Below, piece after piece: positions 1-28,490 of a stretch of 28,490 nucleotides of DNA. A model generated the notes under the pieces. The model searched no databases. It was not told the origin of the DNA and worked only from the letters and a program-made list of their open reading frames with translations. Origin of the DNA: a virus; the IMG/VR virus record IMGVR_UViG_3300021425_000130, positions 1-28,490 of that record. One strand, given 5' to 3'. Both the position numbers and the translations under genes were made by a program. Position 1 is the first letter of the stretch; every line of letters begins with the position of its first letter.

Positions 1-1546
1 GATCTTCACCTTTCTTAAGTACTATTTTTTTATTTTCAATCAAAACTTTTTGATCTGTAACAGGATCTGTTCCATAAACAGGCACAAAATAAAAACCATC
101 CCTGATTGCCTTTTCATTTTCTTCTGAGATAAAAAATACATTTACAGAATCAATACCTTCTACATTTTCAATTATTGAAATAATATCTGAACGAGGAATC
201 CTATCTCTTCTATTTACATTTAAGAAATAATCATCCAAGTTTTTTCTTATTTGAATTCTTATTTCATCTTTATCAAAATTATCAAACCATCTTATTACAA
301 CATTAAGTGCATATCTTTTAATAATAGGATCTATAATTCTTGTTTCTGCTGTAACAACTTGTCTTCCACTAGTATTTAAAATTTCATATGTCATTTCTTT
401 TTCCTGTGCCGTCATTGTAAATTCCTCCTCAGGTATGCTGAAATAATCTAAGTCACTTGTTATTTTTTTCTTTATATCTGGAATTAAGAATAAGTAAATA
501 ATATTATCATCATTTAAGTATTCATCATTTTTTGTATTATAAGCATCTATGAACGACCAAAAGTCATACTTACTCAAATAGTAAATATAATTATTTGGAT
601 TTGCCAATACAAATGAATTACTTTGGTATGGTGCTATTAACCTTGTGAATGAAGGATCTTCAGTATCAGAACCAAACATTGGGTTCCTTACGATATTCAT
701 TGCAAGAACTTCATTTAAATCTACCTGCTCACCTGCTTGGTTTGTTCCAGGTTCCGAAAATTTAATATCTAATTGTTTACCGCCAATATTGCCTATTTGG
801 CCAGCACTTTTAACATAGCCTATTCTAATTCTAGCTCCTAATGCAGGAGGTCTACCAAATTGATTGTTTCCAAAGAAACAACTAAGACCACCATTAACAC
901 TACTTTTTATCATTGCACATTTCTCATTAGGATTCATATCATACAATGAATCAACTAATTTCCAAAGTTCTCCGTCTACATGAACCGATACTAAAAATTG
1001 GTCAGTAGGATCTTTTGTGGTTAAATTATAACTCTGTAAAGGTAAGCCTGTTCCAGTAAATGACTGTTCTTCTTTTTCTCCTTGTACAACTTCAACATTA
1101 ACAAATTGCTTATTAGTTTTTTCTAATCTAATGAAGTCACTATTAAATCTTAAAAAATATGTTTGTCCATTTTGTCCAATTTCAAAAGATGACCCATTCA
1201 TAATCTGAACAAAGTTTCCTTCGACGAGGCTAGCCGCACTTGTATTTAATCGTAATCCAATTATACCTCTTGCAGAAATACTTCTTGTAGGATCATGACC
1301 AGTTAATCTGGATAATCCGTAGATAGATTCAATATTTCTAGCTCGGGCTATATTTAATTCTGTAGCTACTGCTTCAATATAAAAGAATATTAATTCACCT
1401 AAGTTAGCGACTACTGTTAATACTTGACCAAATGGAGAGGCTGGAGTAAAAGTTTCTACGGCCTGGTCATAAGTACGTCCAAGATATTCGAATGCATCAG
1501 AAAATAATTCCGTTGCCTTAATTCTACTTTTACTAAAAAATGACAT
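1..1546 (-). CDS. Baseplate wedge protein, T4 gp6-like (baseplate J family), 3' end cut by window
   Basis: The frame opens with ATG at 1546 (MSFFSKSRIKATELFSDAFE) and runs open for 515 codons to the left edge without a stop, so the C-terminus lies outside. Around residues 60-100 it has the baseplate J/gp6 signature: an N-R-A-R-N-I-E-S-I-Y-G-L stretch, then L-T-G-H-D-P-T-R and a small-residue/Gly run before the first beta strands (S-A-R-G-I-I-G-L-R-L-N). T4 gp6 is about 660 residues, so most of the protein is here. In T4, gp6 forms the inner ring of the baseplate wedges. The gp25-like gene lies 13 bases upstream, the partner expected in the wedge. No Shine-Dalgarno is visible; the leader is A-rich (AAAAAATAAATTGA before the ATG). 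The family call is from motif recognition; exact equivalence to gp6 is inferred. Confidence 0.8.
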   Translation of the reverse strand, partial: MSFFSKSRIKATELFSDAFEYLGRTYDQAVETFTPASPFGQVLTVVANLGELIFFYIEAVATELNIARARNIESIYGLSRLTGHDPTRSISARGIIGLRLNTSAASLVEGNFVQIMNGSSFEIGQNGQTYFLRFNSDFIRLEKTNKQFVNVEVVQGEKEEQSFTGTGLPLQSYNLTTKDPTDQFLVSVHVDGELWKLVDSLYDMNPNEKCAMIKSSVNGGLSCFFGNNQFGRPPALGARIRIGYVKSAGQIGNIGGKQLDIKFSEPGTNQAGEQVDLNEVLAMNIVRNPMFGSDTEDPSFTRLIAPYQSNSFVLANPNNYIYYLSKYDFWSFIDAYNTKNDEYLNDDNIIYLFLIPDIKKKITSDLDYFSIPEEEFTMTAQEKEMTYEILNTSGRQVVTAETRIIDPIIKRYALNVVIRWFDNFDKDEIRIQIRKNLDDYFLNVNRRDRIPRSDIISIIENVEGIDSVNVFFISEENEKAIRDGFYFVPVYGTDPVTDQKVLIENKKIVLKKGED

Positions 1547-1559
1547 TCAATTTATTTTT

Positions 1560-1922
1560 TTAAAAAAGAGCTCCTATAACTCTCTGTTCATCTACAAATA
1601 TATCTACAAAAGCGCCATCCCTCTCATCAGTTGAAAAGAATGTAACTTGAGTATCTATTGTATACCCAGCTAGATCTGGTAAACAATACGCAGCTATCTG
1701 GCTATTAATTTTATTTTGGATTGTACTTTCGTTATTAACAAATGAAAATAATAAGTCTTCTAAATTACAACCCATACTTGGTGCCCCTAAAACATCGCCT
1801 GTTCTAGTAAAAAGAACATTTTCAATTTTTAAAATTAATTGAGAGATTGAATCAGATACCTCTAAAGTATTATCATTATACTTAGGATCTTCAACATCTC
1901 TACTATAAATATCTCTAATCAT
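1560..1922 (-). CDS. Baseplate wedge subunit, gp25/GPW family
   Basis: This 120-residue protein matches the length and pattern of the gp25/GPW wedge family: an N-terminal helix (S-I-S-Q-L-I-L-K-I-E-N-V-L), then the diagnostic turn T-R-x-G-x-x-x-G-x-P-x-x-G-C-N-L-E-D-L-L-F at about residues 39-59, a helical segment, and beta strands ending at the C-terminus. In T4, gp25 sits in the wedge next to gp6 and gp53 and is thought to nucleate sheath assembly; the old 'lysozyme' name of the family is misleading, and no catalytic residues are claimed here. The gp6-like gene follows by 13 bases. An AATATATAA promoter-like motif lies 20 nt before its ATG, so it may start the wedge transcription unit. Confidence 0.88.
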   Translation of the reverse strand: MIRDIYSRDVEDPKYNDNTLEVSDSISQLILKIENVLFTRTGDVLGAPSMGCNLEDLLFSFVNNESTIQNKINSQIAAYCLPDLAGYTIDTQVTFFSTDERDGAFVDIFVDEQRVIGALF

Positions 1923-1942
1923 TAAAGAACACTAATTTTTTA

Positions 1943-1952
1943 TTATATATTC
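1943..1952 (-). promoter_or_regulatory. Promoter-like motif GAATATATAA before gp25-like gene
   Basis: Reads GAATATATAA on the coding strand, 20 nt before the ATG at 1922. The same core precedes six other genes. Inferred to be a -10-type late promoter element. Confidence 0.5.
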
Positions 1953-1982
1953 TCTTTAAAATTAATAGCTTTCAGATTATAA

Positions 1983-2846
1983 TTATCCAGTGAAAAAGTA
2001 ATCAACACCTTCATCTCCTTTTATTTCTTCAACTATTCTATCTACTTCTTCTCTACCTTCTGATTGAATTAAGTCATAATTGATTGTAATATTACCTGGA
2101 AGATTAAACGAGAATGTACCTAGTATTCTAGACAATTGAATTTTTGCTTGACCAATAACATACCTTTCAAAAGCTTCATCTTGAAATAATGCACAATCGG
2201 AAATTGTTGAAAAGATTTCAAATATAACAGCATTCTTTGGTAGCTCACCCTGAAACCTAAACTTTTTTGTTAGTCTATTATATGTATATGATATTTGTGG
2301 TAATAAAACTTGCCTTGTGTTATCTAAGAATAAAGAGTTAACAACATAATACATTAAATTTTCACTACCTATACCTGCACCATACACATCACTGTATATA
2401 AATTTATCAATTGAAAAATCTGCATCACCAGCATTAAAACTATAATCTCCAAATCCACCATCTTCACCACTAAATCCACCTATTTCAAAAACATCATTAA
2501 CTGAATATACTCGGGACGGCATCTGAACAATACCTCTTGGGTTATTTATATTTTTCTTATTAGTGATAGTTTCATTATCCTGTCCACTACCATAAGGAAC
2601 ACCTTGTTTAAAATCTGATTTATGTAAAGCACCGGCAGGTAAAGCAATATACATTTGCTCTACGCTATCTTCATAGATTTTATAAAAATATTTTTTTGCT
2701 CTTTGTATAATGTTTGCTAATTCCTTCTTAGGAACCGTGAATGGAATCTGGCATGCTATTGTTAATTCATCATTAATTAACTTAATTAATGCGTCTAAAC
2801 ATTCAGCTTCCTCTGGATCATTACAATAAGTATTCTTATTAGCCAT
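1983..2846 (-). CDS. Probable virion structural protein (neck/tail-type), function unknown
   Basis: This 287-residue protein has no motif I can assign firmly. The N-terminal 60 residues are helical and acidic (C-x-D-P-E-E-A-E-C-L-D-A-L-I-K-L-I). A Gly/Asp/Phe-rich middle part follows (about 120-150). The C-terminal third has beta strands and then a long helix, with the pattern A-K-I-Q-L-S-R-I-L-G-T-F, L-P-G-N-I-T-I-N-Y-D, and a charged helix E-G-R-E-E-V-D-R-I-V-E-E-I. That C-terminal layout recalls structural proteins of other large myoviruses that carry an 'I-P-L-P-G-G-x-V-x-L-N' stretch before a final helix; this is memory-based and weak. It sits 6 bases after the amidoligase stop and upstream of the wedge genes. 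A neck or baseplate component is the best guess. Confidence 0.5.
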   Translation of the reverse strand: MANKNTYCNDPEEAECLDALIKLINDELTIACQIPFTVPKKELANIIQRAKKYFYKIYEDSVEQMYIALPAGALHKSDFKQGVPYGSGQDNETITNKKNINNPRGIVQMPSRVYSVNDVFEIGGFSGEDGGFGDYSFNAGDADFSIDKFIYSDVYGAGIGSENLMYYVVNSLFLDNTRQVLLPQISYTYNRLTKKFRFQGELPKNAVIFEIFSTISDCALFQDEAFERYVIGQAKIQLSRILGTFSFNLPGNITINYDLIQSEGREEVDRIVEEIKGDEGVDYFFTG

Positions 2847-2852
2847 CTTATT

Positions 2853-4145
2853 TTATATTTTTTCTATTTCAATTATTTCAGCATTTTCAAATCGTGCTAG
2901 TTTAGTTGCTCTACCTTTTCTAAATATACCACCTTCCATTTCGCCACTAAATACGCCTCGAATACCAAAGACATATGAATCTTTACATATTACATTTTTA
3001 CTAACATAAGAATCTTCAATCTTTGAATCGGCAACATCAGTAGATCCAAATAAATTACTTTCTAAAATTGATGAATTAATTAATTCTGAACTAAAGATAT
3101 CACAATTTATAATATTACCTTGTATCTTGGAGTCAACAATATCAACACCATTAATTTCAAAACACTTCATTAACTCAGCATTTTTTATTTGCATTTTACC
3201 AGTATCGGCATCATAGTTAATTAAAGCCTCAGTTAATCCAGCTTTAGTCAAAAGATCAAAAAGCTTCTCTCTCATTTTAGGATAAAAGGTTTCTACAATT
3301 TGATCATAAGTTTTTAAATCTACCATTAAATGAATTTTAGGAAAGTTCTTTTTAAATGTTTGATAATCTCTATAAGATTCTATAACACTTCTATGGTTTT
3401 CTAAAATAGCATCTAATTTTTTAAGGTCTTCTTCATTATAGACTGGATCTGTTAAAGTTTCATATAGTGATAAAACAAAATGTTCAGTTAAATCCATAAT
3501 TGTGTTATACTTTTTTTCATAATCCTTACCACCTAAATATCTAAACTCTATATAATTTTTAGGTATCTTTGAAAAGTTAACACCATAATATTTTTCGGAA
3601 ACAAACAAGTAATTTTTCCAGGAGACTTTTTCTGGAGAAGGTTGAGTCATACCACTCAATGGCACAATAAATTTTATAGATTTAGCATAAACAGAATCTT
3701 TTCTATTTGGAAATGCTTCATAAACTTTATCTTCATCAAAGTTTAAAACAAATTTACCTATGTCTAAACTAGATACGTTTGTTGGTGTACCTAACTTATG
3801 CCCATCAAATGCTACATTAATATGAATAGAACATCTTTCATTTGTGCTTCCGTTTTCTCTAATCCATTTTAATGTTTTAGCAATAATTAGTTTAGCCTCT
3901 ACAAAAGGAAGTGGTCCTGTAACCATTTCAATCATGCCAGTTCCACCAGAATTATCTGGCTCTAGTTTAAAGACTTCATCGTTTGGAGTAAAATCACTAT
4001 GAGCCTTTTCTTCTATTCTAATTTGCTTATTTAAAGCTTGAGATAAACCTCTCTTTACTTCATCAAGTCCTTCATTAGCAAAGAATTCAAATTCAATACC
4101 AATCTTTGAAGCATATATAGCATTAAGTTGTTCGTTAGTGTACAT
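2853..4145 (-). CDS. Glutamine-synthetase-fold amidoligase with C-terminal beta-solenoid-like region
   Basis: Predicted to form amide bonds between a carboxylate and an amine using ATP. The 430-residue protein carries the ordered signatures of the amidoligase_2 family: G-I-E-F-E (E18, E20), L-E-P-D-N-S-G-G (D64, S66), M-I-E-M-V-T-G-P (E73, T76, P78), C-S-I-H-I-N-V (H108, N110) and N-Y-I-E-F-R (E200, R202). All the metal/ATP-type acidic residues appear intact. Residues about 205-325 are mostly helical. Residues about 335-405 turn into short polar repeats (S-K-I-Q-G-N-I-I-N-C-D-I-F, S-S-I-L-E-S-N-L-F-G) like a pentapeptide/beta-solenoid. No gamma-glutamyl cyclotransferase or glutamine amidotransferase gene, common partners of bacterial relatives, is adjacent. 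The gene sits among baseplate genes, so it is probably expressed late. A strong hairpin ends 3 nt before the ATG. Substrate unknown. Confidence 0.75.
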   Translation of the reverse strand: MYTNEQLNAIYASKIGIEFEFFANEGLDEVKRGLSQALNKQIRIEEKAHSDFTPNDEVFKLEPDNSGGTGMIEMVTGPLPFVEAKLIIAKTLKWIRENGSTNERCSIHINVAFDGHKLGTPTNVSSLDIGKFVLNFDEDKVYEAFPNRKDSVYAKSIKFIVPLSGMTQPSPEKVSWKNYLFVSEKYYGVNFSKIPKNYIEFRYLGGKDYEKKYNTIMDLTEHFVLSLYETLTDPVYNEEDLKKLDAILENHRSVIESYRDYQTFKKNFPKIHLMVDLKTYDQIVETFYPKMREKLFDLLTKAGLTEALINYDADTGKMQIKNAELMKCFEINGVDIVDSKIQGNIINCDIFSSELINSSILESNLFGSTDVADSKIEDSYVSKNVICKDSYVFGIRGVFSGEMEGGIFRKGRATKLARFENAEIIEIEKI

Positions 4146-4148
4146 GTA

Positions 4149-4182
4149 GTTCCTGATTTGTTTATATATTCAAACCAGGAAC
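4149..4182 (-). other. 12-bp hairpin between S1 and amidoligase genes
   Basis: On the transcript strand GTTCCTGGTTTG pairs with CAAATCAGGAAC (one G-U pair) around a 10-nt loop. It starts 4 nt after the S1 stop and ends 3 nt before the amidoligase ATG. No U-run follows, so it is a poor intrinsic terminator. It may block ribosome entry, stabilise or mark an RNA end, or be a cruciform operator, because the loop holds the AATATATAA promoter-like motif. Confidence 0.6.
4162..4171 (-). promoter_or_regulatory. Promoter-like motif GAATATATAA before amidoligase gene
   Basis: Identical to the decamer before the gp25-like gene, 16 nt before the ATG at 4145, but located in the loop of the 12-bp inverted repeat. 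Confidence 0.45.
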
Positions 4183-4186
4183 GGTG

Positions 4187-5329
4187 TTATGCAATGTTCA
4201 TTGTAATCTTACGATCACTAACATTCACACTTCCAATTTTTACATTTACAGTATCACCTTTAGATAAGTCAGCACCTTTTAATTTAGATTTATGAATCAA
4301 TCCACTTATACCTTTTTCTAATTCAACAAAGGCACCGTATGAAGTAAGCTTAGTAACTTTACCTTCAGTAATCATCATAGGTTTATATTTTTCATCAACA
4401 CCATCCCATAAATCAATCTTAGGTCCTAGTTGACTTAGAATTATTTTTCTATCTGATATAATTTCTTTTACCCAAAAGTTAATTTCATCCCCAGGTTTTA
4501 TTGCTCTATCATCTAAAGTCTTTTGCATTTCTTCAGTTAATTCAGCCTTAGGAATCAATCCTGTTAAGCATTCATCAAATTCAGCAAATACACCAAACTT
4601 AGTGGTGCCTGTAACAAAACCTACTCTAGGTTCTTTAATAGTTTCATTTAACTTTTCGATTGTTGAAGGAATCATTGTTCTTAAATATTCTCTATGAGAT
4701 ACTACAATCGTGTCTTTTTCAGTAGAGAATGTTATTGGCATAACAATAATTTCTTTACCTACCAATACACTAAAATCGTGTAATTTATTTAATCCTCCTA
4801 ATGAACCTGGCATAAAACATTTAATTCCTGCTACATCAACCCAATATCCACCATGAATTAATTCTTTAACTTTAGCAGTAAATCCTACAGCCTTATTTCC
4901 AATAGCATCCTTTATTTCTCTAAGCTTAACTTCTTTTATTGCATCAGAGATAGAAGCAATAACATCTCCAGTAGATTTATTGGTTTTAATCTTAACATCA
5001 ATTTCCATATCAACCTCTAATTGGTCTACAATGTAGTCTGGTTCTTTGGATAAAGTACAGTGTGCTGTAAATTTAGATTCAATATCAATAAGAGCAGTTG
5101 TCTTATCTTTAGATATAAATGAAACAATACCTTTTGTAGTATATGCAACATTGTCTTCGATTAATTGAGTTTTTTGTAATGTATGATCAGTAAGACCGTA
5201 TAATGCTAAAGCATCAGCAGCATACATTTCATTACACATTAATTTTGTACCGTCAGGGACTTGAACTTTTACTGTTTTAGTATCAAATGGATCATCACTT
5301 AGTTGAATGGTGATTTCTTGTTCGGTCAT
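4187..5329 (-). CDS. Ribosomal protein S1-like protein with four S1 (OB-fold) domains
   Basis: A 380-residue RNA-binding protein built from four S1-type OB folds at about residues 64-128, 148-212, 234-300 and 320-380. The third and fourth are clearest: G-F-V-T-G-T-T-K-F-G-V-F-A-E-F..L-T-G-L-I-P, and G-K-V-T-K-L-T-S-Y-G-A-F-V-E-L..I-S-G-L-I-H-K-S, each ending in a D-R-K-I strand. The second has the I-V-V-S-H-R-E-Y-L end seen in bacterial S1. Cellular S1 usually has six domains, so this is a reduced version. S1 recruits mRNA to the 30S subunit; a phage copy could steer host ribosomes to phage messages or protect RNA. It has its own AATATATAA motif 31 nt upstream and is bounded by hairpins at 5376-5401 and 4149-4182, so it may be a separate unit within the tail operon. 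Confidence 0.85.
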   Translation of the reverse strand: MTEQEITIQLSDDPFDTKTVKVQVPDGTKLMCNEMYAADALALYGLTDHTLQKTQLIEDNVAYTTKGIVSFISKDKTTALIDIESKFTAHCTLSKEPDYIVDQLEVDMEIDVKIKTNKSTGDVIASISDAIKEVKLREIKDAIGNKAVGFTAKVKELIHGGYWVDVAGIKCFMPGSLGGLNKLHDFSVLVGKEIIVMPITFSTEKDTIVVSHREYLRTMIPSTIEKLNETIKEPRVGFVTGTTKFGVFAEFDECLTGLIPKAELTEEMQKTLDDRAIKPGDEINFWVKEIISDRKIILSQLGPKIDLWDGVDEKYKPMMITEGKVTKLTSYGAFVELEKGISGLIHKSKLKGADLSKGDTVNVKIGSVNVSDRKITMNIA

Positions 5330-5360
5330 TTTTTATTTTTTAAGAAGTTAAAATTATAGA

Positions 5361-5370
5361 TTATATATTA
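5361..5370 (-). promoter_or_regulatory. Promoter-like motif TAATATATAA before S1-like gene
   Basis: Lies 31 nt before the ATG at 5329, the longest spacing of the set. It follows the stem-loop at 5376-5401. Confidence 0.45.
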
Positions 5371-5375
5371 CTCTT

Positions 5376-5401
5376 TATGTATCTAATATTAATTATACAT
5401 A
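5376..5401 (-). terminator. Possible stem-loop after the 99-residue gene
   Basis: A perfect 7-bp inverted repeat, TATGTAT/ATACATA with a 12-nt loop, lies between the stop of the 99-residue gene and the S1 promoter motif. It is AT-rich with no clear U-tract, so termination is only a suggestion. Confidence 0.3.
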
Positions 5402-5421
5402 TAAGTTAGTTGTTTGTTTCA

Positions 5422-5721
5422 TTATGAAATTGCTGTTCCTGGTGTACCAGTCCCAGTTCCAGTACCAGTCCCAGGTCCACCACTAGTTGCTACAACAGTT
5501 GTAACGGCAGTAGTAACTGTAGCTGTTTTAATCCAAGCATCTATTGCAGCAGATGCTTCTTCACCAAAAGTTGCACCAGCAGCAGTCCTAATAGCAGCTT
5601 CAGATTTTACTTCCTTTAGTGCCTTAACATTTATTTGTGCTTCATCATCTAATGTTTTTAATCCTGCTGCAAACGCAGCAGCTAAATCAGCTTTAAGTTT
5701 TTCAGTTTGGAGTGTTGCCAT
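5422..5721 (-). CDS. Small Ala-rich protein with Gly-Thr repeat tail, unknown
   Basis: A 99-residue protein. The first 65 residues are helical and alanine-rich (L-K-A-D-L-A-A-A-F-A-A-G, V-K-S-E-A-A-I-R-T-A-A-G), followed by a Thr/Val strand region (T-A-T-V-T-T-A-V-T-T-V-V) and a low-complexity tail of repeated G-T dipeptides ending P-G-T-A-I-S. I recognise no family. The ATG at 5721 has an AATATATAA motif 19 nt upstream and no competing start. A longer plus-strand open frame overlaps it (5414-5857) but runs antisense to two good minus-strand genes, so I prefer this one. It follows the spike gene by 26 bases. A small virion or assembly protein is the likely role. The G-T tail comes from a short DNA repeat and could vary in length between strains. 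Confidence 0.6.
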   Translation of the reverse strand: MATLQTEKLKADLAAAFAAGLKTLDDEAQINVKALKEVKSEAAIRTAAGATFGEEASAAIDAWIKTATVTTAVTTVVATSGGPGTGTGTGTGTPGTAIS

Positions 5722-5740
5722 GTTTAGATTAGTTTATAGT

Positions 5741-5750
5741 TTATATATTA
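5741..5750 (-). promoter_or_regulatory. Promoter-like motif TAATATATAA before the 99-residue gene
   Basis: Lies 19 nt before the ATG at 5721 and overlaps the last codon and stop of the spike gene by three bases. Confidence 0.45.
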
Positions 5751-6665
5751 GTCAGTTGTATTCTTTGTACTTAATGCAGGATTTCCTGGTGCCATTGGCG
5801 GACTGGTTGGTGCACCATGATTTCCAATATGAGTATGGTTATTATAAAGATCATTGATAAACTGAGTACCTTTAAGTACAGCATCGGTTCCCTGTTCACC
5901 TAAAATAATCTTAGGAGAATTTACATGAGTTTTACCGGTAGCACTTATAACAGCATCAACACAATTAATAAGACAATTAGTATCTGCATTAATTACAGTA
6001 TCAGCTCCACTATTAATTGTAAACTGAGCCGAGTGTGTAAATGTTATATTTCCATCATTAAGCATTACAATAGAATCTCCGTTTGCATTTATTATTTCAA
6101 CTGAGTTATCAGGTTTTATATTCACTGTTGTTGGACCTTCAGTTGTAGTATAGTCCATCATTAATCCTTTTTCTTCTGTAAAGAAAACTTTAATATGTTC
6201 ACCTTCTCTTTCATTAGTTGCTTCCGATACTCCATCTTCTAATGTACCAGTTAAACCGAAAGCCGTATCATATATTAATACATGAGAATTTTGATATGAT
6301 GCTTCTATCTCCGCTTTTGTTTCATCAGAGGGATAAACATTTTCATGATAAACTGGTTGATAAAAATTTCCGTTGTCAAACGTGATCCTAACTATTGAGC
6401 CTAGTTTTGGAATTTCAAATTTTCCACTACCACTATTACTACCACCATACATTAACTGATGTGGCCTCGACCACGGTAAAGCAGCAGTAGGAATAATAAA
6501 AGCACTTTCAGGATCTTCAGGATCTACACGGTCATCCATTTTACCGTATACTCTAATCTTACATCTCCCTTCAAAGATATCATCATTAGTATCTTCAACG
6601 ATTCCTACCCATTGTGTAGTTCGCAAATCATCGGCATTAAAATTTGCTGGATTAACCTTTCCCAT
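5748..6665 (-). CDS. Baseplate central spike, gp5-type OB domain plus beta-helix, no lysozyme domain
   Basis: A 305-residue spike protein. Residues 18-110 form the gp5/VgrG N-terminal OB fold (W-V-G-I-V-E-D-T..G-R-C-K-I-R-V-Y-G-K, I-P-x-L-G-S-I-V-R-I-T-F-D-N-G-N). Residues about 165-262 are alternating beta strands typical of the trimeric needle (N-I-K-P-D-N-S-V-E-I, G-N-I-T-F-T-H). Near the end comes H-T-H-I-G-N-H-G (H277, H279, H283) followed by P-T-S-P-P, the histidine motif that in P2-type spikes binds iron at the tip. T4 gp5 carries a lysozyme domain between the OB fold and the helix; here that region is only about 50 residues with no catalytic pattern, so cell-wall cutting must be done elsewhere. 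Its stop codon region follows the next gene upstream with a one-base overlap (TAATG), and the hub gene is nearby. Confidence 0.85.
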   Translation of the reverse strand: MGKVNPANFNADDLRTTQWVGIVEDTNDDIFEGRCKIRVYGKMDDRVDPEDPESAFIIPTAALPWSRPHQLMYGGSNSGSGKFEIPKLGSIVRITFDNGNFYQPVYHENVYPSDETKAEIEASYQNSHVLIYDTAFGLTGTLEDGVSEATNEREGEHIKVFFTEEKGLMMDYTTTEGPTTVNIKPDNSVEIINANGDSIVMLNDGNITFTHSAQFTINSGADTVINADTNCLINCVDAVISATGKTHVNSPKIILGEQGTDAVLKGTQFINDLYNNHTHIGNHGAPTSPPMAPGNPALSTKNTTD

Positions 6666-8107
6666 TAGTTAAAAATATTTTCGTTAGTTATAGTTGAATT
6701 ATTTGGAGGGCCTGATGGACCGAATGCATTACCGCCACTAAACTCACTAGATGGAGTAACAGGATCAAACACTTGGTTATTGCCTGCAATAGTTTGGTTA
6801 GGTTCATCGGCAGTACCTAATGGATTATCACCAAGCCTTTGGCTAATGTTTTCATTTTGACCAAATAGTTTTAAACCATCTTCATTACCTTGAACTGCTG
6901 CACCAACTAAAGCATTACGTAAAGCCTGAGGGTTTCCTATACCACCTAAAGTAACTTGTGTCATATCAAACACATTTCCTAATTGAACTGGATTTGCAAA
7001 ACTAACAGCAGCTCTTCTGCCTAAATCCAAAGCTCCATCAATAGCTTCATTTACCTGATCTTTTGCAAACGCTTTTACTTTACCAAAAAATTGATTATCT
7101 GTTTGTACTTTACTTGCATCTAATTTATTATCATAACCAGCAAACTGAGAAACATTTTCCATTAATGCATAAGTCCATTTAATTTCAGTAGTGGTTATTT
7201 CACCACCTGAATTAGTTACACCTTCAAATACTTTTCCTGATGCCCTAGGATCCCATTCACAATCAGTAAATTTAAAACCTACTTGTGATGCGTTTTGATT
7301 TACATAAGAATCAGAAGAATTTGTAGTACTAGGGTTTGTTGCCTGTAACCAATTTCTTGTGGTTTTAAATTTTCTTATTTCTTGGACATAAACATATACA
7401 TCAAACTTCATTAAATTTTTAGGCAAAATAAATCGCTTGTACATACTATCATACACAGCCATTTTATATAAACTAAATAATGCCGTTAATTTTAAATCTA
7501 TTGCTTCTAAACATCCTATAGTAATACCTTCTTCGCCGCTACTTCCAGTATAAGGATCAATTGAAAAGTCTGTAGATTTTTGCCAAGCCTCTTGTATTCC
7601 TGCTATGGTTTGAAAATAATAAGGTCTTGTATTGTTAATTTCTTGTATGCCTTGAATAAATGCTTTTAGATATTGGGCTCGATTTACTTCACCTATAGCT
7701 TCTAAATAACCAATAGCAGATGCACCGCTTGGTGTATTTAAATCTCCGCCAGGTTTTTCTTTTGAAGTTTTATTAAATAATTGACCCGCAGCAGCTATAC
7801 CTTGATTAACAGTATTCTCAACTGTAAATTCTCCATCGTTTATACCAGACCCAGGTCCTGATGTGGCGCCATTAAATAATGGTGACGATATATCAAACAT
7901 TAAACTGAAGCCAAGATAAGTAGGATCATCTAATGAGGTTACTCCGTTAGCACCTGACCCATATGCAGATTTTGAATTATTAACAAATCTTTTAGCAAAT
8001 TCATAACTGCTCGGGAAAGATGACCCACCTAAAAGGTTTCCGTAAGGTCCAGCTAACTGAGATACTCCGTTAATTCCTGCAGGGCTAGTTAAATCTACTA
8101 AAGGCAT
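6665..8107 (-). CDS. Baseplate/tail-tube-initiator-like structural protein (gp48/gp54-like position)
   Basis: A 480-residue protein, Gly/Ser/Asn-rich at both ends. The middle (about 130-330) has a helical part (Y-L-E-A-I-G-E-V-N-R-A-Q-Y-L-K-A-F, then C-L-E-A-I-D-L-K-L-T-A-L-F-S-L-Y-K-M) and then beta strands F-D-V-Y-V-Y-V-Q-E-I-R-K-F, V-G-F-K-F-T-D-C-E-W and T-E-I-K-W-T-Y-A-L-M-E-N-V-S-Q. These look like the tail-tube barrel fold used by tube and tube-initiator proteins. It lies between the spike and hub genes and is coupled to the spike by the TAATG overlap. The family assignment is inference from fold pattern and position, not from a diagnostic motif. The last 100 residues are low-complexity and probably flexible. 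Confidence 0.6.
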   Translation of the reverse strand: MPLVDLTSPAGINGVSQLAGPYGNLLGGSSFPSSYEFAKRFVNNSKSAYGSGANGVTSLDDPTYLGFSLMFDISSPLFNGATSGPGSGINDGEFTVENTVNQGIAAAGQLFNKTSKEKPGGDLNTPSGASAIGYLEAIGEVNRAQYLKAFIQGIQEINNTRPYYFQTIAGIQEAWQKSTDFSIDPYTGSSGEEGITIGCLEAIDLKLTALFSLYKMAVYDSMYKRFILPKNLMKFDVYVYVQEIRKFKTTRNWLQATNPSTTNSSDSYVNQNASQVGFKFTDCEWDPRASGKVFEGVTNSGGEITTTEIKWTYALMENVSQFAGYDNKLDASKVQTDNQFFGKVKAFAKDQVNEAIDGALDLGRRAAVSFANPVQLGNVFDMTQVTLGGIGNPQALRNALVGAAVQGNEDGLKLFGQNENISQRLGDNPLGTADEPNQTIAGNNQVFDPVTPSSEFSGGNAFGPSGPPNNSTITNENIFN

Positions 8108-8129
8108 ATTTTTATTGTTTTTATATTTA

Positions 8130-9614
8130 TTAAGTCGTTGGAGTGTATTCCCTACGCTGTAATTGTAATCTCATTCTTAGTGGCCCTGGTTGAGTTAACA
8201 AATATTCAATACCAGTTATAACATAAAAGCCACTCAAATATTCATTAACAATTCCACTACCTGGACCTTTAGGTTCATCTTCATCTGACTGTTCTCTATC
8301 TTGTGGAGCTGGATCGCCAGTTTGAGCTACACCATCTCGTTGTTCGGTTAATACATTTTTAACTGGAGATCCATATTCAAAAATCAAAAGATAAATTCTA
8401 CTATACCTAGTTAAAGCAGGATTCACAGTATCTAATTCTACTTCCATCCCCATTTTTTCTATTTCAGAATTATTTTGATAATTTTGAACTACAGCATGTT
8501 GAAATTCAGGGTGGACATTATCGCCTTGTGTACCTAAATATTTGTATTTAACTTGACTATTTCTAGGGCCTTCTGGTTCACCGTTTATTACTCTACCTTT
8601 AGTTGCTGGTATTGTACCTTCAGTACCATTAGTAAGAGGATCCACAAATTCACTAATCCATTGCTTTTCTTCTAAATCCCAATACTGAGTATATCTTTTA
8701 TATCCATTTGCTTTACTTATTTCTCCACTCTTATTAGTAGGTTTATATTTAGATAGATATCTTGCACCACCTTGCATTTGAATTAAGTTAGATAATAGAT
8801 TAGGAAACGGAGTTTCACCAGATGCACCATCTGCTCCATAAGTATCAGATGCATTTGTACTAAAACTTTGGCTTACTTCTAACTCAGACTTATCTTGATC
8901 AAATAATCTATTAACGTCTACCATTGTTAAGTAATAATATGGATCAATGTAGCTTGTAAAAAATGTTTCCTTACTTAAATAACTATTTGCAACTATGTCT
9001 TGTATCCAAGTTTCAGTTGTGTCATTAGGATTAGTCCATGTCATTTGATCTGCTGTATCTTCAACATTAGAAGCATAACCTATTTTTAATCTTTCTGCTA
9101 TATTTGATAATGCATCCCAGCTTGTAACATTTTCTTCATATTCAACCTTTTCAGTAAATAAATCAGGAATAAACATTCTACCAAATATGTTATATTCTTT
9201 AGCGGTCATTCCACCACCTCCACCAGCTGGAGAACAATCAATAATAGTAAAATCAATTCTTATAGGCTTAAATGTAGTTTCTTCACCTTGTGACCTAATG
9301 TAAAGTTGAATTATATCTCCATCTTTAGGATAATTTCTTGCAGTAAAAAGTCCATCAGTATCAGCAAATCTAACTGTTAATGTTGGATAAAACCCAGTAG
9401 ATTCTAAAGAAAAATATTTAAGCCTATCCATTTGAACTTGGTATTGATTAATTACAATCAAAGGAATGATAGAAGAAAATTTAGATAATTTTTCTTTCAT
9501 AGTTACACCGTCAGAATTATCTGTACCACTTTCAGCATCAGGTATAAATAACTCATCGAGTTCAATAGTAGGTTCTATTATTGTTAATATGTTTCTTTCA
9601 ATCTGTGTAGACAT
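8130..9614 (-). CDS. Baseplate hub protein, gp27/gpD-like
   Basis: A 494-residue hub protein. Residues about 50-160 have the first hub barrel (I-P-L-I-V-I-N-Q-Y-Q-V-Q-M-D-R-L-K-Y-F-S-L-E, then T-L-T-V-R-F-A-D-T-D-G-L-F, and D-G-D-I-I-Q-L-Y-I-R). Next comes the E-Y-N-I-F-G-R-M segment and the helix W-D-A-L-S-N-I-A-E-R-L-K-I-G-Y-A-S-N, which is the usual gpD/gp27 linker that places the second barrel. The C-terminus has a second set of strands (G-F-Y-V-I-T-G-I-E-Y). In T4, a gp27 trimer joins the tube to the gp5 spike. The order hub, tube-like, spike along the minus strand fits. An acidic disordered segment near residues 425-450 (D-R-E-Q-S-D-E-D-E-P-K) is unusual but harmless to the call. Confidence 0.78.
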   Translation of the reverse strand: MSTQIERNILTIIEPTIELDELFIPDAESGTDNSDGVTMKEKLSKFSSIIPLIVINQYQVQMDRLKYFSLESTGFYPTLTVRFADTDGLFTARNYPKDGDIIQLYIRSQGEETTFKPIRIDFTIIDCSPAGGGGGMTAKEYNIFGRMFIPDLFTEKVEYEENVTSWDALSNIAERLKIGYASNVEDTADQMTWTNPNDTTETWIQDIVANSYLSKETFFTSYIDPYYYLTMVDVNRLFDQDKSELEVSQSFSTNASDTYGADGASGETPFPNLLSNLIQMQGGARYLSKYKPTNKSGEISKANGYKRYTQYWDLEEKQWISEFVDPLTNGTEGTIPATKGRVINGEPEGPRNSQVKYKYLGTQGDNVHPEFQHAVVQNYQNNSEIEKMGMEVELDTVNPALTRYSRIYLLIFEYGSPVKNVLTEQRDGVAQTGDPAPQDREQSDEDEPKGPGSGIVNEYLSGFYVITGIEYLLTQPGPLRMRLQLQRREYTPTT

Positions 9615-9620
9615 ATCTTA

Positions 9621-10157
9621 TTAATTGTTTCTATTTCTAGTTGGTAAATTAGTTCCTAATTGAATATTTCCACCTTCATATGTCTTAGCGTCTTGTCCTT
9701 GTTGTAGCACATTTGGTGGTAATGGAGTTTTAACTCCTGATTTTTTTGACTTAGCTTTTTGAGCTAACCTTTGTATACGAGATTGATCTTCTACACTTTG
9801 AAGACCAGTATCAACATAAGGCTTCATAACAGGATTAGGCCTAGATGCAGGGTTTGGTCTTTTATAAACCAAATTAATTTCACTTAAATTAGGTATGACT
9901 AAAACATCACCTTCTTGTACTGAAAACGGATTAAAGATATTATTAACAATACATAATGCATCAACATATTCACTTGTTCCAAAATATCTTTCACATATCT
10001 TATCAATTCTACCAGCCTCATCTTGCATAACATAATGTAAAGCCTTAAGACCAGCAGCCTTATCATATTTAAAAGAAGGAGCAGTTAAATCATAATACTG
10101 TTCACCCGTTCTTTCAATACTTAATAAGTTTTTTAAAGTTAATGATTTTATATTCAT
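9621..10157 (-). CDS. LysM-domain baseplate protein, gp53/gpX-like
   Basis: A 178-residue protein with one LysM-like fold at about residues 48-91: A-G-R-I-D-K-I-C-E-R-Y-F-G-T, then a helix L-C-I-V-N-N-I-F-N-P-F-S-V, then Q-E-G-D-V-L-V-I-P-N-L. This is the pattern of tail protein X and of the LysM-like part of T4 gp53, which clamps wedges together around the hub. The N-terminal 45 residues are mixed. The C-terminal 80 residues are Pro/Lys/Gln-rich and likely extended. The gene sits 6 bases upstream of the hub gene, in the same run. LysM domains also bind peptidoglycan, but in this context a structural role is more likely. Confidence 0.72.
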   Translation of the reverse strand: MNIKSLTLKNLLSIERTGEQYYDLTAPSFKYDKAAGLKALHYVMQDEAGRIDKICERYFGTSEYVDALCIVNNIFNPFSVQEGDVLVIPNLSEINLVYKRPNPASRPNPVMKPYVDTGLQSVEDQSRIQRLAQKAKSKKSGVKTPLPPNVLQQGQDAKTYEGGNIQLGTNLPTRNRNN

Positions 10158-10170
10158 CCTTAATTATTTT

Positions 10171-12021
10171 TTATGAATCAATTAGCATACTGACAACACT
10201 AGAAACATATTCACCGCTAGTTGCTTCTGTTGCCGGGGATGCGCTTCCAGTTGTCTTTTTAAGATTTGAAATATCTTTACTTTTAACCTGGCCTGCAGTT
10301 TCACCTGATTGAGTTTTTTGAATACTACTAGTTCCTACATTTGGAATAGCACCATATACTTTTATTTCTTTTCCTGATAAATTTAATATATCTTCAGCAC
10401 TATTAGCAGATGCATATATTCTACCTTTACCTGCATTAAACATATTTTCTATATCTCCTTTATCCCTAGGCTTTCCGTGAGCCATATCTAATTCAAATTT
10501 TACCTCCATTGGAAAATCATCATAACCTAATCCTGCACCTAATGTCATATTAGCATTTTTACATATCATATTACCCATCATTGCAATTGGATTCAATGGA
10601 TTACCAATTGTTAAATGCCAATCACCAGTAGGCTCACCACTAATGAAAGCTTTAGTTGCACCAGTACCACTATTGCCGCCAACCTGTCCGCCTAATAAAT
10701 TACCTAATAAACCACCTAGATAATTCTTGGCTGCCTCTATCCCACCTGAAAATACTGAATCAAAATCAAATCCACCTTCAGCATTACCAAATACAGTTTT
10801 GAATCCACCTTCAATATCATTAACTACGCTACCTGCATAACCAGAAAAATCACCTTGTCTTAATTTTGAAATATCTCCAAACTGACTAGCTACAAAACCA
10901 GCAGATCCATAATACCTATGCCCACCACCAAAGAATGCTCCATTATTAGTTGTCATAGTTAACATATTACTAATAATATCAATCATTGCTATTTTTGGAT
11001 TAACATAAGCTAATGATTTTAATTCATATTCAAAATTTAGTTTAATATCATTAGTAAAGTTTATACCTCTATCTCTTACTTGAGTTTTATTAACAACATT
11101 GATAGGACCTAATACAAAGTTTGCATAAGTACTACCAAGCCGATCTCCACTCTGTGATCCGTAACCTTGTTGCTTTCTAAATACATCACCTGAACCTTGT
11201 CCTTTAGCTACATTAGCAATCGCTCTACCTATACCACCAATTTTATTATAGAAAGGTTGCTGAGTATATCCACCATCTCCGCCGCCTTCAATTTTTTCCA
11301 TTTCACCTGTCAGTTCCTTAAAGGTTAAACCAAATGACATATTCATAATGTCTTCTAATTTATTACCAGCAGTTTCACCCATATAAGTAATTGCAGTTAC
11401 ACCTGCTACTTGTGAAGTATCACCAACTACTATTGGATCTTCTGGTGGTGGTTTTTCGCCATCTTCGACTTCTTGCTTAACTGCCATTGATTCCGAAAAC
11501 TTAAATATGTTATCTTTAACTGGCATAGGAAACCTTCTAAGAGTAATTAAATGATTAACTGGTATCTTCTTATAATATTTAGAATATAAAAAATTAGAAG
11601 CAGTGTATCCTATTTTTGGGTGTGCTTCATTAAAGTAATTTATTATTTTCATGACAGTAGGTTTGTTACCTGCCTCTCCACCCATCAGTTTACCAGCGGC
11701 TCTTTCAGTATCCATGTAATTACCTTTAAATCCTTGGTCAGTTGCAAAATCTCCATACATTCCTTGGAAGTTAAATAATGCGTACTTATTAGCTATTGAA
11801 CCTACGATTTGTTTACCTGACATACCTTTAGGGATGGTATCACCGGAAGCTTCTGCTGCATTATCAGCTGAATAAAAACTAGTTGCAACGGTATCAGCCA
11901 AAGATCTAGCAAAGCCTACACTCTCTCCACCAAATACACCGAGTATTTGATCATTATTTTTATTAGGCCCTGGAAAAATAGAGTCATTTAAGTCCCTTAT
12001 CTTTTGTCCAAACTTTGACAT
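10171..12021 (-). CDS. Large tail/baseplate structural protein, tail-tube-initiator type
   Basis: A 616-residue protein. After a variable N-terminus comes V-N-H-L-I-T-L-R-R-F-P-M-P-V-K-D-N (about 155-170), a strand-helix region, then I-N-F-T-N-D-I-K-L-N-F-E-Y-E-L-K-S-L (about 320-340). A well-conserved-looking block follows near 459-545: G-D-W-H-L-T-I-G-N-P-L-N-P-I, then L-G-Y-D-D-F-P, then H-G-K-P-R-D-K-G-D-I-E-N-M-F-N. I have seen that block in structural proteins of many large myoviruses, where it looks like a tube-type barrel, but I cannot name a T4 counterpart for certain. The middle (about 375-455) is Gly-rich. An AATATATAA motif lies 18 nt before the ATG. It is the first gene of the hub run. 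Confidence 0.65.
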   Translation of the reverse strand: MSKFGQKIRDLNDSIFPGPNKNNDQILGVFGGESVGFARSLADTVATSFYSADNAAEASGDTIPKGMSGKQIVGSIANKYALFNFQGMYGDFATDQGFKGNYMDTERAAGKLMGGEAGNKPTVMKIINYFNEAHPKIGYTASNFLYSKYYKKIPVNHLITLRRFPMPVKDNIFKFSESMAVKQEVEDGEKPPPEDPIVVGDTSQVAGVTAITYMGETAGNKLEDIMNMSFGLTFKELTGEMEKIEGGGDGGYTQQPFYNKIGGIGRAIANVAKGQGSGDVFRKQQGYGSQSGDRLGSTYANFVLGPINVVNKTQVRDRGINFTNDIKLNFEYELKSLAYVNPKIAMIDIISNMLTMTTNNGAFFGGGHRYYGSAGFVASQFGDISKLRQGDFSGYAGSVVNDIEGGFKTVFGNAEGGFDFDSVFSGGIEAAKNYLGGLLGNLLGGQVGGNSGTGATKAFISGEPTGDWHLTIGNPLNPIAMMGNMICKNANMTLGAGLGYDDFPMEVKFELDMAHGKPRDKGDIENMFNAGKGRIYASANSAEDILNLSGKEIKVYGAIPNVGTSSIQKTQSGETAGQVKSKDISNLKKTTGSASPATEATSGEYVSSVVSMLIDS

Positions 12022-12039
12022 AATCGTATCTTATTTTTA

Positions 12040-12049
12040 TTATATATTT
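12040..12049 (-). promoter_or_regulatory. Promoter-like motif AAATATATAA before the 616-residue structural gene
   Basis: Lies 18 nt before the ATG at 12021, at the head of the hub-spike run. Confidence 0.45.
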
Positions 12050-12611
12050 AACTTAAGCTTTTTAGATACTTAGTAATATCTAAGTTACCTTTTTCAAATT
12101 TATCCGACCAGCCTTTTTTATACCTGGCGTCAAATTCGTTAGTGCTATCTAAAGATAAAGGTCCTTTAAAAAAAGGTCTTGCTGATATCTCTTTAATTTC
12201 CTTTAGGTTTTTTGATATCATATAAAACTGAACCTTTTCAAATAATTCAGATAATCCAACTTTAGTCTTCTTGCACATTACAGATTCAACTATGACATAA
12301 AATCTTTCTCTATCTTTTTCATTTAACCTTTCTTCTAATACCTTTGCAGTTTTATAGTCCTCTGCTTTAAGTATCATTTTTCTTGCTCGGTTTTCAAACA
12401 CGTGCCTAAAGTTCATGTCAAAGAAATGCTTTTTTAGAAATTTCATACTATCATAAAACTTAATAATACGAATTTGATAAAGAGGATTAACAGGATCCCA
12501 TTTAGAGTCTATAATTTTACCTTTAACTGGTAAAAGTATATTAGGGTTGGTGTGTGATGCTAATAAGCAATAGACGTTTTGTCCTTTGTTAAATATCCTA
12601 TGAGTTTTCAT
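12048..12611 (-). CDS. Unknown protein, SH3-like N-terminus possible
   Basis: A 187-residue protein I do not recognise. Residues 1-55 are beta-rich (G-Q-N-V-Y-C-L-L-A-S, L-L-P-V-K-G-K-I-I-D-S-K-W-D-P-V-N-P-L-Y-Q-I-R-I-I-K-F), which resembles a small barrel. The rest is helical and strongly basic (R-A-R-K-M-I-L-K-A-E-D-Y-K-T-A-K-V-L-E-E-R-L). Its ATG overlaps the preceding stop (ATGA), so translation is probably coupled to the 130-residue protein. It belongs to a run of four small genes between the fibre block and the hub genes; in T4-like phages this position often holds assembly factors such as gp26/gp51, but no similarity to those is visible. Confidence 0.55.
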   Translation of the reverse strand: MKTHRIFNKGQNVYCLLASHTNPNILLPVKGKIIDSKWDPVNPLYQIRIIKFYDSMKFLKKHFFDMNFRHVFENRARKMILKAEDYKTAKVLEERLNEKDRERFYVIVESVMCKKTKVGLSELFEKVQFYMISKNLKEIKEISARPFFKGPLSLDSTNEFDARYKKGWSDKFEKGNLDITKYLKSLS

Positions 12612-13000
12612 TCAAATTCTATTATGTCATCAAATAGCTCAGCTGTGCCGTTGACCATAATATCAGGTGAATGATAAATTTTATAAGTTATAGGTTTAGA
12701 TGATAATGATTCTACGTACTCCTGTATTCCTCCAACCGTTTCTTTATTAAGATTACCTAAAACATAAAATATCGTTGTAGATATATTACGGTTAATTGCA
12801 TTTTGTAATTGCCTCATTAAGTAAGATGATACTACGGCATCAGATGGCTCAAATTGATAAAAATCATTTTTTGTAAGCTTATTAAATATATCCATATAAT
12901 TTATACACTCTATACTTCTAGGTACATTACCTAAAAATGTTTTGACACGCAATGCATCATTAGAGTATATGAAATTAAATTCTATATGTTCTTCTTCCAT
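12608..13000 (-). CDS. Unknown small acidic protein
   Basis: A 130-residue protein of unknown function. It alternates strands and helices (E-F-N-F-I-Y-S-N-D-A-L-R-V-K-T-F-L, then S-T-T-I-F-Y-V-L-G-N-L-N-K-E-T-V-G-G-I-Q-E-Y-V, then P-I-T-Y-K-I-Y-H-S-P), a layout like a Rossmann or P-loop fold, but no Walker A motif is present. It ends in a short acidic tail (D-D-I-I-E-F-E). The ATG at 13000 overlaps the upstream gene by 19 bases, and its stop overlaps the next start by four, so it is part of a tightly packed set. No other in-frame ATG is near enough to be a better start. Confidence 0.55.
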   Translation of the reverse strand: MEEEHIEFNFIYSNDALRVKTFLGNVPRSIECINYMDIFNKLTKNDFYQFEPSDAVVSSYLMRQLQNAINRNISTTIFYVLGNLNKETVGGIQEYVESLSSKPITYKIYHSPDIMVNGTAELFDDIIEFE

Positions 13001-13314
13001 TCTTCTAGTTCCTTAAGCTCACTCTTAAGAGATTTAATTTTAAATTCGATATCTTTAGCTGTTGGTTCAAAGTGAGTTCCCCAGCGTGTATTAATATCTA
13101 ATACATCTTTATCAAATTTACTACCTGGTTCTAATCCAAGGTCATCGCATAAATCAAAAAAGAATCTTTTTATATAACTAAATTGATTCCTGTCATTTTC
13201 ATTTGATTCATAAACATCAGTTGAAGTAAAATGTTCCCTACCTCCACCATGATTATCATCTATGACTTTTTTGATTACGCCATTCCTGGCAGATTCTAAA
13301 ACTATCTTAATCAT
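12982..13314 (-). CDS. Unknown small protein with C-terminal coiled coil
   Basis: A 110-residue protein. It begins I-K-I-V-L-E-S-A-R-N-G-V-I-K-K-V-I-D-D and ends with a clear charged coiled-coil segment (I-E-F-K-I-K-S-L-K-S-E-L-K-E-L-E-E-W-K-K). The middle contains Y-I-K-R-F-F-F-D-L-C-D-D-L-G. I assign no family. The ATG directly follows the stop of the 127-residue gene with no gap, and its own end overlaps the next gene by 19 bases. The packing with its neighbours supports it as a real gene; a plus-strand open frame at 13262-13474 is antisense to it and to the next gene. Confidence 0.55.
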   Translation of the reverse strand: MIKIVLESARNGVIKKVIDDNHGGGREHFTSTDVYESNENDRNQFSYIKRFFFDLCDDLGLEPGSKFDKDVLDINTRWGTHFEPTAKDIEFKIKSLKSELKELEEWKKNI

Positions 13315-13698
13315 TTATGATCTTTCTTGTAATTTTAATCTTAGTTCTTTTAATGTTTTTCTTGCAACTTTTTTATCAGTATGCCAAGTAGATTTATCTT
13401 TAACCATTGTCATAGCAAACACTTCTCTTAATTGTTCAATCTCTTTATCAGTATATCCCTCTTCTTTCCACTGAGACATTTTAATAGATTCTAATTCTTC
13501 TAGTTTTGCTGATAGAGCTTTGTCTGCATTCTCTAAATTTGCAGTATGAATTTCATTTCCTTTTTCTCTGGTCTTTTTACAAACTTCAAGCCAATCTTTT
13601 AATGATAATTTGCTTTTCATTTTTAAAATTCCTTGATGTTTCATAGCCGCTCTTCTTTGGCGACGATTAGGTATTGATTGATTTACAGTCTCGCTCAT
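13315..13698 (-). CDS. Unknown basic, helical protein
   Basis: A 127-residue protein. The N-terminus is very basic (N-R-R-Q-R-R-A-A-M-K-H-Q), a possible nucleic-acid or scaffold-binding tail. The remainder is almost all charged helix with heptad-like spacing (L-E-N-A-D-K-A-L-S-A-K-L-E-E-L-E-S-I). No family recognised. It has a promoter-like AATATATAA motif 13 nt upstream and starts the four-gene run that ends at 12048. A role in tail assembly is suggested only by location. Confidence 0.55.
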   Translation of the reverse strand: MSETVNQSIPNRRQRRAAMKHQGILKMKSKLSLKDWLEVCKKTREKGNEIHTANLENADKALSAKLEELESIKMSQWKEEGYTDKEIEQLREVFAMTMVKDKSTWHTDKKVARKTLKELRLKLQERS

Positions 13699-13711
13699 AT
13701 GATTAATTTTA

Positions 13712-13721
13712 TTATATATTA
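13712..13721 (-). promoter_or_regulatory. Promoter-like motif TAATATATAA before the 127-residue gene
   Basis: Lies 13 nt before the ATG at 13698 and heads a run of four overlapping or abutting small genes. Confidence 0.45.
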
Positions 13722-13737
13722 CTAGCTATTAAGTGTG

Positions 13738-14262
13738 TTATTCTCCTTTATACTTGCTCTCAATTAATGATTGTACACTGTTATGTAAACAGTCTAAAAT
13801 TTCATCTTCAGATAATTGATCTAAAATAAATGATTGTAATACATCATTAACTTCACCTTTATCAAAAGAAGTACTCATTAATTCGTAAACGGCTTTTTGT
13901 GGAATGTTTACTGGAAATTCTAAAAGAAGTTTTACTTTATTGTTTTTCTTTTGTTTATTAAATAAAACTCTAATAGGGTTTGGTGTAGTAGATAAAGCAG
14001 TTTCAACAAGTGTAGTTTTTTCTTTCGCTGAAACATTTAGGGGATCGTTAGAAACTGGAGGTTTTATAAATTCACCTGCTATATCTTCATCTAACAGTTG
14101 GATAAATTCATCTTGCAAATCTTTTGCTAATCTACCTCCTTCATTAAAGTTTATCCACTTATCATCAGTATCTTTAATGGTTACTACGTTACCAGAATTA
14201 TCACCTTTAATCCATTGATAGTACACCTTCTCTTGTACTTTTTCAGTTTTATCTTTTTGCAT
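13738..14262 (-). CDS. Unknown acidic protein between fibre and tail genes
   Basis: A 174-residue protein. Residues 1-60 contain strands and two Trp (Y-Y-Q-W-I-K-G-D-N-S-G-N-V-V, D-D-K-W-I-N-F). A variable Thr/Pro linker follows, then a helical C-terminal half (K-V-K-L-L-L-E-F-P-V-N-I-P-Q-K-A-V-Y-E-L-M, L-S-E-D-E-I-L-D-C-L-H-N-S-V). I do not recognise it. Small proteins with a basic mid-segment and acidic helical end at this point in T4-like maps are sometimes baseplate-hub assembly factors, but that is only positional. The upstream leader includes an AT hairpin at 14276-14300 that could belong to the end of the fibre transcript or to this gene's promoter. Confidence 0.5.
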   Translation of the reverse strand: MQKDKTEKVQEKVYYQWIKGDNSGNVVTIKDTDDKWINFNEGGRLAKDLQDEFIQLLDEDIAGEFIKPPVSNDPLNVSAKEKTTLVETALSTTPNPIRVLFNKQKKNNKVKLLLEFPVNIPQKAVYELMSTSFDKGEVNDVLQSFILDQLSEDEILDCLHNSVQSLIESKYKGE

Positions 14263-14275
14263 TTGTTGTCTATTT

Positions 14276-14300
14276 ATTATTATACTTTAAATATAATAAT
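14276..14300 (-). other. AT-only 9-bp inverted repeat between fibre and 174-residue genes
   Basis: ATTATTATA/TATAATAAT with a 7-nt loop in a 52-base gap. It could be part of a promoter for the fibre-proximal gene order or a weak stem-loop. AT-only repeats arise easily by chance in this composition. Confidence 0.25.
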
Positions 14301-14314
14301 TGTTTAAGAATCAA

Positions 14315-17300
14315 TTATGGTGCAGAATTAAAACTAGTTTTTAGTTCTCTTAATGACATAGTACAATTTTGAACTGTCCAGCCTGGGTTACCATTTCCAG
14401 TAAAGAACACCATTGTCACACCTTCGTTAATCTTTAATTGAAAATAAAGTTTACCACTATAATTTGTTGTATGATTTTGACCATTTGAATATAATATATC
14501 AACCTGTTCACCAAAATCTATAGTCTGCCCTAAATCTTGAAACCTAACCCACGCGCTACCTGGTAATGCTGCTGGTGTTTGCACAACAAATTCATATTCA
14601 AATTCAAACGTAGCTCCATCGGTACTTTTATTTACAAGTGAATCATAATAACCTGGACCAACACCATTTTGATCGAAACCATCAATGCTATTATTTAATT
14701 GAGTATCATCTATGTATTCATCAAATGCTCCTACTACCTTAACAGTAGCCCCAGTTCCATTTGCAGAAATAACTAGTGATTTGCTTGGGTACGTTATATT
14801 TAAAATAGATTTATCAGCTTGATATAAGGCACCGCCTCCGCCACCTGAACCTGTTGCACCTGTAAATCCAGTTGCTCCAGTTGCACCTAAGACAACACCA
14901 GTTGAACCTTGTGCACCTAATGGTCCTTGAGAACCTGTGGCTCCCTGGGCACCAGTTCCACCTTGCCCACCTACAGATCCTTGATTACCTATTGCACCTG
15001 TTGCACCTGTTGCACCAGTTTTACCTACTGCTCCTTGTTGTCCAGTTGCTCCTTGAGTTCCAGTTGCTCCTTGTTGACCTACAGCACCTGTTGCACCAGT
15101 TTTACCACCATCACCTTGAGGTCCAGTTGCTCCTTGTTGACCTACAGCACCAGTAGCACCCTGTCCACCGTCTGCACCAGTAGCTCCTTGTTGACCTACA
15201 GCACCAGTAGCACCTTGTCCACCGTCTGCACCAGTAGCTCCTTGTTGACCTACAGCACCTGTTGCACCTACAGTACCTTGTGGGCCAGTAGCACCTTGTC
15301 CGCCTGCTGCACCAGTAGCACCTTGTTGACCTACAGCACCAGTAGCACCTTGTCCACCGTCTGCACCAGTAGCTCCTTGTTGACCTACAGCACCAGTAGC
15401 ACCTTGGCTTCCTGTTGCTCCTTGTTGACCTACTGCACCTGTTGCACCTTTTGCTCCAGTAGCACCCTGTGAGCCGACTGCACCTGCAGTACCTGTAGCT
15501 CCAGTAAATCCAGTTGCACCATCAGAACCGGTTGCTCCAGTTAAACCTGTAGCCCCAACTCCTGTTGCTCCTGTAAAACCAGTTGCTCCAATACCAGTTG
15601 CTCCAGTAAATCCAGTTGCACCATCAGAACCAGTTGCTCCAGTTGAACCAATGCCTGTTGCACCGATACCTGTTGCTCCCGTAAAACCAGTGGCTCCAGT
15701 TGCTCCAGTTGCCCCAGTAAATCCAGTTGAACCAATGCCTGTTGCACCAGTACCAGTCGCTCCTATAAAACCAGTCGCTCCAGTTGCTCCTGTAAAACCA
15801 GTGGCTCCAGTTGAACCTAACCCAGTTGCACCGATACCTGTTGCTCCTGTAAAACCAGTGGCTCCAGTTGAACCTAACCCAGTTGCACCAGTTAACCCGG
15901 TTGCTCCAGTGGCACCAATTGGGCCAGTAGCGCCCTGAGGTCCACCACTAGGTCCTTGTGCACCTGTTGCTCCTGGTAATCCAGAAGCATTAATTGTTAT
16001 TGTATCAGCAACTTCATCAATTACTAAAGTTACATTTGTACCTCCTATTAAGTCAACATCACTAGTAGCAGATCCATCGTCTAATTGAATACTTGCACTT
16101 CCATCAGTATTTTCTAACACTGATAAATTGTATGCTGCTAAAGAAGCATTTTCCCATTGATTGGTAACACTATTGTAAACTAAAAGTTGATCATCTTGTA
16201 CATTTGTAATAGTAACATCAGTTAAACCACCTAAAGTAGAACTTCCTCCACCTCCTGTAGCTTCTACATCAACAGTACCTCGATATAAATGTCCGTTTGC
16301 AGAATTAATCCATAATGTTCTATCTGAAACAGATCCACCACTTACATCATTACATAATGGTCTGTTTGCAAAAGTTGTAGATGGAAGAACTAATCCACCC
16401 TTATCAATATTAACACAACCTACAAAGTAACCAGCCCACGTTCCACCATCCGTTGTTAGTGAAGGTAAAATCCCATTAAATTTAGGAGTGGCAAAAGTAT
16501 CTACTACATTAGAATATAATCCTACTCTTTGAGGATTCACGCCGGTTCCTGTGAATGCAATTGTTTGACCAACATTAATAAGTACATTTGTTCTGTTATC
16601 AAGTGAAATACCAGAACCTACAACACCAGAAAATAATCCAGTATTTGTATCTAAAGTTTCTATTGCTTGGCCATAATAAGTTGCTGATCTTTTAAATTGA
16701 GTTTGATTTTCAGCTTCCAAAGTACCGTCCCAAATAAAATTAAGTTGTTGGGTAGTAGCTTCAAGCATTGGTGAAGTAATATCAGTGTCTATCTTTATAC
16801 TGTCAAAATTGTTATCATTTAAATTTTTACCTTGAAGATGGTAGTGGCCACTATGCCTCATATCAACATATGCACTACCAAAGCCATCCGCCCCTTGGTA
16901 AAGATATTGAATATATTGATTAGAAGTGTCAAATTTACCTTTATCTCCGGTACCGACACCAAGACTTACTAAAGGAATCTTATAGAATTTTTCTGTAGCA
17001 GCAGGAAAAATATCATCTGTTGCTAATTGAGGTATATACAATTCATTGTTAGCAGATATCCCTAGCGCATCTACAGTTAAACCACCTGGACTAGCTCCCA
17101 TTGTAATATAATATGATGGTGGGACACCTATTGCTTTAGCATATACACCAGTGTTAGCTTTAACAACACCAGCTAAACTATGCTGTATACCGGTGATGCC
17201 GTCTGTTAAAGAATTTCTTAATTGTAATTGATGTTGTGTTGAAAGGTTAGAAATATGAACACCTGTTCCTAAATCAGAAGATCTATTAAATTGTAAATTA

Positions 17301-18199
17301 CCAGCTGCACCGTTTAATCTAACTATTCTATCGGCATCCAAGATTAATGAACTGGTTGTATATATGTTTTGTTGTCCTAGACTACCTAAAGATGTTGGAG
17401 CCCATACACCAGAACCTGCATTCCATTGCAAAATATCTAGCGGTTGAGGTACAACATTTGATACATTTGATAGCATACCAATTAAAGGTGCACCATCATT
17501 TAAATTTGCAAGATTAACCTTTGCTTCATTAAAATTATAAACAATATTGTCTTGTACATTATTAGTACTGATTGATAATGCAGTGCCTGTAGTATTAGTA
17601 GCATCAAATCCTCTAAATTGTAAATTAACACCAGACTTACCTGCATAAACATCTTGATGAGTTACACCTTGGCCTATATTTTCACCAAGGTTAGCTTCAC
17701 CTGGATTAGTTGCTAATGAATTAATTAATACAATAGATTTAGATGCTAAGTTATATTGAAGCTGCATCCCTTGTCCAGCAATAAGATTAAAAGTATCATC
17801 ACCAACAGTGGCTTTCATTAAAGCATTGTTTCCATTTTGTAAAGCTCCAGTAGGTAATGTTGAATTTATATTAATCTTACCAAAGCTATTTGCACCTGAT
17901 ACACTAATAGACCCAGAACCAACACCACCAATAATATCCCACTCAGAAGTATCAAATACACCTTGTGTAGTTCTAATGTTAGCTCTCCACCAAACGAGTA
18001 CCTGATCTTCACCGGTAGTTGTAGGATCATCTATAACTACAGGATGATAAACAATATTACCTATCTCATATATTCTAGACTCTACCCATGGGTTAGATAC
18101 CATTTGAAAATTAGTATCAACCTCTCTATTGAATAGCTCTCTTCTTACCTCTGTTCTAAAAAGAATATATTCTTGTAGGTTATTAAATGACGTTGCCAT
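14315..18199 (-). CDS. Very long tail fibre with collagen-like Gly-X-Y region
   Basis: A 1,294-residue fibre. The first 95 residues ([28 protein letters not shown]) have the aromatic spacing of a small carbohydrate-binding (CBM5/12-like) module. Residues about 100-735 are beta-rich, Asn/Gly/Thr-rich shaft. Residues about 738-1121 are Gly-X-Y collagen-like, dominated by G-A-T, then G-Q-Q and G-A-D/G-G-Q triplets. The last 170 residues form a compact, beta-rich head ([23 protein letters not shown]) that probably binds the receptor. Collagen-like triplets in phages give long trimeric rods. The DNA repeats in this stretch invite length change by recombination or slippage. Gln in the rod is largely CAA, read by the tRNA-Gln(UUG) encoded at 21461-21533. 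Confidence 0.85.
14840..15985 (-). repeat. Collagen-coding tandem repeats within the fibre gene
   Basis: About 380 consecutive codons follow Gly-X-Y. Within it, a roughly 54-nt unit encoding [18 protein letters not shown] recurs near 15160-15410, and shorter units built on [10 protein letters not shown] recur near 15500-15900. Near-identical DNA copies favour length variation. Confidence 0.85.
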
Positions 18200-18241
18200 T
18201 GATGTTAAATATTTTTTTATTTATTCTTCTTTCCGATGTCT

Positions 18242-18817
18242 TTATTTTGGAGGATTTTCAACAATAGTTATATCTGAATATGGAAACTGAGATGTGTCTC
18301 TGCTTGTTGTAAATGCTTCTCTAAATGATTTAAGCCACCATGTATTTTCGGACCATCCAGGTTCTGCATAGCACGGTGAGTAAATTCCTGTTATATAAAT
18401 GTATCTTAATTCTCTCCAATACTTAAGGTAATCATTTACAGCATTTTTAATTAATTGAATTTGTCTATCAATAAATACCTTTCTTCCGGCATTCCTCTGG
18501 CGGTCAAAAGCAGACCCAGTTTCTAAAGTAAACTTTTCTGTAACATCAATTGCTCTGTACTCAGTTGTAAAATTGTAAAGTTCGCTAGTTGCTAAAAAGA
18601 ATTGTATTGAAACTAAATCACCTAAAAAACAATTGTCAATTGGTTTATAATTATCATCATAATATTTTTGCATTGCAGCAACATCGGCAAAATCAATGTA
18701 TTCATGTTTTACTCTATCAAAAAAATCAACCTTAATACTTGTGCAAGTTATGCGGTTCTTTTTCATGAATATGAAAAAGTCTAAAGCTAGTTTAAATGTT
18801 ATTGCCTCTAAGATCAC
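18242..18817 (-). CDS. Unknown protein upstream of the fibre gene, GTG start
   Basis: A 191-residue protein of unknown function. It mixes helices and strands and is aromatic-rich toward the end (Y-L-K-Y-W-R-E-L-R-Y-I-Y-I-T-G-I-Y, then G-W-S-E-N-T-W-W-L-K-S-F). I chose the GTG at 18817 because a GAATATATAC promoter-like motif sits 17 nt before it, the same spacing as at other starts. An ATG at 18766 (M-K-K-N-R-I-T-C-T) would give a protein 17 residues shorter and remains possible. The first 18 residues are hydrophobic (F-K-L-A-L-D-F-F-I-F), which might look like a membrane segment but is short. It lies between the dCMP deaminase and the fibre, so a tail-fibre accessory or wedge role is plausible. 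Confidence 0.5.
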   Translation of the reverse strand: MILEAITFKLALDFFIFMKKNRITCTSIKVDFFDRVKHEYIDFADVAAMQKYYDDNYKPIDNCFLGDLVSIQFFLATSELYNFTTEYRAIDVTEKFTLETGSAFDRQRNAGRKVFIDRQIQLIKNAVNDYLKYWRELRYIYITGIYSPCYAEPGWSENTWWLKSFREAFTTSRDTSQFPYSDITIVENPPK

Positions 18818-18834
18818 TGGGATATACTTTTTTT

Positions 18835-18844
18835 GTATATATTC
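18835..18844 (-). promoter_or_regulatory. Promoter-like motif GAATATATAC before the gene starting at 18817
   Basis: One mismatch to the core, 17 nt before the GTG. The spacing supports GTG as the true start. It overlaps the end of the dCMP deaminase gene. Confidence 0.35.
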
Positions 18845-19316
18845 AGTCTATGATTAGATGGTAGTCTTTAATTAAAGAATCAATTGTACCGTATGTGATT
18901 TTACACTGCTTAAAAATTTCTAGGTGATCTTGGTTACGATAATCATCAATCCAATATACATGTTTAAATCCTGCATTAACTAAAATCTTTGTACACATTT
19001 TACAAGGTGAAAGAGTTAGAAGTATGATGTAATTATGAGGATCATATTCTTTAAATTTAGCAATCATATTTACCTCAGCATGAATAAAGCCACTTTCACC
19101 TGGAGTAAGGCTATCTTCTTCTGTACCAGTCTCTTCATTTATGCCGGCTCCACTATAAGATCCATTGTAACCAAAGCTTGCAATTTTACTGAAGTCTTTT
19201 CTTAATGCAATACAACCAACCTTTGTCGTTGATGAATTTGAAAGATTTTTAACATTATCTAAAATTTTAGAAAATGTATCTATTTTTATTTGAAGTCGCT
19301 GAATCTTGGAATCCAT
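18843..19316 (-). CDS. dCMP deaminase-like cytidine deaminase
   Basis: Converts dCMP to dUMP, the precursor for dTMP; in T4-like phages this helps make AT-rich phage DNA. The 157-residue protein has the zinc site of the family: H-A-E at 79-81 (H79 ligand, E81 catalytic) and P-C-K-M-C at 104-108 (C105, C108). The preceding G-Y-N-G-S segment (49-53) matches the substrate loop of deoxycytidylate deaminases. It starts 31 bases inside the HAD gene, so the two are probably co-expressed. Length is close to other phage dCMP deaminases. The N-terminal 25 residues are helical and not diagnostic. Another nucleotide deaminase with the same zinc motif cannot be excluded. Confidence 0.85.
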   Translation of the reverse strand: MDSKIQRLQIKIDTFSKILDNVKNLSNSSTTKVGCIALRKDFSKIASFGYNGSYSGAGINEETGTEEDSLTPGESGFIHAEVNMIAKFKEYDPHNYIILLTLSPCKMCTKILVNAGFKHVYWIDDYRNQDHLEIFKQCKITYGTIDSLIKDYHLIID

Positions 19317-19867
19317 TTACTCTTAATTAGTTTAGCTTTCATTTTAATACCAGGCTCTTTACTTAATGATTTTGCTAGCTTAATGTTTTCTTCATCATCA
19401 TCAAAAAAGGTAAAGTCATTAAATCCCATTTCTATAAATTTTCTAAATGCATCTTTTTTCTTTTCTGAAGTAGAGCCTTTAAATCCTAAGGAGGTATCAT
19501 TAATCGCAAATATGTATTGAGGATTTATATTAATACCATTATGAGCAAGAAATTGTTGGATAAGTTTAGAATCATCTCTTGCTGTTATAATCCCAACAGG
19601 CTTTCCCTTTTGGATAGTTCTTCTTAAAATAGAAAATACCCATTCAATAATTTTACCAGCTTTAAGAATATCTAAACTTTGAAAATCAGAAAAGTCCATC
19701 TTATCATTTGGTCTTTGCTTAAAAGTATTAAATTCTTGTGGTGTAAGTTCAGTAGAAAAACCAGTTTTTGGATTATGAACTTTAATTTTACTGCGAGTAA
19801 CCACAAGAGTATCGTCCACATCAAATATGGTTATAGACCTTCTTCTATTCGATTCAAATAATCTCAC
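19286..19867 (-). CDS. HAD-superfamily phosphatase, GTG start
   Basis: A 193-residue HAD enzyme with all four motifs: F-D-V-D-D-T-L (nucleophile D16, acid D18), I-I-T-A-R-D-D (T95), basic S-E-K-K-K (136-138) and F-F-D-D-D-E-E-N (D156, D157). It is likely a phosphatase on a small molecule, nucleotide or nucleic-acid end; substrate unknown. The first possible start is GTG at 19867, preceded by an AAAATAAA leader; no ATG lies upstream in frame nearby, and starting later would cut motif I. It overlaps the dCMP deaminase by 31 bases, which suggests a nucleotide role. A second HAD domain, of PNK type, is encoded at 27922. Confidence 0.78.
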   Translation of the reverse strand: MRLFESNRRRSITIFDVDDTLVVTRSKIKVHNPKTGFSTELTPQEFNTFKQRPNDKMDFSDFQSLDILKAGKIIEWVFSILRRTIQKGKPVGIITARDDSKLIQQFLAHNGININPQYIFAINDTSLGFKGSTSEKKKDAFRKFIEMGFNDFTFFDDDEENIKLAKSLSKEPGIKMKAKLIKSKWIPRFSDFK

Positions 19868-19919
19868 TTTATTTTATACTTTCTTTTTTCCTTTTATTAT
19901 TTATCAATAAAATTTGTAG

Positions 19920-19947
19920 AACACATTAGATGTACCTAAAAGGTGTT
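19920..19947 (-). terminator. Possible stem-loop after the ligase gene
   Basis: On the minus strand AACAC and GTGTT flank an inner TTAG/CTAA pair, giving a two-part interrupted stem 5 nt after the ligase stop. No U-run follows at once. It may end or protect the ligase transcript. Confidence 0.35.
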
Positions 19948-19952
19948 AGTAA

Positions 19953-21275
19953 TTAACAATCCCTTCCGTTAGCATAAATATGTTTTACTACAGGGAATCT
20001 TAGAGAGTAACCTCCAGTTTGATTTTTACTTTCTTCAAAATATTGGATAGTTACTGTTTTACCTATAATCTCCTGTGGAAATTCATAATAATGTTCTCTT
20101 TGTTCTTTAGAGAAACCTGATCCTACACTAACTTTACAACCTTTATGTTCAATTATAATACTACTTAAACATTCTCTTTCTACTTGTTTACCGTTTTCTG
20201 TCCATCGGATATTTCCATTGATTGCATCTAGGACAGTATATTCTGCATCATGGAATTTTTTAACCTTTAAAAGATTATGGCTTCTTTTACCTTCATAGCC
20301 TACATTCTTTCTAACCATGATTCCTTCAAATCCTGCTTCTTCAGCATCCTTTGCCATTTCAGTAAATTGGCCATCATTTGAAATTTGTTCTTGTTTAAGA
20401 AATTCTAACATATCAGAATTAATATCTTCTGGTAATAAATCATAACCATTACGAAGTCTTTCAGTAAGTGGTGTAGTTCCAACCTTATTGTCAAATTCAT
20501 CTAATGTTAAATAATCAAATATAAAGAATTTAGGATTTTTAATTTGGTGATCCTTCTTTCGGATCTGTTTCATAATTCCTTGGAAGTCTTCATTACCATT
20601 TTCATCTACTAAACAAATTTCTCCATCTAATATAAAGTCTCCACCTATCTTAGAAATTTCATTTTCCAAATTACCTAGAGTTAAAAATTCTTTACCACTT
20701 CTTGAAAAGAATGTTACTGTATTCATTTCCTTTCGGCAAATACAACGTACTCCATCTAGTTTTCTTGATCCAAACCAATCTTCATTTTCAAAATCTGTTC
20801 TTTTAGGATTATAAGGATTAGCTAAAGCAACCTTAAATGTAGGAATTAAATCTGGGTGTACTGCTTTATTAATTGATGTAGTATTAGCACCCATTTTAAG
20901 GTCTCTATCAATCATATTCCAAATGATATCTTCCCATTGTTTGTTTTCTAAAACAAATCGGTTTACATTTGCAATTGCAGTATGTCCTGTACAAACTCGG
21001 TTTTTCAAATCATCCAATAAAGTAAATATACTTCCATAAGTATTTGGATGTCCTACTAAATCTGAATTCTTTTTACAGTTCTTAGAAGTAACATTATATT
21101 TCCAGTATGGATTGTAAGTATATTCAAAAATCTTTTGTAGAAATTCTCTATCTTCATTCTCTTCTGAATTATCAGCATACTTTTTAATAGTTGCAATCTT
21201 ATGATTCCCTGAAGATGAATCTCTCATCTCATTTAAGAATGATTGTAAATAGTTGAGGTTTGTGTAATATGTCAT
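19953..21275 (-). CDS. ATP-dependent DNA ligase, T4 gp30-like
   Basis: Seals nicks in duplex DNA via a lysyl-AMP intermediate. The 440-residue protein has motif I R-K-L-D-G-V-R (catalytic K172), motif III F-I-L-D-G-E-I (D217, E219), motif IV F-E-G-I-M-V-R-K (E317) and motif V L-L-K-V-K-K (335-340), followed by an OB-fold C-terminus (about 345-440). The N-terminal helical domain contains D-L-K-M-G-A-N-T-T-S-I-N-K-A-V-H-P, the counterpart of the T4 gp30 stretch before its adenylation domain, so I call DNA rather than RNA ligase. It follows the tRNA pair and the duplicated element. A possible stem-loop (19920-19947) lies just after its stop. T4 gp30 is about 490 residues, so this is somewhat shorter. 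Confidence 0.9.
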   Translation of the reverse strand: MTYYTNLNYLQSFLNEMRDSSSGNHKIATIKKYADNSEENEDREFLQKIFEYTYNPYWKYNVTSKNCKKNSDLVGHPNTYGSIFTLLDDLKNRVCTGHTAIANVNRFVLENKQWEDIIWNMIDRDLKMGANTTSINKAVHPDLIPTFKVALANPYNPKRTDFENEDWFGSRKLDGVRCICRKEMNTVTFFSRSGKEFLTLGNLENEISKIGGDFILDGEICLVDENGNEDFQGIMKQIRKKDHQIKNPKFFIFDYLTLDEFDNKVGTTPLTERLRNGYDLLPEDINSDMLEFLKQEQISNDGQFTEMAKDAEEAGFEGIMVRKNVGYEGKRSHNLLKVKKFHDAEYTVLDAINGNIRWTENGKQVERECLSSIIIEHKGCKVSVGSGFSKEQREHYYEFPQEIIGKTVTIQYFEESKNQTGGYSLRFPVVKHIYANGRDC

Positions 21276-21296
21276 ATTCCGTTTATTTTATTATAA

Positions 21297-21374
21297 TATA
21301 AATATAATACATTTAATTGGGAATTGAACTATAAACTCTTGTTTTTTTCAAAAAGTTATTAACAATTTTAAAAC
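21297..21374 (-). repeat. Decayed copy of an element also found at 27739-27817
   Basis: Reading the minus strand, TTTAAAATTGTTAATAAC is identical in both copies, then a T-run/A-run with one base deleted here, an AACAAGA match, a diverged stretch, ATTCCCAA, and TTATATTTATA. It lies between tRNA-Pro and the ligase start. No reading frame corresponds to the coding copy because of the one-base deletion and stops. It may be a gene remnant, a duplicated promoter, or both. Confidence 0.7.
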
Positions 21375-21381
21375 AAAGTTG

Positions 21382-21456
21382 TCGGGATGGCAGGATTCGA
21401 ACCTGCGACCTCCTCGTCCCAAACGAGGCGCGATAACCGGGCTACGCTACATCCCG
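21382..21456 (-). tRNA. tRNA-Pro (anticodon UGG)
   Basis: Folds as a full cloverleaf of 75 nt. The acceptor arm CGGGATG pairs with CATCCCG; the anticodon stem is CCTCG/CGAGG around the loop TTTGGGA with anticodon TGG; the T arm is GCAGG-TTCGAAT-CCTGC. The D stem is short (GCG/CGC). The discriminator is A and the next bases are CAA, so CCA is not encoded and must be added by host enzyme. It lies four bases after tRNA-Gln, probably in one precursor. UGG reads CCA well and other Pro codons by wobble. Confidence 0.95.
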
Positions 21457-21460
21457 TGTG

Positions 21461-21533
21461 TTGTCCCTACAGGGGTCGAACCTATACTCTTCTGGACCAA
21501 AACCAGACGTGTTGCCAATTACACCAAGGGACA
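21461..21533 (-). tRNA. tRNA-Gln (anticodon UUG)
   Basis: A 73-nt cloverleaf. The acceptor TGTCCCT pairs with AGGGACA, the anticodon stem is TCTGG/CCAGA with loop TTTTGGT and anticodon TTG, and the T loop is TTCGACC. The U1-A72 start is typical for bacterial tRNA-Gln. No CCA is encoded. It is followed by four bases and then tRNA-Pro. CAA is the main Gln codon seen in the phage genes, including the Gln-rich fibre rod, so this tRNA probably supplements decoding of late messages. Confidence 0.95.
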
Positions 21534-21541
21534 GATTAATC

Positions 21542-21709
21542 TTATAAGTCTTTTTTATCTTTAAGAGCTTTAATAAGCTTATCAAATTGTTTTGAAGTTA
21601 ATCCTTGGTGGCTTGAAGAAAAAGGTTTCCATTGTACAATAATAGCTAAAAGAAATATGCTACCAATAAAATGCCAAAAAGATTGAAATATAAATTCTAA
21701 TAATGCCAT
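21542..21709 (-). CDS. Small single-span membrane protein, unknown
   Basis: A 55-residue frame, ATG at 21709 to TAA at 21542. Residues 5-26 form one hydrophobic span (E-F-I-F-Q-S-F-W-H-F-I-G-S-I-F-L-L-A-I-I-V), and the remainder is a short polar, lysine-rich tail (K-Q-F-D-K-L-I-K-A-L-K-D-K-K-D-L). It fits exactly between the oxygenase gene and the tRNA pair, in the same direction, with an AATTAATAAATC leader and no competing frame. A holin, spanin-like or superinfection-exclusion role is conceivable, but the sequence shows nothing specific. Confidence 0.55.
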   Translation of the reverse strand: MALLEFIFQSFWHFIGSIFLLAIIVQWKPFSSSHQGLTSKQFDKLIKALKDKKDL

Positions 21710-21746
21710 AGTGATTTATTAATTATATGGATGATAATGATTTAGT

Positions 21747-22328
21747 TTAATATTCAGTGTTAAAGAAAAATGTTTGAAATAATCTACCATCATACTTGTC
21801 TTTTCCAAAGTACTCCATAGATTTATGAAACATATCACCTCTATACAAAACTAACCTATTATAAATATTTCCAACCATTGCAGTCATTTCCCATGCATCT
21901 GCATTATATGCATCAGAATTAATTTTATCAATTCTCTCCCGGTCATAAGATCCGTCTTCTTTTCTTGGGGCAAATTCTAACCCAGTTGGTTTATGTCTAT
22001 ATAATGCAGTACCTCCATTAGCTGGAGCATTAGGTGTTAAGTAACAAACACCAGCCCATGTTGTTGAATTATCAGCATGAATCCAACTAACATCTTTTTC
22101 TGTTGTATATTGCCAAGCTGTAGTATAAGCATCTTCAAAATAAGTAATGTTTCCACCTGCATGTTGGACTATACCTTGTATGACATCTTGTAAACCCCAA
22201 GTGTGGCATGGGGCAGTTCTTTGACCAGGATAATTACCTCTTACATCAAATTCTTGCTGTAAAACCCATTCTCTTGTTTCTTCTGGATTATTGTAAAAAT
22301 TATCGGTAATAATTAAATTTGTTTGCAT
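21747..22328 (-). CDS. 2-oxoglutarate/Fe(II)-dependent oxygenase-like protein
   Basis: A 193-residue protein with the double-stranded beta-helix iron site: H-A-D (H84, D86) in S-W-I-H-A-D-N, the distal histidine H168 in G-D-M-F-H-K-S, and R182 in G-R-L-F-Q-T-F-F-F for the 2-oxoglutarate carboxylate. The strand W-A-G-V-C-Y-L-T-P-N-A-P-A-N-G-G-T (91-107) is typical of the prolyl-hydroxylase-like/DUF6445 group. Such enzymes hydroxylate proteins, nucleobases or small molecules; the substrate is unknown. 2OG oxygenases are frequent in marine T4-like phages. It is followed by a small membrane protein and the tRNAs. All metal residues are present, so it is likely active. Confidence 0.78.
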   Translation of the reverse strand: MQTNLIITDNFYNNPEETREWVLQQEFDVRGNYPGQRTAPCHTWGLQDVIQGIVQHAGGNITYFEDAYTTAWQYTTEKDVSWIHADNSTTWAGVCYLTPNAPANGGTALYRHKPTGLEFAPRKEDGSYDRERIDKINSDAYNADAWEMTAMVGNIYNRLVLYRGDMFHKSMEYFGKDKYDGRLFQTFFFNTEY

Positions 22329-22349
22329 ATTGAAATATTTTATTATTTA

Positions 22350-22658
22350 TTAGTTAATTTCAGGTGGCTCTTCTTCATCATTCCATGGGCCATCTAAAAA
22401 TAACATCGTTTTTAGTTTTTGTAAATTTGTACATCGTTCATATTGTTCTTCATGTTCAAAATACTTAATAAGACCGTCTATACTTTCTATTTTATTTTCA
22501 ATAGAATCTTTTCTTTTTAAAACTGCACTAGGGCTTTGCATTAAAACATGATATGATAAATCCATAAATCTATCAAAGTCAGTATGTTCTAATGTTAGCA
22601 ATAAATTTTTTAAAAATTCATCGCTAAAACCTTTTCCTTTTTTAGGATCCTTTGCCAT
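22350..22658 (-). CDS. Small protein with UVR-like helical hairpin
   Basis: A 102-residue protein. Residues about 55-88 (I-E-N-K-I-E-S-I-D-G-L-I-K-Y-F-E-H-E-E-Q-Y, then C-T-N-L-Q-K-L-K-T-M-L) resemble the UVR motif, a helical hairpin for protein contacts in UvrB/UvrC and McsA. The N-terminus is basic and the last 15 residues acidic. Its start lies 17 bases inside the DnaJ gene, and the shared DNA carries the AAATAAACACA leader, so the two proteins are likely made together. A role as a DnaJ partner or adaptor is conceivable, but only from position. Confidence 0.55.
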   Translation of the reverse strand: MAKDPKKGKGFSDEFLKNLLLTLEHTDFDRFMDLSYHVLMQSPSAVLKRKDSIENKIESIDGLIKYFEHEEQYERCTNLQKLKTMLFLDGPWNDEEEPPEIN

Positions 22659-23469
22659 TGTGTTTATTTTTTATTTTTGTTATTAACATTTTATCTTCAT
22701 CATCTAAATCTGTAGGTATATCTACAATTATGCTTATAAGTAAATCACTATACTTACCTTCTTGCTTATAAATAGGAAACCCTTTTCCTTTTACTCTAAG
22801 GACCTTTCCGTTTGGAGTACCTGGTGGAATTGTGAAAGAAATAATTTTATCAAAACAATCAATACTTTCCTTTCCACCTAACAGTGCATCATAAAGACTT
22901 ATATTTTTTATTGTATGCAATCCCTGATTGTCTAAAAAGAAGTCTCTATCATTTATTACTTCAATAGTCATTATTAAATCACCGTTAAGTTCTTCAGTCT
23001 GGCCACGTTGGCCTAATCCTTTTAATCTTAATTTCTGGCCATTTTTAATTCCAGCTGGAATATCAACTTTTATTGTTTTCATTCCAATTCCAACATCTCT
23101 ACTTGTACCATAATAAGCATCAGCTAAAGATATTCTCAAAATCCCAGTAGTGTTTCTACCTTTAGAATTAAATCCATATCTTTGATTAAAAGCTCCGGCA
23201 AAGTTTTGATTTCTTAATAAGTCTTCAAACATACTTCCTGTAAAATCATGACCAAAATCAGCAAAAGGATTATTGGCTCTTTGATCATACTGAGCTTTCT
23301 TCTGAGGATTACTTAAAGTTTCATATGCATCAGCGATTTCTTTAAATTTATCTTCATTACCAGAACCTTTATCAGGATGATATTGCTTAGCTAATTTTCT
23401 ATAAGCTTTTTTAATTTCATTGTCAGATGAATCTTTATCTACTCCTAATATGTTATACGGATCTTTCAT
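22642..23469 (-). CDS. DnaJ/CbpA-type Hsp40 co-chaperone without zinc finger
   Basis: A co-chaperone that would stimulate host DnaK. Residues 1-65 are a J domain (P-Y-N-I-L-G-V, A-Y-R-K-L-A-K-Q-Y-H-P-D-K, with the required H-P-D; A-Y-E-T-L-S-N-P-Q-K-K-A-Q-Y-D). A short Gly/Phe linker (F-A-D-F-G-H-D-F) follows. Residues about 110-270 are the two C-terminal peptide-binding beta domains (V-D-I-P-A-G-I-K-N-G-Q-K-L-R-L-K-G-L-G). The CxxCxGxG zinc repeats of DnaJ itself are absent, so it is a CbpA/type II form. I start it at ATG 23469, which overlaps the previous stop as TAATG; an ATG three codons earlier (23478) is possible. It probably assists folding of large virion proteins. Confidence 0.9.
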   Translation of the reverse strand: MKDPYNILGVDKDSSDNEIKKAYRKLAKQYHPDKGSGNEDKFKEIADAYETLSNPQKKAQYDQRANNPFADFGHDFTGSMFEDLLRNQNFAGAFNQRYGFNSKGRNTTGILRISLADAYYGTSRDVGIGMKTIKVDIPAGIKNGQKLRLKGLGQRGQTEELNGDLIMTIEVINDRDFFLDNQGLHTIKNISLYDALLGGKESIDCFDKIISFTIPPGTPNGKVLRVKGKGFPIYKQEGKYSDLLISIIVDIPTDLDDEDKMLITKIKNKHNGKGS

Positions 23470-23813
23470 TATTTCCAAAAAAGCTGTATACCTATTAGGC
23501 TACATGCAAGTGCTAATGATACTATTGTTTTAAGTGTTATACCTTCTCCTAAAAAATACCAAGTCAAAAATGTGAATGAAATTATACCTGATCCAAAACC
23601 AATAAATCTACCTGGCCATAAAAGACCATCATAATATTCTACAATAAACTTTGTACCATAAATTAATATGTAACTAATTGCAGTACCGAAAACAATTGAT
23701 ACAGTAAGAGGATTCTTTTTAAACCAGGGCCATACAAATTGACCGTTAGTTTGAATCCAAATTGCAGTTTGTCCAGTAAAGAATAATAAAAATGCTAAAA
23801 GTAACTTATTCAT
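23469..23813 (-). CDS. Small four-span membrane protein, SMR/DMT-like size
   Basis: A 114-residue, very hydrophobic protein with about four membrane spans (roughly 3-20, 36-57, 67-88, 92-112). The last segment, G-I-T-L-K-T-I-V-S-L-A-L-A-C-S-L-I-G-I-Q-L-F, resembles the C-terminal helix of small drug/metabolite transporter-like proteins, but the conserved Glu of SMR transporters in helix 1 is not seen, so a transport role is doubtful. It overlaps the 88-residue gene by 8 bases and the DnaJ start by one base. A holin-like role is another possibility, though four spans is more than most holins. Confidence 0.5.
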   Translation of the reverse strand: MNKLLLAFLLFFTGQTAIWIQTNGQFVWPWFKKNPLTVSIVFGTAISYILIYGTKFIVEYYDGLLWPGRFIGFGSGIISFTFLTWYFLGEGITLKTIVSLALACSLIGIQLFWK

Positions 23814-24072
23814 CTATGTGATATTTATAACCTTGTCTAACCATGTAATCCATGTGGCTTTCCATTTGTTTTGCAGTTATCCAAACTGATGGCTCTGGTT
23901 CTACCCTACCATCTACTCTTTGGTCATGTGCTTTATTTAAAAACCATTTATCTTTTTTGCTCTCCCACCAAAACCATACCTTTTGCCATGATCTAGGTTT
24001 TTTCATATAAACTTTATTGCCCTTATCCATGTGAGCAATAAATTGTTTATAAGTAATATCTTTCTTAGGCAT
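23806..24072 (-). CDS. Unknown Trp-rich small basic protein
   Basis: An 88-residue protein of unknown function with six tryptophans, four of them in one stretch (S-W-Q-K-V-W-F-W-W-E-S). The N-terminus is basic (P-K-K-D-I-T-Y-K-Q-F) and the end acidic. Such Trp clusters suggest a compact beta fold, perhaps binding nucleic acid or sugar, but no family is recognised. It overlaps the preceding gene by 8 bases (ATGCCTAA) and the following one by 8 (ATGAATAA), so the three genes are translationally coupled. Confidence 0.5.
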   Translation of the reverse strand: MPKKDITYKQFIAHMDKGNKVYMKKPRSWQKVWFWWESKKDKWFLNKAHDQRVDGRVEPEPSVWITAKQMESHMDYMVRQGYKYHIDE

Positions 24073-24271
24073 TTTTATTTGGTGCTATTGCATTTAAGTT
24101 AGCTTCCTTAATTTGTAACTTTCTTAGTTTTTCGTCTAACCTAAATCTTTTTTCTTCCAAAGTATTTTTCTTCTCCAGCTGTATAGCAATCCTTTCTAAG
24201 ACATTCACTAATTTTGGGATATCGCCGTCTAAAAGTTTACGGCCCATTTGTGATCTAAAAAATTCTGACAT
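24065..24271 (-). CDS. Small helical protein of a phage-conserved type, unknown
   Basis: I start this at ATG 24271 (M-S-E-F-F-R-S-Q-M-G-R-K-L-L), giving 68 residues, because that ATG follows an AAAAATAAACACAAAT leader like those of other genes; an in-frame ATG at 24295 would add eight residues. The N-terminal part (F-F-R-S-Q-M-G-R-K-L-L-D-G-D-I-P-K-L-V-N-V-L-E-R-I-A) recalls a widespread small phage family with an M-G-R-x-F-x-E-x-x-x-P-x-L pattern, function unknown (from memory). The rest is a charged coiled coil. It is the first minus-strand gene left of the divergent promoter and begins a four-gene overlapping set that ends with DnaJ. Confidence 0.55.
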   Translation of the reverse strand: MSEFFRSQMGRKLLDGDIPKLVNVLERIAIQLEKKNTLEEKRFRLDEKLRKLQIKEANLNAIAPNKNA

Positions 24272-24305
24272 ATTTGTGTTTATTTTTATATGCATAAACT
24301 CAATG

Positions 24306-24329
24306 TTTGTTTACAAATATATAAACAAA
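24306..24329. promoter_or_regulatory. Perfect 8-bp dyad in the divergent promoter region
   Basis: TTTGTTTA and TAAACAAA flank an 8-nt centre in the only divergent intergenic region of the window. It overlaps the plus-strand promoter motif, so a bound regulator would control the cassette at 24342-25840 and perhaps the minus-strand DnaJ operon. Confidence 0.5.
24315..24324 (+). promoter_or_regulatory. Promoter-like motif AAATATATAA before the plus-strand cassette
   Basis: Lies 17 nt before the ATG at 24342, the same core and spacing as on the minus strand, which shows that the motif follows gene direction. Confidence 0.5.
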
Positions 24330-24341
24330 TAAAACTTAACA

Positions 24342-24788
24342 ATGAGCAAGATACCAAAGTTTGAAAAATTTAATGAGGCTATCGTAGCTGCAGGCTTCGG
24401 TCCTAGTTATATGCAACCATACTCTATTGCTACAGGTATACCTAATACGGGATATAGTATGCAGCCTGTAGTTGGGCACGTAAATAATGTTGCAACAGGA
24501 ATGGCTGAGCAGGCAAATATGTATGAAACTAATGATAATGAAGATCATACTGCTGAAGCATATTTAAAAGAAGCTAAAAAGTATTTAAATGAAGCAATAG
24601 ATAAGGCATATGAATCACATTGTAATGAAGCAATGGTTCAGGTAGCTGGAAAGGATAAGCCATCTGGGGCTAAAGTATTAGCAATGGTTATCGTAGATCA
24701 TTTAATTGATAAGAAAATTGTTACAAGAGCATACAAGAAAAAACTTGAATCTGAAATTCAAGACATAATTATAAATTCAACATTTTAA
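24342..24788 (+). CDS. Putative packaged/internal protein 1 of the plus-strand cassette
   Basis: A 148-residue protein, first of four plus-strand genes. The N-terminus K-F-E-K-F-N-E-A (6-13) has the F-x-x-F-N-E motif shared by the cassette; it resembles the short capsid-targeting sequence of T4 internal proteins, cut by the prohead protease after Glu. Residues 15-60 are Gly/Pro/Tyr/Met-rich and probably unstructured; residues 70-148 are helical and charged (A-Y-L-K-E-A-K-K-Y-L-N-E-A-I, A-Y-K-K-K-L-E-S-E-I-Q-D-I-I). A promoter-like AAATATATAA lies 17 nt upstream, inside an 8-bp dyad. The next gene begins one base after its stop. Packaging inside the capsid is inferred only from the motif. Confidence 0.55.
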   Translation: MSKIPKFEKFNEAIVAAGFGPSYMQPYSIATGIPNTGYSMQPVVGHVNNVATGMAEQANMYETNDNEDHTAEAYLKEAKKYLNEAIDKAYESHCNEAMVQVAGKDKPSGAKVLAMVIVDHLIDKKIVTRAYKKKLESEIQDIIINSTF

Positions 24789-24789
24789 A

Positions 24790-25041
24790 ATGAGCATTAG
24801 TAACTTTAAAGATTTTGATTTAAATGAAGCTGATAAGCATGAATTTAATCCAAATGAAACGGCAGAAAGATTAAAGAGAAGAGAGCAACAAAACATTGAC
24901 AGGTTTAGAGCTGCTCAAGACAGAGAAGACCCTTTTGCTATAGAGTATTATCAATTAAGAATTTCTATAGACAAGCTTGATATTAAAAAATTACAATATC
25001 AAACTAAGATTCATCAACTTAAGCAAAAATATAAAAAGTAA
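24790..25041 (+). CDS. Putative packaged/internal protein 2 of the plus-strand cassette
   Basis: An 83-residue, strongly charged protein. The N-terminus N-F-K-D-F-D-L-N-E-A (5-14) contains the cassette motif with L-N-E, the best match to a (L/I)-x-E prohead-protease site. After it comes a helical, basic-rich body (A-E-R-L-K-R-R-E-Q-Q, then I-D-K-L-D-I-K-K-L-Q-Y-Q-T-K-I-H-Q-L-K) likely to form a coiled coil or bind DNA. If cut after E13, the mature part is 70 residues. It starts one base after gene 1 and its stop overlaps the start of gene 3 (TAATG). No family recognised. Confidence 0.55.
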   Translation: MSISNFKDFDLNEADKHEFNPNETAERLKRREQQNIDRFRAAQDREDPFAIEYYQLRISIDKLDIKKLQYQTKIHQLKQKYKK

Positions 25042-25361
25042 TGATAGGTAAATTTGAAGAATTCTTAAATGAAAAAAACTTTATGGTTGCAACGGCTGAT
25101 ACTGCTGTTAAGTATAGGATATCTCATATGCCATTATCAGGTTATATTGTAGCAATGCCATCAAGCAGTAAAGAATTAGATAAAGAAATAGAATCAGGAT
25201 TTTCTAAAACTGCAATTGCTAAAGACATAGAAGATATGTTAAATGACCAATTAAAAAAATACAGACAGTTTATTAGAGTAAAGGTTGATCATGGCTATAA
25301 AGGCGCAGGTTACGCATTTACATTTGATATGGATGAATTACTAAAAACATTAAACAAATAA
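25041..25361 (+). CDS. Putative packaged/internal protein 3 of the plus-strand cassette
   Basis: A 106-residue protein. K-F-E-E-F-L-N-E-K at 4-12 is the clearest form of the cassette motif, close to T4 internal-protein targeting sequences of the type M-K-T-Y-Q-E-F-I-x-E. The rest mixes strands and helices (Y-R-I-S-H-M-P-L-S-G-Y-I-V-A-M-P, then R-Q-F-I-R-V-K-V-D-H-G-Y, then Y-A-F-T-F-D-M-D-E-L-L), so it may be a small folded domain after cleavage. It is coupled by TAATG overlaps to both neighbours. Function unknown; an injected protein acting early in infection is one inference. Confidence 0.55.
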   Translation: MIGKFEEFLNEKNFMVATADTAVKYRISHMPLSGYIVAMPSSSKELDKEIESGFSKTAIAKDIEDMLNDQLKKYRQFIRVKVDHGYKGAGYAFTFDMDELLKTLNK

Positions 25362-25840
25362 TGGATAAGCAAGAAACACAAGACGAAAATTCAATCAGAC
25401 ATTACAAAGGTACTGTTAAACAATTCAAACAAATGTTTGACGACTTAGCGGATGGTAAAGATACTAATGCATATGATAGCCCAGTAAGACAAGGGTATGA
25501 TGTTCATCCTACAAGAGATGAGAATAATAAAAGCCCACACTGGGATGAAGAGTATGAAGATGAGTTAACTCAAAATGAAAATCATATCCCTACCTTTGAA
25601 TCATTTTTAAATGAAGGAAAAACTACTGACGGTTTAGGAAAGGATGCTATGGAGATATACCGAGACTTAGATTTACAGATAGGTCTTGATGATCCTAAGT
25701 ACACTATTCGTAGTTACAAGGATATTGAACCTGCTATGAAAGATCATAAGCTATTTAAAAAGTTAACACCTAGAGAAAAAAGAATCCTAGATAGAGCACT
25801 AGGTAACTTAATGAGAATAGCAATTAGGATGGAAAGATAA
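25361..25840 (+). CDS. Putative packaged/internal protein 4, motif internal
   Basis: A 159-residue protein, last of the cassette. Here the motif (T-F-E-S-F-L-N-E-G, 78-86) is in the middle, after an acidic, low-complexity N-terminal half (D-E-N-N-K-S-P-H-W-D-E-E-Y-E-D-E-L). If cleaved after E85, a 74-residue helical C-terminal domain (A-M-E-I-Y-R-D-L-D-L, then L-T-P-R-E-K-R-I-L-D-R-A-L-G-N-L-M) would be released. No in-frame Met just before the motif allows a later start. The stop lies three bases from the convergent stop of the minus-strand gene at 25844, with no obvious terminator hairpin between. No family recognised. Confidence 0.5.
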   Translation: MDKQETQDENSIRHYKGTVKQFKQMFDDLADGKDTNAYDSPVRQGYDVHPTRDENNKSPHWDEEYEDELTQNENHIPTFESFLNEGKTTDGLGKDAMEIYRDLDLQIGLDDPKYTIRSYKDIEPAMKDHKLFKKLTPREKRILDRALGNLMRIAIRMER

Positions 25841-25843
25841 TTT

Positions 25844-26362
25844 CTAAGAGTAAGTTATTTGTATATTTCCACCAGTATGATCCATTACCCATGTATTTTC
25901 TTTTATCATTTTTTGGGCATGTAAGATTTCTGCTTGGTATTCATTCCAATCTTCTTCAGCCTTAATCTGATCTTTTATATCTTTACCTTTCCAGTAGACG
26001 TGCTCATCGTCATATATGACAGATATGTTTGTCATGTATTCTTCAGTAGCTTGTTTTAATTTTTCATTTGGTGGATCAACATCAGTATCATCTTCGTCAT
26101 CATGCGTAGGAACTGTATGACCTTTGTACTTACCCATACCTGCAGTCTTTTTAGGTTTAGGTTTTTCTAATACTAATTCATTTAAAAATCCATTATTAAA
26201 TTTAGCAATAAGTTTATCTCCTGCATAAATTTCTTTTACAGATTTTTGATCTAGTATTAAGTCATTTTCACTTTCCATAATTTTTGCTATATATGCCTTT
26301 GGGTATTCTACATCATATTGTGATTCTTTCCCATTCATATAGACTACTTTTACTTTTATCAT
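25844..26362 (-). CDS. Unknown acidic two-part protein
   Basis: A 172-residue protein. Residues 1-66 are beta-rich (M-I-K-V-K-V-V-Y-M-N-G-K-E, then V-K-E-I-Y-A-G-D-K-L-I-A-K-F). A disordered linker contains K-P-K-P-K-K and then an acidic run (D-D-E-D-D-T-D-V-D). The C-terminal part is helical with a short strand (E-D-W-N-E-Y-Q-A-E-I-L-H-A-Q-K-M-I, then G-G-N-I-Q-I-T-Y). I recognise no family. It follows the transglycosylase gene by three bases and is probably in the same transcript. It meets the plus-strand cassette end to end. Confidence 0.5.
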   Translation of the reverse strand: MIKVKVVYMNGKESQYDVEYPKAYIAKIMESENDLILDQKSVKEIYAGDKLIAKFNNGFLNELVLEKPKPKKTAGMGKYKGHTVPTHDDEDDTDVDPPNEKLKQATEEYMTNISVIYDDEHVYWKGKDIKDQIKAEEDWNEYQAEILHAQKMIKENTWVMDHTGGNIQITYS

Positions 26363-26365
26363 ATC

Positions 26366-26872
26366 TTATAAATTTATTTTTGCATAATTTTGTACCTTCT
26401 TCCAATAGTGAGAAGTTGCAGGTTTTTTAAATCCTTTAGGACCGCCATTCCAATTCCTAGCCATCTTTTCAAATGAACTATCAAGATGGTATGCATCTGC
26501 CCAAATGTTAAACATTTCAATTGACTTATCACCATCCTTTCTATCACTATTTTTAAATCTTTTATCCAGGCCTCGTTTTCGTAGTATGCGATTTACTTCT
26601 CTAACCATGATCGGTCTAATTTGTAAAAGACCTACTGATGGTGAACCTAAATTAAGATCTCCAATTATTGCAGGATTGCCACCACTTTCAACAAACGCCA
26701 TAGCCTCTATTAATTCTTCTCGGTTATCTATCTTTCCGTTTATAAGGTTAACTTCTTCCTCTATAATTTCAATTATAAGATTATCTTTAACTTCTATAAC
26801 CTCATGTTGCATACTTGTAGAACCTGTCATTGTAAGCAAGAACGTTGATATTAGTAAAACATTTTTCATCAT
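26366..26872 (-). CDS. Exported lytic transglycosylase (SLT-like), probable lysis enzyme
   Basis: Cuts peptidoglycan glycan strands. The 168-residue protein starts with a signal peptide (N-V-L-L-I-S-T-F-L-L-T-M-T-G, residues 4-17). The SLT motifs follow: I-E-A-M-A-F-V-E-S-G-G-N-P with catalytic E62, S-V-G-L-L-Q-I (79-85) and M-A-R-N-W-N-G-G-P (137-145). Catalytic residues are intact. Residues 25-45 form an acidic spacer. Because of the signal peptide it could reach the periplasm without a holin, as SAR/exported endolysins do. Two adjacent ATGs (26872, 26869) overlap the previous gene's TGA; I use the first. The spike has no lysozyme domain, so this is the only wall-cutting enzyme seen in the window. 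Confidence 0.82.
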   Translation of the reverse strand: MMKNVLLISTFLLTMTGSTSMQHEVIEVKDNLIIEIIEEEVNLINGKIDNREELIEAMAFVESGGNPAIIGDLNLGSPSVGLLQIRPIMVREVNRILRKRGLDKRFKNSDRKDGDKSIEMFNIWADAYHLDSSFEKMARNWNGGPKGFKKPATSHYWKKVQNYAKINL

Positions 26873-27411
26873 CTATAAATTTTTGAATTTTTCCAATTTC
26901 TAAAAGCATGCGTTACCTCTTCATCTACAGTTTCATCTCTAAGAAATGCATCTTTTTTTGGTTGAGGTAGTAAAGTATTTATTATTGTTCTAAGATTATA
27001 AGCGTGTTTTGAATTAATTAACTTACTATCATATTTACGATCTACATACTGCAAACATTTTTCACGGCTTTCAAAATCAATTAATAATTCTAAACCCTTT
27101 AGTGCCTGCTGATAATCTTCTTCAGTTGGAACTCTCCATACTGCAACATTACCAAGCGATGTAGTTTTAGTTGCACCACCACTACCACCTTTCATTCCTG
27201 CCATAATACCAAACCCACTTCTCTTAGCAAGTTTGTTTATCTTATCAGCAGAATCTTTATCCATGATTTGAATCGTATTACCTGTTTTATGATAAGTAAT
27301 ATCAACACAACCAACTGCTTCCGTAGTGGAGCAGCTAACACAAACTTTAGTTTGCGGCAAAGCTTTTAGTCGCCTATCGTCGATTTTTTCTTTACACTTA
27401 ATGCAATCCAT
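26869..27411 (-). CDS. DksA/TraR-type zinc-finger protein with novel C-terminal region
   Basis: A 180-residue protein. The first 30 residues are a C4 zinc finger of DksA/TraR type: C-I-K-C (C3, C6), then 17 residues with R-R-L-K-A-L-P, then C-V-S-C (C24, C27). In DksA this finger sits beside the coiled coil that enters the RNA polymerase channel; here no coiled coil precedes it. The following 150 residues (G-N-T-I-Q-I-M-D-K-D-S-A-D-K-I-N-K-L-A-K-R, a Gly-rich loop, N-V-A-V-W-R-V-P, then helices) match nothing I know. A transcription or nucleic-acid role is inferred only from the finger. It begins within the previous stop (TAATG). Confidence 0.6.
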   Translation of the reverse strand: MDCIKCKEKIDDRRLKALPQTKVCVSCSTTEAVGCVDITYHKTGNTIQIMDKDSADKINKLAKRSGFGIMAGMKGGSGGATKTTSLGNVAVWRVPTEEDYQQALKGLELLIDFESREKCLQYVDRKYDSKLINSKHAYNLRTIINTLLPQPKKDAFLRDETVDEEVTHAFRNWKNSKIYR

Positions 27412-27716
27412 TATCTACATTTAACGCTACTAATCTTTTCAGTTCCTGAATTAATCATCTTTACAACTGCGCCCCAATTTTGATCATCAGCTTCCCATTC
27501 AATATCATGAGGAGTATGTTTCATCTGCCAGTTAGAAAGGGCATGGCCATTTCCTGACATTTTAAAATCACCTTCAGAATTCTTTTTGAATTTTAGGAAG
27601 TGCCTGTTATCACACATACAACTAATAGTTTCAAAAATAACTTCTCTCAGATTTTCACTGTCATAAAGTTCTGTAAATACTGGTGGGTTTTGTAATAGTT
27701 CTTGATATTTGCTCAT
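27411..27716 (-). CDS. Unknown small protein
   Basis: A 101-residue protein that I do not recognise. It has a helical start (Y-Q-E-L-L-Q-N-P-P-V-F-T-E-L-Y), a C-x-C-D-N-R-H stretch (C33, C35) and several Trp/His residues in the second half (N-W-Q-M-K-H-T-P-H-D-I-E-W, D-D-Q-N-W-G-A-V-V-K-M-I). A metal site is possible but the spacing fits no known motif. Its ATG follows the element shared with 21276-21374, which probably carries its promoter. The stop overlaps the zinc-finger gene (TAATG). Confidence 0.5.
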   Translation of the reverse strand: MSKYQELLQNPPVFTELYDSENLREVIFETISCMCDNRHFLKFKKNSEGDFKMSGNGHALSNWQMKHTPHDIEWEADDQNWGAVVKMINSGTEKISSVKCR

Positions 27717-27738
27717 AATTTAATTTTAATATTAATAG

Positions 27739-27817
27739 TATAAATATAATCATTTTTGTTGGGAATCATACCAAGCTTTCTTGTTTTTTTCAAAAAAGTT
27801 ATTAACAATTTTAAATT
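27739..27817 (-). repeat. Intact copy of the element also found at 21297-21374
   Basis: Covers the 3' end of the small membrane protein gene (codons for K-F-K-I-V-N-N-F-F-E-K-N-K) and the intergenic TTATATTTATA before the next gene. Here the frame is intact, so this is probably the source or the functional version. Confidence 0.7.
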
Positions 27818-27920
27818 TATAAATAAGATAAGTAGCAATAGGAGTTCCCATTAAAAATGTTATTAAGCTTGGATGCGGTTCTCCACATAGACCTATTGCA
27901 TGTTTAAAAAATTCAATCAT
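27750..27920 (-). CDS. Small membrane protein (GLCGEPHPS motif), unknown
   Basis: A 56-residue protein starting at ATG 27920, one base after the PNK-like stop; an upstream in-frame ATG at 27941 would overlap that gene by 20 bases. It has the segment F-F-K-H-A-I-G-L-C-G-E-P-H-P-S, which I recall from small phage membrane proteins, then one membrane span (S-L-I-T-F-L-M-G-T-P-I-A-T-Y-L-I) and a basic tail (N-N-F-F-E-K-N-K-K-A-W). The DNA of this tail is the part duplicated, in decayed form, near 21340-21374. Function unknown. Confidence 0.55.
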   Translation of the reverse strand: MIEFFKHAIGLCGEPHPSLITFLMGTPIATYLIYKFKIVNNFFEKNKKAWYDSQQK

Positions 27921-27921
27921 C

Positions 27922-28490
27922 TTAAAAATCACCAGGTGCAACCTGGAAACAAGTTAATCCATTGTTTCTCCACATATCAACAACTTTTTGTCTATCATCA
28001 AATACACAGAGAATACGATTCTTTTGATCACCGCTAAAGATATCATCTAGCCATCCTTGTTTAAGTTTATCATCCGGCATAAATGCCCATGGGTGGCCGG
28101 TTGGTCTCATTTTCATTATATGAAATGGAACATTATGTTTATCCAACCAATCGGCAGTTACATCCTTAGTGGCTTTACTACGGCCAGAAAATATTACAAT
28201 TTTAAACCCTTGTGCATCTAAGGTTTGAGCCATTTGAATTACAGGATCATTAGGAAGATCCAATTTAATATTGTCAGGATCAAAGAATGTATCCCAGTCC
28301 ATTTTACCGTTTGGTTTGGTGGCTAAGGCTCGCCTATCATCGATAAGAGCAAGAGTTCCATCCAAGTCAAAAATTACTACGTCTTTTTTCATATGTTTTA
28401 TTTTATGTGGTTGTGCATACCATAGAGGGTTTGGTAGCTCGGAATAATGATCCCATAACTCTTCCTCTAAGACATCCATTGTTATTTCTT
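27922..28490 (-). CDS. C-terminal part of T4 Pnkp-like polynucleotide kinase/3'-phosphatase, 5' end cut by window
   Basis: The HAD phosphatase domain carries V-I-F-D-L-D-G-T-L, I-F-S-G-R-S and C-V-F-D-D-R-Q-K-V-V-D-M-W, and ends Q-V-A-P-G-D-F. The last 25 residues align closely with the C-terminus of T4 PseT (as I recall it: D-D-R-T-Q-V-V-E-M-W..Q-V-A-S-G-D-F), so it should remove 3' phosphates from nucleic acid. The frame stays open to the window edge. The residues before the domain (I-T-M-D-V-L-E-E-E-L-W-D-H-Y-S-E-L) resemble the end of the T4 kinase domain (P-I-D-V-L-R-S-M-Y), so I treat it as a truncated full-length Pnkp. Starts at 28479 or 28392 (M-K-K-D-V-V, with an AAAATAAAAC leader) would make a phosphatase-only protein. 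Confidence 0.75.
   Translation of the reverse strand, partial: EITMDVLEEELWDHYSELPNPLWYAQPHKIKHMKKDVVIFDLDGTLALIDDRRALATKPNGKMDWDTFFDPDNIKLDLPNDPVIQMAQTLDAQGFKIVIFSGRSKATKDVTADWLDKHNVPFHIMKMRPTGHPWAFMPDDKLKQGWLDDIFSGDQKNRILCVFDDRQKVVDMWRNNGLTCFQVAPGDF

Follow-up and report, generated by a model that had tools for sequence, protein, structure and literature searches.

The window, the whole stretch of DNA analysed here, comprises 28,490 bases from a single IMG/VR virus record. The DNA derives from a huge T4-like myovirus, of which it covers only a part; its baseplate protein shares 48% identity with that of the 462-kb uncultured phage LR756500 and about 31% with those of the Prevotella Lak phages. 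The plus strand carries a cassette of four genes (24342-25840, Table 1), in which a 1-base gap separates the stop of gene 1 from the start of gene 2 and the two following junctions are 1-base overlaps. Since the remaining plus-strand ORFs of at least 60 aa overlap larger minus-strand genes, these four are the only convincing plus-strand genes of the window. A preliminary description, made from the sequence, had presented the genes as coupled, as alone on their strand and as sharing a short motif, and it was correct on all three counts: the motif begins at residues 7, 6 and 5 in genes 1, 2 and 3, close to the N-terminus, and at residue 79 of gene 4, in mid-protein (in context, KFEKFNEA, NFKDFDLNEA, KFEEFLNEK and TFESFLNEG). 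We refer to it as the tag and to the remainder of the protein as the body.

Table 1. The four tagged genes and associated sequence features (positions in the window).
Feature	Position	Strand	Description
Inverted repeat	24306-24329		TTTGTTTA / TAAACAAA; 8-base arms, in the divergent intergenic region upstream of gene 1
Gene 1	24342-24788	+	148 aa, tagged putative cargo protein
Gene 1 tag	24360-24377	+	FEKFNE, aa 7-12; predicted targeting and cleavage site before AIVAAGFG
Gene 2	24790-25041	+	83 aa; tag and a single module (KHEFNPNETAERL...)
Gene 2 tag	24805-24828	+	FKDFDLNE, aa 6-13; predicted cut before ADKHEF
Gene 3	25041-25361	+	106 aa, tagged, body diverging fast
Gene 3 tag	25053-25073	+	FEEFLNE, aa 5-11
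Gene 4	25361-25840	+	159 aa; constant N-domain, site, exchangeable C-domain
Gene 4 internal site	25595-25615	+	FESFLNE, aa 79-85

A comparison with PHROGs found no homology of the four proteins to T4 internal proteins and matched them, weakly, to unnamed families only (best E 0.019). In the phage collection, gene 3 had no meaningful match and gene 4 had none (best E 2). IMG/VR contains 14 loci related to gene 1, and in the relatives G001, G002 and G004 the neighbouring genes are the same. At the corresponding place in LR756500, beside the DnaJ gene and on the opposite strand, lie two genes with different bodies, of which one is tagged clearly and the other weakly. A DnaJ-like gene lies near the cassette at 22642-23478, and the tagged genes of LR756500 likewise have one nearby. 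The gene adjoining the cassette at 26366-26872 may encode a secreted lytic transglycosylase (weak PHROGs match, E 0.013). The inverted repeat upstream of gene 1 has both arms intact in seven of the nine sequences shown, as judged by eye, and is a candidate regulatory site in a divergent promoter region.

When relatives of the four genes are aligned, the motif is conserved and the bodies are exchanged. The gene 1 alignment includes nine of 15 sequences, with L012 excluded for an internal stop, and F7, F10, N11 and E12 are invariant in all nine. (The L012 relative, at 7498-8028, is broken by a stop codon or frameshift, possibly an assembly error.) F5, F8, L9, N10 and E11 of gene 3 are invariant in its six sequences; the window protein has 35-39% identity to four of the five other members and 98% to the fifth. 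In gene 2, the glutamate (P1) ahead of the last module is invariant in nine of nine sequences, with differing sequence leading up to it: FKDFDLNE, FESFNE, DGNDGVTE or FSESVNE. Gene 4 (nine sequences) has a constant N-domain of about 75 residues that ends in F-x-x-F, and F79 and F82 are invariant throughout. Its mid-protein motif turns out to be the join to an exchangeable C-domain, a detail beyond what was first described: four of the nine proteins, including that of the window, share one C-domain, three carry an unrelated one and two terminate at the site, without the glutamate.

The capsid-targeting sequence (CTS) of the T4 internal protein IPIII is described as its first 10 residues, of which, according to mutagenesis, residues 4 and 7 are used for targeting and residues 8 and 10 for processing, and the T4 protease gp21 as cleaving after L/I-x-E (PMC9026906). 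In the T4 record, both IPII and IPIII begin with MKTYQEFIAE, that is, with Y4, F7, I8 and E10. The F-x-x-F-(x)-(L)-N-E tag matches this sequence by position, as two aromatics followed by (L/I)-x-E. The aromatic-x-x-aromatic pair that corresponds to the CTS targeting positions is N-terminal in genes 1-3 and internal in gene 4. Relative to T4, gene 2 has an extra residue before L-N-E, and the spacing in gene 1 is shorter. The likeness to T4-style targeting and (L/I)-x-E cleavage that was first noted stands for the residue match and for genes 2, 3 and 4, which have LNE right after the aromatics, and is less exact at the processing site of gene 1, where the residue before N-E is F, neither L nor I (its relatives have FNE, VNE, TNE or INE). 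A similar sequence, F59-G-S-F-L-T-E65, is found at the end of the propeptide of the T4 capsid protein gp23, which is given as 65 residues long (PMC9026906). The match to the T4 CTS, taken with the gp21-type protease in relatives that include a head region, the sites in the protease-scaffold ORFs of G001 and G029 and the module joins at the site, all described below, strongly supports reading the tag as a putative capsid-targeting sequence and protease site.

In the window, the pattern F..F.{0,2}NE occurs within the first 25 residues of four of the 38 genes, against 0.1 expected from the remainder of the proteins, and the gene 4 site is its only match outside that range. Three of the four are cassette genes. 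The fourth, 2853-4145 (FEFFANE), was dropped from the set, as its motif is kept in relatives at residue 19, away from the N-terminal end. A position-specific score of at least 10 gives three matches against 0.1 expected, namely gene 3, gene 2 and a DNA ligase (19953-21275, LQSFLNEM); gene 1 falls below this score. The ligase was also dropped, as its PHROGs match spans residues 12-433 and LQSFLNEM is probably part of the ligase fold.

Many more tagged genes are found in related genomes. About 20 genes of the 181-kb relative G001 open in the style of the tag when judged by eye, and four reach a score of 10 (0.6 expected). LR756500 has 22 matches at a score of at least 12, against 0.6 expected, a census that is partly circular, as 20 of the 24 tags used to train the score come from that phage. 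On the 166-kb contig G029, 27 of the 198 genes start with [FY]xxF[LIV]xE (0.6 expected). The 57 proteins selected by their tag from three phages have the consensus MKxIKxYxxFxNE and almost nothing aligned beyond it, with a mean column identity of 7%. Many genes thus carry the motif, yet they have it at the N-terminus and in numbers well beyond those expected by chance, and it therefore marks a set and is not, as would have counted against it, equally common in unrelated genes. The word cassette covers too little of this, since the tag is used throughout the genome and a larger finding, that of probable cargo polyproteins, comes from the relatives.

The spelling of the tag varies between phages. 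Neither crAss001 nor phiKZ has a match at a score of at least 12, and phiKZ has one at 10 or more (0.4 expected). PTm1, which has a gp21-type protease, has none at 10 or more and three at 9 or more (0.4 expected), with no clear tag set. The score misses T4 IPI, and PAU, PTm1 and T4 show no enrichment of the strict pattern F..F[LIV].E. None of G001, G025, T4, PAU, PTm1 and MA9V-1 is matched by a relaxed DNA pattern of the MK style. The capsid protein of the cultured Chryseobacterium phage MA9V-1, for whose virion only a gel is reported (PMC10537231), has RWSEFINEA close to its start. The lineage of the window spells the tag divergently and is counted as a member on the strength of the T4 positions and the module evidence. 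The cultured Sphingomonas phage PAU (L074-L084) has an N-terminal tag of its own, MK[TS][LI]xxLYE, behind which [AS][KR]LNE is often found; about a dozen genes carry it, and three of these lie between the protease and capsid genes of the phage.

The more specific pattern MK[HY]IKx[FY]xxF[LI]xE matches at least 120 stretches in IMG/VR, and its backward version matches none. The 80 loci among the matches listed contain 101 tag ORFs, 98 of them of at least 60 aa. Position 8, which the pattern leaves free, is E in 98 of the 101, and the 98 tagged bodies of these listed loci fall into 59 families. All 16 contigs of at least 140 kb among the 80 listed loci were searched for the gp21-type protease (PF03420), and 15 have it, against four of the 10 contigs of at least 140 kb among 80 loci gathered with a thymidylate-synthase pattern as a base-rate control. 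The resulting Fisher p of 0.005 is only indicative, as some of the 16 contigs look like near duplicates and are not independent cases (G012, G014 and G019 have the same tags and are apparently near-identical, and G008 resembles LR756500). Relaxed tags number 95 in the 16 contigs and none in the 10 controls, and their backward version has no match in the 16. The protease is also present in G001 and LR756500 and was not found in four shorter relatives; the window, a 28-kb fragment, has no gene for it. The contigs behind the gene 2 module relatives have it in two of 12 cases, and the other 10 probably lack the head region, since a capsid gene is confined to the same two.

In 14 of the 15 tagged contigs with a protease (G006-G021), the protease ORF is 606-747 aa long; in all four control contigs that have one (G034, G037, G039 and G042), it stands alone at 199-259 aa. 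The protease ORF of G001 probably also holds the scaffold, judged by its length and by the annotation of PTm1. It contains nine aromatic-xx-aromatic-[LIVM]-x-E sites, several of them at a 14-residue period, and other G001 proteins have at most two. The corresponding ORF has five sites in G029 and three in LR756500, with two in the next protein of each genome. In T4, PAU, PTm1 and MA9V-1, the protease or scaffold protein is not outstanding in this respect.

A short motif in AT-rich genomes could arise by chance, or descend from an ancestral N-terminal helix that has no targeting function. Isolated false positives do occur, such as the ligase and 2853-4145, and a frame-blind DNA pattern for FxxFx[..]NE is not enriched in six records (11 matches against nine for the backward control). 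Such an origin is nevertheless extremely improbable, as the bodies are unrelated, the enrichment sits at the N-terminus and at module joins, and the backward pattern is absent both from IMG/VR and from the 16 contigs.

The window gene 2 is the shortest form of its family; relatives have up to three extra modules between the tag and the final module. The L011 version is a protein of 299 aa, made from a tag and four modules of 66-73 residues, with VxE at each join followed by A or G. A search with this protein led to module-sharing ORFs of 741-1247 aa (L146, L148, L150 and L151, of which the L150 chain runs beyond the end of its locus), and the G025 contig has two further chains, of 1008 and 746 aa. 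A recognisable tag opens L150, L151 and the 1008-aa G025 chain; L146 and L148, two of the longest, have no clear tag at their start. Linkers of the form S[AVIL][VIL]?xE exceed the mean of shuffled sequences in L148 (13 vs 1.2), L150 (13 vs 1.1), L146 (8 vs 0.9), L151 (6 vs 0.8), L011 (3 vs 0.2) and L139 (1 vs 0.2).

The joins were examined with 60 modules (41 families) from eight ORFs, searched against the 6402 ORFs of the gathered loci. Because the modules had been cut by the site pattern, the subject side alone is a test. The 225 contexts, self matches included, were reduced to 115 by removing self matches and hits of at least 99.5% identity and collapsing duplicates. [LIVFM]-x-E stands directly ahead of the module start in 95 of these 115 distinct non-self contexts, against 2.9% of random positions in the same proteins, and within two residues of it in 108, against 13.8%; these contexts are related by descent, so that binomial values are not probabilities, and some, such as YYDVTE before VERG, fall within a longer stretch of shared sequence and cannot be counted as independent. 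The exact fit is found in 36 of 44 N-terminal and 59 of 71 internal contexts. Contexts were obtained for 26 module families; an exact site occurs at least once in 23 of these families, and in 20 it accounts for most of the contexts. Eleven modules are found both near an N-terminus, after the glutamate, and within a chain. The module AKNTIxLAF, for example, follows SYNEFLNE in a stand-alone tagged protein of G029, ESVVTE in L148 and L149, and NGVVTE in L150.

At the DNA level, the linkers of L148 (418-3906) and L150 (2701-6240) are largely one 18-mer, repeated exactly or nearly so, and could be a substrate for module shuffling. This repetition is what would be seen if the N-terminal motif and the linkers were recombination seams, short DNA repeats that serve the swapping of bodies, and the protein motif a by-product. 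We consider that explanation quite improbable, as the pattern persists across contigs with varied residues and lengths (FNE, LNE, VTE, VNE, VIE, INE), the conserved residues are those that T4 genetics links to function, and sites of this kind also occur in the protease-scaffold ORFs of G001 and G029. The joins may nonetheless be recombination seams as well as cleavage sites, as both roles are possible.

With cleavage at the joins, the chains would be cargo polyproteins cut by the prohead protease, with up to about a dozen small proteins per precursor. We lean slightly towards this interpretation; our confidence in it is lowered by the absence of a clear N-terminal tag from L146 and L148. The L150 polyprotein has no match in the phage collection. 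Five of the eight chains scanned with Pfam have no family above the cut-off, in a search that domains absent from Pfam would escape, and the five of the eight compared with PHROGs gave one clear match, of a G025 chain to the unnamed phrog_1987.

Pfam, PHROGs and PADLOC provide few names for the 57 tagged proteins, and the PADLOC matches are weak (best E 0.00035). AlphaFold modelling gave low confidence both for gene 1 (pLDDT 52.6) and for the four-module form of gene 2 (pLDDT 47.7). The bodies that can be recognised are leucine-rich repeats (LRRs; six of the 57 members), an ATP-grasp protein, a SnoaL/CaMKII-association-like protein and a metallopeptidase-VWA pair. LRR-like tagged proteins of LR756500, an odd cargo for a head, are encoded at 13446-14282, 180972-181730, 198758-199531 and 331856-332545; those at 180972 and 331856 matched Pfam LRR. 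Another tagged protein of this phage (200318-201793) combines a DUF2201 metallopeptidase domain with a VWA-like domain. The T4 internal proteins are reported to be defence proteins of diverse kinds in which the CTS alone is conserved (PMC3012670), and by analogy our guess is that the cargo has an early role in counter-defence or host take-over.

The tagged proteins could instead be sent by their tags to the prohead core as scaffold or core helpers that, like T4 gp67 and gp68, are digested or expelled during maturation and not injected. The T4 core proteins are described as likewise cut (PMC9026906), and tagged genes do lie beside the capsid gene, one in G001 (22041-23111) and two in G029 (54955-56098). 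Many others are far from the head genes, and the bodies, in 59 families among the matches listed, are very diverse for such a role and include the LRR, ATP-grasp, SnoaL-like and metallopeptidase/VWA families. We therefore regard it as unlikely that the set consists of helpers of this kind.

The reading that we favour, with a probability of about 0.82 judged from sequence comparison, is that a huge T4-like phage carries the four proteins as cargo of its head and that the tag, F-x-x-F-(x)-(L/V/I)-N-E, is a capsid-targeting sequence combined with a gp21-type cleavage site. The two aromatics of the tag would let the precursor dock in the prohead core. Cleavage after the glutamate by the gp21-type protease would follow and leave the mature body in the head, from where it would probably be delivered with the DNA. 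Bodies are swapped behind a constant tag. In the relatives with several bodies in series, an equivalent site at each join would allow the prohead protease to release several small proteins.

T4 IPI-IPIII and Alt are the closest parallel: in both cases bodies of diverse kinds follow a short, conserved tag at the N-terminus, which has aromatics in CTS positions 4 and 7, a hydrophobic residue at 8 and Glu at 10, and the phage group has a protease of the gp21 family. T4 has only a few such genes, whereas the phages described here have up to dozens per genome; their protease is usually part of an ORF of 600-750 aa, probably with the scaffold, and they have multi-module cargo ORFs and bodies without a named PHROGs match. 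The giant phages phiKZ and SPN3US also cut many head proteins after a short motif that ends in Glu, and their ejection proteins are described as processed by gp175 and gp245, respectively (PMC10052503, PMC5694885). SPN3US differs in having, as reported there, 14 sites in nine substrates, propeptides mostly of 111-254 residues and a diverged protease, in contrast to the short tags and PF03420-type protease of the present group. In phiKZ, we found no PF03420 match and no tag set.

The polyvalent proteins of Iyer et al. (2017) similarly combine many domains in one polypeptide and are predicted there to enter the host with the DNA. Their authors likened them to the polyproteins of RNA viruses and described release by embedded peptidase domains (PMC5512222), whereas the cutter here would be a separate prohead protease acting at repeated LxE-type joins. 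In phage P1, an N-terminal signal directs the anti-restriction protein DarB into the head, which resembles the present tag by description; what sets DarB apart is that its N-terminus may require proper tertiary structure, as its authors suggest (PMC9024508). In the open-access literature, we found no description of a tag set of this size or of capsid-targeted phage cargo polyproteins. T4-type targeting is already known; the scale of the tag set, the PAU-specific tag, the long protease ORF and the polyproteins seem to be new.

If the favoured reading is true, the tag reveals at the level of sequence which proteins a huge phage loads into its head, and the candidate injected arsenals of uncultured phages, up to dozens of proteins per genome, could be listed from the genomes alone. 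Such cargo would be fast-changing, as expected of counter-defence proteins. The cargo polyproteins, if true, would add to the ways in which virion cargo is produced and would give dsDNA phages an equivalent of the polyproteins of RNA viruses, by which a mixed set of injected effectors is loaded. The stages in between can be followed in the family of gene 2, from the single module of the window protein to the four modules of its longest relative.
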